Part shown: piece after piece, positions 1 through 64,000 of the stretch
Layout: the number at the start of each line of letters is the position of its first letter
Position numbering within the stretch: the first letter of the stretch is position 1
NCBI GenBank assembly: GCA_022773825.1
Contig: JALFOF010000105.1
Span: forward strand, 1 to 64,000
Direction: 5' to 3'
Length of the DNA: 64,000 nucleotides
Source: Prevotella sp.
GTDB lineage: Bacteria > Bacteroidota > Bacteroidia > Bacteroidales > Bacteroidaceae
Made by a program: the position numbers and the translations under genes
Notes under the pieces: model-generated
Told to the model about the DNA's origin: nothing
Seen by the model: the letters and a program-made list of their open reading frames with translations, nothing else
Database searches by the model: none

Positions 1-95
1 TACGCTTTTTCTGCTCATCAGCCGCTTCCCCTGCCCCTCCACTTTTTCATGCCTTATTAGGAATGATGGAGAGTAGATTATCTTAATAAAATGAT

Positions 96-103
96 TAACT
101 TTG
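96..103 (+). promoter_or_regulatory. Bacteroidetes -7 promoter motif TAACTTTG
   Basis: The octamer TAACTTTG fits the Bacteroidetes -7 consensus TAnnTTTG and lies about 60 bases before the ATG of the truncated secreted-protein remnant. No clear TTTG -33 box is visible at the usual distance, so this may be a decaying promoter. It suggests that the remnant once had its own transcription start. Confidence 0.45.
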
Positions 104-164
104 CAGGTGCGTAAGAATTAAGTATATTCACAACGTCCAACTCGAAGCAATTAACGAATCCAAC

Positions 165-343
165 ATGAGATTATATTCAATTTCCCTTCTGCATCGCGCA
201 TGTAGTTTGATAGCGGTGCTCCTTCTCTCTTTGAACTTGCAGGCTGCGCCTCTGCTGAAAAGTCCCTCTGGCAATTTAACAGCCGAGGTTTCTCACCTCC
301 TTTATTATCTTCCTTTGTCTGTAACGGATTATCTGGATAAATG
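165..343 (+). pseudogene. 5' remnant of a secreted protein gene (59 codons)
   Basis: An ATG at 165 opens a 59-codon frame. It begins with a typical signal peptide (MRLYSIS, a hydrophobic stretch ending LNLQAA) followed by APLLKSPSGNLTAEV and then a short tail that stops at 343. The stretch after the signal peptide resembles the first beta strand of secreted GH97 and related glycosidases, which often begin with a phrase like 'SPDGNL'. That match is from memory and is weak. Nothing downstream continues the protein, and repeats and palindromes follow. I read it as the 5' stump of a deleted exported enzyme. It could instead be a small exported peptide. Confidence 0.4.
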
Positions 344-400
344 ACCCCATTTGTTCATTAGCTTTTCACGACCAATTGAGGAAAAAACTGTTTTAAGGCT

Positions 401-503
401 CACTTGAGTGGCGAGTGAAGCAAGAGTAAAAGTATTCTTGCCTCTCTTGAGTGGCGAGTGACCCAGGAGTAAAAGTATTCTTGCCTCACTCGAGTGGCGA
501 GTA
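401..503. repeat. 43-bp tandem repeat, about 2.4 copies
   Basis: The phrase CTTGAGTGGCGAGTG recurs at 403, 446 and (as CTCGAGTGGCGAGTA) 489, exactly 43 bases apart. Each unit also contains AGTAAAAGTATTCTTGCCTC. The copies differ at only a few positions. The array lies in the gap between the gene remnant and the 3' end of asnA, with no reading frame through it. Confidence 0.85.
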
Positions 504-537
504 AGACTTTGTGCATATTTATATGGGGTTAATTAAA

Positions 538-583
538 TCACCAATCGGCCATCAGACAGAACTATCTAATGACCGATTGGTGA
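538..583. repeat. 46-bp palindrome related to the 197-bp element
   Basis: The arms are TCACCAATCGGCCATCAGA (538-556) and TCTAATGACCGATTGGTGA (565-583). They pair along 19 positions with two G-U type mismatches around an 8-nt loop. The inner part (AATCGGYCATYAGA) matches the terminal inverted repeat of the element at 48457-48653. It lies 21 bases beyond the asnA stop, so as RNA it could act as a 3' hairpin for asnA, although no T-run follows. Confidence 0.75.
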
Positions 584-603
584 AAGAGGGGGTGGTTAAC
601 ACC

Positions 604-1641
604 TTAAATGAGGCGAATGCCCATGCGACGGCATTCTTCACGCATGCTGTCGGGCCACAAACTGGCTTGAACTTCGCCAATGTGGGCTTTGTGAAGGAAG
701 AACATGCACAGACGAGACTGCCCGATACCTCCTCCGATGCTGAGCGGAAGTTCCCCGTTGAGCAACTTTTTGTGAAAGAAGAGTTCCTTGCGAGCCTCCA
801 GACCTGAATCATGGAGTTGTCGGAGTAAAGCTTCCTTGTCAACACGAATACCCATGGAACTTAATTCGAGAGAACGGCCCAAAATGCTGTCCCAAACCAA
901 AAGGTCGCCGTTCAAACCGGGTAAACCGTTCTCGGCAATGGTGGAGTAATCGTCGTAATCAGGTGCGCGAAGGTCGTGGGGCTGTCCGTCGCCGAGGGGA
1001 CAACCGATACCGATGATGAACACACTGCCTTTTTCACGGGTAATCAAGTCTTCACGTTCTTTGGCCGTTTTGTCGGGCCACAACTGACGCAGTTCCTCGG
1101 CGTGGATAAAGAAGATTTCTTCGTTCAGTTGGGGTTGAATCTGGGTATATTGCTCGCAAATGTTGAATTCGGTACGCAACATGGCTGAGTAGATACGCTT
1201 TACTACCTTTTTAAGAAAGGCCAAGGTGCGCTCTTTGGGTAGGATCACACGTTCCCAATCCCACTGATCAACATAAAGCGAATGGATGTTGTCGAGTTCT
1301 TCATCGGCACGAATGGCGTTCATGTCGGTATAGATGCCGTAACCCGGCTCTATGCCGTATTCTGCCAGCGTGAGCCGTTTCCATTTTGCGAGCGAATGCA
1401 CCACTTCCGCTTTCTGGTCGCCGAGGTCCTTGATGGGGAACGTCACGGCACGCTCCACGCCGTTGAGGTCGTCGTTGATGCCGAGACCCTGCAACACGAA
1501 CAGCGGAGCTGTGACACGGCGCAGGCGCAACTCCGTGGAAAGGTTCTGCTGGAAGAACTCTTTTATGAGCTTTATGCCTTGCTCCGTTTGTTTCAGGTCA
1601 AGAAGGGCTTTATAGTTCTTTGGTTTGATTAATTTACTCAT
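604..1641 (-). CDS. asnA: Aspartate--ammonia ligase (asparagine synthetase A)
   Basis: AsnA makes asparagine from aspartate, ammonia and ATP in the cytoplasm, through an aspartyl-AMP intermediate. The 345-residue product is close to the usual 330-345. It carries the family signature VDQWDWE at residues 124-130 and a class II synthetase-like motif GGGIGQSRL at 303-311, where the arginine is expected to contact ATP. The start at MSKLIKP is supported by a full promoter 32-62 bases upstream. The gene stands alone, between a palindrome downstream and its own promoter upstream. It is related to class II aminoacyl-tRNA synthetases, but the whole-length pattern is that of AsnA. Confidence 0.96.
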   Translation of the reverse strand: MSKLIKPKNYKALLDLKQTEQGIKLIKEFFQQNLSTELRLRRVTAPLFVLQGLGINDDLNGVERAVTFPIKDLGDQKAEVVHSLAKWKRLTLAEYGIEPGYGIYTDMNAIRADEELDNIHSLYVDQWDWERVILPKERTLAFLKKVVKRIYSAMLRTEFNICEQYTQIQPQLNEEIFFIHAEELRQLWPDKTAKEREDLITREKGSVFIIGIGCPLGDGQPHDLRAPDYDDYSTIAENGLPGLNGDLLVWDSILGRSLELSSMGIRVDKEALLRQLHDSGLEARKELFFHKKLLNGELPLSIGGGIGQSRLCMFFLHKAHIGEVQASLWPDSMREECRRMGIRLI

Positions 1642-1672
1642 AATTGCTGTGTCTGTATTCTTATTGCGGATG

Positions 1673-1703
1673 CAAAGTTACTACTTTTTTATTAATTTGC
1701 AAA
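1673..1703 (-). promoter_or_regulatory. asnA promoter
   Basis: Read on the minus strand, TTTG (1703-1700) is followed after 19 bases by TAACTTTG (1680-1673). This matches the Bacteroidetes -33/-7 pattern with near-ideal spacing. Transcription would begin about 25-30 bases before the asnA ATG at 1641, giving a short leader. Confidence 0.8.
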
Positions 1704-1790
1704 CACAAACGGGTATTTATTTTACACAAAGCAAGTTTTTTAACCATTCTATTGACTATTTGCAAAGAAAAGAGTGACATAGCCTGGTTG

Positions 1791-1873
1791 CCTCGCATGA
1801 TTATGGGCCGCAGGTTGCAGGTCTTCCGTAGAAAAGGAAGCGACCTGCGACCTGCGACCCACAACCATGCGGC
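1791..1873. repeat. Long imperfect palindrome downstream of aroB
   Basis: CGCAGGTTGCAGGTC (1809-1823) faces GACCTGCGACCTGCG, and pairing extends outward through CGCATGATTATGGG facing CCACAACCATGCG. This gives an arm of roughly 35 bases with a short loop. It begins 30 bases past the aroB stop and lies before the asnA promoter, so it separates the two transcription units. There is no T-run, so a plain rho-independent terminator is not certain. Confidence 0.7.
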
Positions 1874-1902
1874 AGCGCGGCCTAACATCCCTATGTGTCT
1901 TT

Positions 1903-2952
1903 CTATCCCTCTCGCAAGAAGTCGAGGGCCTCTTCCATCTCCTTTACGGTGGCTGTCTGGTTGACGCGTATGTCTCCTATGCCGCCAAGCAGGGTGAAAT
2001 TGACTACTCCCGCCGTATTCTTCTTGTCGTGCGTCATAAGCTCCAGCAACTCAGGGTAGTCGTCGCACGTTATGGGAAGCACACCATATACCTCACGAAC
2101 ATAGCGCACCGCCTCGCGCATCACGCTCACGGGGAAGCCGGTTTTCATCGTGGCGAGGTATAGTTCCGGTATCAGTCCGTAGGCTACGGCATAGCCATGG
2201 AGTATTGGTTGTTGCTTCCTCATGGCCCAAGACTCAAAGGCATGGCCCATGGTATGCCCAAGGTTGAGGGCTTTGCGTATGCCGTTCTCGCGCGGGTCGA
2301 CCTCCACTATGTGCTCTTTCACTGCCACAGAGTCTGCCACCATGCGCTGAAGCTGACTGAGACAGGGGCGCGTTATGTCGAACGTCACAAGCTCGTCCCA
2401 CAGCTGGGGCGTGGAGATTAGCCCGTGTTTGAGCATCTCCGCATAGCCGGAACGCAGGTTCGCATCGTCGAGGGTCTTGAGGAAAGCGGTACAAAGAATG
2501 ACATAACGCGAGTCATTGAACACGCCAATCTCATTTTTCAACCCTCCGAAATTGATGCCTGTCTTGCCTCCCACGCTGGCATCAACCATAGATAGCAACG
2601 TTGTCGGTATGTTAATGAAGTTTATTCCGCGTTTGAACGTGCTGGCAGCGAAGCCTCCAAGGTCTGTCACCATGCCGCCGCCAAGGTTCACAAGGAGCGA
2701 GTGGCGCGTGGCACCGCCCTGTTGCAGGCACCGCCACACATGGGCAGTGCTCTCCAATGTCTTCTCAACGTCAGTGGAACCGATGGTTATCACGCTGGCA
2801 TCTCGCAGGCATGGAAAGTCCTTCACTAAGGGCAGACAGAGCGAGTGGGTAGTGGTGTCGGTGAGAACGAATATCTTGTCGTGCTCACAATCTTGTATTG
2901 AGGCGGTGAGTTCAGCCTCCAAATCGGTTGAAAGTATTATTCTTTGGTCCAT
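1903..2952 (-). CDS. aroB: 3-dehydroquinate synthase
   Basis: AroB converts DAHP to 3-dehydroquinate, the second step of the shikimate pathway, using NAD and a divalent metal. The 349-residue protein has the nucleotide-binding stretch LGGGMVTDLGGF (90-101), the active-site block PTTLLSMVDASVGGKTGIN (116-134) and the metal-ligand segment LNLGHTMGHAFE. Length is normal. It follows dacB on the same strand with only a hairpin repeat between them, and that repeat ends one base before the ATG, so it forms the whole leader. No separate promoter is evident. Confidence 0.96.
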   Translation of the reverse strand: MDQRIILSTDLEAELTASIQDCEHDKIFVLTDTTTHSLCLPLVKDFPCLRDASVITIGSTDVEKTLESTAHVWRCLQQGGATRHSLLVNLGGGMVTDLGGFAASTFKRGINFINIPTTLLSMVDASVGGKTGINFGGLKNEIGVFNDSRYVILCTAFLKTLDDANLRSGYAEMLKHGLISTPQLWDELVTFDITRPCLSQLQRMVADSVAVKEHIVEVDPRENGIRKALNLGHTMGHAFESWAMRKQQPILHGYAVAYGLIPELYLATMKTGFPVSVMREAVRYVREVYGVLPITCDDYPELLELMTHDKKNTAGVVNFTLLGGIGDIRVNQTATVKEMEEALDFLREG

Positions 2953-2953
2953 T

Positions 2954-3125
2954 ATAGTTGTTTAGTTGTTTGGGGGGTTGGTGCTTTAGTTGTTTAGTGG
3001 TTTAGTCGTTTAGTGGTTTAGTCGTTTAGTTGTTTGGATGGCTTCGTGGTTTTCTGTTGTTTAGGCGGCTTGGTCACTTATCTACATTTAACTAAACAAC
3101 TAAAAAACTAAACAACTAAACAACC
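2954..3125. repeat. 8-bp-unit hairpin element A (dacB-aroB gap)
   Basis: The left half is runs of GTTTAGTT/GTTTAGTC/GTTTAGTG units. The right half (3087-3125) is runs of AACTAAAC. The centre contains TCACTTATCTACATTTAAC. The two halves are complementary. The element ends 3 bases from the dacB stop and 1 base from the aroB ATG, so it fills the intercistronic space. Confidence 0.9.
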
Positions 3126-3128
3126 CTC

Positions 3129-4445
3129 TCACCTGCACATCGCCGCGCAAACCTTGTCTTGAAACGCCTTTGCAACGGCGCTTTTCATCACGCCTTGGTT
3201 TATTATAGCGAAGCATAAGTCATGCCCATTGGCGGCGGTGCAGTAGCCCGCGAGGCTGCTTATGCCTGTCAATGTGCCCGTTTTGGCATGCACATTGCCT
3301 GCGGCAGCGGTGCGTGCCATTCGCTTTTCCAGCGTTCCGTCAACGGCAGCGACAGGCAATGCCGGCCGAAGGTTGGAGTAAATATCCGTGTTGTTGTAGG
3401 CATAGCGCAGGAAAGCTACCTCCATCTCTGCCGAAACATAGTTATATAGCGACAAGCCAGAGCCGTCAGCGAAGCGGTGGGGCTGCTTGTTAAGACCCAT
3501 TTTGCGCAGCAATGCCTCCATCACCGCTTTCGCCTTACGCGCCGTGGAGGGTCTTCCTTTCGTGAGACCTATCTGATAGAACATCGACTCCGCATAGAGA
3601 TTGTCGCTGTCTTTCATCATACGGTGCAGTATCTGCTCTATGGTATGCGTCTGAACGCACAGCTCTTTCGCCCCTGACGGGCACGCTTTTTCCAGCAATT
3701 CGCCATCAAGATATATGCCAGCATCTGCCAGAACGGAGCCAAATCTCTCCAGCATTTTGTCCTTCCTGCCGTACACCAATGGTGAGAGCACGGGGTTGTC
3801 GTCGTCCCAACACCACCCTTCGCCCAGCAAGTCGCTGTCTTTCATTGTTCTGTCGGCATAGACATTGCCACGTATGGTGTCCACCCCCAGTTCCTTAACT
3901 GCCATCGCAAACGAGCGCAGGTCATCGCGACCGAGACGCGGGTCCATTCCACCTATTATATATATGTCGCCTTCCAGCGTCTTAACGCTATCTACTACCG
4001 TCCCGGTGTGGCAGAGACGCGTCTTGTAGAGGTATGCGCTGCCCAGTTTGTCGAGCGCCGTCACGGCGGTGAGCAGTTTCATAGTGGAGGCAGGACGCAG
4101 TGTCTGCTTCTCGCCAAGGGTGTATAACACGGTGTCGTCAGTAAGGTCATAGACCATCAATCCCAGCTGCGATGTGTTCAGGAACGTGCTCTTTGCCACG
4201 ATGCTGTCTATGTCAGCCCGCAAGGACTGAGGCCATGGCAGGCTGGAGTGCGCGGTTTCTGACAGGGTGTCAACGCAGAGAGTGTCGCCCGACTCGATGC
4301 TTTCTTCCGCGCAAATTTCCTGCGTACAGGCTACTACAGTGTCTTGTTCGGAGGTGTAGGCCTGCGCTGTCATCGCCGGTAGCAGTGCCACGAGCACGCT
4401 ACTGACGACATTCCTCAGCCACGCCTTACATCTTGTCATAAGCAT
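3129..4445 (-). CDS. dacB: D-alanyl-D-alanine carboxypeptidase/endopeptidase (PBP4, peptidase S13)
   Basis: A penicillin-binding protein that trims peptidoglycan cross-links in the periplasm. The three active-site motifs are in order: STMK at 120-123 (nucleophile Ser120), SDN at 280-282 and KTG at 388-390. A signal peptide covers residues 1-29 (cleavage after AMTAQA). At 438 residues it fits the S13 family, which has a large insert between the first two motifs. Its start overlaps the end of nadB by 20 bases, so the two are probably translated together. The S13 family may act as carboxypeptidase or endopeptidase, and sequence alone does not settle which. Confidence 0.93.
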   Translation of the reverse strand: MLMTRCKAWLRNVVSSVLVALLPAMTAQAYTSEQDTVVACTQEICAEESIESGDTLCVDTLSETAHSSLPWPQSLRADIDSIVAKSTFLNTSQLGLMVYDLTDDTVLYTLGEKQTLRPASTMKLLTAVTALDKLGSAYLYKTRLCHTGTVVDSVKTLEGDIYIIGGMDPRLGRDDLRSFAMAVKELGVDTIRGNVYADRTMKDSDLLGEGWCWDDDNPVLSPLVYGRKDKMLERFGSVLADAGIYLDGELLEKACPSGAKELCVQTHTIEQILHRMMKDSDNLYAESMFYQIGLTKGRPSTARKAKAVMEALLRKMGLNKQPHRFADGSGLSLYNYVSAEMEVAFLRYAYNNTDIYSNLRPALPVAAVDGTLEKRMARTAAAGNVHAKTGTLTGISSLAGYCTAANGHDLCFAIINQGVMKSAVAKAFQDKVCAAMCR

Positions 4446-6015
4446 GATGGGGATAATCCGTAGTGAAATGCAGTCCTCGGCACTCCTTGCGCTCTATTGC
4501 CCAACGTGTTATGAGGTAGCCCACGTTAATCATATTTCGTAGTTCGCATATATCGCGGCTTGCGTAAACATGCTTGAAGAGCGCCTCCGTCTCCTCGTAA
4601 AGCACGTCCAGTCTGCGCCATGCGCGCATCAGTCTGAGGTCGGAGCGCACTATGCCGACGTAGTTAGCCATTATCTGTCCTACCTCATGCACGCTCTGTG
4701 TTATGAGCACCTTTTCCTCATTTGACAGCGTGCCCTCATCGTTCCACTCGGGAACCATCGTGTTGAAGTCGTATTCGTCTATGTGTTCCAGCGAGTGTCG
4801 CGAAGCTGTCTCGGCGTACACCACGGCCTCTATCAGTGAGTTAGAGGCGAGTCTGTTGCCTCCATGCAGTCCTGTGCAGGAACATTCGCCTAAGGCGTAT
4901 AGTCTCTTGATGCTTGAACAGCCGTTGAGGTCCACCTTTATGCCGCCGCACATATAATGCGCCGCCGGGCGCACGGGTATGTAGTCCTTCGTTATGTCGA
5001 TGCCTATGGAGAGGCATTTCTGGTAGATATTCGGGAAATGGTGGCGTGTCTCCTCCGCGTCCTTGTGCGTAACGTCGAGGCACACATGGTCCAGACCGTG
5101 TATCTTCATCTCCTTGTCGATGGCACGAGCCACTATATCGCGCGGAGCCAGTGAGAGCCGCTCGTCGTACTTCTCCATGAACGTCTCGCCATTAGGCAGG
5201 CGCAGTATGCCGCCGTAGCCGCGCATTGCCTCTGTTATGAGGTATGCCGGGTGCGTTTCGCCTGGGTGGTAGAGTGCCGTAGGGTGGAACTGCACGAACT
5301 CCATGTCTGCCACCGTACCCTTGGCACGATACACCATGGCCTCGCCATCGCCCGTAGCGATGATGGGGTTGGTAGTGGTCTGATAGACAGCACCGCAGCC
5401 TCCCGTGCACATCAGCGTCACCTTGCTCAGGTAGGTATCCACCTTACCCGTGTCAGGGTTCAGCACGTAGGCTCCGTAACACTCTATGTCGGGTGTGCGT
5501 CGTGTCACCTCTATGCCGAGATGGTGCTGCGTTATTATCTCCACGGCGAAGTGATTTTCTTTCACCTCTATGTCGGGGTTGCTTCGCACCGCCTCTATCA
5601 GCCCGCGTTGTATCTCCGCCCCCGTGTCGTCGGCATGGTGTAGTATGCGGAACTCTGAGTGCCCGCCCTCACGATGCAAGTCGAACTCGCCGTCCTCCTT
5701 GCGGTCGAAGTTAACGCCCCAGTCCACAAGCTCCCGTATCTGCGCCGGTGCCATGCGCACCACCTGTTCCACGGCAGCGCGGTCAGATATATAGTCGCCC
5801 GCAATGATGGTGTCCTCGATGTGTTTTTCGAAGTCGTCCACAATGACGTTGGTTACCGAAGCTATGCCTCCCTGCGCAAAGTTTGTGTTGGCTTCTTCCA
5901 GCGTAGTCTTGCAAATGAGGCAAATCTTGCCCTTGTGGGCGCGCGCCACCTTCAGGGCATAACTCATACCAGCCACTCCTGAGCCGATGATGAGGAAATC
6001 GTATTTGTATATCAT
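4426..6015 (-). CDS. nadB: L-aspartate oxidase
   Basis: NadB oxidises aspartate to iminoaspartate with FAD, the first step of de novo NAD synthesis. The FAD-binding GSGVAG lies at residues 11-16 from the chosen start. Later family blocks include the arginine-rich RPAAHYMCGGI and the GLHGGNRLASNSL segment. I start at MIYKYDFL (6015) because the dinucleotide fold begins there. The upstream ATG at 6051 would add 12 unrelated residues. From 6015 the protein has 529 residues, which is normal. nadA and nadC are not adjacent. It has its own promoter and overlaps dacB downstream. Confidence 0.94.
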   Translation of the reverse strand: MIYKYDFLIIGSGVAGMSYALKVARAHKGKICLICKTTLEEANTNFAQGGIASVTNVIVDDFEKHIEDTIIAGDYISDRAAVEQVVRMAPAQIRELVDWGVNFDRKEDGEFDLHREGGHSEFRILHHADDTGAEIQRGLIEAVRSNPDIEVKENHFAVEIITQHHLGIEVTRRTPDIECYGAYVLNPDTGKVDTYLSKVTLMCTGGCGAVYQTTTNPIIATGDGEAMVYRAKGTVADMEFVQFHPTALYHPGETHPAYLITEAMRGYGGILRLPNGETFMEKYDERLSLAPRDIVARAIDKEMKIHGLDHVCLDVTHKDAEETRHHFPNIYQKCLSIGIDITKDYIPVRPAAHYMCGGIKVDLNGCSSIKRLYALGECSCTGLHGGNRLASNSLIEAVVYAETASRHSLEHIDEYDFNTMVPEWNDEGTLSNEEKVLITQSVHEVGQIMANYVGIVRSDLRLMRAWRRLDVLYEETEALFKHVYASRDICELRNMINVGYLITRWAIERKECRGLHFTTDYPHHAYDKM

Positions 6016-6122
6016 AATTCTATATGCCCCACCCTGTCTGCCTTTTAGCAAGGCTCACGGGGCGCATGCTTTGAGGGGTTGTTGTTTGGTTTTGGTCTGT
6101 ATTGTCGGAATAGTATGATGTG

Positions 6123-6154
6123 CAAAGTTACACAGTTTTTTCGATAACGCCAAA
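6123..6154 (-). promoter_or_regulatory. nadB-dacB promoter
   Basis: On the minus strand TTTG (6154-6151) precedes TAACTTTG (6130-6123) with 20 bases between them, the Bacteroidetes pattern. The resulting leader to the nadB ATG at 6015 would be about 100 bases. The 22-bp repeat array at 6220-6307 lies upstream of this promoter. Confidence 0.75.
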
Positions 6155-6219
6155 TCTTTAAGCCCTTTTCTTGGTTTGACGAGTTACGGATTGCCACGCA
6201 AGCCGCGGGCAATGGTTTC

Positions 6220-6307
6220 GCAATAGCTATGTGATTGTCTGGTAATCGCTATGCTTTTACCATGCAATAGCTATGCTTTTACTTTGCAATAGCTATGCTT
6301 TTGCGAC
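6220..6307. repeat. 22-bp repeat array, 4 copies
   Basis: Units with core AATCGCTATGCTTTTAC or AATAGCTATGCTTTTAC start at 6222, 6244, 6266 and 6288, exactly 22 bases apart. The first copy is degenerate. The array lies in the gap between the sprA stop and the nadB promoter, with no open frame. The rest of the gap (6052-6449) shows only the promoter and no other feature I can name. Confidence 0.9.
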
Positions 6308-6449
6308 AGGAAGCGATACACCTACGCCCTCATAATGCAGCAACAAGCGCGTTATCAACCACATACACGAGCGTCACCAAGGGAGATTCTCAGCACGGAA
6401 GGCTTTGTTTCTCAATACGCCGTATGGCTTTTGTCCTCTAAAGCGTTTT

Positions 6450-9400
6450 TTATCGCGTCAGCGAGAACTTCATACTCAGTCCGAAGTCCTGCGTCACCGT
6501 GGGGTAGCTGCCAGCGGAGAGCAGCGGCGTATTGCTCTGACGGTCGTAGTAGAAACTCATGGTGAGCAGTCGCGAGAGGCTGTAATCCGCCGAGAAGGCG
6601 AGCTTGAAGGCATCGTTGCCCGAAGATGCTGATGAGGACATGGAAGCAATGTCGCGCGTAAGTGCCGCCTGCGAGCGTATGCTGATGTCGAGACGCAGGT
6701 TGAGGTCGTGCGCGAAGCCTGCCGACTTGGCGGTCGTCTTGCTGCCACTCTTTTTGTTATTGTCATCGGCGGCGTTGCCCTTGGTCTTGTTTCTTGCCGC
6801 CTGCAGAGCACGACTCTTGGTGAAGCGGAAGTCGGCTATCTTGTAACCGAGACCGAATACCCAGTCCTTTGATATGGCTTCATTTATCTGCACGCTGGTC
6901 ATGGAGAGGTTAAGCACACGGGTAGTGCGGTACTCTGCCTTGAAGGTGAGGTTGTTTGGCAGGGTGAAGTCGATGCCGAGCAGTGGTGAGAAGGCTTCGT
7001 TGATGCTGACGGTGGATATATTGTACATGGAGTTCGGCACGGGAGCACCGGTGGAGGCATCATTGACAAAGCCTATCATGTCGCCCATCAACTCCTTGTA
7101 AGTGGAGTAGGAACTGTATGAACCTATGGCGAAGACACTCTTGTAAGAGTGGTTGACGTTGACACTCTTGAAGTGGTCGCGCACCCATGGCAGCTGCGTC
7201 AGTCCGCTGTAGCGCAGCGTCCAGTTAGGCAGCATACGCTTCAGTGTGGGGAAGAGGCTCAGGTCGCTGTTGCCAGTGTAGGCATCGAGGAAGGCAGGCA
7301 CCATGACATCGGCACTGTATTTGTTCACGCCTCCGTTGGCAGGGTTGAACTTCTGCCCAGCGAGAGAGGTGCCACGGGGGTATATGGTTCCCTCATAGCG
7401 GCTCTGCACACGCGCTTGGTAATTGTCGAGCGAGCGACAGAACTTCTCAAAGGAGGCGGAGTAATAGCCGTTGTTGGCATCGCCCATGCCCTCAAAAGCC
7501 GACTTTATGCTTATGGTCGTCATGGAGAAGGAACCGCTCTGCGTGGTGGGGCTTCCGGAATACATATAATGTATAGACTTGGCGGTGGTCTTGGTGCGCG
7601 ACATGTTGAGGTCTATCTTGAGGTTGCGCAGTGGCTCAAGGGTCATCTTCACCTGCAAATCCTGGCTGGAGCTGGTAGTGGCGGGGGTAGCCACGGAGTC
7701 GTTCTCGCCGCCGAGAAGCCATCCGTTCGTGCGCGCCTTCTCTATGTAACTGTCGCCGATGAGACCGAAAGCGAAGTCGAGACCGGGGCGCATCAAGCCG
7801 CCACCCGTACGCTGTCCGAAGACATCACCTACGTTAGGCATGAAGCCCGGCAGCACCATAGAGTACTGGTTGCGGTAGGTGATGCCGATATTGCGCACCA
7901 TCATAAGTACCCTCGCAGTGCCCTGCGCCACCTTGTACCACGTCATGTTCTCCAATGGCTCAAGGGCGAGGACGGAAAGTTTCATCGTTACGGCGGAGTC
8001 TGCCTTGTTTATAATCTTTATCTTGTTCTCGTCCACCTTGCGATATTTCACCTCTATGGCCTTGCCGTTCTTGTCCTTGGCAGACACAAGGATGCGCTTC
8101 GACTTCTTACCGTGGGTGATGACGATGGCAGTATCGGCATTAACGGTTATCTCACGCGTGAAGGTGTTACGTTTTTTCCTCTCTTCCGCCCGCTTTTCTT
8201 TTTCCTCCTGCTCTTTCTTCTTTGCCTCCTCGGCTTGCTCCGGCGTCTCCTTGCCGTCCTTGGCGTCCTTGGCTTTCGCCTGTGGCGCTGGCTTTTTCTT
8301 AGCCCGGTTTATGACGGGCGTCTTGCTGAACTTGTCGTTTGCCTGCTTTAGGAAAGGCACATGGTTGTAGAGTTTGACAAGGTCGAGCGTGGAATTAATG
8401 TTTATGGAGCGGTTGCTGCTGATGGTATTGCCAAACGAGGTGCCGTCTTCCTGCTCCGTACCACGCGCCCACTGGTATGTGGCACTGTAGGTTGCATTGG
8501 CCTGCATCCAGTCGAAGATGGGCAGATAACTAAGCGGCAGCTTGTACGAGGCGGTGAAGTTCTGGTTGTAGTCCAAAGGCGTGCCGAGACGCTTTATGCT
8601 ACTCCACACCGAATCCTTCCACGCCTGATAACGCTCTGGGTAAAGGTCTTTGTTGACCTGGGTGTATGGTTCCTCTATCTCCGCCCTCGTAGAGCTTTGG
8701 AAACTCGCGTGAAGGTTGCTCGTAAAGTCCCAACGTATGGAGAACTCCCTATTCCAAAGGAACTGTGAACTGAAGGTGGCAGGGATGCTGTTGGTACTGC
8801 CGAGGTCGTCAAGGTCGCGCTCCTGTAACTCGTAATAGCTGCGCGTCATCTCGGAGTTAGCGGAGATATTCTGAGGCAACCAGTTAAAGGCGAACTTCTT
8901 GAAGATGTCGTAATACTTTGATTTGGACTTGATGCCCTTGAACGGAGTGAGAGACTTGTAAACGGGAGTCCATGAATAGTTTATCACGCCGCGCCACTGT
9001 TCCTCGTTCTCATACACCGTGGTCTGACCGTCAGTGTGCCTGTCGGAACGGCTGTAAGAGAAGGTAAAGTTGGCTGGGTCGTATGGCATGGGGTGACGTT
9101 TGGTCGCTATTCCCACCTTCATACCTGACACGGAGAAGTTCTTGCTCACGGTGTTGGTGATGGCAATGCTGCGTATTGAGTCCTTTTCGTGCTCGTTGGC
9201 AGCACCCTCCAGGGCGTCATCAAGCAGCATATCCGTATCAAGAGGATTGTATTTCGGCGTTGTCTTCTCGTGCGTTACGCTGTAATACACGGGTATAGAG
9301 ACCTTTGCCTTGTCGGGGAAGAACTTTCCAAGCTCGGCGTTAGCGGTGACAGTGTATGAGCCGAACTTGTCTGTTGTGCGCTCCATGACCTTCTGTTCCA

Positions 9401-12400
9401 GTCCGCCATAGCCGTCACTGATGTATTTACCCGATGCCGCCACGCTGCCAAAGTCTGACAATTGCACGTTAAGATTGGCGGCGGCAGCCCATCCTCCGTC
9501 ACTCTCCGGCTCCAGAAGTCGCATCTCGTTGACCCACACCTCGCCGTCCTTGACCTCGTTGGAGTTGTTTCTCACGCCTATCATCATAGTCTTTACCTCG
9601 CCAAGCGACGGGTTTCCCACGATAGACATCTTGTTACTCTGGTTGTCCGGGTCATACTCTGAATACACAACATTAAGCGACGCAAGGCCAACAGCCTTCT
9701 TCTTGTTGCGCTCTTTCTTCAAAGTAGTGAGCTTCTTCAGGCCTATGTCAAGCATATTAGCTTCCGGCCACACCGCCCGACAGTCAGCTACAGAGTAGGT
9801 ACTATAGTTACCCGGCGCGGTAAGTTGCAGCGGAATCTCGTACTCATAGTAGTTATTGTTATAGTCAGAGCCAAGGCGTACGAAGAGAGCGAGCTGCCCA
9901 TTCTGCAGATTTGTGGTGTTTTGCTCCAGCGCATTGGCATGAACGAACATCTGCAAGCGCTTGTAATAGCGCATATCATAGGTGGTATTTTTGTAAACAG
10001 CCACAGCGTCACCGTGCGACATGCTATTGATATCAAAGCGCATAGCTTGCTCATTGTTCTCCGTAAGCTGCGGCTGCGAAGGGTCAACGACACGTGATAT
10101 GCCCGGTGGCAATACGTAATTGACTGGCACCTTATCGTTATTCTCCTCTATATTGACCGAAGAGGTGGTAAATCGCGCCGTCGGGTTGGGCGAAGCGCCT
10201 TTTATTTGCTGTTCATACACACGCCAATCACCCCTCACAAGGTCAAGACTTGCCAAGCGTAACACTGTTGGTTCCTCGAAGCCCGTCATGTACATACGCA
10301 TGAAACGAATAGATGATATGTCGTTAATACCACCCACTGGCGTACCTTGGTTTATGGGAACGCGGAACTGATACCACGTGACTGTCTCCTTCTTGCCATT
10401 GCGCAGCGAGACGGTTGCCTCGCGTTTGTCCACGATATAATTGCTGCCTACCGCCATTTCTGATGGCGATATGTCCACGCTGTATTCGTAAAACTTCTCG
10501 TATTCGCCCAGTGTGTAGTCCTGATTAATATCCTCCACGTCGGGTGTTGTCTTGTAAGAGGTGTCGTATGCCTCTGTCCTTGAATCAGAATCGGGTGAGT
10601 TTCCCTGCGGATTGTTAATGTATTTGTAACGCTCAAGTATAGGGGATTTGCGGCTATCCCAATAGTCTCCGCGGAAATAGCGATAGTCATCGTTGGCAGG
10701 GTCCTGCACTATCTCGCGTATAACGGAATCGTTCTTCACCACGCCCGTTCCGTCAAAGCCCGCACCAACGGCAGTGGTCAGGAAGTCCTTGTATGGTTCC
10801 CACGAGCGTTCCTCTTCGTTTGTAAGCCCGTTGAAGCCCACATCTTGCTTGGCACGTGCCCCTGCTGTGGTGGCGAAAGCGTAGTTTATAGTGTTCTGCA
10901 CAGGCACTTTTCCCCACTGAGTGGTAGCAACTGAGTCGTTGTTATTTATGGGCATACCGCTCTCGTAGAACTTCTTTCCGTCGAGTAAGATATCCTCTGA
11001 CACCTCGCCAAGGTTGAAAACCAGCTTGCCGGAGTGCTTTGCTGCCGTTCCATCAGTGCGAGTATATACAAAGGGGTCAAGCATCCAGAACTCTATATAC
11101 TCTATGTTCGCCTCCTGAAAGTCATTCACATCCAGCTTACGCATCATGCCTCCCCACGACTGCTTCGGCGTGAGTAAGTGGCCATTTTCATCAATGGCTG
11201 GGTTAAAGTTGTAGGGACCACGCTCCTGAGGATAATAGGCGAGGTTCATTATGCTAAGAGTTGACGTCGCTCCGGCGTATGTGTTCACGTCGCGATTGGG
11301 GTACAGTTCCGACACGTACACCTCGCGAACATAATGGTTGGACAGCTGGTCCATATCCTCTTTTATATGTCCTGGCGTGAGCGTTGAAGAGCGACGGGTG
11401 AACAATGGGTCTATGGTGTACCACGCAAGCCGCGCGCGTCGATAGCCAGAGGTAAGGTCACTCTTGCTGTACGATACGCCCTCAAGGTTCTTTGGCACAC
11501 TTGACAGCGTCCAAGATGTTGGCGTCAGCATATTGATACCCATGGTTGTTGACTCAAAGTCGTCGATGTACGATGCGTTGTCCTGCGTTCCGCTCGCCAT
11601 ACTGCTGAACAATTTGGCGAACTCCGCGTTGAATTGTATGTTCGATGGCTGCGTGACGTGCAGGAAAGGCACCTTGTTTAGCATATTTGTAAGCCACTGA
11701 CTGTCCTTCTTCCAGTTAATGTTGAAGCCCACCAACGTATTGCTAACAGGCTCCGACCCCATGGTTACCTTTGAGGTAAGGCTTTGCTCTGAGAGGTGTT
11801 GCAACGTGCCACTAATCTGAAAATCCTTAGAGAAGTCGTACTCCCAGTTCACTCCGAACATCGTCTTACGTTCCATTCCGTATTCAGATTCGCTCTCCAG
11901 CGACACGTTGACGTTAGTGCCTGCGTCGATAATGCTTTGGTTAAGTATTGTGACCACTCCCGCAGCGTAGTCCACGGAGTAGTCCGAGCCCTCTACAAGC
12001 GTCACTCCTCCTGCCGTCACCACTACTGACCCCTGCGGCACATTGTACGCTCCGAGCGATATTTCGTTTGCTGATGTGCCCTTGTACTGGCCTGTTATCT
12101 GGAAGCGGTTCTTCTCCGCTATCTGCTTGGCGTAGGTGCGTGTGGAGTCGTAGAGAGCCTGATAGCGGTATTTTTCCGCCAAATCCACCTTGCCAGTGGC
12201 GGCAAACACGGCATCGCGCAGTCCCGTTCCGAACGGTTCGGCCTTAGGCAGGAACACACGTCCGTTGCTTACTGTGTAGCCGTCCACGAAGTCAAAGTAA
12301 CCGTTACTGTGCACACGGTTGTTGTTATCGAGGCGGTCTGCCCCGATGAGTTTTATGATTGGCGTCTGCTTCAGTTTCTCTTCCGGCAGGTAGTTAACAT

Positions 12401-14204
12401 ACACTCCCGCCGTATCGCTTTGGTATTTTATGTCGAGGCGGAACTTTTCCTTCTGCACTGACGATGCGAGATAGTACACATTGCGCATCATCATCTTCCA
12501 GTTAGGATGGCTTGGGGTGCAGCTTGTGTTTCTCAACGCCTTCACAAAGAGTGCCTGGTTCACGTCAGTATGGTCCGAGGAGAACTCTCCCACCTGATAG
12601 GTCACGCCGCCAGCGGTATATTCGTAAGCCACCGCCAGCACCTGGTCGCTCTGCAAGGTTGTCTTCAGCGAGATGTAGCCCATGGCCTTGTTCACAGTGT
12701 ATTCAGACGAGTTGAGCAGGCGTGCCTTCTCTATCTTCTCATAATCCACGCCGCCCGCCATCTCCATGTCGAGCACCGAGCTGGCCTGATTCACGTCGCG
12801 CGCCGCGGCATACGAGTTCACCATCATGCTGTATTCGCTGTTCGCGCCGTTAGAGGGAAGCGCCACCATCCCCGTACCGCCCCACTTCGTGTTCTTCGGA
12901 GTGCTCTCGGCAAGGTCAGAGAGGGCTATGATGTTTCGTGTGTTGGAGGACTGTCCCGTCTTGTTCGTCACCCACACCTCCACACGGTTTATGGTGATGC
13001 CCGTGGTGATGTTAGGAAGCGACTGCATCCACTTGTCGTAATTGGAGCGGAAGTACAGACCGAGGAAGAAGTGCCTGTTCTCCTCATAGTCTGCCACGTT
13101 TAGCTCAAACGGCGTGAGTTGCACACCGCCTTTGGACGAAACGCTTGACGATGAGGACTTCTTCTGCGACAAAACCGTCTGCAACTTCAACTTGCCGAAC
13201 TGCATATCCGTCCTTATTCCGAAGAGTGACGAAGCGCCCTGCACCAGCGATGAGTTGCTCGGGAAGCTCACATTTCCCGCCTCCACCAGCTTTATTATCT
13301 CGTCTTCCTTGCCGTCATACTTCAGCTTCATGTTCTGCGCGTCATAGTCAAAGGTGGCGTCAGTGTTGTAGTTGATGTTCATATTCATCTTGTCGCCCAC
13401 CTTTCCCGTGACGTTTATATTTATCTTCTCGTCGAAGTCTATGGTAGTAGTTTTGCGGTTTCGTATTGGCAGAGAGGGGTTGTCGATGCTCTTCAACGTA
13501 GCGCCGAGCTTCAGTTCCGCCGTTCCTTGCGTTTTCACGCGTATGCCTCCAGGACCGAATATCTTCTCCGCCGGACCGAGGTCGAAGTGCATATCCGTGA
13601 AGTCAAACTTCTCCTTGCCTTTCTTCTCGAATATCTCTGAGTTCTTGCTACGGAAGTAATTGGCGAAAAGGTTCTTCTCGCTCCACTTCTGATACTCCGT
13701 AAGGCTCATCATTATCGGTGCCGCCACCCACGTCTTACCCATGCGTGTGCCTATGACATACCTGTCGAGCGTGTCGTTATACTCCACCTCCTGCTTTATG
13801 TTGTCAGGCCTTTTGAGGTCTGCCGGCCCTTGTTTCAGGTCGTCATACGTCACGGGCACCGTCTTCTGTATCTTCCATCTGGGGTTGAGCAGGCTGTCGG
13901 GAATGGTGTCCTGCTGCAGCTTCAGCCTTGCCTGCCGCTCGCGATACTTCTCGAGCGACGACTTATTCAGCTTTTTCCGTATCTCTTCCTTCGTCGCCGC
14001 GGCCTTCTCCTCCTGCCGTGTCTCACCGCCCGTCTTGGCATCCTCGCCATCTGGAGCCACGGCGACACGTATCATAGCGGAGCCGGCAAGGGCAGAAAGC
14101 AGGAGCGCAGCCGCCACCAAAACGGCACGTCCCCTTCCTCTGTTGCAGAGGGGGGACATCTTGTCATATATGCGTTCTAATATCTTTTCCAGACCGTTTG
14201 CCAT
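6450..14204 (-). CDS. sprA: SprA, outer-membrane translocon of the type IX secretion system
   Basis: SprA (also called Sov) is the very large 36-strand beta barrel through which type IX secretion cargo crosses the outer membrane. The product has 2584 residues, in the SprA range of about 2400-2500 plus an insert. It has an N-terminal export signal (hydrophobic run VLVAAALLLSALAGSA at about 28-43), many amphipathic strands, repeated barrel-type segments and a C-terminal aromatic beta strand ending SMKFSLTR. A lysine- and glutamate-rich stretch at roughly residues 1960-2010 breaks the pattern and may be a surface loop. It follows ruvA by 9 bases, an association common in Bacteroidetes. No other T9SS genes are in this window. 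Confidence 0.93.
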   Translation of the reverse strand: MANGLEKILERIYDKMSPLCNRGRGRAVLVAAALLLSALAGSAMIRVAVAPDGEDAKTGGETRQEEKAAATKEEIRKKLNKSSLEKYRERQARLKLQQDTIPDSLLNPRWKIQKTVPVTYDDLKQGPADLKRPDNIKQEVEYNDTLDRYVIGTRMGKTWVAAPIMMSLTEYQKWSEKNLFANYFRSKNSEIFEKKGKEKFDFTDMHFDLGPAEKIFGPGGIRVKTQGTAELKLGATLKSIDNPSLPIRNRKTTTIDFDEKININVTGKVGDKMNMNINYNTDATFDYDAQNMKLKYDGKEDEIIKLVEAGNVSFPSNSSLVQGASSLFGIRTDMQFGKLKLQTVLSQKKSSSSSVSSKGGVQLTPFELNVADYEENRHFFLGLYFRSNYDKWMQSLPNITTGITINRVEVWVTNKTGQSSNTRNIIALSDLAESTPKNTKWGGTGMVALPSNGANSEYSMMVNSYAAARDVNQASSVLDMEMAGGVDYEKIEKARLLNSSEYTVNKAMGYISLKTTLQSDQVLAVAYEYTAGGVTYQVGEFSSDHTDVNQALFVKALRNTSCTPSHPNWKMMMRNVYYLASSVQKEKFRLDIKYQSDTAGVYVNYLPEEKLKQTPIIKLIGADRLDNNNRVHSNGYFDFVDGYTVSNGRVFLPKAEPFGTGLRDAVFAATGKVDLAEKYRYQALYDSTRTYAKQIAEKNRFQITGQYKGTSANEISLGAYNVPQGSVVVTAGGVTLVEGSDYSVDYAAGVVTILNQSIIDAGTNVNVSLESESEYGMERKTMFGVNWEYDFSKDFQISGTLQHLSEQSLTSKVTMGSEPVSNTLVGFNINWKKDSQWLTNMLNKVPFLHVTQPSNIQFNAEFAKLFSSMASGTQDNASYIDDFESTTMGINMLTPTSWTLSSVPKNLEGVSYSKSDLTSGYRRARLAWYTIDPLFTRRSSTLTPGHIKEDMDQLSNHYVREVYVSELYPNRDVNTYAGATSTLSIMNLAYYPQERGPYNFNPAIDENGHLLTPKQSWGGMMRKLDVNDFQEANIEYIEFWMLDPFVYTRTDGTAAKHSGKLVFNLGEVSEDILLDGKKFYESGMPINNNDSVATTQWGKVPVQNTINYAFATTAGARAKQDVGFNGLTNEEERSWEPYKDFLTTAVGAGFDGTGVVKNDSVIREIVQDPANDDYRYFRGDYWDSRKSPILERYKYINNPQGNSPDSDSRTEAYDTSYKTTPDVEDINQDYTLGEYEKFYEYSVDISPSEMAVGSNYIVDKREATVSLRNGKKETVTWYQFRVPINQGTPVGGINDISSIRFMRMYMTGFEEPTVLRLASLDLVRGDWRVYEQQIKGASPNPTARFTTSSVNIEENNDKVPVNYVLPPGISRVVDPSQPQLTENNEQAMRFDINSMSHGDAVAVYKNTTYDMRYYKRLQMFVHANALEQNTTNLQNGQLALFVRLGSDYNNNYYEYEIPLQLTAPGNYSTYSVADCRAVWPEANMLDIGLKKLTTLKKERNKKKAVGLASLNVVYSEYDPDNQSNKMSIVGNPSLGEVKTMMIGVRNNSNEVKDGEVWVNEMRLLEPESDGGWAAAANLNVQLSDFGSVAASGKYISDGYGGLEQKVMERTTDKFGSYTVTANAELGKFFPDKAKVSIPVYYSVTHEKTTPKYNPLDTDMLLDDALEGAANEHEKDSIRSIAITNTVSKNFSVSGMKVGIATKRHPMPYDPANFTFSYSRSDRHTDGQTTVYENEEQWRGVINYSWTPVYKSLTPFKGIKSKSKYYDIFKKFAFNWLPQNISANSEMTRSYYELQERDLDDLGSTNSIPATFSSQFLWNREFSIRWDFTSNLHASFQSSTRAEIEEPYTQVNKDLYPERYQAWKDSVWSSIKRLGTPLDYNQNFTASYKLPLSYLPIFDWMQANATYSATYQWARGTEQEDGTSFGNTISSNRSININSTLDLVKLYNHVPFLKQANDKFSKTPVINRAKKKPAPQAKAKDAKDGKETPEQAEEAKKKEQEEKEKRAEERKKRNTFTREITVNADTAIVITHGKKSKRILVSAKDKNGKAIEVKYRKVDENKIKIINKADSAVTMKLSVLALEPLENMTWYKVAQGTARVLMMVRNIGITYRNQYSMVLPGFMPNVGDVFGQRTGGGLMRPGLDFAFGLIGDSYIEKARTNGWLLGGENDSVATPATTSSSQDLQVKMTLEPLRNLKIDLNMSRTKTTAKSIHYMYSGSPTTQSGSFSMTTISIKSAFEGMGDANNGYYSASFEKFCRSLDNYQARVQSRYEGTIYPRGTSLAGQKFNPANGGVNKYSADVMVPAFLDAYTGNSDLSLFPTLKRMLPNWTLRYSGLTQLPWVRDHFKSVNVNHSYKSVFAIGSYSSYSTYKELMGDMIGFVNDASTGAPVPNSMYNISTVSINEAFSPLLGIDFTLPNNLTFKAEYRTTRVLNLSMTSVQINEAISKDWVFGLGYKIADFRFTKSRALQAARNKTKGNAADDNNKKSGSKTTAKSAGFAHDLNLRLDISIRSQAALTRDIASMSSSASSGNDAFKLAFSADYSLSRLLTMSFYYDRQSNTPLLSAGSYPTVTQDFGLSMKFSLTR

Positions 14205-14213
14205 GCTTTCTTT

Positions 14214-14834
14214 TTACCTTATCATCTTTAGTGCCTGCTTGATAACCTGCTCCACAGGCATCGCGGGCGAGCCTTGCAATATCTCCGTCACCACTTTAGC
14301 GCTCTGTGCCGGGGCGAAACCGAGCATCGTCAATGCTCCTACAGCCTCCTCGTGCACCTCTGAAGCCGCCGCTGGTACGGGCGTCGCGGTGCTGGTAAGA
14401 CCGGTGTCGGCGATAATTCCGCTGGCAGACATCTTGTCGCGCAAGTCCACTATTATTCTCTGCGCTGTCTTCAGCCCTATGCCCTTGACACCCTTCAGAG
14501 CCTTTTCGTTGCCCGACGCTATCACGTTCACCAGCTCTGCCGGCGCCAGCGCGCTGAGAATCATACGCGCCGTGTTACTTCCCACGCCGCTGACGGTCAC
14601 CAGCATACGGTAAATCTCACGCTCCCGCTTGTCGTAAAAGCCATAGAGCGTGTACGAATCGTCCCTGCCTCCCGTCATAATAGCCTCGTGCACATACAAT
14701 TTCACATCCCTCTTACCCTGTATGGCTGTGTAAGTATTGAGTGATATGTTTAGCATATACCCCACTCCATGCGCCTCCACCACCGCCTGTGTCGGTGTGG
14801 CCTCGGTCAGCTCACCTTTTATATATTCTATCAT
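14214..14834 (-). CDS. ruvA: Holliday junction branch migration protein RuvA
   Basis: RuvA binds four-way DNA junctions as a tetramer and positions the RuvB motors during recombination repair. The 206 residues show an N-terminal OB-fold ([23 protein letters not shown]), two helix-hairpin-helix motifs ([13 protein letters not shown] and [13 protein letters not shown]) and a small C-terminal domain that would contact RuvB. Length is typical. It lies just upstream of sprA with a 9-base gap, so the two are likely co-transcribed. I found no clear TAnnTTTG promoter in the 420 bases upstream. Confidence 0.96.
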
Positions 14835-15257
14835 TGCCTGTCTTTTCTTCTTAAATATCCCTGCGGTGCGTTATGCCCGCCATTCCCGCGCACGCGCCAT
14901 GCGGGCATATTTCCACACTCTATAATAACGAGAATACTACGATAATATTGCACGCGCCACCGCTTTTTAACATAGCGCGTCTTTTCTACGCTGTGCTAAT
15001 GTCCCCACCTCTCTGACAACGAGAAAATGGTAAATTGCAGAAACTCGGTGAAAGCATAGAGACCGCGCCGTAAAAACGCTGCTTTCGCGATGCTATCTCT
15101 ATGCTTTTACGATGTAATATCAATGCTATTACACCGTAATCTGAACGGTATTGTTTTGCTATAACGTAAAACCCTGATTACCAACACCATCCTATCAGCA
15201 ATACACAGGATGGCGGAAATGGTAAATTTCACCACGAAGCGCACGAGGCGTGGCGCA
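14835..15257. other. Non-coding gap between ruvA and the nuclease gene
   Basis: No reading frame of substance. It holds degenerate 22-bp-family units around 15094-15165 (AAT of the core at 15116 and 15138, 22 apart) and a small hairpin CCATCCT...AGGATGG at 15187-15213. That hairpin lies just past the nuclease stop and could mark its 3' end. Otherwise I see nothing. Confidence 0.6.
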
Positions 15258-16124
15258 TTATTCCCAGTCTGCAAGGTCTGCCTTGGCTTCCACCTCACGC
15301 TCCACTTCGTCGGGAAGGGCGGAGAAGAAGTCGAGCCCCGTGAGGCGCTCCACGTCGTCAACGGTGTTGACATACGACGACATCGTCTTGTTGTTGGCCT
15401 CGTTGCGGTATATGAAGCCGATGGCTTTGGGCTCGCCCTCCATGCACAGCACCACCTTAAAGAAGGCTTCGGGCACCACCACCTTGTTCTTGCCTATCGT
15501 CTTATGCTTCTTGTTGAGCAGCAACGGACCGCTGACGATATACACGCCACCGTACTGCTGCGCCCACTTACGGCACTTTCCCTCCAGCTCGTTCCAGTCG
15601 CCGGCGTTGAGGTTGTGCAACTGCGGGCAGCAGTTGGTGTAGAGGAAGGACTGTAGCTGTGCCTCCTCGCTCCACTTGTTGTCGCCAGAGGGGCAGATGT
15701 GCCCACGGTCGTAGCCGCTGTTAATGTAGTCCATGTTGGTTGCCCGCGGCACAGGCACGTCCTCGTCTTCCGCGAACTTTATGCCTTTGCGGCTGTAGGG
15801 GCCGTCGGTATGTTCTGCTGTGAGGTGCCACGCCACCCATACAGGCAGACGTGTGGCGGGGTTATAAGACAGTCGGTAGGCGGCACGCTCCAACGGTATG
15901 AAGCCGGAGGAGGCGGCACTGAGGGCGGAGCCTGGCTGCACGGTGGTGACGAGGAGGTCGCCGTGCAACTGCGTCTGCGCTGTGACTTTTCTTTGCGAAA
16001 AAGGGTCGAGCGGTGCGGAGACAGGCTCTTCGCTGACGGAAGGCTGGCGCGCGATGACATTACCCACGGCGAGTGCCACGGCGGTGAACAGTGTTCCGAA
16101 GAAAATTTTTGTTGCTTTGTTCAT
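15258..16124 (-). CDS. Exported DNA/RNA non-specific endonuclease (NUC1/Serratia type)
   Basis: A beta-beta-alpha-metal nuclease that would cut DNA and RNA outside the cytoplasm. The signature DRGHICPS is at residues 139-146, with His142 as the expected general base. The asparagine-rich metal site follows (TNCCPQLHNLNAGDWNELE). The N-terminus has a hydrophobic segment (FFGTLFTAVALAVGNVIA) that acts as a signal peptide or anchor. At 288 residues it is of usual length. It follows the MATE gene with only a hairpin repeat between. Roles in nutrient scavenging or biofilm DNA turnover are plausible but not shown. No immunity protein gene is nearby, which argues against a toxin. Confidence 0.9.
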   Translation of the reverse strand: MNKATKIFFGTLFTAVALAVGNVIARQPSVSEEPVSAPLDPFSQRKVTAQTQLHGDLLVTTVQPGSALSAASSGFIPLERAAYRLSYNPATRLPVWVAWHLTAEHTDGPYSRKGIKFAEDEDVPVPRATNMDYINSGYDRGHICPSGDNKWSEEAQLQSFLYTNCCPQLHNLNAGDWNELEGKCRKWAQQYGGVYIVSGPLLLNKKHKTIGKNKVVVPEAFFKVVLCMEGEPKAIGFIYRNEANNKTMSSYVNTVDDVERLTGLDFFSALPDEVEREVEAKADLADWE

Positions 16125-16130
16125 GGGGAG

Positions 16131-16412
16131 TTGTTTAGTGGTTTAGTGGTTTGGTGGTTTAGTTGAGTGGTTGTTTAGTGGTTTAGTGGTTTGGTATATT
16201 GGTTGAGTGGTTGTTTGGTTGTTTAGTGGTTTGGTTGTTTGGGTATTTGGTGGTTTAGCTGTTTGGTGGTTTGTTTTAGCGGTTTTACATTTAACCAAAC
16301 AACCAAATAACTAAACCACCAAACCACTCGCTCGACCTTTGGTCGCTTTGCTTGCAAAGAAACCACTAAACCACCAAATAACTAAACGACTAAACGACCA
16401 AACCACCAAATA
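16131..16412. repeat. 8-bp-unit hairpin element B (MATE-nuclease gap)
   Basis: The left half is GTTTAGTG/GTTTGGTT-type units, the centre is GCGGTTTTACATTTAACC, and the right half is AACCAAAC and ACTAAACC units. It includes an inserted piece with CTCGACCTTTGGTCG. It begins 6 bases from the nuclease ATG, and its other end overlaps the last codons of the MATE gene, whose stop at 16382-16384 lies inside it. Confidence 0.9.
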
Positions 16413-17692
16413 GCCTGCTGTGCCGCGCCGCGCATGAAGAGATAGGCGCAGAAAGCGAGCCAGAGGGCGTGGTTGCCGAGGGAGTGACAGAGAGCGAAGT
16501 ACACGCCGAAGAAGGCTGTAGCACCGCAGAAAGTGCCCCACAGCATGCCCTTGGTGTTGGTGATGCCAACGAAAACGCCGTCCCATACGAAGGCTGCCAC
16601 ACCGCAAAAGGGTATGGCTACCGCCCAAGGCAGATAGTCCATGGCGGCATGGCGTATCACAGTGTCGTCGGTAAGCAGACGCAGGAACGCCTCGCCGCCT
16701 ACGGCATACGCCACCGTGTAGCAGGCGGTGAGGGCGAGCCCCCAGCGCCACACGCCACGGAGGGCGAGGCGGAAACGGGCACCATCGCCTGCACCGTAGT
16801 AGCGGCCGCACAGTGCCTCGGCGGCGAAGGCGAAGCCGTCCATGACGTATGTGTAGAGTATGAAGAGCTGCATGAGCACCGAGTTGACGGCGAGGATGAC
16901 GGCACCTCCCTTGGCTCCCGCCACGATGAGGTAGAGGTTGACCGCCACAAGGAAGAGGGTGCGGTAGAAGAGTATGCGGTTTACGGAGAAAAAACGCTTC
17001 ATCTGCTCCATCCTCACGGCCCCCTTCAGGCGCACTCCACGCCACAGCGTGCCGTAACCGCGGCGCAGCATGGCGACAGCCATCAGGACACCGCACCACT
17101 GCGCCACGAGGGTGCCAAGGGCAACGCCTTCTATCTTCATGCCGAAGGCATAGACGAAAAGGCAGGAGAGGCAGATGTTGACAATGTTCTGCGTGATGGA
17201 TATGACCATGGGCAGCGTTGTGTTCTGCATACCCACGAACCATCCCGTGACGGCATAGAGCGCCAACGAGGGCAGAGTGCCCCATATACATATATTATAA
17301 TAGGTGTGTATGGCGGGAAGCAGGCGCGCCTCCGGCTCAATGAACCACACGGCAAGGCGGTAGAGGGGCTGCTGAAGAAGGAGCAACAGCGCCGCCATGG
17401 CAAAGCCAGTGAGCAGCGCGCGCAGCAATATGTGACAGCACTCCTGACTGCCTCGCGCCCCCGTGGCGGTTGACTCGCCGTAGCTCTGCGCCGTAAGACC
17501 GCCCGTACCGAAGCGCAGGAAGGCGAAAAGCCAGTAGATTATGTTGAATATCATGGAGCCGACAGCGATGGCTGCCATATAGAGGGCATCGCCCATGTGC
17601 CCCGTAATGGCAACATCCACCAAGCCAAGAAGCGGCACGGTGATGTTGGAAACTATGGAAGGCAGGGCCAAATGGAGGATTTTCTTGTTCAT
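16382..17692 (-). CDS. MATE family multidrug/metabolite efflux transporter
   Basis: A 12-helix inner-membrane antiporter of the DinF/MATE group. The N-terminal pattern (LHLALPSIVSNITVPLLGLVDVAITGH) and the mirror pattern in the second half (FIL...MDGFAFAAEALCGRYYGAGD) are typical. I start at MNKKILHL (17692). An upstream ATG at 17761 would add 23 residues translated from the repeat element, which is implausible. From 17692 it has 436 residues. The last residues (IWWFGRLVV) and the TAG stop are read from the hairpin repeat that follows, so the natural C-terminus seems to have been replaced or extended by it. Substrate unknown. Confidence 0.9.
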   Translation of the reverse strand: MNKKILHLALPSIVSNITVPLLGLVDVAITGHMGDALYMAAIAVGSMIFNIIYWLFAFLRFGTGGLTAQSYGESTATGARGSQECCHILLRALLTGFAMAALLLLLQQPLYRLAVWFIEPEARLLPAIHTYYNICIWGTLPSLALYAVTGWFVGMQNTTLPMVISITQNIVNICLSCLFVYAFGMKIEGVALGTLVAQWCGVLMAVAMLRRGYGTLWRGVRLKGAVRMEQMKRFFSVNRILFYRTLFLVAVNLYLIVAGAKGGAVILAVNSVLMQLFILYTYVMDGFAFAAEALCGRYYGAGDGARFRLALRGVWRWGLALTACYTVAYAVGGEAFLRLLTDDTVIRHAAMDYLPWAVAIPFCGVAAFVWDGVFVGITNTKGMLWGTFCGATAFFGVYFALCHSLGNHALWLAFCAYLFMRGAAQQAIWWFGRLVV

Positions 17693-17699
17693 AACCGGA

Positions 17700-17866
17700 T
17701 GGTTAAGTGGTTTAGTTGTATGGTGGTTTAGTTGTTTAGTTAAATGTTGCATAACAGTCAAACAACCAGATAACTAAACTGTCAGACTTGTTCTCTGGTC
17801 CTAAGCTGTTCCTTAATTGCCAAGCCAAACAACCAAACAACTAAACAACTAAACAACCAAACAACG
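17700..17866. repeat. 8-bp-unit hairpin element C (MATE leader)
   Basis: GTTTAGTT-type units and the core TTAAATGTTGCATAACAG are followed, after a spacer, by AACAACTAAAC units ending at 17866. It lies between a -7 motif at 17890-17897 and the MATE ATG at 17692, so it would be transcribed as the 5' leader of that mRNA. Its core is in the opposite orientation to most other copies relative to the gene. Confidence 0.85.
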
Positions 17867-17889
17867 TGGTTTCTACTCTTTTTCACCTG

Positions 17890-17897
17890 CAAAGGTA
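17890..17897 (-). promoter_or_regulatory. -7 motif TACCTTTG, probable MATE promoter
   Basis: CAAAGGTA on the plus strand reads TACCTTTG on the minus strand, matching TAnnTTTG. The -33 region has no exact TTTG, so strength is uncertain. It is divergent to the DUF349 gene promoter about 50 bases away, as expected between two head-to-head genes. Confidence 0.55.
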
Positions 17898-17947
17898 AGG
17901 CTTTTTAATGAAAAAAAAGCCCTAAACTGGTTTTTTCCCTAAATTAT

Positions 17948-17979
17948 TTTGCCTATATAAAATCTTTTACGTACTTTTG
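17948..17979 (+). promoter_or_regulatory. Promoter of the DUF349 gene
   Basis: TTTG at 17948-17951 and TACTTTTG at 17972-17979 are separated by 20 bases, matching the Bacteroidetes -33/-7 pattern. Transcription would start near 17986, giving a leader of about 90 bases to the ATG at 18075. Confidence 0.75.
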
Positions 17980-18074
17980 TACGCAAAAACAACATGAAGA
18001 AGTCAAAACAGTGACTTCGCTTAAAGCCCCCAAAGGGTGGGTGACCGAACATCGATTCATTAACAACAACAACA

Positions 18075-19823
18075 ATGATGGACTCTCAAGAGATGGCGCA
18101 GCAGCCGCAGGAAGTGGCTCAGGAGAAGCGCCTTTACACCTCCAAGGAGGAAGTAATCGCACGTTTGAAGGAGCTTTCAAACGGCGAAGAAGAACCTACG
18201 AAAACTGAATTAGAACATCTCAAGACCGCTTTCTACCACCTGCTGAACAATGAACGCGAAGCAGCACAGAAGGCATACCTTGACGCAGGCGGAGACCCTA
18301 TGCAGTACGCAGTGCTGCCTGACCCGCTGGAAGAGGAGTTCAAGGCGGAGATGAACATTATAAAGGAACGCCGACAGCAGGCTATACAGAAGCTGGAAGA
18401 AGAGAAGCAACGCAACCTGAAGCGCAAAAAAGAGATACTGGAGCGCATAAAGGAACTGACGACAACGCCAGAAGAAGCTGCTAACGCCTTTCAGGAAGTG
18501 AAGCAACTGCAACAGGAATGGCGTGAGATAAAGACGGTACCAGCGGAGAATGTCACAGAGCTGTGGAACACATACAAGCTCGTGCAGGAACAGTTCTATG
18601 ACCTCCTGAAGATGAATTTCGAAGCTCGCGAATACGATTTCAAGAAAAATCTTGAGATGAAGACGGCACTGTGCGAAGCCGCGGAGAAGCTGGCTGAGGA
18701 GGAAGACGTGATAAGTGCCTTCCACCAGTTGCAGGAACTGCACAACCAATACCGTGAGATAGGACCCGTGGCGAAAGAGCTTCGCGAGGAGATATGGACG
18801 CGCTTCAAGCAGGCAAGCACCGCGGTGAACCGCAAACACGCGGCACACTACGAGGCAATACGCACACAACAGGAAGAGAACCTCGCAAAGAAAACCGAGC
18901 TGTGCGAAAAGGTTGAGATGGTATCAACGGACGATTGCAAGACGGCAGCAGACTGGGAGGCGAAGAGTAAGGAGATAATCGCGATACAAGCGGAGTGGAA
19001 AGCCATCGGCTTCGCACCGAAAGCGATGAACGTTAAGATATTTGAACGCTTCCGCACAGCGTGCGACCAGTTCTTCACAGCTAAGAACGAGTACTTCTCC
19101 GAACTGCGGACAAGATTCCAAGAGAACATAAAGAAGAAGGAGGAACTGGTGCGTCAGGCACAGGCTTTGCAAGACAGCACGGACTGGAGACAGACCTCCG
19201 AGAAGCTGGTGCAACTGCAAAAGGACTGGAAGACCATAGGCATGGTGCCGAAAAAAGTCGGCGACACGCTATGGAAAGACTTCCTTTCCGCTTGCGATAA
19301 GTTCTTCGAAGCACGCAATGCAGCCAACGCCGGCGAGCGAAACGAACAGCAAGAGAACCTCAAGAAGAAGCTGGACGTGGTGGAAAGGATGAAGGCACTC
19401 ATCGAAGAAGAGGCTGACGACCTGCGCCAGAAGATACAGGCTCTGACGGAAGAATACAACTCCATCGGCCACGTACCGTTCAAAGAGAAAGACAAAGTGT
19501 ACGCCGCATACCGCGAAGCACTTGATGCTCTCTACAAGAAACTGAACAAGACACGCGCCGACCGCCGCCTCAACGCCTTCAAACAGGGAATGAAAGAAGT
19601 GGCAAAACGTGGCGAAAACGCCGTAGAAACAGAGCGTATGCGTATGCAACGCCGCTTTGAGGCGATGAAAGAAGAGCTTGCCAACTACGAGACGAACCTC
19701 AGCTTCCTCTCCGCAAGCAGCAAAAAAGGCAACTCACTGATAGACGAAATGAACCGAAAGGCTGAGAAGCTCCGCGACGAACTGGAGCTGATGAAGCAGA
19801 AAATAAAGGTTATCAAAGAATAA
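18075..19823 (+). CDS. DUF349 repeat protein
   Basis: A 582-residue highly charged, helical protein of unknown function, common as a single copy in Bacteroidetes. I count five DUF349 repeats. Each has a pattern like LQ-x-x-W-x-x-IG-x-V/A-P followed by a W/F-x-x-F-x-x-A segment, for example LQAEWKAIGFAP (IIAIQAEWKAIGFAPK) and LVQLQKDWKTIGMVPK. Long coiled-coil stretches lie between and at both ends, and the C-terminus is a coiled coil. There is no signal peptide, so it is cytoplasmic. Two adjacent ATGs (18075, 18078) are possible starts. It has its own promoter and a strong terminator and stands alone. Confidence 0.88.
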   Translation: MMDSQEMAQQPQEVAQEKRLYTSKEEVIARLKELSNGEEEPTKTELEHLKTAFYHLLNNEREAAQKAYLDAGGDPMQYAVLPDPLEEEFKAEMNIIKERRQQAIQKLEEEKQRNLKRKKEILERIKELTTTPEEAANAFQEVKQLQQEWREIKTVPAENVTELWNTYKLVQEQFYDLLKMNFEAREYDFKKNLEMKTALCEAAEKLAEEEDVISAFHQLQELHNQYREIGPVAKELREEIWTRFKQASTAVNRKHAAHYEAIRTQQEENLAKKTELCEKVEMVSTDDCKTAADWEAKSKEIIAIQAEWKAIGFAPKAMNVKIFERFRTACDQFFTAKNEYFSELRTRFQENIKKKEELVRQAQALQDSTDWRQTSEKLVQLQKDWKTIGMVPKKVGDTLWKDFLSACDKFFEARNAANAGERNEQQENLKKKLDVVERMKALIEEEADDLRQKIQALTEEYNSIGHVPFKEKDKVYAAYREALDALYKKLNKTRADRRLNAFKQGMKEVAKRGENAVETERMRMQRRFEAMKEELANYETNLSFLSASSKKGNSLIDEMNRKAEKLRDELELMKQKIKVIKE

Positions 19824-19828
19824 ACACA

Positions 19829-19871
19829 GCGAAGGCTGGTTCCTATATGGAGCCAGCCTTCGCGTGTTTTT
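19829..19871 (+). terminator. Rho-independent terminator of the DUF349 gene
   Basis: GCGAAGGCTGG (829-839 of this kb) pairs with CCAGCCTTCGC (853-863), and the stem extends inward through TCC/GGA. The run GTGTTTTTA follows. It begins 6 bases after the stop codon. This is a strong, canonical terminator. Confidence 0.9.
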
Positions 19872-20046
19872 AGAGGTTTTAGGTTAGTAGGGGGGAGGTT
19901 TGGGGTTGGAGGTTGGAGGTTTTGGGTCTTTAGGTTTGTGCAAATCGACCTACAACCTTCAACCTACAACCAAGCGAAGCGCAACCTAAAGACCTACAAC
20001 CTCAAACCTAAAACCTCCCAACCTAAAACCTCCAACCTACTAACCT
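19872..20046. repeat. Inverted repeat of GGTTGGAG/CTCCAACC-like units (element D)
   Basis: The left half is purine- and T-rich (GGTTGGAGGTTGGAGGTTTT). The right half is its complement in pyrimidines (CCTAAAACCTCCAACC). The centre is TTTGTGCAAATCG. Unit length is 7-8 bases. It lies between two convergent genes, ending one base from the TlpA-like stop. It is a sequence variant of the GTTTAGTT hairpin family, and a mixed form occurs at 44784-44897. Confidence 0.8.
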
Positions 20047-20047
20047 C

Positions 20048-20638
20048 CTACTCGTAAATCGCCGCCAACGTATCGCTGAGGGAAGCATCGCGCAGATTTA
20101 CCGCCACGATGGTGCCGTTTTCATCGCACAGGAAGTTCCAAGGGATGTACTGAACGCCATACAATGCCACCGCAGGACTGTCGAACCCCTGAAGGTCGCA
20201 GAGCTGGTTCCAAGCGTAACCATTATTCGTTACCGCCATATTCCACGCCAAAGGGTCGCCGTCAAGCGACACTCCGACCACGTCAAAGCCCTTGGAACGG
20301 TATTTCTCCCAATTCCTTTTCACGTTCGGCATCTCCATCATGCACGGGCGGCACCAACTCGCCCAGAAGTCCACCAGCACGTATTTCTTCTTGCCTTTGA
20401 CAGCCTTTCCGCCGATATAGTCACTCAAACGGTGCTTCAAGCCGTCCATACCTGTCATGCTGAAGTCCTTGAATTTAGTGCCAACGAGTGCCTGATAAGG
20501 GTCAGAAGGGTCGGGATTAGCCGCCTTTGCCACACTCTCCGCACTGCTTTTCTGCGCTGCCGGCTGCGCCTTCTTGCGCTGACCGCAGGCTGTAAGGCAC
20601 ATCATGGCGATAAGAACAAAAACAATTTTCCTTTTCAT
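20048..20638 (-). CDS. TlpA-like thioredoxin-fold lipoprotein
   Basis: An envelope thiol-disulfide oxidoreductase of the AhpC/TSA-TlpA type. From MKRKIVFVL (20638) the protein has 196 residues, with a lipobox LTAC (Cys18) and a thioredoxin motif WCRPC at 95-99 inside FWASWCRPCMMEMPN. A longer frame to 20845 reads into mnmA with no sensible protein, so I use 20638. It follows mnmA by 29 bases. Likely roles are reduction of envelope proteins or cytochrome maturation, and the partner is unknown. The SxS-linker after the lipobox (PAAQKSSAES) is normal for surface or periplasmic lipoproteins. Confidence 0.9.
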   Translation of the reverse strand: MKRKIVFVLIAMMCLTACGQRKKAQPAAQKSSAESVAKAANPDPSDPYQALVGTKFKDFSMTGMDGLKHRLSDYIGGKAVKGKKKYVLVDFWASWCRPCMMEMPNVKRNWEKYRSKGFDVVGVSLDGDPLAWNMAVTNNGYAWNQLCDLQGFDSPAVALYGVQYIPWNFLCDENGTIVAVNLRDASLSDTLAAIYE

Positions 20639-20667
20639 ATCTCTGTTTCTTTTGGTTATCAATAATG

Positions 20668-21801
20668 CTATACCGTTATCTCCGCCGAGCCATAGCAACG
20701 GTGGTGGCACTCGTCGTAGATGACGCAGAACTGCCCTGGCGCCACGCCGTGTATGGGTTCGCGGGCATGGACTATATATCTTCCCCCTTCGTCGAGCTCC
20801 AATGTCGCTGGCAGATACTCGGGTGTGTGGCGTATTTTTATGCACACCTCCACGCTATCGCCCTGCTCCAGCAGCTGTTTCCCTGCCACAGGCTGCCGTC
20901 CCTCCTCCGCCTTCCACGGGTTGCAGGTAAGGAAGTGCATATCGTGCACGGGGAAATGCTGGCGGTATGCGGTCTTGGGGTCGTAGCCGTTTGAGACGAA
21001 GAGTATGTTCTTCTTTATGTTCTTCTTCACCGCAAACCACGGTCCGCCACCGAAACCGAGGCCGTGCCGCTGCCCTATGGTGTGAAACCACAGCCCTTTG
21101 TGCATACCAATCTTCTTGCCAGTGGCTATGTCTATCACCAGTCCGGGGTTCTCTCCGAGGTAGCGTCGCAGGTAATCGTTGTAGTTAACTTTACCCAAGA
21201 AGCATATTCCCTGCGAGTCCTTACGCCGCGCATTGACAAGGTGCTCGCGCTCGGCGATGGCCCTCACCTCCCCTTTCTGATGGTGACCGATGGGGAAAAA
21301 GCTCTTTTTCAGTTGCCAATCGTACAGCTGCGCAAGGAAATCCGTTTGGTCTTTCACCGGGTCAGGTGATGTAACGAGCCATTTTCTGCCCTCGCTGTCT
21401 ATCTCCGTCTGTGCGTAATGCCCCGTGGCAATGATGTCATACTCGTGTCCTCGCTTCTCGTGGAACGCGCCAAACTTTATCATTCTGTTGCACATCACGT
21501 CAGGATTGGGCGTGAACCCGCTCCTCACCTTGTCCATAGTGTAGCGCGTCACGTTGTCCCAGTACTCCCTGTGGCAGTCCACCACCTCCAGTTTCAACCC
21601 AAAACGGTGCGCCACGGCGGTAGCCATCTCAAGGTCTTCCTCCGAGGTGCAGTCCCATTCCTCTTCCTCCTCCGGTCCTATCTTGATGTAGAAGCAGTCC
21701 GGTTTCAGTCCCATGGCGCACAGTTCGTACACTGCCACCGATGAGTCCACGCCACCAGAGAGCAGCAGGGCAATCTTCTTGTCTGTCAGTTCTTCGGTCA
21801 T
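20668..21801 (-). CDS. mnmA: tRNA-specific 2-thiouridylase
   Basis: MnmA puts sulfur on U34 of tRNAs for Lys, Glu and Gln in the cytoplasm. The PP-loop SGGVDSS is at residues 15-21. The catalytic cysteines are Cys104 (NPDVMCNRMIKFG) and Cys200 (SQGICFLGKV). The ATP-pyrophosphatase domain is followed by the two small beta domains usual in MnmA. At 377 residues it has normal length. It lies between sstT upstream (hairpin repeat in the gap, ending 1 base before the ATG) and the thioredoxin lipoprotein downstream. Confidence 0.96.
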   Translation of the reverse strand: MTEELTDKKIALLLSGGVDSSVAVYELCAMGLKPDCFYIKIGPEEEEEWDCTSEEDLEMATAVAHRFGLKLEVVDCHREYWDNVTRYTMDKVRSGFTPNPDVMCNRMIKFGAFHEKRGHEYDIIATGHYAQTEIDSEGRKWLVTSPDPVKDQTDFLAQLYDWQLKKSFFPIGHHQKGEVRAIAEREHLVNARRKDSQGICFLGKVNYNDYLRRYLGENPGLVIDIATGKKIGMHKGLWFHTIGQRHGLGFGGGPWFAVKKNIKKNILFVSNGYDPKTAYRQHFPVHDMHFLTCNPWKAEEGRQPVAGKQLLEQGDSVEVCIKIRHTPEYLPATLELDEGGRYIVHAREPIHGVAPGQFCVIYDECHHRCYGSAEITV

Positions 21802-21802
21802 T

Positions 21803-21941
21803 GGGGGTTGGTTGGTTGTTTAGTTGTTTAGTTGTTTGGTTGTTTGGTCGTTTGGTTCTTGCCTTGGGCAGGAAGCGTCACTGCGTGTCGAGCGGTTTGG
21901 CTGTTATGCAACATTTAACCAAACAACTAAACAACCAAATA
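21803..21941. repeat. 8-bp-unit hairpin element E (sstT-mnmA gap)
   Basis: GTTTAGTT/GTTTGGTT units, then an inserted GC-rich module (TTGCCTTGGGCAGGAAGCG...GTCGAGCGGTTT), the core CTGTTATGCAACATTTAAC, and AACAACTAAAC units. It starts 1 base from the mnmA ATG and ends 7 bases from the sstT stop. Confidence 0.88.
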
Positions 21942-21948
21942 TACCTTA

Positions 21949-23190
21949 TCAGAATTCCACCTTTCCGCCTCTCTTCTTACGTTCGTACAGGTCTGCTGTA
22001 GCGGTGAACATAGCGTCTCCGCTGGAGTTAAGAGCCGTCTCCACAGAGTCCTGTATCACGCCGATGATGAAGCCTACGGCCACCACCTGCATAGCGACAT
22101 CGTTGCTTATGCCGAACAATGCGCACGCCATCGGTATGAGAAGCAGCGAGCCTCCTGCCACTCCTGACGCTCCGCAAGCTCCGAGTGTTGCCATAAGGCT
22201 AAGCACGAGTGCGCTGCCCAGTGACACATCGATGCCCATGGTGTGGCAAGTTGCCAGCGTCATCACGGTTATTGTGATAGCGGCACCGTCCATATTGATT
22301 GTGCATCCCAGCGGTATGCTGACGGAATAGAAGTCCTCGTCCAGTCCCATACTCTTGCACAACGTCATGTTCACCGGTATGTTGGCGGCGGAAGAGCGCG
22401 TGAAGAATGCGCTGACAGCACTGCCCTTGAGGCATTTCCACACCAAAGGATAGGGGTTTCTGCGCAGCATTATGCCCGAGATGAGCGGGTTTATGCCGAG
22501 GGAAACGGTCAACATACAGCCTACGAGCAACACGATGAGCTTGCCGTAGGTAGTGAATATCTCCAGACCGCTCTCGCCTACGGAGGTATATACCAGTCCT
22601 AATATACCGAATGGTGCGCACTGTATAATCCAGTACACCACGAGCGTTATGGCATCTGCCGTCTCGTGCACTATCCTCATGCCGCTATCAGACGCCTTCT
22701 TCTTAAATGCTATACCTATTATAATAGCCCAGAAGAGTATGCTGAGGTAGCTTGCCGAGCCAACGGCGGTGAGAGGGTTGCTCATAAGGTCACGGGCGAG
22801 GTTGTTGAACACGTCCGCCAACTCTCCCGGCGCAGCGTTTTCCGCGCCCCCTACCCCGGCAAGTGTGAGCTTGAGGGGGAAGAGTTGGCTTGCCATAACT
22901 GCCACCACGGCGGCGAGCAGGGTGCTCGCCATATAGAGTATGATAACGGTGCGGAAGCGGCTGCCAAGCCCTTCACGAGCTTTCGCCACGGACGACACCA
23001 CGAGTACCGCCACGAGCACGGGGGCTATGGCCTTCAGCGCGCCCACGAAGAGCGTGCCGAGGATGGAGATGGCATTGATGCCAGGGCAAGTGAGGGCAAG
23101 GATGGAACCGATGATAATGGCGAAGAAGATGCGCGCCATGAGGTGAACGTCACGCCATGCCCTCGCTACAGTCTTTAGGATTTCAGTCAT
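21949..23190 (-). CDS. sstT: Serine/threonine:sodium symporter
   Basis: An inner-membrane Na+-driven amino-acid importer of the DAACS (glutamate-transporter) fold. The 413-residue protein has about eight hydrophobic helices. It has the re-entrant loop RSSAANIPVN, the substrate- and sodium-site stretch SIPLGCTINMDGAAI, and a glycine-rich GACGASGVAGGSLLL hairpin loop, all arranged as in SstT. A citrate or glutamate carrier of the same family is less likely given these motifs. Transcribed in the same direction as mnmA and rsmA. No clear promoter was seen in the 137 bases upstream. Confidence 0.9.
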   Translation of the reverse strand: MTEILKTVARAWRDVHLMARIFFAIIIGSILALTCPGINAISILGTLFVGALKAIAPVLVAVLVVSSVAKAREGLGSRFRTVIILYMASTLLAAVVAVMASQLFPLKLTLAGVGGAENAAPGELADVFNNLARDLMSNPLTAVGSASYLSILFWAIIIGIAFKKKASDSGMRIVHETADAITLVVYWIIQCAPFGILGLVYTSVGESGLEIFTTYGKLIVLLVGCMLTVSLGINPLISGIMLRRNPYPLVWKCLKGSAVSAFFTRSSAANIPVNMTLCKSMGLDEDFYSVSIPLGCTINMDGAAITITVMTLATCHTMGIDVSLGSALVLSLMATLGACGASGVAGGSLLLIPMACALFGISNDVAMQVVAVGFIIGVIQDSVETALNSSGDAMFTATADLYERKKRGGKVEF

Positions 23191-23236
23191 TTGTAAAGTA
23201 GTTTATTTTGGTTAATAAAGATTTGTCATACGTCTA

Positions 23237-23262
23237 CCGCCGCAATCGCCATGCTTTTGCAA
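23237..23262. repeat. Single degenerate 22-bp-family unit
   Basis: CGCAATCGCCATGCTTTTGC matches the 22-bp family core with two changes. It lies in the gap between the DUF4923 gene and sstT. Confidence 0.55.
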
Positions 23263-23327
23263 CGTGCCACGGATGCTGCCCTTGCGCGGACAACAGGCAT
23301 CAGGCGGCAGAACAAGCAGTTTCCCGC

Positions 23328-23969
23328 TTATTGTTTCGTCAGCCTCATGCCCACCTTCATGCCGTCCATGGACTTCAGGAGCGACGTTACGGTAGCGAGT
23401 TGAGACACGTTGGAGCCAATACCCTCGAAGAAAGTCTTCAGCTTCGTAACGTCCATCACCACCACCAGCGTACCGTTGTCCAGCTGAGGGGTCATCTTGC
23501 AAGGGGTCTTCCTGCCCTTGAAGGTGAGCGTCACCTCCCTGTTGGCTATGGTATATGTGCCCGTTGCCACCTTCTTGCCAGCGCGTAACACGTAGAATGT
23601 CTTGTCAGCCTCAAACGTGATGGACATCTTTCCTTTATTGATGCCCACCTTGGTGAGGTACGTCTGCAACTTTGTCTCTATCTGCTTTGACACCACCGAG
23701 CTTGTCGCACTCTTGAGAGCGTTGCTGCTTGTGAACATCACCGCAGGCTCTTTGTACGCCCATGTCCCCACTATCTGGGTGGAGGTAGGTATGAGTTTGC
23801 TTGAAATGACGTTGGTGATGGTTGACAGCACGCCTCCATCACCGCTATTAGTGACGGCCTGCACCTTGGATGCCACGTCGCCGAGGATGTTACTTAACTG
23901 TGCATTTGCATTGCCCGCCATGGCGGTAAGTGCCATGACGAACATGGCTTTTAATAGATTCTTTTTCAT
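23328..23969 (-). CDS. DUF4923-like secreted lipocalin-type protein
   Basis: A 213-residue protein with a clear signal peptide (MKKNLLKAMFVMALTAMAGNANA) and a beta-rich body. It resembles the DUF4923 family common in Bacteroidales: a helical part, then GTWAYKEPAVMFTS, IETKLQTYLTKVGINKGKMSITFEAD and FKGRKTPCKM blocks that suggest a small lipid-binding barrel. The family name is from memory of these phrases. It is periplasmic or outer-membrane associated, with unknown function. It lies alone between sstT and rsmA on the same strand. Confidence 0.75.
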   Translation of the reverse strand: MKKNLLKAMFVMALTAMAGNANAQLSNILGDVASKVQAVTNSGDGGVLSTITNVISSKLIPTSTQIVGTWAYKEPAVMFTSSNALKSATSSVVSKQIETKLQTYLTKVGINKGKMSITFEADKTFYVLRAGKKVATGTYTIANREVTLTFKGRKTPCKMTPQLDNGTLVVVMDVTKLKTFFEGIGSNVSQLATVTSLLKSMDGMKVGMRLTKQ

Positions 23970-24032
23970 TTTATGTGTTGGATCGTATATATTTCATTCT
24001 TTCTCCCCCCTATTATCGCAGCTTATCCCGAC

Positions 24033-24824
24033 TCACAGCACCTCCGCCACCATGTTGGTAAGCTGCACGAACTCCTCGTGAGTGAGCTGCTCGGGGCGTT
24101 TGGTGAGGAAGTCCTGCTGGAAGAACTCGGGCGTCACGCTGCTGCTATCGGTGAACATCTGCTTCAGACTCACGCGGAGCATCTTGCGCCGTTGGTTGAA
24201 GACCGTCTTCACGATGCGGCGGAACAGCTGCCAGTCGCAGCCGAGGTCGGTGCGCTGGTTGCGCGTCATTCTGATGACGGCGGACTTCACTTTCGGCGGT
24301 GGATTGAAGACATCTTCATCTACCGTGAACAGGTATTCGGTGTCATACCACGCTTGTATCAGCACCGAGAGGATGCCGTAGGCCTTTGTTCCGGGCTGGG
24401 AGGCGATGCGCAGAGCCACCTCTCGCTGTATCATGCCAGTGCAACAGGGTATCAAATCCTTGTTGTCGAGCATCTTGAAGAATATCTGCGAGGATATGTC
24501 GTAGGGGTAATTACCCGTCAACACGAACTGCCTTCCGCCGAAAACGGTGCCGAGGTCCATGCGCAGGAAGTCGTCGCCGATGATGCCGTCGCGCAGCTTT
24601 GGGTATGTTTCTTGCAGGTATGCCACTGACTCTCGGTCTATTTCCACGCACTTGAACTCCCTGTCCTTGGGGTAAAGGTACTGCGTCATCACTCCCATGC
24701 CGGGGCCTATCTCCAGCACGGGGATGCCGGGGCAGGCATCAACGGTGTCTGCTATGCGCCTTGCTATGCCGAGGTCAGTGAGGAAATGCTGCCCGAGGTT
24801 TTTCTTTGGACGTACTTGTTTCAT
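24033..24824 (-). CDS. rsmA: 16S rRNA (adenine(1518)-N6/adenine(1519)-N6)-dimethyltransferase
   Basis: RsmA (KsgA) dimethylates two adjacent adenines near the 3' end of 16S rRNA late in 30S assembly. The SAM-binding motif LEIGPGMG is at 37-44 and the adenine-methylase motif NYPY at 105-108. The N-terminal KKNLGQHFL is the family hallmark. Length (263) is normal. The leader between its probable -7 motif at 25066-25073 and the ATG is a hairpin repeat of about 220 bases. Confidence 0.96.
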   Translation of the reverse strand: MKQVRPKKNLGQHFLTDLGIARRIADTVDACPGIPVLEIGPGMGVMTQYLYPKDREFKCVEIDRESVAYLQETYPKLRDGIIGDDFLRMDLGTVFGGRQFVLTGNYPYDISSQIFFKMLDNKDLIPCCTGMIQREVALRIASQPGTKAYGILSVLIQAWYDTEYLFTVDEDVFNPPPKVKSAVIRMTRNQRTDLGCDWQLFRRIVKTVFNQRRKMLRVSLKQMFTDSSSVTPEFFQQDFLTKRPEQLTHEEFVQLTNMVAEVL

Positions 24825-24828
24825 TCTC

Positions 24829-25049
24829 GTTGTTTAGTTGTTTAGTTGTTTGGTTGTTTAGTTATTTAGTTGTTTGGTTATTGCCGTTGGCCGTTCGCAC
24901 GTTGTTACGCTTCTTGTTAAGGCAAGCGACCATAGGTCGAGCGGCCCTGGGCAAGAAGCGGCACAGCCGAGTGGTTTGATTGTTTGGTAGTTAGTGGTCT
25001 CCGCAATCAACCAAACAACTAAACAACCAAACAACTAAACAACCAAACT
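24829..25049. repeat. 8-bp-unit hairpin element F (rsmA leader)
   Basis: GTTTAGTT units, then a long insert with TTGTTAAGGCAAGCGACC, GGTCGAGCGGCCCTGGGC and GGCACAGCCGAGTGG, a core TCCGCAATCAACC, and AACAACTAAAC/AACAACCAAAC units. It lies between the -7 motif at 25066 and the rsmA ATG, ending 4 bases from the ATG, so it should be transcribed as leader RNA. Confidence 0.88.
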
Positions 25050-25065
25050 CCCCCCAAACTGTCAA

Positions 25066-25073
25066 CAAAGGTA
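25066..25073 (-). promoter_or_regulatory. -7 motif TACCTTTG, probable rsmA promoter
   Basis: CAAAGGTA on the plus strand reads TACCTTTG on the minus strand. No exact TTTG is at the -33 position. It is divergent to the promoter at 25124-25155. Confidence 0.55.
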
Positions 25074-25123
25074 CAACTTATTTATGAAAAAACACCATAG
25101 TTTTGGAAAAAAACAACGCTTTG

Positions 25124-25155
25124 TTTGGTTATTTCGACTAATTACTGTAATTTTG
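25124..25155 (+). promoter_or_regulatory. Promoter of the flippase-like gene
   Basis: TTTG at 25124-25127 and TAATTTTG at 25148-25155 with 20 bases between them match the Bacteroidetes pattern. Transcription would start near 25162, about 35 bases before the ATG at 25197. Confidence 0.75.
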
Positions 25156-25196
25156 CGCTGCATTTGCAATCATTTTCCACACTCTGACACATAAAA

Positions 25197-26198
25197 ATGA
25201 AACGTCATATCCGCAAAATCCTCAACGTACTGCTGTCCATCTTCCTGGGCGGCGCGATACTGTACTGGATGTACCGCGGCTTTGACATCGACACGATGAA
25301 GAGCGTGCTGGAGCGCGACGTGAACTGGTGGTGGATGATTGCCTCTTTCCCTTTCGGCATACTGGCACAGATGTTCAGGGGCTGGCGTTGGAAGCAGGCA
25401 TTGGAGCCTCTTGGCGAGCAGCCCCGCACGAGTACGTGCATCAATGCCATCTTCATCTCCTACGCTGCATCACTCATTGTGCCGCGCATAGGCGAGTTCA
25501 CACGCTGCGGGGTGCTGGCGAAGAAGGAGGGAACGAGCTTCCCCAAGGCTTTGGGCACGGTGGTGACAGAGCGCGCGGTGGACTCGCTCATCATTCTGCT
25601 GATAACCATTGCGGTGCTGCTATTGCAGATGCCAATGTTCCTGTCCTTCTTTTCCAAGACGGGAACACGGCTCGACGACCTGACGCTACTGCTGGGCACA
25701 TTCTCCAAGGCGGGCTACATAGTGACGGCGGTATGCGGCATCGCCACGCTGGTATGCTTCTACATCTTCCGTAAGAAGTTAGCGTTCTACGACCGGATGA
25801 AGGCCACCGCCCGCGGACTGCGTGACGGAGTGCTGTCGCTGAGAAACGTGCGCAACGTGCCATTGTTCCTGTTTTACAGCATAGCAATATGGGTGGCATA
25901 CTTCCTCCACTACTACCTCACCTTCTTCTGCTTCGAGGCCACGTCGGGAATGAGCGTGACCTGCGCCTTGGTGACGTTCATAGTAGGCTCCATAGCCGTG
26001 CTGGTGCCCACGCCAAACGGTGCCGGCTCATGGCACTTCGCCGTGAAAACAATGCTGATACTGTACGGTGTGGCGGAGACACCGGCACTGTATTTCGTGC
26101 TCGTGGTACACAGCGTGCAGACGCTCCTCGTGGCTCTGCTCGGCATATACGGCTGGCTCATGGTGGCATTGGGAACGGAACGCTCCGTAAAAGCATAG
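25197..26198 (+). CDS. Flippase-like / LPG-synthase-type transmembrane protein
   Basis: A polytopic inner-membrane protein of 333 residues with about eight hydrophobic helices. It belongs to the family of the membrane part of lysylphosphatidylglycerol synthase (UPF0104). Typical phrases are RGWRWKQALEPLG, ISYAASLIVPRIGEFTRCGVL, LGTVVTERAVDSLI and LVPTPNGAGSWHFA. Such proteins are thought to move lipids or lipid-linked intermediates, and no substrate can be read from the sequence. The C-terminal lysyl-transferase domain is absent. The last codons and the TAG stop (26196-26198) fall inside the first copy of a 22-bp repeat array. Confidence 0.85.
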   Translation: MKRHIRKILNVLLSIFLGGAILYWMYRGFDIDTMKSVLERDVNWWWMIASFPFGILAQMFRGWRWKQALEPLGEQPRTSTCINAIFISYAASLIVPRIGEFTRCGVLAKKEGTSFPKALGTVVTERAVDSLIILLITIAVLLLQMPMFLSFFSKTGTRLDDLTLLLGTFSKAGYIVTAVCGIATLVCFYIFRKKLAFYDRMKATARGLRDGVLSLRNVRNVPLFLFYSIAIWVAYFLHYYLTFFCFEATSGMSVTCALVTFIVGSIAVLVPTPNGAGSWHFAVKTMLILYGVAETPALYFVLVVHSVQTLLVALLGIYGWLMVALGTERSVKA

Positions 26199-26273
26199 CG
26201 ATTACACAGTAAAAGCATAGCGATTGCGCGGTAAAAGCATAGCGATTACAATGTAAAAGGATAGCGATTACTT
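26187..26273. repeat. 22-bp repeat array, 4 copies (overlaps a stop codon)
   Basis: AAAAGCATAGCGATTAC-type units start at 26189, 26211, 26233 and 26255, exactly 22 bases apart. The first copy supplies the end of the flippase-like gene (AAA GCA TAG). The array fills most of the 96-base gap before the BtuB-like receptor gene. Confidence 0.92.
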
Positions 26274-26294
26274 CAGAACCACACGTTCATACTT

Positions 26295-28307
26295 ATGCTC
26301 AAGCTAATTATCACATCACTCATAGTACCCCTTTCGGTCCGCGCCCTCGCACAGACTGACACGGCAGCAGTCTCCTCGCACCTTGAGGAGGTGGAGATAG
26401 TGTCGCACCGTACCTTCTCAGATGTGATACCCTCGCAGAGCCTTGGCGGCAAGGAGCTGGAGCGGCTGAACTCGCTGAACATAGCCGACGCGCTGCGATA
26501 CTTCTCTGGGTTGCAGGTAAAGGACTACGGAGGCGTGGGGGGAATAAAGACGGTGAACATACGCTCCATGGGTTCGCAGCATCTCGGGGTGTACTATGAC
26601 GGCATAGAACTGGGCAACGCGCAAAACGGGCAGATAGACCTCGGGCAGTTCTCGCTCGACAACATAGAGGAGGTGACGCTCTATAACGGGCAGAAAAGCT
26701 CGCTGATGCAGACCGCCTCCGACTACGGCAACGCTGGCAGCGTGTACCTGCGCACCCGCCAGCCGCGCTTCAAAGGCGGCGAGACGCACCACCTGAAGGG
26801 GAAAGTGAAATACGGGCTGAGCAATATGCTCTGCCTCTCCATGCTCTACGAGCAACGTTTCTCCGACAACGTGAACGGCTCTTTCTCGCTCGGCACCGTC
26901 ACCTCCGACGGCAAGTACCAGTTCCGCTATATGCGGAAGAACAGCGACGGCACCACAGCCTACGACACAACGGCGGTGAGGCAGAACGGCGACATACAGT
27001 CGCTGCGCCTTGAAGGCAACGTGAACGGCACGATAGAGCGCGGCGCATGGAACGTGAAGGCATACACATACCTGTCTAACCGCGGCATACCCGGGGCGAT
27101 AGTCAACAACGTATGGCGCAGGGAGGAGAGGCAGGCAGACGCCAACACCTTCTTCCAAGGCTCGTGGCAGAAGGACGCCACGGACGCTTACAGCCTGCGC
27201 GTGATGGCGAAATACGCCAACTACCACACGCACTACCAGAACCGCGACACCACGACCATGACGGTGGACAACCGCTACCGCCAGCAGGAGGCATACCTCA
27301 GTTCCTCACACGCCGTGCGGCTGCTGCCGTGGCTGAGCGCATCCATGGCATACGACGTGCGCTACTCCACCCTTACCGCCGACACCTACACCTGTCCCGA
27401 GCCGCGGAGATGGGAGCACCTCGTGAGCCTTGCCACGGCAGTGGCGCTGAAACAGCTGTCGGCTCAGGCATCAATGCTCTACACATACGCTAAGGACAGC
27501 GGCAAGGAGGCTGCCAACGGAACCACGCCAGTGGGCGCAGGCATGAAGGTGTCACGCCTCACTCCTGCACTGTTCTTCAGCTATTACCCCCTGAACACAC
27601 GCTGCCTGTCGCTGCGCGGCTACGTGAAGCACAGCTTCAGGATGCCTACCTTCAACGACCTTTACTACACATCGATGGGCAACTCCAACCTCGCGCCGGA
27701 GAAAGCACTGCAATATGACCTCGGCATACAATATGACAAGCAGTGTCAGGGCATTCTCAGCAGCCTGCACCTGCAGGTGGATGGCTACTACAACTCGGTG
27801 AAAGACAAAATCATTGCCTACCCCAAAGGGCAGCAATTCCGTTGGACCATGCTCAACCTCGGTAAGGTGCACATCACGGGAATAGATGCGGAAGCAGCGG
27901 CAAGGGTACGCCTCGGCAGGGCGGAAGCAGGGCTAAGGGTGCAATACACCTATCAGAAAGCCATCGACGTGACCAGCTCTGGCGACTCTTACTACCATCA
28001 CCAGATACCCTATATCCCCCTGCACAGCGGGTCGGTGATACTCGATGCCGCATGGAGAGGGCTGACATTCACCTACTCCTTCATCTACACGGGCGAACGA
28101 TATTCACAGCAAGAGAACATTGCCTATAACCGATTGCAGCCGTGGTACACCTCGGATGCGTCGCTGTCGTACCGCGCCACCGTAGGGAAAACGGCGCTAC
28201 GCACCACCCTTGAGGTAAATAACCTGTTCTCACAGGACTACGACGTGATACTGAACTACCCCATGCCGCAGCGTAACTTCGCCGTGAGCGTGGATGTGGA
28301 GATATAG
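26295..28307 (+). CDS. TonB-dependent outer-membrane receptor, BtuB-like
   Basis: A 670-residue outer-membrane receptor with signal peptide (cleavage after SVRALAQ), a TonB-box/plug region (LEEVEIVSHR; NIADALRYFSGLQVKDYGGVGG; VNIRSMGSQHLGVYYDGIELGNAQNGQIDLG) and a 22-strand-type barrel ending in FAVSVDVEI. The plug phrases closely resemble the Bacteroides BtuB homologues that import cobalamin. The next gene encodes a BtuG-like propeller, which fits that assignment. No cobalamin riboswitch is seen upstream, only the 22-bp repeats, so the ligand is an inference. A siderophore or other corrinoid is possible. Confidence 0.82.
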   Translation: MLKLIITSLIVPLSVRALAQTDTAAVSSHLEEVEIVSHRTFSDVIPSQSLGGKELERLNSLNIADALRYFSGLQVKDYGGVGGIKTVNIRSMGSQHLGVYYDGIELGNAQNGQIDLGQFSLDNIEEVTLYNGQKSSLMQTASDYGNAGSVYLRTRQPRFKGGETHHLKGKVKYGLSNMLCLSMLYEQRFSDNVNGSFSLGTVTSDGKYQFRYMRKNSDGTTAYDTTAVRQNGDIQSLRLEGNVNGTIERGAWNVKAYTYLSNRGIPGAIVNNVWRREERQADANTFFQGSWQKDATDAYSLRVMAKYANYHTHYQNRDTTTMTVDNRYRQQEAYLSSSHAVRLLPWLSASMAYDVRYSTLTADTYTCPEPRRWEHLVSLATAVALKQLSAQASMLYTYAKDSGKEAANGTTPVGAGMKVSRLTPALFFSYYPLNTRCLSLRGYVKHSFRMPTFNDLYYTSMGNSNLAPEKALQYDLGIQYDKQCQGILSSLHLQVDGYYNSVKDKIIAYPKGQQFRWTMLNLGKVHITGIDAEAAARVRLGRAEAGLRVQYTYQKAIDVTSSGDSYYHHQIPYIPLHSGSVILDAAWRGLTFTYSFIYTGERYSQQENIAYNRLQPWYTSDASLSYRATVGKTALRTTLEVNNLFSQDYDVILNYPMPQRNFAVSVDVEI

Positions 28308-28316
28308 AATATTCCT

Positions 28317-28486
28317 GTTGTTTAGTTGTTTAGTGGTTTGGTTGTTTAGTGGTTTAGTTGTTTAGTTAAATGTAGAGAAGTGACTAAACCAATATGCACC
28401 AAACAACTATCCACCAAACCACTAAACAACTAACTAAACAACTAAACAACCAAATAACAAAACAACTAAACAACTAAACAACCAAA
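28317..28486. repeat. 8-bp-unit hairpin element G (receptor-propeller gap)
   Basis: GTTTAGTT/GTTTGGTT units, core TTTAGTTAAATGTAGAGAAG (28362-28381), then AACAACTAAAC and AACCAAAC units that run up to the base before the next ATG at 28487. It starts 9 bases after the receptor stop. Its centre is the reverse complement of the centre of element H at 35018-35063. Confidence 0.92.
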
Positions 28487-30520
28487 ATGTCCACACCACA
28501 ACTCCTTCCTCCCCTGCCCCGCCTCAGAACGGGCTGGATATTGGGGCTTATAATCCTGTTATTCGCCTCCTGCCGCGGCGACGAGGCCGTCATAAGCATG
28601 GAGGACAGCACCATAAACACCGACGAACCGCAGAAAGGCAGCGCACGGGGGATGTACCTGTTGTGCGAAGGGAACATGGGTTCCAACAAGGCGACGATAG
28701 ACTATCTCGACCTCTCCGCTGCCGACGGACTGGTGCATTACCAGCGAAACATCTTCGCGTCGCGCAACCCTTCCGCCGTGAAAGAGCTGGGCGACGTTGG
28801 CAACGACATACAAATCTACGGCTCAAAGCTGTGGATTGTGCTCAACTGCTCCAACAAAGTGGAGGTGTGCAGCGCCGACTCCTGCAAGCGCATAGGGCAG
28901 GTCAACATACCGAACTGCCGCTATGTGGCGTTCGATGGCGACTATGCCTACGTGTCATCATACGCCGGACCCGTGCAGCTCGGCAACTCACAGCTCGGCA
29001 GGGTATATAAGGTTGACACGCTGACGCTACAGAAAGTGGACTCCGTCACCGTGGGACGACAGCCGGAGGAGATGGTAATAATGGGCGGAAAGCTCTATGT
29101 CGCCAACTCCGGCGGATACACCCCCGAGAACTACGACCGCACCGTCAGCGTGGTGTCGCTCGCCACCATGACCGAGGAACGCAAGATAGACGTTGCCCCA
29201 AACCTACACCGCCTGCGCCAAGACCACCTCGGGCAGCTGTGGGTGACGAGCCGCGGAGACTACGACGGCGTGGGGGCGGAGCTGTATTATCTCTCCACCG
29301 ACGCGGACGGAAAGATGCAACTACGCGGCAAAGTGCCCGTGGCGGTGAGCGAGATGTGCATCGTGGGCGACACATTGTATTATATTGGAGCCTCATACAG
29401 AAACGCCACACAGTCTAACACCATCAGCATGGGGCTGGTCAACGTGTCCACCCACCAGCCGATGAGCACCTCTCTCTTCTCCTCCGCCGAGGCGAAATCG
29501 GTACAGTTGCCATACGGCATCATCGTGAACCCCGAGACAAGATACTTCTACCTCATGGATGCCAAGAACTATGTGTCCTCCGGCGAACTGCTATGCTTCC
29601 GTCCCGACGGCTCCTTCGCATGGCGACAGTCCACTGGCGACATACCATCGAAGGCGGTGTTCTGTGGCTTTAGCACCATCACCGACACGCCCCCCACGCC
29701 GCCCACGCCACTGACGAGCGCATGGATAGCCGCCGTTGACGAATATGTGCCAGCGCCGGGGCAGTTCGTGAACACCCTGCCACTGTACGAAGCAGGTGAC
29801 GATGCCACCACCATGGCACGCAAATGCACCGGGCAGATAGGCGGCGAGACCATGGGGACGGTGAGCCTCGGAGGCTTCGGGGGATACATAACATTCCACT
29901 TTGACCACCCCGTGCGAAACGTACCCGGCGAATACGACCTTATGATTTATGGCAATGCGCACAGCGGAGGCAGCGAGCCCGGCATAGTGATGGTGGCACA
30001 CGACGATAATAACAACGGCATACCCGATGACGAATGGTACGAGCTCTCTGGCTCCGCCGACATCGACAGCATCGGAAAAGTCAGCTACGGCTACGAGGTG
30101 ACATACACCTACCGCCCCATGTCCGCCACGCCTTGGACCGACAACCGTGGCGGCAGCGGCGTCATCAGTCGCAACAACTTCCACACGCAGGAGTATTTCC
30201 CCCTGTGGCTCGCACCCACTGAGGGCGCAACCCTCACCCTGCACGGCACACTACTGCCCCCTAACGCCACCGACAAGTCAGGAAACGGCACGCTATGGGT
30301 GCTCAATGCCCTTCGCCACGGGTATGTTGACAACCTGCCAAACACTGACACCGAGGGCTGTTCTTTTGACATCAGCACCGCCGTACACCCCCTGACACGT
30401 CAGTCTGTAGCCCTGCCCGCCATCACCTTCGTGCGTGTTTACAGCGCGATGAACCAGCAATGCGGATGGATTGGCGAGACATCCACGGAGATAACGGCAG
30501 CGAAAGACCTGCACTGGTAA
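28487..30520 (+). CDS. BtuG-like beta-propeller surface lipoprotein with extra C-terminal domain
   Basis: A 677-residue lipoprotein (lipobox LFASC, Cys29). Residues about 50-400 form a YncE-type propeller with phrases typical of BtuG: YLLCEGNMGSNKATIDYLD, VKELGDVGNDIQIYG, LWIVLNCSNKVEV. BtuG is the high-affinity surface cobalamin-binding partner of BtuB in Bacteroidetes. Residues about 410-677 are a second domain (EYVPAPGQFVNTLP, VSLGGFGGYITFHFDHPV, PGIVMVAHDDNNNGIPDDEWYEL) that I recall as a separate 'cell surface protein' in related loci. Here it is fused. The acidic DDNNNGIPDDEW looks like a calcium site. Corrinoid binding is inferred from family and neighbour. Confidence 0.8.
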   Translation: MSTPQLLPPLPRLRTGWILGLIILLFASCRGDEAVISMEDSTINTDEPQKGSARGMYLLCEGNMGSNKATIDYLDLSAADGLVHYQRNIFASRNPSAVKELGDVGNDIQIYGSKLWIVLNCSNKVEVCSADSCKRIGQVNIPNCRYVAFDGDYAYVSSYAGPVQLGNSQLGRVYKVDTLTLQKVDSVTVGRQPEEMVIMGGKLYVANSGGYTPENYDRTVSVVSLATMTEERKIDVAPNLHRLRQDHLGQLWVTSRGDYDGVGAELYYLSTDADGKMQLRGKVPVAVSEMCIVGDTLYYIGASYRNATQSNTISMGLVNVSTHQPMSTSLFSSAEAKSVQLPYGIIVNPETRYFYLMDAKNYVSSGELLCFRPDGSFAWRQSTGDIPSKAVFCGFSTITDTPPTPPTPLTSAWIAAVDEYVPAPGQFVNTLPLYEAGDDATTMARKCTGQIGGETMGTVSLGGFGGYITFHFDHPVRNVPGEYDLMIYGNAHSGGSEPGIVMVAHDDNNNGIPDDEWYELSGSADIDSIGKVSYGYEVTYTYRPMSATPWTDNRGGSGVISRNNFHTQEYFPLWLAPTEGATLTLHGTLLPPNATDKSGNGTLWVLNALRHGYVDNLPNTDTEGCSFDISTAVHPLTRQSVALPAITFVRVYSAMNQQCGWIGETSTEITAAKDLHW

Positions 30521-30551
30521 AGGACTGGGAATGCAAAAACATCAAGATTAC

Positions 30552-30597
30552 GAGAGGAAAGAGGATATGTCAGGATAGGCACATCCTCTTTTCTCAT
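30552..30597 (+). terminator. Probable terminator after the propeller gene
   Basis: GAAAGAGGATATGT faces GGCACATCCTCTTTTC, an imperfect stem of about 10 base pairs, with a short T-run (TTTTCT) after it. It lies about 35 bases after the stop codon and before the sigma-factor gene. Confidence 0.55.
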
Positions 30598-30756
30598 ATT
30601 GGCGGCAGTATATAAATGCCCACAAAACATATATCGCGTTTTGGCATCATCGTTTTTCTATGGTGTTTCTAAAATCTACAAGGGAAATAAAAAAATAATC
30701 CTCTGATGCAATGTATTTCTTTCTACCTGCGTATATATAGATAGAAAGCAAACAAA

Positions 30757-31314
30757 ATGACTGAGACAAAGATACAAATCATAGAGGGACTGAGACAGAG
30801 AAGTCCCAAATCGCAACGGGAAGCCTTTGAACTGTTTGGCAGCAATGTCTGGGCTCAGGTGGTGAGAATAGTATCTCGCCAGGAGGATGCGGAAGAGATA
30901 TATCAGGATGTCTTTGTCAAGGCTTTTAACAATATTGACAGGTATGACGGAGAGAAAGCGTCTTTCAATACATGGCTCCTGCGAATAGCCTACAACGAAG
31001 CAGTATCATTTCTCCGGAAGGGCAAGGCGAAGACAGTATATCTAAACGACTACGGCAACATTATAGACAATATCTCAGAGGAGGAGACGGAGAGGATTAT
31101 CGGCAAACCCGACCAAGAGACAATACAGATGATACGCTCTGCCATCCGACATCTTACGCCAGAGGAACAGGCACTCATCACAATGTTCTATTATGACGAA
31201 ATGAGTCTGCAGGATATTGCATATATCACAGAAACAATACCATCGACAGTGGCATCCAGACTATGTAGGACGAGAAAGAAACTATGCACTATAATAAAAA
31301 AAATACAGTCATGA
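30757..31314 (+). CDS. ECF-type RNA polymerase sigma factor
   Basis: A 185-residue sigma-70 family protein of the extracytoplasmic-function group. Region 2 is visible (EEIYQDVFVKAFNNIDRYDGEKASFNTW, LLRIAYNEAVSFLRK). Region 4 helix-turn-helix follows (LTPEEQALITMFYYDEMSLQDIAYITETIPSTVASRLCRTRKK). The stop overlaps the next start in an ATGA arrangement, so the next gene is probably translationally coupled. The upstream region has no TAnnTTTG motif. Such sigma factors often read a promoter resembling their own, which I cannot identify. The region is more A/T-rich than the receptor-propeller genes before it. Confidence 0.92.
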   Translation: MTETKIQIIEGLRQRSPKSQREAFELFGSNVWAQVVRIVSRQEDAEEIYQDVFVKAFNNIDRYDGEKASFNTWLLRIAYNEAVSFLRKGKAKTVYLNDYGNIIDNISEEETERIIGKPDQETIQMIRSAIRHLTPEEQALITMFYYDEMSLQDIAYITETIPSTVASRLCRTRKKLCTIIKKIQS

Positions 31315-32030
31315 GAAAAGAATACGACATAAGGAATAATCTCCATGAGGCGATAAGGCTGGAGGAGGATATGCGCCCTCCTATGCCGGCAGACCTTAAT
31401 GCCAGACTGGCGCGACGCTTGGAAGAGGAGACGGACAGTAATCATAAACCGAAACGACTCTATAGGCTTCTGCCATGGATTGCGGCGGCTTGCGCGGCGG
31501 CTTGCTTCACAATCCCTCTTGTGCCGCTTAACAACGGTAAAACGAATGATTCTCCCGTGGCGAACAAGTGGGCAGAGAAGAAACTGGAGAAACAGGCGGA
31601 AGTGACAGGGAAAACTGCTTTTGAACCTTTACTCTCCGCTGCCAACACACCCGCCCCAAAGCCAAAAGGGGAAACAAGAACCGCGGAAAAGCCTTGCTTA
31701 CAGGAAACTGTTTGCAAGGACATGAGGGAAGAAAGGGAAACAGAGGATAAGACACGTACGCAGGATATTCTCACAACGGAATGTCAGGAAAGTGTGGAGT
31801 GCGACTTGTCAGCAGTCGCAGAGGAACCCGCAACCACAGCTGACACGCAGAAACCGAGAATACTCACAGAGCGAGACATACCTGTCACACGGCCGGAAAA
31901 CCTGAAATATACGAAGGAGGAAATAGCCCTCTTGCAGAAACAGGCTAACGAGGCTTACATAAAATGGATGGAACTGGAACTTGAGATAGCGAAATACCAA
32001 TTGGAACAAACCGCAAACAATATAAGATAG
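31311..32030 (+). CDS. Single-helix membrane protein, possible anti-sigma factor
   Basis: A 239-residue protein with a cytoplasmic N-terminus of about 50 charged residues, one membrane helix (LPWIAAACAAACFTIPLVPL, about 54-73) and a long polar outer segment rich in Lys, Glu, Pro and Thr ending in a helix. I start at ATG 31311 because it overlaps the sigma stop (ATGA). An ATG at 31284 lies inside the sigma gene. Topology and position suggest an anti-sigma factor or its partner, but there is no recognisable zinc anti-sigma (HxxxCxxC) motif, so this is inference. Confidence 0.7.
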   Translation: MRKEYDIRNNLHEAIRLEEDMRPPMPADLNARLARRLEEETDSNHKPKRLYRLLPWIAAACAAACFTIPLVPLNNGKTNDSPVANKWAEKKLEKQAEVTGKTAFEPLLSAANTPAPKPKGETRTAEKPCLQETVCKDMREERETEDKTRTQDILTTECQESVECDLSAVAEEPATTADTQKPRILTERDIPVTRPENLKYTKEEIALLQKQANEAYIKWMELELEIAKYQLEQTANNIR

Positions 32031-32032
32031 TT

Positions 32033-33460
32033 ATGAGAAGAATCCTTACATTGCTTGTCATTGCCACCATGGCAGTCACAACAGGAAATGCACAGTCATC
32101 TTCCAAACGACAGGCTAACAGGCCTGTCAATGTCATAAAACAATTCGAACGTATCATCAACCTCTACGCAGTAAAGAACGGGGAGACGTACTCTATGAAG
32201 AAACATCCCGACACAAATATCATAGAGTTGAGCGAACGCGTCACCAACTTCTCCATAAGCGACGCAAATGACAACTTGAACGTCGTGCGCAAGGCATTCC
32301 AGACAGATGAGCCGACGTGTTACCAGAACACACATATACAGCCAGGATCCAACGACCTCATTAGTCTCACGGTGATATCAGAGAACGACAAAACCTCAAA
32401 GACAGTCCGTATCAGAAGAAATCGTCAGGAGGAAATGCTGATGATGTGCTGCAAAAATGCCGAGAACCCACGGATGAGGGATGCCTATGCCATAGTATGG
32501 GAGCATCACGGGGATACTATCAACGGCACCATCTTCCAGATTACATCCTTACGCCCCGACCTTGTCGGCAACATGATAGATGCTTTGCGCAGCACTTTCA
32601 GGATAGAAGGACGCGTGGATGAGAATATCAAGGACTCGCTGTATAATATTTATATCGCTGACTCCTATGAGGAACTGAACCGTGTGGCGGATGATGACTA
32701 TGTGGCTTGCGTGCCTGTTGTCAACAAAAGGTTTGAATATAGCGTGGAACTGGACAAGCCAAAGGTGGGGCGCCTGCGTTGCATATTCCCTGACGGCTCT
32801 CTCTGCTCGGCAGGGATAGACCTTGACTTTGTGCCTGGCGAGACTTATCACATCACAGTACACAACGGATACTATGACGATGACTTTGACTATGAGAGAC
32901 GTGTGGGACGTAACTCCGGTAAAAGTCTGATAACTCCTTACCGCAATAGAATACGCGATACAGGTGCGGATGATGTTGTAATCACCGATACGGCAGATGT
33001 TATTCCTCCTGAAAGAAAAGGCCCTTCCATCATCTGGTTTGAAAGTCTCCCCGCCGCAAAGAGGGTTGAACTGGAAGCTATATCGGAACAGATAGAGGCT
33101 AGCATGAAAATTATCGAGCAGTACAAGAAGAAAATAGGCGAGATAATGATGCCAGAACACATTGGTACAGCAGACACGAAAAAGAAAGAAGCGGACAAAT
33201 GGTTCATACAGATATACAATCTGCACAGCAATCAGGACAAGAAGATAAAGAAATTTATCCGCTTCCTGGCAGACACCGCTTGCCCAACTCAGGACCGTTT
33301 CAACATGATTAAAAGTTATATCGAATACCTTAACAAGGAGGCAAAAGAACTAAACGCTTTCAATTTAAGCGAGCACTCCCTCAAGAATTCAATAAAATGC
33401 GGCAAGCTGCTCACGAAGCTATCTGGGGAATACCTCAAAATCGCAAGTCAATGGAAGTAG
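32033..33460 (+). CDS. Secreted protein of unknown function in the sigma-factor operon
   Basis: A 475-residue protein with a signal peptide (MRRILTLLVIATMAVTTGNA). It begins 2 bases after the preceding stop, so it is in the same operon. The first 170 residues look like a compact alpha/beta unit with a Met-Cys-Cys pair (MMCCKNAENPR). A middle part (residues about 210-290) is beta-rich with an acidic YYDDDFDYERR stretch. The last 130 residues form coiled-coil helices (ESLPAAKRVELEAISEQIEAS). I do not recognise a family. It may be the output or sensor of the sigma module. Confidence 0.7.
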   Translation: MRRILTLLVIATMAVTTGNAQSSSKRQANRPVNVIKQFERIINLYAVKNGETYSMKKHPDTNIIELSERVTNFSISDANDNLNVVRKAFQTDEPTCYQNTHIQPGSNDLISLTVISENDKTSKTVRIRRNRQEEMLMMCCKNAENPRMRDAYAIVWEHHGDTINGTIFQITSLRPDLVGNMIDALRSTFRIEGRVDENIKDSLYNIYIADSYEELNRVADDDYVACVPVVNKRFEYSVELDKPKVGRLRCIFPDGSLCSAGIDLDFVPGETYHITVHNGYYDDDFDYERRVGRNSGKSLITPYRNRIRDTGADDVVITDTADVIPPERKGPSIIWFESLPAAKRVELEAISEQIEASMKIIEQYKKKIGEIMMPEHIGTADTKKKEADKWFIQIYNLHSNQDKKIKKFIRFLADTACPTQDRFNMIKSYIEYLNKEAKELNAFNLSEHSLKNSIKCGKLLTKLSGEYLKIASQWK

Positions 33461-33504
33461 TCCGAGACGAGAGAAAGCCATGAGTCGATGCCTTGCACAT
33501 ACGA

Positions 33505-33550
33505 GAACAGCCCCCATGGACTGAGTATAGTCCTATGGGGGCTGTCTTTT
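33505..33550 (+). terminator. Terminator at the convergent end of the sigma operon
   Basis: ACAGCCCCCATGGACT (33507-33522) pairs with AGTCCTATGGGGGCTGT (528-544 of this kb), followed by CTTTT. It is a strong stem of about 15 base pairs. It lies between the secreted protein gene (plus) and the esterase gene (minus), so it may serve both strands, although the T-run favours plus. Confidence 0.88.
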
Positions 33551-33568
33551 ATATGCTGTCGCCGATAC

Positions 33569-34894
33569 TTATTTCAGCCTTGCCTTAATCCATTCCATGT
33601 GCTGTCGCTCCATTGTCTCGGAGGTCCAGTGCTCGTTTATTGGTGTTATGAAAGGCTCTTTCGGGCATGTCAGCACGTTCCATGCGGCGTAACTGGTTGT
33701 TGGCGGACAGGTGCTGTCGTTGTACCCCCACGTCATACGCACGGGACAGGTAATCTGCCGGCAGAAGTTCACCACGTCATAGTATTGCAGTGTCCCGATA
33801 ACCCGCGGGGTGAGTATGCCTGCTGGATTACGATTAAAGTGCGGATAGCCACCAGTGCGTCCCTTTTCACTATATGCTGCCATGTCGGTTAACGCGGGAT
33901 GGTTGGCTACGCAGAGGGTGACACGCGGGTCAATGGCCGCGGTTACCAGTGCTAATGCGCCGCCCTGCGAGCCGCCCTGCACCGCCACGTTGCGGCCGTC
34001 CCACTCGGGCAGCGAGGTGAGGAAGTCTATGCAGCGCACCATGCCTGCATAGACGTGGCGCATATAGTAACGCTCGCGGCTCTCGATACCGTTGACAAGG
34101 TAACCGTTGTCTTTGCTACCAAAGGCGCTGGAGATGGCTTTGAAGTCGCTGTTAGACCAGCGTGGGTCAAGTCCGTGTATCTCTATCTCGAAGCGTATCA
34201 TGCCGTTTTCAGCATAATAGCTGTGGCGCAGCGGCTCCTTGATGGTCTTTATGCCTGCGCCGGGAGGGCAGAATACTACGGGATGGCTGCCCGCGCGCGC
34301 TCCCTTTGGCATGGTGAGGTAGCCGTACATATAGTGTTCACGGTCTATCTTCACCTTTATGAGCCAGCAGTCTATCTTGTCCGTGCAGTATTCTGGTGCC
34401 ACCTCACGTGTGAAGGAGACTGGTGTCTTGCGTGCCTCGGCTATGGTCTGCTGCCAGAACTGCGTGAAGTCGGCTGGCATCTTGGTGAAAGGCTGTATGT
34501 CTTGCACGCTGTAACCTACCTTGACGTGGTGTGATGTCTTCATGCCGCCTACGGTTGCGGTGAGGCGGAGGTCAAGGAAGCCGGGTGTCTTGCGTGTGCC
34601 TACGGGTATGGTTGCCTTGCCCTGCTTCAGCGTTACGCTGCCCTTGGAGGTTGGTTCGAGCATATCGGGGGCTATCTCGTAGCTCACTTCCGCGTCTGCC
34701 GCCACGCCATACTTGTATAGCTGCACGCTGACGGTGGCTTTCTCGCCCGTCTTGTAGAGCCAATCAGCAGGGTCGGGGGTGGTGACCCACAGGAAATCGC
34801 TGCGGTAGGGGTAATTCTCTGCTGAGAGACAGGCTGGCGACAGGAACAGGATAAGGAGGAGCAACAAGCCCGAAAGGTTCTGTATAGCTTTCAT
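33569..34894 (-). CDS. Acetylxylan-esterase-like alpha/beta hydrolase (CE7 type)
   Basis: An exported esterase expected to remove acetyl groups from xylan or xylo-oligosaccharides. Signal peptide at residues 1-25, then an Ig-like domain (about 40-130), then a CE7-type hydrolase domain. The nucleophile elbow GGSQGG is at 307-312 (Ser309), followed by Asp393 (YNDSTCPP) and His422 (NEHWT), which complete the triad. The 441-residue length fits the secreted two-domain form. It is the last gene of a minus-strand group with a GH2 and a GH115 enzyme, which fits hemicellulose breakdown. Cephalosporin C deacetylase belongs to the same family. Confidence 0.88.
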   Translation of the reverse strand: MKAIQNLSGLLLLLILFLSPACLSAENYPYRSDFLWVTTPDPADWLYKTGEKATVSVQLYKYGVAADAEVSYEIAPDMLEPTSKGSVTLKQGKATIPVGTRKTPGFLDLRLTATVGGMKTSHHVKVGYSVQDIQPFTKMPADFTQFWQQTIAEARKTPVSFTREVAPEYCTDKIDCWLIKVKIDREHYMYGYLTMPKGARAGSHPVVFCPPGAGIKTIKEPLRHSYYAENGMIRFEIEIHGLDPRWSNSDFKAISSAFGSKDNGYLVNGIESRERYYMRHVYAGMVRCIDFLTSLPEWDGRNVAVQGGSQGGALALVTAAIDPRVTLCVANHPALTDMAAYSEKGRTGGYPHFNRNPAGILTPRVIGTLQYYDVVNFCRQITCPVRMTWGYNDSTCPPTTSYAAWNVLTCPKEPFITPINEHWTSETMERQHMEWIKARLK

Positions 34895-34900
34895 TTATTG

Positions 34901-35137
34901 GATTAGTGGTTTAGTTGGTTAGTGATTTAGTGGTTTAGTTGTTTGGTGGTTTGGTGGTTAGTGGTTAGTGGTTTAGTTAGTTAGTTGTTTAGTTATTTGG
35001 TTGTTTAGTTATTTGGTTGTTTGGTGCATATTGCTTTAGTCACTTCTCTACATTTAACTAAACAACCAAACAACTAAACAACCAAATAACCAAACCACCA
35101 AACAACCAAACCACCAAACAACCAAACCACTAATCAA
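34901..35137. repeat. 8-bp-unit hairpin element H (GH2-esterase gap)
   Basis: A long arm of GTTTAGTT/GTTTGGTT units, core TCACTTCTCTACATTTAAC (35040-35058), and AACAACCAAAC/AACCACCAAAC units. It begins 6 bases from the esterase ATG and ends 4 bases from the GH2 stop. Confidence 0.92.
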
Positions 35138-35141
35138 CTCT

Positions 35142-38060
<2,919 letters not shown>

Positions 38061-38145
38061 TTATTTAGTAGATTTCAATATAGTTGCAAGTCATTTATGT
38101 GCCTATATGCAGGGGGTCGCCACCAGGGGGATGCCCACCTGCCCT

Positions 38146-38230
38146 GCAATAGCATAGCGATTACTGTGTAAAAGCATAGAGATTGGTTAGTGAAAGCATA
38201 GCGATTACTGTGTAAAAGCATAGCGATTGG
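38146..38230. repeat. 22-bp repeat array, 4 copies
   Basis: Units with AATAGCATAGCGATTAC/AAAAGCATAGCGATTAC/GAAAGCATAGCGATTAC start at 38148, 38170, 38192 and 38214, exactly 22 bases apart. Just before it lies a small GC-rich palindrome (GCAGGGGGTCGCC...TGCCCTGC). A degenerate stretch of the 8-bp family (GTTAGTGGTTTGGTT) follows to about 38290. All is in the gap between the AsmA-like gene and the GH2 gene. Confidence 0.9.
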
Positions 38231-38346
38231 TTTGACGGGTTAGTGGTTTGGTTATGCGGTTGTGTATTGTCTGTTTACATTAACGCAACGAGCAAGCCAC
38301 TACGCCTCCCCACCACCAGGTCAATAAACGACCCGGCACATTGCCG

Positions 38347-40431
38347 TCACTTTGCCGTCTCTTTCTTTTGCGCCTTCTCCCTCGCTTCCTTCATGTAGTC
38401 CTTCCACTTTTTCATGCCTTCAAAGATGCTGGGAGCCTTCTTGTGTTTCAACAGTCGGGGCTTGAACTTGAGGTCCTGCACGGAGTCTGTCTGCGTGTAC
38501 CAGAACATCACTGATATGTCAAACAGTTTCTTCGGCATGAACACCTCGCCCTCCGCCGTGGCACCGTCGCTGTGCACCATCGCCGTTATGCCGCTGAAGT
38601 TCATCCGCTTGAAGCGCACGCTGTCCACCTGAGCCTTGAGCCATCCTATGGGCAGCCTGCCGTTATGCTTTACCGGTCGCATGCGTTTTGACGCCACGCT
38701 GAAGCTGTACGTTGCGCTGGCATTGACATATCCCAGCCCCTTCACGTTCATCACGGTGCCAAGTTCCAAGGAGTCAGTGGCTATGTTGCCCGTCATCAGC
38801 TTCGTGTTGCCGTCTATGGTGAAGGCGAAATCAGCCTTGCCGTACTTGGTGAACAGCGTGCCAGAGAAGTCCTCGCGGCGGAAGTACACCGCCATCTGTC
38901 CGCGATAGCTTATATCGCCCAGCCTCCTCATCTGCCTGACCATCTTCATACGCACCTTCTTCGCAAAGTGCCCCACGATGGTTTCCTTTATCCCCTTGCG
39001 CGCGTTGAGGCTGATGTCGCTGAAACGCAGGCGCAGTTCGCGCCCTTTCAGCACGTCCAACATATTGCCTTGCGCAGTAAGGCGCAGGCGTTTGTCGCGG
39101 GTCGATATGTTGATATTACTGAAAGCCATCCTATTGAGCGTGCCACCGATGGTGACACTGAGGTGCAGCGGCGTGATGAAGTCGCTCAACACGGGTGCGA
39201 AAGGCCTGGCTATATCATGCAGAGTGACCCTCGCCGTCACAGGACAGTCACTCAACAGCACGTCCGTGAAGCGTCCGTCAGTGCCGCGCAGCAGTACGCC
39301 ATCCACCTTATTTATATGTATGGCAGTGTGCTGGAGTGCTATGTCGGCATCCGACAACGTCAGTGTGTCGCGCCGTTTCGCAATCTGTGCGGTGGCATCC
39401 ATGACATACAGCCCCGAAGCGCGGTCATAAGCGGAGAGCCGTCGCACCTCAGCCTTCACGCTGTCCGTGGTGGCGCACGTCACCGTGGCTTTCATGTTTA
39501 GCACTGCGTTGATATGCCCGGGGTCGAAATATCCGCGGTGTGGCCTGCCCGTCCGCTTGTGGGGGCGACCGTTGTCACGACGGTATGTCATGGTGTCCAC
39601 ACTTATTTCCATTGCCTTCGCCAGCGAGGGCTGCCAGCCTTCCTGCGTGGCGGTGAGCCTTGCGAAGCCCGACTGCCAGTCGCGGTAGCCGAACTTTGCC
39701 TGCTCCAGCACCGCTGTCCATCCTCCACGGCGTGTGGCATCATAGCTTGCCGCACCCAGTTCCATCGCCATTCCCGTCTTCTTCTCCCTCGCCGCCAAGC
39801 CTTCTAACAACACGGTGAGGCTGTCAGCCTCCTTTCTTATGCCACAACTCCGCAGTCCTACGTTGTCCAAACATAGGTGGTTGGCATCGAGGGTGTCGCC
39901 GCCGCGCATGGGTTCGGAGAGCACGTCCCATCGCAGGCATCCCCTGCTTAATGCCGCTGACAGCAGTTTCACGGTTATGCCGTGGGGTTCTCCCTGCCCT
40001 GCCGCATCGTCATCCTGCCGCTTTGCTGTCTTGAAGGCATCGAGGGCGAACTGGTAATTCGCCGCCGTGTCGCGCCGCACCTTATACATCACCGCACGCA
40101 CGCCGTGCAGTCTCACCTCGCTTACCACCACCTCCGAGCGCAACAGCGGCAACAGTTCCACCCTTGCGCTAAGCGTGTCCACGGCAAGCATCTCCACCCC
40201 TCGGCGGTCATCCACCCCCACTCCGTAGAGCACCACCCGCCTCTTTGCGAGGTTCACGCTGGCACTGTCGAGTCGCACCGCCGTGCCTAACTTCCCTGCG
40301 AGCATCTCCACGCCTCTGCCGCACAGCCAGTCACGCAGGTAGCGTGCGGCGAACACGCCGCCGATGACCACCGCGAGGAGGGTCACAGCAACCACGAGGA
40401 GCGGTATTATGTATGGTCTGCGGTGCGACAT
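38347..40431 (-). CDS. AsmA-like envelope protein
   Basis: A 694-residue protein with one N-terminal membrane helix (residues about 8-29) and a long beta-rich body in the envelope. The pattern around LDSASVNLAKRRVVLYGVGVDD and LSARVELLPLLRSEVVVSEVRLHGVRAVMYK is that of AsmA/TamB-like bridges thought to move lipids or support outer-membrane assembly. The C-terminus is highly basic (KKWKDYMKEAREKAQKKETAK). It lies between the GH115 fusion gene and the GH2 gene, with a hairpin repeat 4 bases before the ATG. Family call from overall pattern only. Confidence 0.7.
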   Translation of the reverse strand: MSHRRPYIIPLLVVAVTLLAVVIGGVFAARYLRDWLCGRGVEMLAGKLGTAVRLDSASVNLAKRRVVLYGVGVDDRRGVEMLAVDTLSARVELLPLLRSEVVVSEVRLHGVRAVMYKVRRDTAANYQFALDAFKTAKRQDDDAAGQGEPHGITVKLLSAALSRGCLRWDVLSEPMRGGDTLDANHLCLDNVGLRSCGIRKEADSLTVLLEGLAAREKKTGMAMELGAASYDATRRGGWTAVLEQAKFGYRDWQSGFARLTATQEGWQPSLAKAMEISVDTMTYRRDNGRPHKRTGRPHRGYFDPGHINAVLNMKATVTCATTDSVKAEVRRLSAYDRASGLYVMDATAQIAKRRDTLTLSDADIALQHTAIHINKVDGVLLRGTDGRFTDVLLSDCPVTARVTLHDIARPFAPVLSDFITPLHLSVTIGGTLNRMAFSNINISTRDKRLRLTAQGNMLDVLKGRELRLRFSDISLNARKGIKETIVGHFAKKVRMKMVRQMRRLGDISYRGQMAVYFRREDFSGTLFTKYGKADFAFTIDGNTKLMTGNIATDSLELGTVMNVKGLGYVNASATYSFSVASKRMRPVKHNGRLPIGWLKAQVDSVRFKRMNFSGITAMVHSDGATAEGEVFMPKKLFDISVMFWYTQTDSVQDLKFKPRLLKHKKAPSIFEGMKKWKDYMKEAREKAQKKETAK

Positions 40432-40435
40432 AGGG

Positions 40436-40622
40436 GTGTTTGGTGGTTTAGTTATTTTGGTGGTTTAGTTGTTTGGTGGTTTGGTTGTTTAGTTGTTTGA
40501 AAGCATCACTGCGTGCCGAGCGGTTTAGTTATTCGCAAGCGAATCGGCAAAGCCGAGCGATTTGTAAGTGACTGAATTGCTACATATAACCAAACAACTA
40601 AACAACTAAACAACCAAACAAC
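40436..40622. repeat. 8-bp-unit hairpin element J (GH115-AsmA gap)
   Basis: GTTTAGTT/GTTTGGTG units, an insert with TGCCGAGCGGTTTAG and a small TTCGCAAGCGAA palindrome, core GAATTGCTACATATAAC, and AACAACTAAAC units. The stop codon of the GH115 fusion (40622-40624) touches its right end, and the AsmA ATG is 4 bases from its left end. Confidence 0.9.
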
Positions 40623-43600
40623 TATTCTGCCCTCACAGGGAAGACGTAGAACTGCCGTTCCTTGCGAAAATCTATCATCCATTGGTCCATGATGATATGG
40701 TCATCAAGGGCTGTTACGGTGATGGTGTGACCGCCTTGGGTAAGCTCCACGTCGAGAGTGCGCAGTGCCTGCCCCCTGAGCACGTTGGTCTTCCATCGCT
40801 CGGAGCGGTAAGGCTCTTTCAGAGAGTACACCGTCGGCGCACCGCCGTCTATGCTTACGGCATAGCGTATGTCGCCCCTGTCATTAGCCTGGGTGGGTAT
40901 CATCGCCGTGCGCAGCACCGCCTTGCCCACCCGCTCCGTATAGAAGTCGAAGCGAAGCGATGCGCCTTTGGCTATGCTCACAGCCTTCATGCTGTGACCG
41001 AGCATCTCCACTGGCCGCACATTGCCCGTGCTGCTGTCGTAGGTGCAGGCGTTTCGCACTATACAACCATCGAGGGCAGCCTTCGTAAGCGGTCTGCTCT
41101 TGCAGCGACGCAGTATCGTGCTGTCAGTGGTGGCATAGTCGGCAAAGACTGGAAGCCCACGCGGCGCGGCACTCATCAATCCCTTCCACTTGCCACCGCC
41201 GAGGCTGTTGTAGCGTGAGGTGAGGCGTTTTATCTCCTCTTGGTATGCCATCGCCGTCACGGTGTCGCCCAACTGCGCCTCCAGATGCTTGTGCGCCATG
41301 GCAGCGGCGCAGTGCACGGGATACGTGACGTGCGCGAAGTATGCGTCGTCCTCACGCCCCTCGCTGTCCACTATGGCACAGATGCTGTCGTAATCTTCAA
41401 GGTATCGTTCCAGTTCCCCGCCGAACTCCGTCTCCGAGAACTCTGTGTCTTTAGGCAGGGAGTTGCCGCGCGGATATTTCTTCTTGTCCAGTTCCGTCTG
41501 CGTCCAGCCCATAAACTCGGGCTTCCTCATGCCGCAGAGCTGGTAGTAACGCTCCATCGCCGGCGCAATCCTGCTGGCGGTGCGCTGCCCGAACTGCTGT
41601 GCGAGCCAGGAGCGGAGGTGGCTTCGCAGCGTGGTGGACGTGACACTGTTGATGTCCCAAGCCATGTCCATGGCGAGGGATAGCTGGTATGCCGCCACCT
41701 TAGGGTCGTGTACGTTTATTATCCACATCTTTTTCGCACCCATATCGTAAGCCAGTCGCAGCTCGTTATACACCAGCCCCGGCTGCGTTGTGGTGAGCCA
41801 TAGGTAGTCGTGAGGACGCCCCCAGTAGCTGAGGTGGTAGTACACGCCTGCCCCTCCGCTTCTCTTCTGCTGCTCCGCGTCGCTCAGCCGCGTCATGTAG
41901 CCATAGTTGTCGTCACACCACATCAGCGTCACGTCATCAGGCACACGCAGCCCGCTCTCGTAGATTTGCAGCACCTCCTTGTACGGTATGAACACCTGCG
42001 GCACATTGTCCACGTCCTTTGAGTAGTACTTCGCTATCAGTTCCCGCTGGCTGTCAATGACGCTTTGCAGTCCGCGGAGCTTCTCGTCCGCCGTCTTCAC
42101 GCCCTCCATGGAGCCGTCGTGTATGCCCCTCATGCCTATGGTGAACAGTGCTTCCTGCCCTTTCACCTCCACAAGGCGTTCTTTCCAGTAGTCGAGCACC
42201 GCGGAACGGTTGGTGATGAAGTTGTATGCGCCGCGCTTTTTCTTGTCCCATTCGCCTGTGTTGCTGCGCAGGATAGGCTCGCAGTGGGATGAACCTATCA
42301 CTATTCCGCACGAGTCTGCCATCTCCCTGTTTCCCTTTATGGTGAAAAACGGCTTGGTCACCTCGTGCATCGCCGGCCACAGGGCATTAGCTCTAAGCCT
42401 CAGCAGCAACTGGAATATGCGCTTGTATGTCTTCGGTCCTATCGCCCCCTTGGGCAGTTCGGGTTCCACTGTCTTGTTAGCCCATTGCAGGGTGCTCCAG
42501 TCTTCGTCGTTGATGAATATGCCCCTGTACTCCACGGAGGGGCTTTGCAGGGTCTCGTCCTCACTGCCGAAGGTCAGCGAGCCTTTCTTCTCCGGCACCA
42601 CGTCGCCCCACCACACCCACGGTGACACGCCCGCCTTGCGCGAAAGTTCAAGTATTCCGTATGCCGTACCCCTGCCATTGTTGCCCACGACGATGATTTT
42701 GCCGTCACGTTCTCCAAGGAAAAAGGCGTCCTTGGTGTCCATAAGGCGCGGTGTGAGCACGTTCATCTTGCTGAGAGCCTTCAGCGTCTTGGCGTTAGCC
42801 TCGTCCAGCTGGTATATCTCTATCTTCGCCTTGTGGCGGCTGTGCGCCTCCATGCCCGTGACAGCCTCCATGTCGCCGCGGAACATTTGCAGGGCTATAT
42901 CGACCACTGGCGATGCCTTTCCCACGACGTTGTAGCCCACGGGGTGCTGCCCGTCATACCACTGCACGGCGGAGAACGCTGGCAGTGAGAGGAAGAAGGC
43001 AAGGAGGAAGCAGAGCAGTCCGCCAGTCAGTCCGCCCAAGAACTCCTTTACATTATCCACCGCCATGCGCGTGAGCCTCTGACGGGCAGCCAGCGTAGCC
43101 CACGCTATATGGGGCGTTATGCAGCAGTTACGCGCCCCTATCAGCGGCGACCCATCCCGCGGCGGCTCTTCTTCCAGCACGTCAAGTCCCGCCGCCGCTA
43201 TCCTGCCGCTGTTCAGCGCAGCGGCGAGTGCCTGCTCGTCCACCAGCGGCCCGCGGCCGGTGTTTATCAGAACCGCCGTGGGTTTCATCATGGACAAGGT
43301 CTTTTCATTGATGATATGCCTCGTGGCATCGGTCAGCGGGCAGTGCAGGCTCACGATGTCAGCACTGCCGAAAAAGTCATCCATCGTGTCAGCCTGCGCC
43401 ACATAATCCGGCACGTCCGGGCGCGCCGCCGCGCCATCCCTCAGCGAGGGTGCCACCAGCACTCCCATTCCGAAGGCGCAGGCTATGGAAGCCACCGCCC
43501 TGCCCGTGTTGCCGAAGCCCACTATGCCGAGCGTCTGTCCTGCCAGCTCCACCTGCGGCGACACCGTATAGGTGAAGTCGGGACACCTGCCCCACTCGCC

Positions 43601-43999
43601 TTCGCTGACAGAACGCCCGTGGAGCGCCACGCCGTTGGCGATGTTGAGGATGTGGGCGAAGGTGAGCTGCGCCACCGAGGCGGTGCTGTATGCCGGCACG
43701 TTCCTAACAACTATGCCGCGCCTGCGTGCCGCCTCCATGTCAATCACGTTGCACCCCGTGGCAAGCACACCGATATACTTGAGCTTTGGCAGCCGCGCCA
43801 TCACCCCGTCGGTCATCAACACCTTGTTGGTGATGACGATATCAGCCTCCGCCGCGCGCTCCACCACCAGCTCCGGCGGCGTGCGTTCATACGTGGTGAA
43901 GGAGCAGTATCCGCCGCCCGGGGCGGGTATCGTCTGCCACTGCCGCAGGTTTATGTCGCCAGGGTTGGCGGCATAGCCGTCAAGTTGTACTATGTTCAT
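40622..43999 (-). CDS. D-2-hydroxyacid dehydrogenase fused in frame to a GH115 alpha-glucuronidase
   Basis: One frame of 1125 residues. Residues 1-322 are a complete D-2-hydroxyacid dehydrogenase: NAD motif GFGNTG (161-166), active-site Arg249 (NTGRG), Glu278 (EEEPP) and His297 (TPHIAW). Residues 324-344 (GLTGGLLCFLLAFFLSLPAFSA) look exactly like a signal peptide. Residues 345-1125 are a GH115 enzyme that removes glucuronic acid from xylan (WPAMHEVTKPFF, GMRGIHDGSMEG, WCDDNYGYMTRL). A cytoplasmic enzyme fused through an internal signal sequence is odd. Possible readings are a lost stop codon, an internal start (ATG of MAVDNVKEF near residue 312) or a sequencing error. It has its own promoter. 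Confidence 0.85.
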   Translation of the reverse strand: MNIVQLDGYAANPGDINLRQWQTIPAPGGGYCSFTTYERTPPELVVERAAEADIVITNKVLMTDGVMARLPKLKYIGVLATGCNVIDMEAARRRGIVVRNVPAYSTASVAQLTFAHILNIANGVALHGRSVSEGEWGRCPDFTYTVSPQVELAGQTLGIVGFGNTGRAVASIACAFGMGVLVAPSLRDGAAARPDVPDYVAQADTMDDFFGSADIVSLHCPLTDATRHIINEKTLSMMKPTAVLINTGRGPLVDEQALAAALNSGRIAAAGLDVLEEEPPRDGSPLIGARNCCITPHIAWATLAARQRLTRMAVDNVKEFLGGLTGGLLCFLLAFFLSLPAFSAVQWYDGQHPVGYNVVGKASPVVDIALQMFRGDMEAVTGMEAHSRHKAKIEIYQLDEANAKTLKALSKMNVLTPRLMDTKDAFFLGERDGKIIVVGNNGRGTAYGILELSRKAGVSPWVWWGDVVPEKKGSLTFGSEDETLQSPSVEYRGIFINDEDWSTLQWANKTVEPELPKGAIGPKTYKRIFQLLLRLRANALWPAMHEVTKPFFTIKGNREMADSCGIVIGSSHCEPILRSNTGEWDKKKRGAYNFITNRSAVLDYWKERLVEVKGQEALFTIGMRGIHDGSMEGVKTADEKLRGLQSVIDSQRELIAKYYSKDVDNVPQVFIPYKEVLQIYESGLRVPDDVTLMWCDDNYGYMTRLSDAEQQKRSGGAGVYYHLSYWGRPHDYLWLTTTQPGLVYNELRLAYDMGAKKMWIINVHDPKVAAYQLSLAMDMAWDINSVTSTTLRSHLRSWLAQQFGQRTASRIAPAMERYYQLCGMRKPEFMGWTQTELDKKKYPRGNSLPKDTEFSETEFGGELERYLEDYDSICAIVDSEGREDDAYFAHVTYPVHCAAAMAHKHLEAQLGDTVTAMAYQEEIKRLTSRYNSLGGGKWKGLMSAAPRGLPVFADYATTDSTILRRCKSRPLTKAALDGCIVRNACTYDSSTGNVRPVEMLGHSMKAVSIAKGASLRFDFYTERVGKAVLRTAMIPTQANDRGDIRYAVSIDGGAPTVYSLKEPYRSERWKTNVLRGQALRTLDVELTQGGHTITVTALDDHIIMDQWMIDFRKERQFYVFPVRAE

Positions 44000-44038
44000 A
44001 TTTGCTAAAGGTCAGTATGTTAATATTGTTGCTGATTG

Positions 44039-44070
44039 CAAAGGTAATCAAAACATTTGACACAAACAAA
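44039..44070 (-). promoter_or_regulatory. Promoter of the dehydrogenase-GH115 gene
   Basis: On the minus strand TTTG (44070-44067) and TACCTTTG (44046-44039) are separated by 20 bases. The leader to the ATG at 43999 would be about 33 bases. No second promoter motif was seen before the GH115 part. Confidence 0.78.
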
Positions 44071-44329
44071 CTTTTGGCTGTATTTTTACGGGGAAGTGGC
44101 GGCGGTGTGCTGTATTCCACCGTGCATTGGTTTCGTTTCAAGATGTAAGCAAATAGGCTTTTTCCGTGACATATTGATTTTGAAAAATGCTTGCCGGAAA
44201 ATGCGAACCAGAGAATTACAGGTGGGGCGTGCGGTGTTTTTATCGATACATATTACCTTTACGAGAGTCAACAATACGGTTTTGCGACATTTTCGCATAT
44301 TCATTGCGCTGCGATAGCAGTGGTTTGGC

Positions 44330-44400
44330 GGTGTAATGGCTATGCTTTTGCATCCTTAAAGCATAGCTTTTGCATTGTAATCGCTATGCTTTTACAACGC
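44330..44400. repeat. 22-bp repeat array, 3 copies
   Basis: Two direct copies (GTAATGGCTATGCTTTTGC and GTAATCGCTATGCTTTTAC, cores at 44335 and 44379, 44 apart) flank a copy in the other orientation (TAAAGCATAG at about 44357). Spacing keeps to 22 bases even with one unit inverted. Confidence 0.85.
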
Positions 44401-44613
44401 TTGCGACTCCAAAACGAAGCCACAAAAGTATAACACACTAAAGCACAAAGGTTTAACTATTCTGTCCGAGATTTGCGTATTTCAAGGCGGATTGCGGTTT
44501 CGTGGATTTCACGGGCTTATTTTGGGGGACGTAAACGAGCAGAGTGTCACGTTTTGTGGTGGAAAGATGACAATATGAAAAACAAGCTGGAGCAGTGCCG
44601 CAGATATTCCGTT

Positions 44614-44671
44614 AGTCCTTAAAAGTGTCCTCTTTTGTCAACAGAATACAAAAGGGACACTTTTAAGGACT
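44614..44671. repeat. 58-bp palindrome
   Basis: AGTCCTTAAAAGTGTCC (44614-44630) is perfectly complementary to GGACACTTTTAAGGACT (44655-44671), and the stem continues with CTTTTGT facing ACAAAAG. It is isolated in non-coding DNA, far from any stop codon, so it is not an obvious terminator. It may be a REP-like element or joined element ends. Confidence 0.85.
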
Positions 44672-44783
44672 TTCTGTTTCCATGCCTAAGCGTTTTAGAA
44701 GGAATACCGATAGTGCTGGTGAGCAATTTTTACGGGAACCTCAACACGGTGCTACGAGAGTTCCCTCTCGACGTTTTCTTCTC

Positions 44784-44897
44784 TTTAGTTGTTTAGTTGT
44801 TTGGTTGTTTGGTTGTTTAGTTGTTTAGTTGTTGGTCTTTCGGTTTGGAGCGAAGTGACCTCCAAACCTCCCACCCACAACCTCCAAACCTTCAACT
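44784..44897. repeat. Mixed 8-bp-unit hairpin element K
   Basis: GTTTAGTT/GTTTGGTT units run into TTTCGGTTTGGAGCGAAG and then CCTCCAAACC/CCTCCCACCC units. It joins the GTTTAGTT and GGTTTGGAG unit types in one element. It ends at the stop codon of the outer-membrane-like protein gene (44896). Confidence 0.8.
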
Positions 44898-45648
44898 ATA
44901 TCTTCATCTTCAAGCCCAGGGAGAGGCTGAGGATGTCTTTTAGGGGGATGGAGCCGTTTACGAATTTGCTGACCACGTAGAGGTCGCAGGTGGATAGTTC
45001 CCATACGAAACTACATTCCTTGGCGAGGAAACGTTTTTCTTTTGGTATATGGATAGTATAGCGCTGACCGACGAAGAGGTGGAAACGTATCTTCGATGAG
45101 AACCTGTAATAGTCTCTATCGGGATAACGCTCTGGTTCTTTCGTCCAATAGTCTTTACTCAGCACGGAGTTGAGGAACAATCCGCAAGAAAGTGGTTGCC
45201 ACGTGAACCAATGTCTGCCGCCGTCACGTTCATGGGTGCGATACAAGCCCTTGGTCCACGGCACGTAAGTCTGGCGCAGGGTGAAGGTCACGAAAGCATC
45301 GTCCTTGTCGTATTTCGGCACAAAGCCGAACATCAAGTCTGTCTCCCACTGCCTATGCTTGCCATACTCCCAACCCACACCGAGGTTAACAAGTCCTATG
45401 CTGCCAGCATACTGGAGGCGATAGAAGCTGGGCAACAGTGCCATCCACACTCTGTGGCTGCGCGCTATGCGCTTTTCATATTGTTCTATCCTGCGGTTCA
45501 GCTTCGCTACGGTGTCTTGTTCCATTGTGTCAGCGATGACAATAGTGTCTTGTTTCATAGTGTCAGCGATGACTACGGTGTCTGCCTGCTCCTGCGAGAA
45601 TGTGGCAAGAGGCAGGAGTGTGAGCAGACTAATAATCAACTGTTTCAT
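44896..45648 (-). CDS. Exported protein, probable outer-membrane barrel, unknown function
   Basis: A 250-residue protein with signal peptide (MKQLIISLLTLLPLATFS). Next comes a direct repeat of about eleven residues (DTVVIADTMKQ / DTIVIADTMEQ / DTVAK), a short coiled coil (KLNRRIEQYEKRIA) and then aromatic-rich beta segments ending in SLGLKMKI, as in small outer-membrane barrels. It overlaps the metallophosphoesterase gene upstream by 20 bases, so the two are probably co-translated. I do not recognise a family. Confidence 0.7.
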   Translation of the reverse strand: MKQLIISLLTLLPLATFSQEQADTVVIADTMKQDTIVIADTMEQDTVAKLNRRIEQYEKRIARSHRVWMALLPSFYRLQYAGSIGLVNLGVGWEYGKHRQWETDLMFGFVPKYDKDDAFVTFTLRQTYVPWTKGLYRTHERDGGRHWFTWQPLSCGLFLNSVLSKDYWTKEPERYPDRDYYRFSSKIRFHLFVGQRYTIHIPKEKRFLAKECSFVWELSTCDLYVVSKFVNGSIPLKDILSLSLGLKMKI

Positions 45649-46438
45649 AGCTATACCCTTTCTCGTTTACGGTGAATACATAGTACTGTCTGTCTTTGGC
45701 GCAGGTTATCTGGTAATACATCATGCCATCGCCGAAAGGCTCGTGCGCTTCGGTGGCGTGACCATGACCGTGTATGCAGCAAAGTGGATTTTTAAGGGCG
45801 AGTATCTCATATTCGAAGGCCTTCGCTACGTTGTTGTTGAACTCGTCGCTGAACGGTCCCACGTGCATCACCATGATGGTGTTGGTGCTGAAGGTGTCGT
45901 CCCTGAAGCTCTCGATATACTGCAAGTCTGGCACAGGCAACGAGAAGTCGAACTCCAGTGCGTTGGTGTCAAGGCATATAAAACGTGTAGGACCAGCCAC
46001 GAATGAGAAGTTTTCTTTGCCGAACATTGTGCGGAAGACGTCTTTGCCGCTGCCTATGCAGTCGTGATTGCCAATGAGCACGACGTATGGCACGGTGAGT
46101 TTATTGAGGATTCTCTGCTGCCATTCAAACTCTTTCGTCACTCCAAAGTCGGTAAGGTCTCCGCCATGTATCACGAAGTCTATGTCCTTGCGGGCGTTGA
46201 TGTGCGCCACCTCGTCTTCCGTTTCATCGTACCACCGCTGCGTATCGCTGATAAAGGCGAAGCGTATCTCCGTCTTTCCTTTGGTGTTCTGCTCTATTCT
46301 CGCCATGTTGCGGGCGTTGATATCAGTGTCGCCATCAATGTTCCCGTCGTAGGGATGGATGTCTATGAGGTCGCAGGAGGCGCATAGTAACAATGCGGAA
46401 ATGCCTGTTCCTGCTGTTCTTAGGATGTTGTGTATCAT
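45629..46438 (-). CDS. Calcineurin-like metallophosphoesterase lipoprotein
   Basis: A 269-residue lipoprotein (lipobox LLCASC, Cys22) with the full two-metal phosphoesterase set: SDTQ (Asp65), GGDLTD (92-97), GNHD (123-126), MHVGPF and GHGHATE near the C-terminus. It would hydrolyse phosphomonoesters or diesters at the cell envelope, substrate unknown. The final His-x-His motif is intact, so it should be active. It overlaps the next gene. A -7 motif lies upstream at 46549-46556. Confidence 0.88.
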   Translation of the reverse strand: MIHNILRTAGTGISALLLCASCDLIDIHPYDGNIDGDTDINARNMARIEQNTKGKTEIRFAFISDTQRWYDETEDEVAHINARKDIDFVIHGGDLTDFGVTKEFEWQQRILNKLTVPYVVLIGNHDCIGSGKDVFRTMFGKENFSFVAGPTRFICLDTNALEFDFSLPVPDLQYIESFRDDTFSTNTIMVMHVGPFSDEFNNNVAKAFEYEILALKNPLCCIHGHGHATEAHEPFGDGMMYYQITCAKDRQYYVFTVNEKGYSYETVDY

Positions 46439-46548
46439 ATTGCTTAGGGGTTGGTAATGGTCTTGGTTGGGGTTCTTCCCGTTTAGGGGGAGTGATAGCC
46501 AGACGGAAGAATCCGCCGGGCACGAGGAGGAAGGGTGATTTCCTGGTG

Positions 46549-46556
46549 CAAATTTA
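46549..46556 (-). promoter_or_regulatory. -7 motif TAAATTTG before the phosphoesterase gene
   Basis: CAAATTTA on the plus strand reads TAAATTTG on the minus strand, matching TAnnTTTG, about 110 bases before the ATG at 46438. The -33 position falls in the terminator of the gene before it and has TTTC rather than TTTG. Confidence 0.5.
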
Positions 46557-46562
46557 CGAATA

Positions 46563-46600
46563 AAAAAGGCGCAAGAGAAATTTCCTGCGCCTTTTTATTG
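46563..46600 (-). terminator. Rho-independent terminator of the small charged protein gene
   Basis: Read on the minus strand, GGCGCAGG and CTTGCGCC form a stem around AAATTTCT and are followed by six T (46568-46563). The plus strand has a matching AAAAAAGGCGC...GCGCCTTTTT layout, so it could work both ways. It lies 18 bases past the stop at 46618. Confidence 0.88.
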
Positions 46601-46617
46601 TTCTTTTTTGCATTTTT

Positions 46618-47004
46618 TCAGTCTGCTTTCTCTTGTTTTGAGTAATAGTCCTCCCAGTCCTTCATTGCTTTCTGCCAGTCGGCGGCTTCGTCGTGGGTTC
46701 CTTCCGCCATTTCCTCGCTGCGTTTCTGCTCCGCGTCACGTTGCTTGTCGCGCTCACGTTTCGCCTTCATATCGGCGATAGTGGCATCGTCGAGTATCAC
46801 GATGGCGTGGCGTTCTATTGCCGCATATAGCTCATCGAGTCCGAAGTTCTTACCCGGAACGTTGAAATCAGAGATGCTGAACTCGTAGTCAACGCGCAGT
46901 ACGTGGCGTATTGCCTTTTGCTTCAACCGGTTTGCCTTCTCTTTCATCTTGAGCAGCTTGGCTATCTCAAGTATCTCTTTCTGTGAAAATTTATTTCTTC
47001 CCAT
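46618..47004 (-). CDS. Small charged helical protein, unknown function
   Basis: A 128-residue cytoplasmic protein without signal peptide or membrane helix. The N-terminal half has a helix KFSQKEILEIAKLLKMKEKANRLKQ then a beta-type segment (RVDYEFSISDFN, HAIVILDD). The C-terminal half is a long Lys/Glu/Asp/Arg helix. Similar short proteins occur in Bacteroidales, with no assigned role that I know. It starts one base before a hairpin repeat and ends at a strong terminator. Confidence 0.7.
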   Translation of the reverse strand: MGRNKFSQKEILEIAKLLKMKEKANRLKQKAIRHVLRVDYEFSISDFNVPGKNFGLDELYAAIERHAIVILDDATIADMKAKRERDKQRDAEQKRSEEMAEGTHDEAADWQKAMKDWEDYYSKQEKAD

Positions 47005-47140
47005 GTGGTTGGTGGTTTGGTGGTTTAGTGTTTGGTGGTTTAGTTCTTGCCTGCGGCAAGCGGCAGAGCCGAGCGATTTAGTGGTTTAGCGCTCGTTACC
47101 ATTAACCAAACAACTAAACCACCAAACCACTAAACAACTC
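47005..47140. repeat. 8-bp-unit hairpin element L
   Basis: GTTTGGTG/GTTTAGTG units, an insert CTTGCCTGCGGCAAGCGGC (itself a small hairpin) with AGAGCCGAGCGATTTAG, a core CGTTACCATTAACC, then AACAACTAAAC/ACCACCAAAC units. It touches the ATG at 47004 and ends 2 bases from the chromate-transporter stop at 47143. Confidence 0.88.
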
Positions 47141-47142
47141 CT

Positions 47143-47721
47143 TTAATATAATAGCAGCAGTCCGGCGAAGGCTGCGTACACTATCATGCGTATAGGGTTT
47201 ATCTTTACCATCTTCACGCCGATGAAGGTGGCGATGAACAGTGCCACGGAAACCCAGAAATGCCATGGCGACTGCGCTGTAGAGTTGAAGTTCTCTGTGT
47301 TACACAGCAGCAGCGTAGCGGCGGCGAGCAGTCCCACTACCGCAGGCCTCAGCCCGATGAAGATGCTCCGCACGGGCTGGGAGTCCATGTATTTTAGGAA
47401 CATTTTGCTTATCAGCAGCATCAATATGAACGATGGCAACACCAGCGCGGCGGTGGCGGTGACACTGCCGAGCACCGCGAGCGGCACGTTGCCGGTGGCG
47501 TGGAGCACTGCGGTATAGCCGCAATAGGTGGCGCTGTTGATGCCGATAGGCCCTGGTGTCATCTGCGATATTGCCACGATATTTGTGAACTCGGCTGATG
47601 TCATCCAGTGATGTGCCACCACTACCTCGTGTTGTATGAGCGACAACATACCGTACCCTCCGCCGAAACCGAACATCCCGATGAGGAAGAAAGTGTAAAA
47701 AAGTTTAAGGAAGAGGAGCAT
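47143..47721 (-). CDS. Chromate transporter family protein, second half
   Basis: A 192-residue inner-membrane protein of the CHR family, short single-domain form. The signature near the N-terminus (FFLIGMFGFGGGYGMLSLIQHEVV) and the following ISQMTPGPIGINSATYCGY block are typical. Short CHR proteins work in pairs, and its partner is the next gene upstream. The exported substrate may be chromate or another anion. The gap to the partner is filled by a hairpin repeat. Confidence 0.9.
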   Translation of the reverse strand: MLLFLKLFYTFFLIGMFGFGGGYGMLSLIQHEVVVAHHWMTSAEFTNIVAISQMTPGPIGINSATYCGYTAVLHATGNVPLAVLGSVTATAALVLPSFILMLLISKMFLKYMDSQPVRSIFIGLRPAVVGLLAAATLLLCNTENFNSTAQSPWHFWVSVALFIATFIGVKMVKINPIRMIVYAAFAGLLLLY

Positions 47722-47723
47722 TT

Positions 47724-47873
47724 GAGTTGTTTAGTTGTTTAGTTGCTTAGTTGTTTAGTTGTTTGGTGGGTGGGTTGTTTGGTTGGTTAGTAGGGTGGTG
47801 GGTTGTAAATTGACGGAATTGCTACATATAACTAAACCACTAAACAACTAAACCACCAAACAACTAAACAACT
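47724..47873. repeat. 8-bp-unit hairpin element M
   Basis: GTTTAGTT units, core GAATTGCTACATATAAC, and ACTAAACC/AACAACTAAAC units. The TAG stop of the upstream chromate-transporter gene (47872-47874) is formed at its right end, and its left end lies 2 bases from the next ATG. It is one of the cleanest examples of the family. Confidence 0.93.
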
Positions 47874-48420
47874 ACTCACTCGGCTTGAGGAACTGTCCGT
47901 ATAGGTAGCCCCCCACGCCTGCGGCGAGGATTATGTATATAGGGTTCACTCCGAGCAGCCATATCAGCATGGCGGAGGCGATGGGTATCCAGCAGTTCAT
48001 GAGGTTTATGCCTGCTCCCTTCGCCATATTCCATGTGGGAATGGCTATCAATGCCACCACGGCGGGGCGTATGCCGGCAAAGACTGCCGCCACCCACGGC
48101 ACGTCCTGGAAGCTCTGGAAGAACATGGCTATGGCGAGAATGATGAGCAATGACGGCATCGCCGTACCCAGCGTGGTCATCGCCGCCCCCTTTATACCCT
48201 GCAACCTGTAGCCTATGAAGACCGACAGGTTGATGGCAAAGACGCCAGGGCATGACTGCGCCACGGCTATCAGGTCCAAGAACATCGTCTTGTCTATCCA
48301 CTTGCGCCTGTCCACCACCTCGGCTTCTATGAGGGGTATCATGGCGTATCCGCCGCCGAGGGTGAATAGTCCTATGCGGAAGAAGGTAAGGAAAAGGTCT
48401 TTTATCATAGGCATTGCCAC
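47872..48420 (-). CDS. Chromate transporter family protein, first half
   Basis: A 182-residue CHR protein with the same layout as its neighbour (FFRIGLFTLGGGYAMIPLIEAEVV, then VAQSCPGVFAINLSVFIGYRLQG). The two genes are in the same orientation and probably form a heterodimer. The start could be Met1 (48420) or Met5 (48408), and the latter begins directly with the conserved helix. Confidence 0.9.
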   Translation of the reverse strand: MAMPMIKDLFLTFFRIGLFTLGGGYAMIPLIEAEVVDRRKWIDKTMFLDLIAVAQSCPGVFAINLSVFIGYRLQGIKGAAMTTLGTAMPSLLIILAIAMFFQSFQDVPWVAAVFAGIRPAVVALIAIPTWNMAKGAGINLMNCWIPIASAMLIWLLGVNPIYIILAAGVGGYLYGQFLKPSE

Positions 48421-48456
48421 CTGTTTTAGGAATTACGAAGTAAAAGTTAAGAATTA

Positions 48457-48653
48457 AACCCAAATCGGTCATTAGACCACAAAAGTTCAAAACTTCTTGT
48501 TTTTGTGTTGTTTCCTAACAGATTTTATTTTCTTGTCGGCATCTTGCCTGTCTTTGTGACTTGACGTAGCCCGCTATGCCTGCGTTACAAAGATAGCCAA
48601 TCTGCTCGACAATAAAACAAAATCTGTTTAGGCTCTAATGACCGATTTGGGTT
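48457..48653. mobile_element. 197-bp MITE-like element with 20-bp terminal inverted repeats
   Basis: AACCCAAATCGGTCATTAGA (48457-48476) is perfectly inverted at 48634-48653. Inside, a second inverted pair (CCTAACAGATTTTATTTTC at 48514 and AAAACAAAATCTGTTTAGG ending 48632) and a third (TCTTTGT / ACAAAGA) give a long nested hairpin. It encodes no protein. The flanks carry a further inverted pair (AAGTTAAGAATTAAA / TTTTTATTCTTAACTT near 48444 and 48730). Size, structure and a related short copy at 538-583 suggest a non-autonomous mobile element or a structured RNA. No transposase is present. Confidence 0.75.
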
Positions 48654-48654
48654 A

Positions 48655-48734
48655 AAAATTATGATTACGAAACGGAATGTTCATGATATCCTTTTGCGAT
48701 GTCGATAAAACCGCGCAACGCAATCATAATTTTT
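48655..48734. repeat. AT-rich inverted repeat before the purL 3' end
   Basis: AAAAATTATGATT (48655-48667) is complementary to AATCATAATTTTT (48722-48734). It lies 22 bases beyond the purL stop and could act as a terminator for purL on the minus strand. Confidence 0.6.
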
Positions 48735-48756
48735 ATTCTTAACTTCCAATCCTTAA

Positions 48757-51700
48757 TTACTGCTTCTCTATCCACTTGCGTGCGTTAACAAACGCCTCGT
48801 GCCATGGTGTCACCTCGTCTGTGAGGCGGCGCTGCTCCGGATAGTAGCCGCACTGCCATGGGAACTGCGTGCGCTCAGGGTGCGGCATTATAGCGAGATG
48901 CCTGCCGTCTTTTGATGCGAGGGCTGCCACGTCGTAGCAAGAGCCGTTAGGATTTGCGGGATACTCGCTGTGGTTATACTTGGCAGCGATGTTATATTCC
49001 GCCTCTGGCAGTGGCAGGTTGAACTTGCCCTCGCCGTGTGCCACCCACACGCCTATCTTCTCGCCGCTCAGCGAGCCGAGCATCACGGTGTCGTTCTCGG
49101 GTATCGCCAGCGTCACGAAGGTCGATTCAAACTTGTGGGAGTCGTTATGCAGCATCTCCGCGTAGTCCTTTGCGTTGTTCACCGCATGGTCGTTGTTCAG
49201 CAGTCCCAGTTCCACCATCAGCTGGCAGCCGTTGCATACGCCGAAGGACAGTGTGTCCTTGCGTGCATAGAACCTGTCGAGGGCTTCCTTTGCCTTGGGG
49301 TTGTAGAGGAAAGCGCCTGCCCATCCCTTCGCCGAACCAAGCACATCGGAGTTGGAGAAGCCGCCGCAGAACGCCACGAGGTTCACCTCTTCCAGCGTCT
49401 CCCTGCCCGTTATGAGGTCAGTCATCGTGACATCCTTCACGTCGAAGCCTGCCATATAGAAGGAATATGCCATCTCACGCTCGGAGTTGGTGCCCTTCTC
49501 GCGTATTATAGCCGCCACGGGCCGCTTGCCCTCGGGGCGCGGTGTTCTCTTCAATGGCGCGCCGCTGAGTGTCCACTCCACTGGTATCTCTTTGTAGCTG
49601 GCGTAGCGTTCCGCAGCCTTGCCGTTGAAACTCTGGCGGCGGTCAAGCAGGAATGAGGTCTTATACCATGCGTCGCGCATCTCGTCGATGTCAAACTCCA
49701 GCGTCAGCTCACGGTTGGCAATCTCGGCGTTAGGCACTGACTGGTTGCTCTGATGGCGCTTAATGGTGAGCTTACGCTCTGCCTGCGGCTTGCCAATCTT
49801 GGCATATCCCACGCCCGCGTCTTCCAGTATCTTCTTCACGCGCGGCGCGTCGGCATCGCTTACCTGTATCACTATGCCCGGGTTCTCGGCGAAGAGCACC
49901 TTCACTATGTCGTCACCCTTTATCTTGTCGAGGTCGAGTGCCAGTCCTCCCTTGGTGTTGGCGAAGGTCATTTCGAGCAGGGTCGTGATGAGACCGCCTG
50001 CTGATATGTCGTGACCAGCGAGAATCAGTCCTTCGCTAACGAGCCTCTGCACCGCCATGAAGGCGTCGCGGAAGTACTCGGCGTTCTTCACCGTGGGCAC
50101 GTCGGAACCCACCTTGCCCTGCGTCTGTGCAAAGGCTGAGCCGCCAAGCTGCAGTTCGTCGAAGGAGAAGTCTATGTGGTAGAGGCGTGATGCCGGCACA
50201 TCTTTTATTACGGGCGACACCACCTTGCGCACGTCAGACACCTCGCCGCCCGCGCTTACTATCACCGTTCCCGGTGCTATAATCTTCTTGCCGTCGGGGT
50301 ATTTCTGTGTCATAGACAGAGAGTCCTTACCCGTAGGCACGTTAATTTGCAGTTCGCAGCAGAAGTCTGACAGCGCTTTCACGGCAGTGTAGAGGCGTGC
50401 GTCCTCGCCCTCCTGCGCGCGGCAGGGCCACATCCAGTTAGCGCTGAGCGAGATACTGTCCATTCCGTCAGCCATCGGTGCCCACACAAGGTTTGTCAAT
50501 GCCTCTGCCACTGAGAGCACACTGCCTGCCGCTGGGTCTGCCAGTGCCGCCTGCGGGGCGTGTCCGAGCGAGGTGGCAATGCCCTTGCGGCCGTTGTAGT
50601 CGAGTGCCACCGCGCCGCAGTCCGACAGCGGCAGCTGCAACTCGCCCTGACACTGCTGGCGCGCCACGCGTCCCGTCACGGAGCGGTCCACCTTGTTGGT
50701 GAGCCAGTCCTTGCAGGCAACTGCCTCCAGCTGCAGCACGTTCTTCAGGTATGCGGCGAGTGTTTCGTTGAGCGTAGTGCTGGAGGAGAGGCCGGAAAGG
50801 TCGTAGGTAGCCACGTCGTAGTCGCGCCTTACGGTCTTGTCCACCATGTAAGTCTTTGGCGAAGAGCCGAACATCTGCTCCACGGCGAGGTCGAAGGGGC
50901 GCACTCCGTCAGCCTGCTCGAAGGCGAAACGGTGGTCGCCCGTGGTCTCACCGACGGTGTACATCGGCGCGCGCTCGCGGTCGGCAATCTGCTGCACGTG
51001 CTCTATGGCCCCCTCATCGATGAGCAATCCCATGCGCTCTTGTGACTCGTTGGCTATTATCTCCTTTGCCGACAGCGTCTTGTCGCCCACGGGGAGCTTG
51101 TCTATATGTATCAGTCCGCCGCACTCCTCCACGAGTTCCGATAGGCAGTTCACGTGACCCGCGCTGCCGTGGTCGTGTATGGAGACGATGGGGTTGCTGT
51201 CCTCCTCGCCCAAGGCGCGGATTACGTTGTATGTTCTTTTCTGCATCTCGGGGTTGGCACGCTGTACGGCGTTCAGCTCTATGCCGCTGGAATAGCGTCC
51301 TGTCTCCACTGATGACACGGAGCCGCCACCGAGACCGATGCGGTAGTTCTCGCCACCCATCACCACAACCTTGTTGCCCGGCTGTGGCTCACCTTTCAGG
51401 CAGTCGCGCTGTATGCCGTAGCCCACGCCGCCTGCCAGCATTATCACCTTGTCGTAAGCGTACTGCTCCTCCTTCTCTTGATGCTCGAAGGTGAGCACGG
51501 AGCCGCAGATGAGGGGCTGTCCGAATTTGTTGCCGAAGTCTGATGCGCCGTTTGATGCCTTTATGAGTATCTGCTCAGGCGTCTGATACAGCCACTGGCG
51601 CACGGGCAGTATTTTCTCCCATGCCTGGCAGTCCTTGTCGTTACTCCATGCCGGCGTGTTAGCGGGGTGTCCCTGCACTGGTGTGTCCTCTTCGTTCTTA

Positions 51701-52581
51701 CGTGGGTAGGAGGTCATGTAAACCGCCGTACCTGCTATTGGCCATGAGCCTACGCCACCGCCCATACGGTCGCGTATCTCACCACCTGTGCCTGTGGCGG
51801 CACCGTTGAACGGCTCCACCGTGGTGGGGAAGTTGTGCGTCTCGGCCTTCAGCGAGATGACACTCTTTACCGTCTTCGTGGTGTAGAAGTCGGGTTTGGT
51901 GTGGTCTGCCGGCGCGAACTGCTCTATCTCAGGACCTTCCGAGAAGGCGACGTTGTCCTTGTAGGCAGAGAGTATCTTGTTGGGGTTCTCCTGCGTTGTC
52001 TTCTTTATCATCTGGAAGAGGCTTGACTCTTTCTCCTCGCCGTCAATGACGAATGTGCCGCCGAAGATTTTGTGGCGGCAGTGCTCGGAGTTTATCTGTG
52101 CGAAGCCGAAGATTTCAGAGTCGGTGAGCGGCCTTCCCAGCTGCCCCTCCACCTTGTGCAGGTAGTCTATCTCCTCCTTTGACAAGGCGAGACCCTCCTG
52201 CTCGTTGTACTCCTCAAGGTTTTCAACATGCTTTATAGGCTCTGGCTTGATGTTGACGGTGAATATTTCCTGTCCTAAACCGTTGTACATACGCTGCAAC
52301 ATCGGGTCGTGGTCAGCGTCAACGGAGCTTACGGGAAAATACTCCTCTATGCGCGAGATGCCTTTCAGCGACATATTCTGCGTTATCTCCACGGCGTTGG
52401 TGCTCCACGGCGTAATCATCTCACGGCGCGGGCCAACAAAGAAGCCGTCTATACTCTGTGCGTCAAGCTGTGTGGCATTGCCATAAAGCCAGCACAATTC
52501 CTGTGTCTCCTGCTCACTGGGCTGATGGTCTATCTCAGTCGCAATGATGTGGTCTGAAGGTGTCTTGAAGAAAAGAACCAT
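48757..52581 (-). CDS. purL: Phosphoribosylformylglycinamidine synthase (large, single-chain)
   Basis: PurL makes FGAM from FGAR, glutamine and ATP, the fourth step of purine synthesis. The 1274-residue form carries all parts in one chain: N-terminal PurS-like domain, linker (LSKEEIDYLHK..GRPLTDSEI), two AIRS-like halves (ETHNFPTTVEPFNGAATGTGG in the first; PTGKDSLSM in the second), and a C-terminal glutaminase domain with Cys1116 in GVCNGCQ and the MPHPERTQFPWQ His/Glu site. It has its own promoter and stands alone. Confidence 0.97.
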   Translation of the reverse strand: MVLFFKTPSDHIIATEIDHQPSEQETQELCWLYGNATQLDAQSIDGFFVGPRREMITPWSTNAVEITQNMSLKGISRIEEYFPVSSVDADHDPMLQRMYNGLGQEIFTVNIKPEPIKHVENLEEYNEQEGLALSKEEIDYLHKVEGQLGRPLTDSEIFGFAQINSEHCRHKIFGGTFVIDGEEKESSLFQMIKKTTQENPNKILSAYKDNVAFSEGPEIEQFAPADHTKPDFYTTKTVKSVISLKAETHNFPTTVEPFNGAATGTGGEIRDRMGGGVGSWPIAGTAVYMTSYPRKNEEDTPVQGHPANTPAWSNDKDCQAWEKILPVRQWLYQTPEQILIKASNGASDFGNKFGQPLICGSVLTFEHQEKEEQYAYDKVIMLAGGVGYGIQRDCLKGEPQPGNKVVVMGGENYRIGLGGGSVSSVETGRYSSGIELNAVQRANPEMQKRTYNVIRALGEEDSNPIVSIHDHGSAGHVNCLSELVEECGGLIHIDKLPVGDKTLSAKEIIANESQERMGLLIDEGAIEHVQQIADRERAPMYTVGETTGDHRFAFEQADGVRPFDLAVEQMFGSSPKTYMVDKTVRRDYDVATYDLSGLSSSTTLNETLAAYLKNVLQLEAVACKDWLTNKVDRSVTGRVARQQCQGELQLPLSDCGAVALDYNGRKGIATSLGHAPQAALADPAAGSVLSVAEALTNLVWAPMADGMDSISLSANWMWPCRAQEGEDARLYTAVKALSDFCCELQINVPTGKDSLSMTQKYPDGKKIIAPGTVIVSAGGEVSDVRKVVSPVIKDVPASRLYHIDFSFDELQLGGSAFAQTQGKVGSDVPTVKNAEYFRDAFMAVQRLVSEGLILAGHDISAGGLITTLLEMTFANTKGGLALDLDKIKGDDIVKVLFAENPGIVIQVSDADAPRVKKILEDAGVGYAKIGKPQAERKLTIKRHQSNQSVPNAEIANRELTLEFDIDEMRDAWYKTSFLLDRRQSFNGKAAERYASYKEIPVEWTLSGAPLKRTPRPEGKRPVAAIIREKGTNSEREMAYSFYMAGFDVKDVTMTDLITGRETLEEVNLVAFCGGFSNSDVLGSAKGWAGAFLYNPKAKEALDRFYARKDTLSFGVCNGCQLMVELGLLNNDHAVNNAKDYAEMLHNDSHKFESTFVTLAIPENDTVMLGSLSGEKIGVWVAHGEGKFNLPLPEAEYNIAAKYNHSEYPANPNGSCYDVAALASKDGRHLAIMPHPERTQFPWQCGYYPEQRRLTDEVTPWHEAFVNARKWIEKQ

Positions 52582-52635
52582 GTTATCTTGTCGTTATTTA
52601 TTGTTTATATTCTCCTGTGATATGCTTATTTCTTG

Positions 52636-52667
52636 CAAAGGTAAGGATATTTTCTGAATAAAACAAA
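52636..52667 (-). promoter_or_regulatory. purL promoter
   Basis: On the minus strand TTTG (52667-52664) and TACCTTTG (52643-52636) are 20 bases apart. The leader to the ATG at 52581 is about 48 bases. No purine riboswitch or PurR-like palindrome is evident. Confidence 0.78.
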
Positions 52668-52756
52668 AAATATTGCTTTTTTTGTGCATTTTGGTTGCCA
52701 CGAACCAGAAAACGCTTTCTGCCGCCCCTCTATCGCACTTGTCTTGCCGCCCCACC

Positions 52757-52868
52757 GCAATCGCTATGCTTTTACTCGGTAATCACTACGCTTTTGCATT
52801 GTAATCACTATGCTTTTGCATTGTAATAGCTATGCTTTTACATTGCAATAGCTATGCTTTCGTATTGT
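52757..52868. repeat. 22-bp repeat array, 5 copies
   Basis: AATCGCTATGCTTTTAC, AATCACTACGCTTTTGC, AATCACTATGCTTTTGC, AATAGCTATGCTTTTAC and AATAGCTATGCTTTCG start at 52759, 52781, 52803, 52825 and 52847, exactly 22 bases apart. It is the longest and most regular array of this family in the window. It lies upstream of purL. Confidence 0.95.
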
Positions 52869-53423
52869 GAGCCCCTTACAGGGGCGTGGTGAATGGTGCG
52901 GCTATCAGACAGGGGCGAGCCCCCGCCCTGTAATATGTGTCCACCTTCGGGGGCGTTGGGTTGTCCCTTTACCGCACAACCGTTATGCCTTTGATTACCA
53001 TCGCCAATGTATTCATTCCGCATCGTGCTTGTCCGCTCACTGCACGGCAAGGATGCCGTGCCTACATCTCTTCGCAAATCTTTTTCCGCCGACCATCGGT
53101 AGGCACGGCATCCCTGCCGTGCAACCGCCACATCGTGTGGGTTAACCATCGATGATGGGAATGGTTCCTTTCGCCCCTATACAGGGCTTTCCCTATATAT
53201 GCGCACCGTCCACGCCGTAATCGCTATGCTTTTGCGGCGGCACGGGGGAGTCATAGCGGGCGGAGGGCGGAGGAAAGCGGCTGTCAGCGAGGGGCTGGAA
53301 ACGGAGGGGACGCACGCCGCCGCTATACAGCCTCCGCCCCCTCCGGCCGCAATCTACGTCAACTTTTTCCGCACATAGCACAAGAAAATCAACAAAAGCC
53401 TTGGAGGTATGACAGAAAATGCG
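52869..53423. other. Non-coding stretch with palindromes before typA
   Basis: No credible gene. It holds a small palindrome ACAGGGGCG...CGCCCTGT (52909-52931), a larger one at 53041-53123, and a single 22-bp-family unit (GTAATCGCTATGCTTTTGC, 53218-53236) flanked by GCCG/CGGC. A G-rich tract (53240-53310) is followed by partly complementary C-rich sequence (53325-53345). Confidence 0.65.
53041..53123. repeat. REP-like inverted repeat with 25-base arms
   Basis: TGCACGGCAAGGATGCCGTG (continuing CCTAC, 53041-53065) is inverted at 53099-53123 with two mismatches. Each arm is itself a small palindrome (CACGGCA..TGCCGTG). The loop is about 33 bases. This resembles REP-type extragenic palindromes. 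Confidence 0.8.
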
Positions 53424-53431
53424 TACATTTG
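53424..53431 (+). promoter_or_regulatory. typA promoter -7 motif TACATTTG
   Basis: TACATTTG matches TAnnTTTG, with TTGG about 19-20 bases upstream in place of TTTG. Transcription would start near 53438. That lies after the ATG at 53429 and before the one at 53456, so it decides the typA start. Confidence 0.7.
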
Positions 53432-53455
53432 CATTCGTATTTATTATTTAACAAA

Positions 53456-55258
53456 ATGCAGGATATTAGAAACATCGCAATCATCGCGCACGTGGACCAC
53501 GGAAAGACCACGCTCGTAGATAAGATGATGCTCGCTGGTAAGCTCTTCCGTGAGGGTCAGAACAACTCTGACCAAGTACTTGACGCTAACGACCTTGAGC
53601 GAGAACGAGGGATAACAATACTTTCCAAAAACGTTTCCATCAACTGGAAAGGGACGAAAATCAACATTATAGACACCCCGGGGCACTCTGACTTCGGCGG
53701 AGAAGTGGAGCGTGTGCTCAATATGGCGGACGGTTGCATACTGCTCGTCGATGCTTTCGAGGGACCTATGCCGCAGACGCGCTTCGTGTTGCAGAAGGCT
53801 CTGCAACTGGGACTGAAGCCCATAGTGGTGGTGAACAAGGTGGACAAGCCGAACTGTAGGCCTGAGGAGGTGTACGAAATGGTGTTCGACCTCATGTTCT
53901 CGCTTAACGCAACGGAGGACCAACTGGACTTCCCCGTTGTCTATGGCTCGGCAAAGAACGGTTGGATGGCAGAGGACTACAGCTGTCCGACGGACAACAT
54001 TGACTACCTGCTCGACAAGATTGTGGAGGTGATACCGCAGCCGCAGGTGCTGAAGGGCACACCGCAGATGCTGATAACATCGCTCGACTACTCTAACTAC
54101 ACTGGGCGTATTGCCGTGGGGCGCGTACACAGAGGCACGCTGAAGGAGGGAATGAACGTTACCATCTCACACCGCAACGGCTCTATGGAGAAGACAAAGA
54201 TAAAGGAGGTGCACGTGTTTGACGGCATGGGCCACGCAAAGGTGGAGGAAGCGCAGAGCGGTGACATCTGCGCCATCATCGGACTGGAGAAGTTTGAGAT
54301 AGGTGACACCATCTGCGACTTTGAGAACCCGGAGCCGTTGCCGCCGATTGCCATTGACGAGCCTACGATGTCGATGCTCTTTACCATTAACGACTCGCCA
54401 TTCTTCGGCAAGGAAGGAAAATTTGTCACCTCGCGCCACATCAACGACAGGCTGCAAAAGGAGCTGGAGAAGAACCTTGCGCTGCGCGTAACGCCCTTTG
54501 AGGACAGCACCGACAAGTGGATAGTGTCGGGAAGGGGCGTGCTGCACCTCTCCGTGCTCATAGAGACAATGCGCCGAGAGGGGTACGAACTGCAAGTGGG
54601 ACAGCCGCAGGTAATATACAAGGAGATAGACGGCACGAGGTGTGAGCCTGTGGAGGAGCTGACTATCAACGTGCCCGAGGAGTTCGCTTCGAAGATGATT
54701 GACATGGTGACACGCCGCAAAGGCGAGATGACATCAATGGAAAATCAGGGAGAACGCGTGAACATAGAGTTCGACATACCATCGCGCGGCATCATAGGAC
54801 TGCGCACCAACGTGCTGACGGCAAGTCAGGGAGAGGCGATAATGGCTCACCGTTTCAAGGAGTATCAGCCTTTCAAGGGCGAGATAGTGCGCCGCATGAA
54901 CGGCTCTATGATAGCCATGGAGACGGGAAACGCTTTCGCTTACTCCATAGACAAGCTGCAAGACCGTGGTAAGTTCTTCATTGACCCGGGCGAGGACGTG
55001 TACGCCGGTGAGGTGGTTGGAGAGCACATACACGATAACGACCTCGTGATAAACGTGACAAAAGCTAAGCAGCTCACCAACACACGTGCCTCCGGATCCG
55101 ACGACAAGGCGCGCATAGTGCCGAGGACAGTGCTCTCCTTGGAGGAAGCACTGGAGTATATAAAGGCTGACGAGCTGGTGGAAGTGACGCCAAAGTCAAT
55201 GAGAATGCGTAAGATAATACTCGACCACCTTGAGCGCAAGCGCGCCAACAAGGAATAG
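53456..55258 (+). CDS. typA: Ribosome-associated translational GTPase TypA/BipA
   Basis: An EF-G-like GTPase that helps ribosome assembly and stress adaptation. From MQDIRNIAI (53456) it has 600 residues. GTPase motifs: AHVDHGKTT (11-19), RGITI (51-55), DTPGH (73-77), NKVD (127-130). The domain 2 and 3 folds follow, then the BipA-specific C-terminal domain (GSDDKARIVPRTVLSLEEALEYI). I reject the in-frame ATG at 53429 because it lies upstream of the predicted transcription start and adds nine non-conserved residues. Confidence 0.97.
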   Translation: MQDIRNIAIIAHVDHGKTTLVDKMMLAGKLFREGQNNSDQVLDANDLERERGITILSKNVSINWKGTKINIIDTPGHSDFGGEVERVLNMADGCILLVDAFEGPMPQTRFVLQKALQLGLKPIVVVNKVDKPNCRPEEVYEMVFDLMFSLNATEDQLDFPVVYGSAKNGWMAEDYSCPTDNIDYLLDKIVEVIPQPQVLKGTPQMLITSLDYSNYTGRIAVGRVHRGTLKEGMNVTISHRNGSMEKTKIKEVHVFDGMGHAKVEEAQSGDICAIIGLEKFEIGDTICDFENPEPLPPIAIDEPTMSMLFTINDSPFFGKEGKFVTSRHINDRLQKELEKNLALRVTPFEDSTDKWIVSGRGVLHLSVLIETMRREGYELQVGQPQVIYKEIDGTRCEPVEELTINVPEEFASKMIDMVTRRKGEMTSMENQGERVNIEFDIPSRGIIGLRTNVLTASQGEAIMAHRFKEYQPFKGEIVRRMNGSMIAMETGNAFAYSIDKLQDRGKFFIDPGEDVYAGEVVGEHIHDNDLVINVTKAKQLTNTRASGSDDKARIVPRTVLSLEEALEYIKADELVEVTPKSMRMRKIILDHLERKRANKE

Positions 55259-55262
55259 AATC

Positions 55263-55312
55263 TGCCTCACCGTCCCCCAAGGGCAGTGCCCGGACAGGGT
55301 GACGGTGAGGCA
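55263..55312. repeat. Hairpin between typA and the receptor gene
   Basis: TGCCTCACCGTC (55263-55274) is perfectly complementary to GACGGTGAGGCA (55301-55312), with a GC-rich loop. No T-run follows. It could attenuate read-through from typA or stabilise the 3' end of its mRNA. Confidence 0.75.
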
Positions 55313-55397
55313 ACGACAAACCGGACAGAATGGCAACACCGCGCCGGCGACGCCAAGCCGTACTACGAAATCTACCAACTACCCTTACGACAATGCC

Positions 55398-57917
55398 ATG
55401 AAAAAGAAGAAATATGTATTGTTTTCGTGCCTGATTGCCATGGGCGCAACGCAGGCACAGGCACAAAGTACGACCGTATCCAAGCCACAAGACAAAGGCG
55501 AAGAGACCGTGACTAACGTAGAAATAGACAACATCACGGTGACAGCGCCGCGCGGCATAGCGCGAAAGACGCCCATAGCCATGAGCAACGTGGACGCCAT
55601 ACAGGTGGACGAGAAGCTGGGCGGACAGGAGTTCCCAGAGGTATTAAACCAGACACCGGGCGTTTATGCCACGAAATTCAGCGGCGGACGAGGAGACTCT
55701 AAACTGAATGTGCGAGGCTTCCAGAACTACAACGTGGCGGTAATGATGAATGGCGTGCCCGTGAACGACATGGAATGGGGCGGCATATACTGGAGCAACT
55801 GGGCGGGATTGAGCGAAGTTGTGCGCTACGTGCAGGTGCAACGAGGACTCGGAGCAAGCAAGATAGCGGCGCCATCGGTAGGCGGAACGGTGAACATCGT
55901 GACCAAGACGACAGACTCAAAGAAAGGGGGCAGCGTGCTATACGGCATGGGTAACGATGGCTACAACACCTATTCGTTGGCTCTTTCCACTGGCTTGCTG
56001 CCAACAGGGTGGAACATGTCGGTGATGTTCACAAGGACATGGGGCAACGGATACATACAGGGAACGGAGTTCTCTGACTACACTTACTTCTTCTCCGTCA
56101 GCAAAAGGATTAACGACAGCCACCAACTGTCGGTGACAGGATTTGCCAGTCCGCAGTCGCACTACCAGCGTTCACAGTACGACGGGCTAAGTGTGGCTGG
56201 ATGGCAGAAGGCAAAAAACTTCATGAACGGCAAGAGCCAGTACAGGTATAACCCCACATACGGATTTGGAAAGAACGGCGAACGGAAGACGTCCGCATAC
56301 AACTACTACCACAAACCCCAGTTCTCCATGAACCACCAGTGGCAGATTAACGACAAGTCTTCGCTCAGTTCAGCGCTCTATCTCTCCATAGGACACGGCT
56401 ACGGCAACAGCGGTCAAGGCGTGAACTCAAGCTACGCAAACAACTGGTACGGCGCGAGCAACGGCGTACTGAACGAGGATTTCCACCACAGCGACGGCAC
56501 ATACGCCTACGATAAGGTGCAAGAGATAAACGAACAGAGCACCTCTGGCTCCAAGATGGTAATGGGACAGAGCTATAATAACCACGTGTGGTACGGACTG
56601 TTATCTACATATACCCGCAAGATAAACAAGGCCTTAAACCTCTATGCCGGAATAGACGTGAGGTCATATAAAGGCACCCACACAACAGAGATATCCGATT
56701 TGTACAACGGTGAGTACTACACCGACCTACGATACCGTAGCACCGTGAACCCAGAGCTTAACGCTAAGGCGGCGGACCCAGCGTGGCAATACGAGAAACT
56801 CGGCGTGGGAGACATCGTAAACCGTGACTATGACAGCCATATAGCACAGCAAGGTGTGTTCGCTCAGATGGAATACAGCAAGAACGACAAGCTCTCTGCC
56901 TTCGTCTCTGGTACGCTGTCGAACTCCACTTACTGGCGATATGACCGCTTTTATTATGACGCTGACCATGCGGAATCAGACAAGGCGAGCTTCATAAGCG
57001 GCAGCATCAAGGGCGGAGCGAACTACAATATCGACAAGAACCATAACGTTTACGCCAACGTTGGCTTCGTGAGCCGCGCGCCGATATTTGCTGGTGGCGT
57101 GTTCCTCATGTCGCAATCAAGCAACGTTATCAACAAAGACGCTGTCAACGAGAAGACGATTTCAGCGGAAATAGGCTACGGTTACCACAACAACTGGCTG
57201 TCAGCGAACGTCAATGCCTACTATACGCTGTGGAAAGACAAGACAACCTCCAAGTCAGGATATACGAATAACAACACAGACCTGTTCACAATGTACCTCG
57301 AAGGCGTGGATGCGAGGCACATAGGAATAGAGTTTGACGCTGTGGCAAAGCCGATGTCATGGGTCACCCTCAGAGGTATGTTGTCCTTAGGCAGCTGGAA
57401 ATGGGTGAGCGACGCTAACGCCTACTTCTACAATTCCGCCAACCAGCCGCTGGCAAACCTCACCACTGGCGAGGTGGCAAGTGGCGTAGGAGCACCTGAC
57501 CACTTGCTGTTCACACTGAAACAGAATGGCAACCACGTTGGCGGGTCGGCGCAAACGACGATGGCTTTGGGCTCTGATTTCAACATAACGAAGAACTTTA
57601 CCATCGGCGCCACATACACCTACTACGCCCGTAACTATGCGGACTTCGCCATGCCAACAAGTGGTACGGGCACGGAACTGACGCTATCAGAGCCTTGGAA
57701 GATACCCGGAGCGGGGCAACTGGACCTCAATGCGCGCTATAACTTCATGCTTGGCACGTGCAAGGCTTCGCTATACGCCAACGTACAGAACCTCCTCGAC
57801 TACGAATACATAAAGGATGCCTACTACGACGGTACGCACAACGGCTGGGAAGACGCCTATCGCATATTCTATTCTTACGGCCGCACCTTCACCATGAAGT
57901 TGCGAGTGGAGTTCTGA
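55398..57917 (+). CDS. TonB-dependent outer-membrane receptor
   Basis: An 839-residue receptor from MKKKKYVLF (55398), with a signal peptide ending at TQAQAQ. A frame that opens at 55230 reads through the end of typA and the hairpin and is not credible as a start. The plug begins soon after (IDNITVTAPRGIARKTP; PEVLNQTPGVYATKFSGGRGDSKLNVRGFQNYNVAVMMNG). The barrel ends FTMKLRVEF. There is no carboxypeptidase-like N-terminal extension, so it is not a SusC. The next gene encodes a lipoprotein 34 bases downstream, probably its surface partner. Ligand unknown. Confidence 0.88.
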   Translation: MKKKKYVLFSCLIAMGATQAQAQSTTVSKPQDKGEETVTNVEIDNITVTAPRGIARKTPIAMSNVDAIQVDEKLGGQEFPEVLNQTPGVYATKFSGGRGDSKLNVRGFQNYNVAVMMNGVPVNDMEWGGIYWSNWAGLSEVVRYVQVQRGLGASKIAAPSVGGTVNIVTKTTDSKKGGSVLYGMGNDGYNTYSLALSTGLLPTGWNMSVMFTRTWGNGYIQGTEFSDYTYFFSVSKRINDSHQLSVTGFASPQSHYQRSQYDGLSVAGWQKAKNFMNGKSQYRYNPTYGFGKNGERKTSAYNYYHKPQFSMNHQWQINDKSSLSSALYLSIGHGYGNSGQGVNSSYANNWYGASNGVLNEDFHHSDGTYAYDKVQEINEQSTSGSKMVMGQSYNNHVWYGLLSTYTRKINKALNLYAGIDVRSYKGTHTTEISDLYNGEYYTDLRYRSTVNPELNAKAADPAWQYEKLGVGDIVNRDYDSHIAQQGVFAQMEYSKNDKLSAFVSGTLSNSTYWRYDRFYYDADHAESDKASFISGSIKGGANYNIDKNHNVYANVGFVSRAPIFAGGVFLMSQSSNVINKDAVNEKTISAEIGYGYHNNWLSANVNAYYTLWKDKTTSKSGYTNNNTDLFTMYLEGVDARHIGIEFDAVAKPMSWVTLRGMLSLGSWKWVSDANAYFYNSANQPLANLTTGEVASGVGAPDHLLFTLKQNGNHVGGSAQTTMALGSDFNITKNFTIGATYTYYARNYADFAMPTSGTGTELTLSEPWKIPGAGQLDLNARYNFMLGTCKASLYANVQNLLDYEYIKDAYYDGTHNGWEDAYRIFYSYGRTFTMKLRVEF

Positions 57918-57951
57918 TACTACCCTATCTAAAACCCAACACTACATTATT

Positions 57952-59226
57952 ATGAGACATACACATTATATATATATAGGGCTGGCGACGCTGGCGATGG
58001 CTTCTTGCGGCGACTTTAACGACAAACTGGACGGCTATTGCGAGGACGACTATAAGCCAAAGGACGTCAAAAGCATAAAATACGAGCTGACAAGCAGCGA
58101 CTATGCCATGCTCTCCACGCTGTCCGGCGACAACAATATCAAGGCTAACCAGTACTTTTCAAGTGCCGATGACGCTCACACCTACATCCCCCAGTGGCTG
58201 GCTTACACCTACCCGACGGCTGATGACGGCTCCAGCGTGACGGTAACATACTGGCAAAAGGGCGGCGCAAGCCACTATCTGGCACCGTTGGGCAAGGCTA
58301 CGACATACACAATGGTGGCTGGTGACGACGCAAGCGACATGGACGCGCTGCTGAAAAGGGTGAAACCCGAGGCTGCGAAAGACGACATTGTGCTGGTAAG
58401 CCCTGGCGGCGACGGTACCATGGCAGCATACCAGTACAGCGGAAGCGCATGGAGGACGTTCACAAACACCACGACTGACATAACAGTCCTGCCGCAATCG
58501 GTGTATAATTCGCTGGGCAGCACTTTCGTAGAGGATGCCGGCAGCGTGATACCCACGTTCTTGAAGACTACCTATCCCTATGCTTCCAACGACGACACGA
58601 AGACGGTGATATACTATTATAATAAGTATAAGGACATCGGCGCACGCCAATACACACTGGAAGGCGGTGAGTGGACACTCACGACACTGTCGGAAAAGGT
58701 GGTGACGGAGAAGACATCCGCCCCCTTTGTCCTTACCAACGGCGCGTGGACTTACGACCCGAGCGTGACAATCACACTGCCTTACGTAAAGCAAGACCCC
58801 ACGAGCAAGGTGTTCTACCAAGCTGCCACTGACTGGGTGTGGGACAATATCGACACTCCAGCTGGCGTAGCGAAGGGACAGGGCTACGTGAGCAAATGGG
58901 GCAACAACGACTATTACACCGGCAGCAGTGCGTACAACAGTTGCGTTGACTGGACTCCGAAGAACGCGAAGGCACAGAATGCCGCGGCTTTCGAGGGCAA
59001 GGCAGACGAGGAAATCATTGCGTTCATGCAGCAGAACCTCACCAAGGTGTGGGCGGAGGTGCTCAAGACGCAGTACCCCGACGCACGGCCGGTGGACGGA
59101 ATAGAGGTAATCTACACCGTGAACTTCACCGCAACGATGCCTAACACCGTAGCCTACACCATACAATACAAGGTGACGGGCAACGCGGAGTTCACGTATG
59201 TGGAAGGCTCCATGAAACAGAAATAA
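57952..59226 (+). CDS. Lipoprotein with internal duplication, partner of the TonB receptor
   Basis: A 424-residue lipoprotein (lipobox LAMASC, Cys19). Two segments resemble each other: LTSSDYAML...FSSADDAHTYIPQWLAYTYPTADDGSSVTVTYW and LPQSVYNSLG..FVEDAGSVIPTFLKTTYPYASNDDTKTVIYYY, suggesting a duplicated domain of about 130 residues. The last part (YVSKWGNNDYYTGSSAYNSCVDW) is different and may bind ligand. I do not recognise a family, and it is not SusD-like. It is co-directional with the receptor and the sensor kinase that follows. Confidence 0.75.
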   Translation: MRHTHYIYIGLATLAMASCGDFNDKLDGYCEDDYKPKDVKSIKYELTSSDYAMLSTLSGDNNIKANQYFSSADDAHTYIPQWLAYTYPTADDGSSVTVTYWQKGGASHYLAPLGKATTYTMVAGDDASDMDALLKRVKPEAAKDDIVLVSPGGDGTMAAYQYSGSAWRTFTNTTTDITVLPQSVYNSLGSTFVEDAGSVIPTFLKTTYPYASNDDTKTVIYYYNKYKDIGARQYTLEGGEWTLTTLSEKVVTEKTSAPFVLTNGAWTYDPSVTITLPYVKQDPTSKVFYQAATDWVWDNIDTPAGVAKGQGYVSKWGNNDYYTGSSAYNSCVDWTPKNAKAQNAAAFEGKADEEIIAFMQQNLTKVWAEVLKTQYPDARPVDGIEVIYTVNFTATMPNTVAYTIQYKVTGNAEFTYVEGSMKQK

Positions 59227-59335
59227 AACGTAAGACACCACTATGCCACCGCCGCCAGCACCCCGCGCCCGAAACAGACGCGAGGAATGACGGCACTAAC
59301 AGACTTATTCATCCCATCAATACGCATTTATTGAT

Positions 59336-61294
59336 ATGCCAAGAATAAAATGGTTGCTTACCGTGATGCTCGTTGCATGGACAGCACTCGTACACGGCAA
59401 GACAGCGGAAGCGAAGACGGCGGAAGACAATTCCGTGGTTATCGTCTCCTCATACAACCCGGACGTGAAGAGCATCAACGAGAACGTGGCGGCATTCTAC
59501 GAAGAGTGCACAAGGCGGAAACTGCCCAACACGGTCGCTCTGGAAGACATACACGCCCAGAACCTGCCTGACTGCTTCAACTGGAAACACCGTATGTGGG
59601 GCGTACTGAAGAAGTATTACGAGAACGGCAAGAAGCCCGCGGTGATAGTATTGTTAGGCAACGAGGCCAACACCGCCTTCTTCTCACTGGACAGACCGGA
59701 GCTGAAAGCAACGCCGGTGGTGACGGGTATGGGCAGTGCGACGCTCATAAAACTGCCCGACAACGACACCATCGACCTGAAACAATGGAATCCTAAGGCC
59801 TACGACATCACCAAAGACCTCAAGGACTACAACATAGTCGGCGGCAGACTGTACCGCTACGACATCAAGAAGAACCTCGAACTGATAAGATACTTCTACC
59901 CCAAGCGCGACACGCTGGTATTCATCTCGGACAATACCCTCGGCGGACTGGCCATGAGGGCCACCTTCGCGGCGCAGGCAGAAGGCAACACCAAGTTCCA
60001 CATCAAGTACATCGACGGGCGCGCCTTCACCTTCCTCGACATCAACGACTACCTCGCAAACCTCGGGGACGGCTCGTTGCTGCTGGTCGGCACGTGGCGC
60101 ATAGACAGCTCCAACCGCTTCCTCGTGCGCAACACCACCTACACCCTCGGCGCAAACAACCCGCAACTGCCGGCATTCACGCTATCTGACGTGGGCATGG
60201 GGCACTGGACCGTGGGCGGATACTCACCGAAATACCACACCATGGGCAAGTATCTCGCCGATGACGTGGCAGACTTCCTAAAGACGGGGAGTAAGAAAAT
60301 GCCCACCATTGTGCCCAACAAATACATCTTCGACCACGACAGACTGGAGATGCTCGGGCTGTCACTCAACGGCTTCATGCAAGAATACAAGATGGTGAAC
60401 GAACCCGTTTCGCCGCTGGAAGAGTACAAAATGACCATCCTCGGCGTGCTGGGACTCATCGTAATACTGACCTGCAGCCTGCTGACCTCGCTCACCTTCC
60501 TGAAGAAAAGCAAGAAACTGCAAAAAGAACTGATAGTACACGGCAAGGAACTGGAGCAGATGAAGGAGACGGCGGAGGAGGCAATGCTCGCCGCCGAAGA
60601 GGCAAACATGATGAAGTCGCGCTTCATAGCCGACATGAGCCATGAGATACGCACGCCACTGAACGCCGTGATAGGCTTCGCGCAAGTGCTGACAAGCACG
60701 GCGATAGAAACCAGCGACGCGGAGAAAGCGGAGTTCGGGAAACTCATAATGCTCAACAGCGAACTGCTGCTGAAGCTCGTCAACGACATACTCGACATCT
60801 CCAAAATCGACACAGGCAGGCTACAACTCGAAATAAAGAAGGTGGACATAGTGCAACTATGCAACCAAGCCGCCGTGTCAGCCTCCGCAATCCCCAAGCC
60901 AGGCGTGGAGATACGCACGGAGACAAGCCTCGACAGCCTACTCATCGACACCGACAAGAACCGCCTGCTGCAAGTGATGTCGAACCTGTTGAACAACGCC
61001 AAGAAATGCACAGAGAAAGGTTCCATCACCATAAGGTTGGAACTGTCGGACGAAGAGGACGCGGTGATAGTAAGCGTGACCGACACTGGCTGCGGCATAC
61101 CAAAGGAAAAGGCGGAGGCGGTGTTTGAACGCTTCAAGAAGCTCGACGCCTTCAAGCAGGGAACAGGACTCGGCCTCGCCATATCGCGCTCCATAATAGA
61201 GCAACTCGACGGCAGGATATGGGTGGACACCACCTACACCGGCGGCGCAAGGTTCATCTTCTCCCACCCCATACACACCCCGGAAGCCAAATAA
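59336..61294 (+). CDS. Sensor histidine kinase with periplasmic ligand-binding domain
   Basis: A 652-residue membrane kinase. Order: signal or anchor helix (1-26), a periplasmic domain of about 320 residues resembling ABC-type substrate-binding domains (VVIVSSYNPDVKSINENVA, VIVLLGNEANTAFF, FISDNTLGGLAMRA), one membrane helix (366-389), a short coiled coil, HisKA with phospho-acceptor His436 (MSHEIRTPLNAVIGFA), and an ATPase domain (NLLNNAKK, DTGCGIP, GTGLGLAI). There is no receiver or DNA-binding domain and no response regulator beside it, so the output is elsewhere. It lies 109 bases after the lipoprotein gene and may sense the same ligand. Confidence 0.9.
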   Translation: MPRIKWLLTVMLVAWTALVHGKTAEAKTAEDNSVVIVSSYNPDVKSINENVAAFYEECTRRKLPNTVALEDIHAQNLPDCFNWKHRMWGVLKKYYENGKKPAVIVLLGNEANTAFFSLDRPELKATPVVTGMGSATLIKLPDNDTIDLKQWNPKAYDITKDLKDYNIVGGRLYRYDIKKNLELIRYFYPKRDTLVFISDNTLGGLAMRATFAAQAEGNTKFHIKYIDGRAFTFLDINDYLANLGDGSLLLVGTWRIDSSNRFLVRNTTYTLGANNPQLPAFTLSDVGMGHWTVGGYSPKYHTMGKYLADDVADFLKTGSKKMPTIVPNKYIFDHDRLEMLGLSLNGFMQEYKMVNEPVSPLEEYKMTILGVLGLIVILTCSLLTSLTFLKKSKKLQKELIVHGKELEQMKETAEEAMLAAEEANMMKSRFIADMSHEIRTPLNAVIGFAQVLTSTAIETSDAEKAEFGKLIMLNSELLLKLVNDILDISKIDTGRLQLEIKKVDIVQLCNQAAVSASAIPKPGVEIRTETSLDSLLIDTDKNRLLQVMSNLLNNAKKCTEKGSITIRLELSDEEDAVIVSVTDTGCGIPKEKAEAVFERFKKLDAFKQGTGLGLAISRSIIEQLDGRIWVDTTYTGGARFIFSHPIHTPEAK

Positions 61295-61443
61295 AAGCAA
61301 GCCTGGCAACACGGAGGCACGACCGAAAACGAACAGTAACATAACACATAAGCGCGCCACCCACATACCCACGGCAGACACGCCAAATGTTGACAAGTGA
61401 ATTAGTATAAACAATCAAAAACTGTCAAGCGATTTTAGGAAAA

Positions 61444-61530
61444 GACAATAGCATAGCGATTACACTGCAATAGCATAGCGATTACAACACAATCGCATAG
61501 CGTTTACAGTGTAATCGCTATGCTTTTATC
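61444..61530. repeat. 22-bp repeat array, 3 direct copies plus 1 inverted
   Basis: AATAGCATAGCGATTAC-type units at 61447, 61469 and 61491 (22 apart) are followed by one unit in the opposite orientation (GTAATCGCTATGCTTTTA). The last two form a near-perfect palindrome, GCATAGCGTTTAC facing GTAATCGCTATGC (61495-61523). Confidence 0.92.
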
Positions 61531-61565
61531 GCTGCACCACATACCGTCCGCAAAACAGACGGCAC

Positions 61566-61760
61566 TCCAACCCAAAACTGACTGTACCCAAATCCAAAGC
61601 TGACCGCACCCAATTACAAAGCTGATTGCACTCAATTACAAAGCTGATTGCACCCAATTACAAAGCTGACAGCACCCAATTCCAAAGCTGATTGTACCTC
61701 ACACTAAAGCAGACAGCACTCTATCGAAGAGCCGTAACACTCTATCGAAGAGCCCAGAAT
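61566..61760. repeat. Second 22-bp tandem repeat (CCAATTACAAAGCTGATTGC unit), about 7-8 copies
   Basis: AAAGCTGA or a close variant begins at 61574, 61596, 61618, 61640, 61662, 61684 and 61706, exactly 22 bases apart. Two degenerate units (CTCTATCGAAGAGCC) continue to about 61755. The unit differs from the other 22-bp family but the period is the same. No open frame crosses it. Confidence 0.9.
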
Positions 61761-61818
61761 GGGCGACATAATACAGCACAGGGTGTAAACCCTGTGTATC
61801 GTGAGCCCCCCACCCCCT

Positions 61819-61857
61819 CTTCCCTTGCCATGCACCGACGGTGCATGGCAAGGGAAG
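61819..61857. repeat. Perfect 18-bp hairpin
   Basis: CTTCCCTTGCCATGCACC and GGTGCATGGCAAGGGAAG are perfectly complementary around the loop GAC. It lies about 100 bases before the rplM promoter motif. With no T-run downstream it is more like an extragenic palindrome than a terminator. Confidence 0.85.
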
Positions 61858-61956
61858 AAGAAAAGAATAGTTGATTTGCGACAACCATCGCAGTTAAAAA
61901 AACATAAAAACAGCCCCTCGCCATATCAAACCCATCCGTATATCAATAATTATGAG

Positions 61957-61964
61957 TAACTTTG
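61957..61964 (+). promoter_or_regulatory. rplM promoter -7 motif TAACTTTG
   Basis: TAACTTTG matches TAnnTTTG, although no TTTG stands at -33. The resulting leader to the rplM ATG at 62104 is about 130 bases, with short GC-rich pairings (GGGGT...GCCCC near 61981-61998). This is long enough to be a site of ribosomal-protein feedback, which is inference. Confidence 0.65.
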
Positions 61965-62103
61965 CGGACCGATTATTGCAGGGGTACACTTAGAGCCCCA
62001 CGGGTGATGGTGTTAATAGCCGTGCGTCTGGCCGCGCCGGTGGTTAGTGAATCCACTCCCGAAACAATGTTTTTTAGTAGTAATAAAATTATTAAAGTTA
62101 AGA

Positions 62104-62565
62104 ATGAACACTTTAAGTTACAAGACAGTCTCCATCAACAAGGAGAATGCAAAGAAGGAGTGGGTCGTTATTGATGCCTCAGATCAGGTAGTAGGCCGTC
62201 TCGCTTCAAAAGTGGCAAAGTTGCTTCGCGGTAAGTACAAGCCAACCTTCACTCCAAACGCTGATTGTGGCGACAACGTTATCATCATCAACGCAGCCAA
62301 GATTGTTTTCACGGGCAAGAAGGAAACAGAAAAGGTTTACACACGTTACACTGGCTACCCGGGCGGTCAGCGCTTCAACACACCCGCACAGCTCCGCAAG
62401 AGGAACGACGGCGGCGAGAGAATACTGCGCCACGCCGTGAAGGGTATGCTGCCAAAAGGACCCCTCGGCCGCTCACTCATGAACAACCTCTACATCTACG
62501 AGGGTACGGAGCACAAGCAGGAGGCACAGCAGCCCAAGGCAATCGACATCAACCAGTACAAATAA
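62104..62565 (+). CDS. rplM: 50S ribosomal protein L13
   Basis: A primary binding protein of the large subunit. From MNTLSYKTVS (62104) it has 153 residues with the family blocks WVVIDASDQVVGRLASKVA, VFTGKKETEKVYTRYTGYPGG and MLPKGPLGR. An ATG at 62047 would add 19 residues from the AT-rich leader and is rejected. It is followed by rpsI after 17 bases, the usual L13-S9 pair. Confidence 0.97.
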   Translation: MNTLSYKTVSINKENAKKEWVVIDASDQVVGRLASKVAKLLRGKYKPTFTPNADCGDNVIIINAAKIVFTGKKETEKVYTRYTGYPGGQRFNTPAQLRKRNDGGERILRHAVKGMLPKGPLGRSLMNNLYIYEGTEHKQEAQQPKAIDINQYK

Positions 62566-62582
62566 AATAGATATACATCAAC

Positions 62583-62969
62583 ATGGAAGTAATAAACGCA
62601 ATCGGTCGTCGCAAGAGCGCTGTCGCTCGTGTATATCTCTCAGAGGGCACCGGCAAGATAACTATCAACAAGGTAGATTTCACACAATATTTCCCATCTG
62701 CCATACTCCAGTACGTAGTAAAGCAGCCACTGGAGCTGCTCGAAGTCGCTGAGAAGTACGACATCAAGGCAAACCTCGACGGTGGTGGCTTCACGGGTCA
62801 GAGCCAGGCACTGCGCCTCGCTATAGCACGCGCACTCGTAAAAATCAACGCCGAAGACAAAAAGACCCTCAAGACACAGGGCTTACTCACACGCGACTCA
62901 CGTGAGGTAGAGCGTAAGAAGCCAGGTCGTCCAAAGGCTCGCCGCCGCTTCCAGTTCTCTAAGCGTTAA
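62583..62969 (+). CDS. rpsI: 30S ribosomal protein S9
   Basis: A small-subunit protein whose C-terminal tail reaches the decoding centre. The 128 residues begin EVINAIGRRKSAVARVYL and end in the conserved basic tail (KKPGRPKARRRFQFSKR), whose last arginine touches tRNA in the P site. Co-transcribed with rplM. Confidence 0.97.
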   Translation: MEVINAIGRRKSAVARVYLSEGTGKITINKVDFTQYFPSAILQYVVKQPLELLEVAEKYDIKANLDGGGFTGQSQALRLAIARALVKINAEDKKTLKTQGLLTRDSREVERKKPGRPKARRRFQFSKR

Positions 62970-63119
62970 ACCACGGGAACAGGAACACAAACGTTTAGCA
63001 TCTAAACCTGCCAGACTCTGCACTCCTTATTATATATACAAGGCGCAGGCTACTTGCAGGCTGATTCTAACAAAAAGAATTAAAAAGAAAGTAAACACAT
63101 TAAAAAGAAACAAAAGACA
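62970..63119. promoter_or_regulatory. rpsB leader region
   Basis: The 150 bases between rpsI and rpsB contain no gene. An imperfect fold is possible (CCTGC...GCAGG, and CTCCTTATTATATATACAAGG inside it). An A-rich tract then precedes the rpsB ATG. It may be a feedback-control leader for S2, but the sequence alone does not prove it. Confidence 0.4.
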
Positions 63120-63869
63120 ATGTCAAGAACCAATTTTGATCAGTTACTCCAAGCTGGTTGCCACTTCGGCCACCTCCGTCGTAAATGGAACCCTGCCATG
63201 GCTCCCTACATCTTCATGGAGCGCAACGGCATCCACATCATCGACCTCCACAAGACCGTAGCCAAGGTTGACGAGGCCGCTGAGGCACTGAAGAACATAG
63301 CAAAGCAGGGCAAGAAGATACTGTTCGTCGCTACTAAAAAACAAGCTAAGGACGTAATAGCCGAGAAGGCACAGAGCGTCAATATGCCTTACATCAACGA
63401 GCGCTGGGCTGGTGGTATGCTCACCAACTTCCAGACCATACGTAAGGCAATCAAAAAAATGGCGAACATCGACAAACTGACCGCTGACGGAACATACAGC
63501 AACCTCTCAAAGCGTGAGCTCCTGCAGATTTCACGCCAGCGTGCTAAGCTGGAGAAGAACCTCGGTTCCATTGCCGACCTTACACGCCTGCCATCAGCTA
63601 TCTTCGTCGTTGACGTAGAAAAAGAGCACATCGCAGTGAAGGAGGCTCACCGCCTCGGCATACCTGTCTTCGGTATCGTTGATACAAACGCTGACCCCAA
63701 CAAAGTAGACTTCGCCATACCCGCGAACGATGACGCAAAGGATTCAGTGGATGTGATACTCGCCGCTTGCTGCGAAGCTATCAACGAAGGACTCCAGGAG
63801 CGCAAGGTAGAGAAGGCAGACGAGAAAGCTGCCGCTCAGCAGGAGGACCAGCCCAAGACAGCTGAATAA
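63120..63869 (+). CDS. rpsB: 30S ribosomal protein S2
   Basis: A late-binding protein of the small subunit. The 249 residues show the family signature (LLQAGCHFGHLRRKWNPAMAPYIF, GIHIIDLHKT, NERWAGGMLTNFQTI, VDTNADP). The C-terminal tail is rich in Ala, Glu and Gln (DEKAAAQQEDQPKTAE). rpsB-tsf is a near-universal pair, and tsf begins 113 bases downstream. Confidence 0.97.
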   Translation: MSRTNFDQLLQAGCHFGHLRRKWNPAMAPYIFMERNGIHIIDLHKTVAKVDEAAEALKNIAKQGKKILFVATKKQAKDVIAEKAQSVNMPYINERWAGGMLTNFQTIRKAIKKMANIDKLTADGTYSNLSKRELLQISRQRAKLEKNLGSIADLTRLPSAIFVVDVEKEHIAVKEAHRLGIPVFGIVDTNADPNKVDFAIPANDDAKDSVDVILAACCEAINEGLQERKVEKADEKAAAQQEDQPKTAE

Positions 63870-63889
63870 GTCTTAACAGAACAACCGCA

Positions 63890-63942
63890 TAGTCGCTTGG
63901 CTGCCAATGCCACAATAAGGCACCCTGACAACCAGGCGACTA
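63890..63942 (+). promoter_or_regulatory. Hairpin between rpsB and tsf
   Basis: TAGTCGCTTGG (63890-63900) faces CCAGGCGACTA (63932-63942) with one mismatch and a 31-base loop. It lies between two genes normally co-transcribed, with no T-run, so partial attenuation or an mRNA processing signal is more likely than full termination. Confidence 0.55.
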
Positions 63943-63982
63943 AACGGAAATAAAACACTTAACCACAAACATTTTTCACACA

Positions 63983-64000
63983 ATGGCTATAACAATGGAA
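63983..64000 (+). CDS. tsf: Elongation factor Ts, first six codons (cut by window end)
   Basis: The frame ATG GCT ATA ACA ATG GAA reads MAITME, a plausible start of EF-Ts, and its position directly after rpsB supports this. EF-Ts recycles EF-Tu by nucleotide exchange. Only the first 18 bases are in the window, so the identification rests mainly on gene order. Confidence 0.75.

Follow-up and report, generated by a model that had tools for sequence, protein, structure and literature searches.

Inverted octamer arrays fitted between stop and start codons in a Prevotella genome

Short-unit inverted repeat arrays fill gaps between co-directional genes in a Prevotella genome, and their tight fit to the stop codon of one gene and the ATG of the next is real and genome-wide. 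We describe about 100 such hairpin-forming arrays (n=102), built from an 8-letter unit, GTKGTTTR / YAAACMAC, in 565 kb of a genome of 2.24 Mb in 109 contigs from a genus with many species. The 565 kb comprise the 64-kb stretch of DNA analysed here (the window) and 59 other stretches picked around array matches, a choice that inflates absolute junction frequencies equally in all classes of gap and leaves comparisons between these classes unaffected. Genome-wide, the array pattern matched 571 times in forward and 512 times in reverse orientation, and a reversed control pattern 81 and 69 times. Close to an even call in our judgement, and held tentatively, is the reading that the element is a transcribed intercistronic spacer module, consisting of a hairpin and a leader, in Prevotella operons; co-transcription, folding in cells, an effect on translation or stability and maintenance by selection are what we infer for such a module.

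Placement of the arrays

The flagged type of array occurs about 13 times within the window. Element M (47722..47874, minus strand) is a (GTTGTTTA)n / (TAAACAAC)n inverted array with a short middle, which fills the gap (47721/47872 in the gene calls) between two chromate-transporter genes (Chromate_transp, PF02417). The upstream cistron (47872..48408, minus strand) has its TAG stop inside the array edge, and the ATG of the downstream cistron (47143..47721, minus strand), itself upstream of element L, touches M. The core of M, TACATATAACTAAACCAC (47823..47840, plus strand), is antisense to transcription and on the sense strand ends the stop-side arm. Gaps are also filled by elements A (2953..3128, the whole gap 2952/3129), B (16129..16410, with the upstream gene's stop at 16382 inside it), E (21806..21939, gap 21801/21949), H (34895..35139, gap 34894/35142), J (40434..40624, gap 40431/40622) and L (47005..47139, gap 47004/47143), all on the minus strand and, like M, in gaps running from minus to minus, and by G (28317..28486, plus strand, gap 28307/28487), which lies in a plus-to-plus gap and ends at the ATG at 28487. 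An earlier note on the window had described these eight elements as fitting between stop and start codons of co-directional genes, and all eight were re-found with gene calls from our own hexamer model, which are independent of that note. Element K (44784..44890, minus strand) is tight on the stop side only, C (17700..17865) and F (24829..25048), with no strand assigned, lie between divergent genes at 7 and 4 bp from a minus-strand ATG, and a weaker element (38228..38333, minus strand) stands beside a 22-mer array.

Among 99 placeable elements, 84 sit between co-directional genes, and for these 84 the edge distances, which the earlier note had proposed to measure, have medians of 1 bp to the stop and 1 bp to the ATG. 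Both edges fall within -30..+10 bp of stop and ATG in 50 of the 84, and the ATG-side edge does so in 61. Co-directional gaps with a residual of at most 20 bp hold 56 of the 96 element-bearing gaps but only 1.5% of the non-coding bp (binomial p ~1e-75 against chance placement in non-coding DNA), which bears out the earlier claim that random insertion would not give such positions. Per junction, elements are found at 47 of 103 with a residual of at most 10 bp vs 16 of 112 with more than 100 bp, and where the residual exceeds 50 bp, 14 of 22 elements still touch one coding edge (3.4 expected). Exceptions to the fit are divergent pairs, at which 8 of 10 elements abut one ATG only, one-sided elements such as K, and about one third of the tandem copies, which have one loose edge; convergent gaps hold 3 elements. 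TAG is the upstream stop at 43 of 83 element junctions vs 42 of 249 others (17%) and also occurs in the array itself; the data support an element that starts at the stop and often supplies that stop. In a second array-rich species, CALZJQ, the fit is less sharp (28 of 38 on the stop side, 19 of 38 on the ATG side), and it recurs, likewise less sharply, in the relatives G060 and G021.

Within runs the unit varies mainly between T and G at position 3 and A and G at position 8, and the other six positions are held, a constancy built in by a run search that demanded those six. Array ends of different copies differ in phase and length, and single arms and long loops are present among the elements, which makes the element less uniform than a fixed spacer. 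An Rfam search of the window returned no family covering the element and only two unrelated matches, an Acido-Lenti-1 RNA (61751-61796, minus strand) and an L13-Bacteroidia ribosomal protein leader (61981-62053, plus strand). Octamers of the GTKGTTTR type also form long arrays in the distant flavobacterium Kordia jejudonensis (L154, L172, L203), with single array matches in cyanobacteria and others.

Other repeats share the intergenic space. A second family has 22-nt units (AATCGCTATGCTTTTACNNNGT) in tandem, partly inverted and intergenic, at window positions 6200-6323, 15043-15151, 26182-26291, 38119-38250, 44313-44392, 52737-52882 and 61418-61527. A third consists of 7-8 nt AGGTYTTAGG / AGGTTNTGG arrays with inverted partners (L024 6630-7164, L042 after 8757, window 1642-1902), at junctions common to the GTTGTTTA family. 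The short palindrome GTGTCGCGGGCGTCAGCCCGTGA occurs in many gaps, often near the ATG (L042, L055, L053, L013, L025), the nested palindromes CTTTGCAAGCAAAG and GCTTGCCGCAGGCAAG recur in element loops, making the elements mosaics, and two-copy tandem repeats of 43 bp and 33 bp lie at 399-484 and 45512-45577 of the window.

Polarity, predicted fold and leader

The elements have a fixed polarity relative to transcription. In tandem copies, the core TACAYWTAAC is antisense 27 times out of 28 and sense once. Of 152 tandem gaps measuring 80-350 bp, 64 combine a G-rich start with a C-rich end and 0 show the reverse polarity. Summed over nine other genomes (G001, G004, G006, G008, G009, G010, G016, G019 and G034), co-directional gaps of the same size range show 17 cases with G-rich start and C-rich end vs 2 of the reverse. 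Lone arms are of the A/C-rich, ATG-side type in 16 cases vs 3 of the stop-side type, and most of the former touch the ATG. On the sense strand the cores in A, H, M and others read GTTAAATGTAG or GTTATATGTAG, an ATG followed at once by a stop codon, so that the arms flank a minimal start-stop frame.

The predicted folds of complete elements are much more stable than those of shuffled versions, with z from -4.7 to -9.4 among those folded; for M, transcribed from the minus strand, the minimum free energy is -46.4 kcal/mol and z is -7.6. Arms are unequal, with 5.7 units on the ATG side vs 3.6 on the stop side, and in 53 gaps the predicted RNA stem begins a median of 2 nt past the stop and ends a median of 23 nt before the ATG (p 4e-9); in about one third of the folded elements at most 12 nt are free at the ATG. 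With the coding flanks included in the computation, bases at -20..+3 of the ATG are unpaired with a mean probability of 0.65, a small gain over the 0.59 of ordinary gaps (p 0.06), and the 20 nt after the stop with one of 0.23. These models support an element that ends at the next ATG as an unpaired A/C-rich leader. In Prevotella bryantii, structure at the start site cuts expression five-fold and a hairpin at -21 brings no reduction (PMC3155529); as folded, the element looks built to that rule.

An arm pairs with its partner in the same element no better than with foreign arms (mean rank 0.49), and units match at 0.669 within vs 0.639 between elements. Since pairing with arms of other elements is equally good, there is no visible selection for the exact stem, and what the arms retain is no more than a complementary composition. 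Inverted duplication and selection for exact pairing were accordingly rejected as sources of the arms, given that foreign arms match and pair equally well.

For the spacer module, the following course of events can be proposed. The G/U-rich GUKGUUUR array would begin at, and often supply, the stop codon of the first gene and pair with the inner part of the longer A/C-rich YAAACMAC array, the outer end of which, about 20-25 nt, would stay unpaired as a leader in front of the next ATG. Junctions at which genes overlap or are closely packed would in this way become two separate translation units, with ribosomes finishing before the hairpin and restarting on an open A/C-rich leader, which would suit a phylum without Shine-Dalgarno sites. 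The hairpin may also shield the upstream message from 3' exonucleases, and different repeat families could do the same job at one junction. The earlier description of the elements as intercistronic spacers is supported in part, as regards their anatomy, namely the supplied TAG, the A/C-rich leader and the near-absence of promoter motifs from tight gaps. The spacer reading is weakened by relatives that manage with 4-bp overlaps and by the many junctions of the element-bearing operons that carry no element.

Junctions in relatives and competing explanations

Orthologous pairs without the element, a comparison that the earlier note had suggested, often have overlaps of 4-8 bp or short gaps, with the protein ends kept. 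At the junction of element M, the chromate genes overlap by 4 bp (ATGA) in G002, G009, G019 and G020 and are separated by 7 bp in G012, 25 bp in G015 and 39 bp in G006, and in most of these relatives the end of the first protein and the start of the second lie at homologous residues. Junction L024:5418 measures 188 bp here, with overlaps of 4 bp in G008 and 8 bp in CALZJQ, and measures 1 bp in G060, and junction L042:5626 measures 229 bp here vs 15 bp in a relative, with the protein ends YKVN* / MNRRK intact. Start and end offsets are mostly zero at the junctions common with G060.

Filled junctions can also carry other arrays in relatives. The chromate pair has other units, GAAGTTATA in G004 and GGTCATAA / AAAGTTCA in G008, and AGGTT-type arrays stand in G060 and G021 where this genome carries GTTGTTTA. 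Family switches relative to G060 are seen at L042:7963, at L048:3907, where the exchange runs in reverse, and at window junction 21801, where G060 carries a 22-mer-type array, a GTGCTGATTAC version related to the 22-nt family of the window. G060 (median protein identity 83%) has inserts at 11 of 32 junctions filled here vs 0 of 25 unfilled (p 0.0013), a recurrence that in part reflects common descent, as several inserts are diverged copies of the same family. A given junction may thus show no insert, a diverged insert or a different array family in sister species, and across the genus the arrays are patchy, dense in this genome (G000) and G021 and sparse or absent in most others. The arrays are best read, from these comparisons, as a fast-changing spacer, with modules probably gained, replaced and lost quickly. 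They may have been inserted at the junctions, have grown in place or have been retained by selection.

An alternative that we regard as unlikely, and yet to be reckoned with, is near-neutral growth, in which a small palindromic array, formed in a gap or brought into it, would be lengthened by slippage and unequal exchange and would overwrite unconstrained sequence until selection halted it, so that the tight fit would mark this limit and no function. It agrees with arms that are not copies of each other, with unit families that differ between species, and with a residual of own gap sequence of median 4 bp here vs typical gaps of 47-58 bp at the same junctions in relatives (p 0.0012 for 13 pairs; p 0.21 for all 16, as the three composite gaps left out also hold other arrays). 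Where relatives have a real gap, the native sequence therefore appears to have been replaced and not merely split. However, growth of this kind would not be expected to fix the orientation of the core, nor to give arms of unequal length with a leader left free. Per junction, elements are most frequent in the tightest gaps, which offer little sequence for overwriting, and positions 3 and 8 of the unit vary with the six demanded by the run search held.

A broader proposal, which we consider quite unlikely, is that some process acting throughout the genus writes inverted arrays of short units where stop and start codons meet in Prevotella operons, with the junction conserved and the array species-specific and interchangeable. 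The resulting class of RNA spacers would be defined not by sequence but by architecture, that is, a G-rich arm, a loop, a longer A/C-rich arm and a free leader of about 20 nt, and the degenerate units could be the product not of slippage but of a template-driven enzyme such as a reverse transcriptase.

Distinctly improbable is a selfish palindrome, MITE-like or REP-like, that was mobilised by a transposase and survived only where no gene was harmed. High copy number, palindromic form, intergenic position and patchiness in the genus agree with this, but copies surviving evenly wherever DNA is harmless would be expected mostly in long gaps and in convergent ones, of which the latter hold few elements, and the orientation bias also speaks against it. 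The ends, variable in phase and length, may point the same way, as may the few empty sites compared, at which no target-site duplication was visible. A Y1 transposase (PF01797) was found neither in this genome (87% complete) nor in the array-rich relatives G008, G019 and G021, and RAYT/REP mobility was rejected on its absence from this genome; spread by phage or plasmid was likewise rejected, since the phage and plasmid collections gave one short partial phage match and no plasmid match.

That the elements are transcription terminators or ends of separate units is very improbable, even with a strong hairpin directly after the stop. The Bacteroidetes promoter motif is TAnnTTTG, and it was used here because sigma-70 style promoter scans are unsuited to this phylum. 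It is present in 2 of 56 tight gaps vs 30 of 80 element-free control gaps of 90-400 bp, and in 6 of 27 loose copies, a few elements lying between a stop and the motif. There is no U-run after the stem, the A/C-rich 3' arm instead running into the ATG, element M contains no terminator-like site, and genes overlap by 4 bp at the same junctions in relatives. Intrinsic terminators were rejected on the missing U-run and the missing promoter behind tight copies, and for the same reasons tight copies most likely lie inside operons; loose copies, some of them beside a promoter motif, are likely to be at the borders of transcription units. The broad spread of distances or the separate transcription units that the earlier note had named as counter-evidence were not found for most copies; some copies sit at probable unit boundaries, with a stop before and a promoter motif after them.

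It is hardly credible, finally, that the arrays serve as sites for a protein that binds DNA or RNA at the unit GTNGTTTR, such as a start-codon-adjacent regulator: variation mainly at positions 3 and 8 would suit it and TAACTGA arrays have been proposed as such sites (PMC4679880), but unit sequences differ between close species at the same junctions, which makes a conserved reader protein unlikely.

If the spacer module is functional, fast-evolving spacers would be changing the wiring of operons in a dominant gut genus at the level of RNA, with tight coupling between genes of a pair lost within the genus. This would help to explain how internal cistrons are started in Bacteroidetes without Shine-Dalgarno sites, and the junctions, be they empty, filled or exchanged, would form a natural series for the study of translational coupling. 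If not functional, the arrays would be a clean record of intergenic DNA overwritten up to the last constrained base, and either way the operon spacing rules of E. coli would not carry over to these genomes.

Comparison with known systems

Integron attC sites are imperfect palindromes between co-directional genes. Here, in contrast, there is no cassette array and the flanking genes are chromosomal, and their order is kept in relatives that lack the element, a point against integron cassettes, which we rejected. ERIC and YPAL, intercistronic palindromes likewise transcribed in operons, are suggested mRNA stabilisers. A role in mRNA stabilisation has also been suggested for REP palindromes (PMC3733652). 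The Prevotella element resembles REP/REPIN, BIME, ERIC and YPAL in being palindromic and intercistronic, but has neither their conserved sequence of fixed length nor the Y1 transposase of REPs.

The BrickBuilt minisatellite MITE of Porphyromonas gingivalis has a 23-nt unit, leader and tail segments and 19 copies, which lie 49-591 nt from coding sequences and have promoter activity (PMC4596501). Like BrickBuilt, the present arrays are intergenic, scattered copies of imperfect tandem units in Bacteroidales; their unit of only 8 nt and their abutment on the coding sequences at either side place them outside the BrickBuilt definition, to which the 22-mer arrays of the window are closer.

The nearest known parallel is offered by the start-codon-abutting TAACTGA heptamer repeats of Beggiatoaceae, Cyanobacteria and Bacteroidetes (MacGregor 2015, PMC4679880). 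Most of these arrays share one orientation and precede a start codon, the commonest distance being 1 nt; they have 2-6 copies of one fixed heptamer in the main genome and are almost never inverted. One Bacteroidetes has a reversed array behind a stop, and relatives have shorter, repeat-free gaps (PMC4679880). Both systems comprise many short-unit tandem arrays per genome that abut start codons, and the Prevotella element agrees with the positional definition of TAACTGA-type arrays, while its unit GTKGTTTR / YAAACMAC differs in sequence. It differs from the heptamer arrays in that its octamer is degenerate, its arms are inverted and span the stop-to-start gap, and its families are exchanged between species. 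The features by which the Prevotella element goes beyond the TAACTGA arrays are thus the inverted arms, the filling of the entire gap, a fixed orientation, a built-in leader and the exchange of array families.
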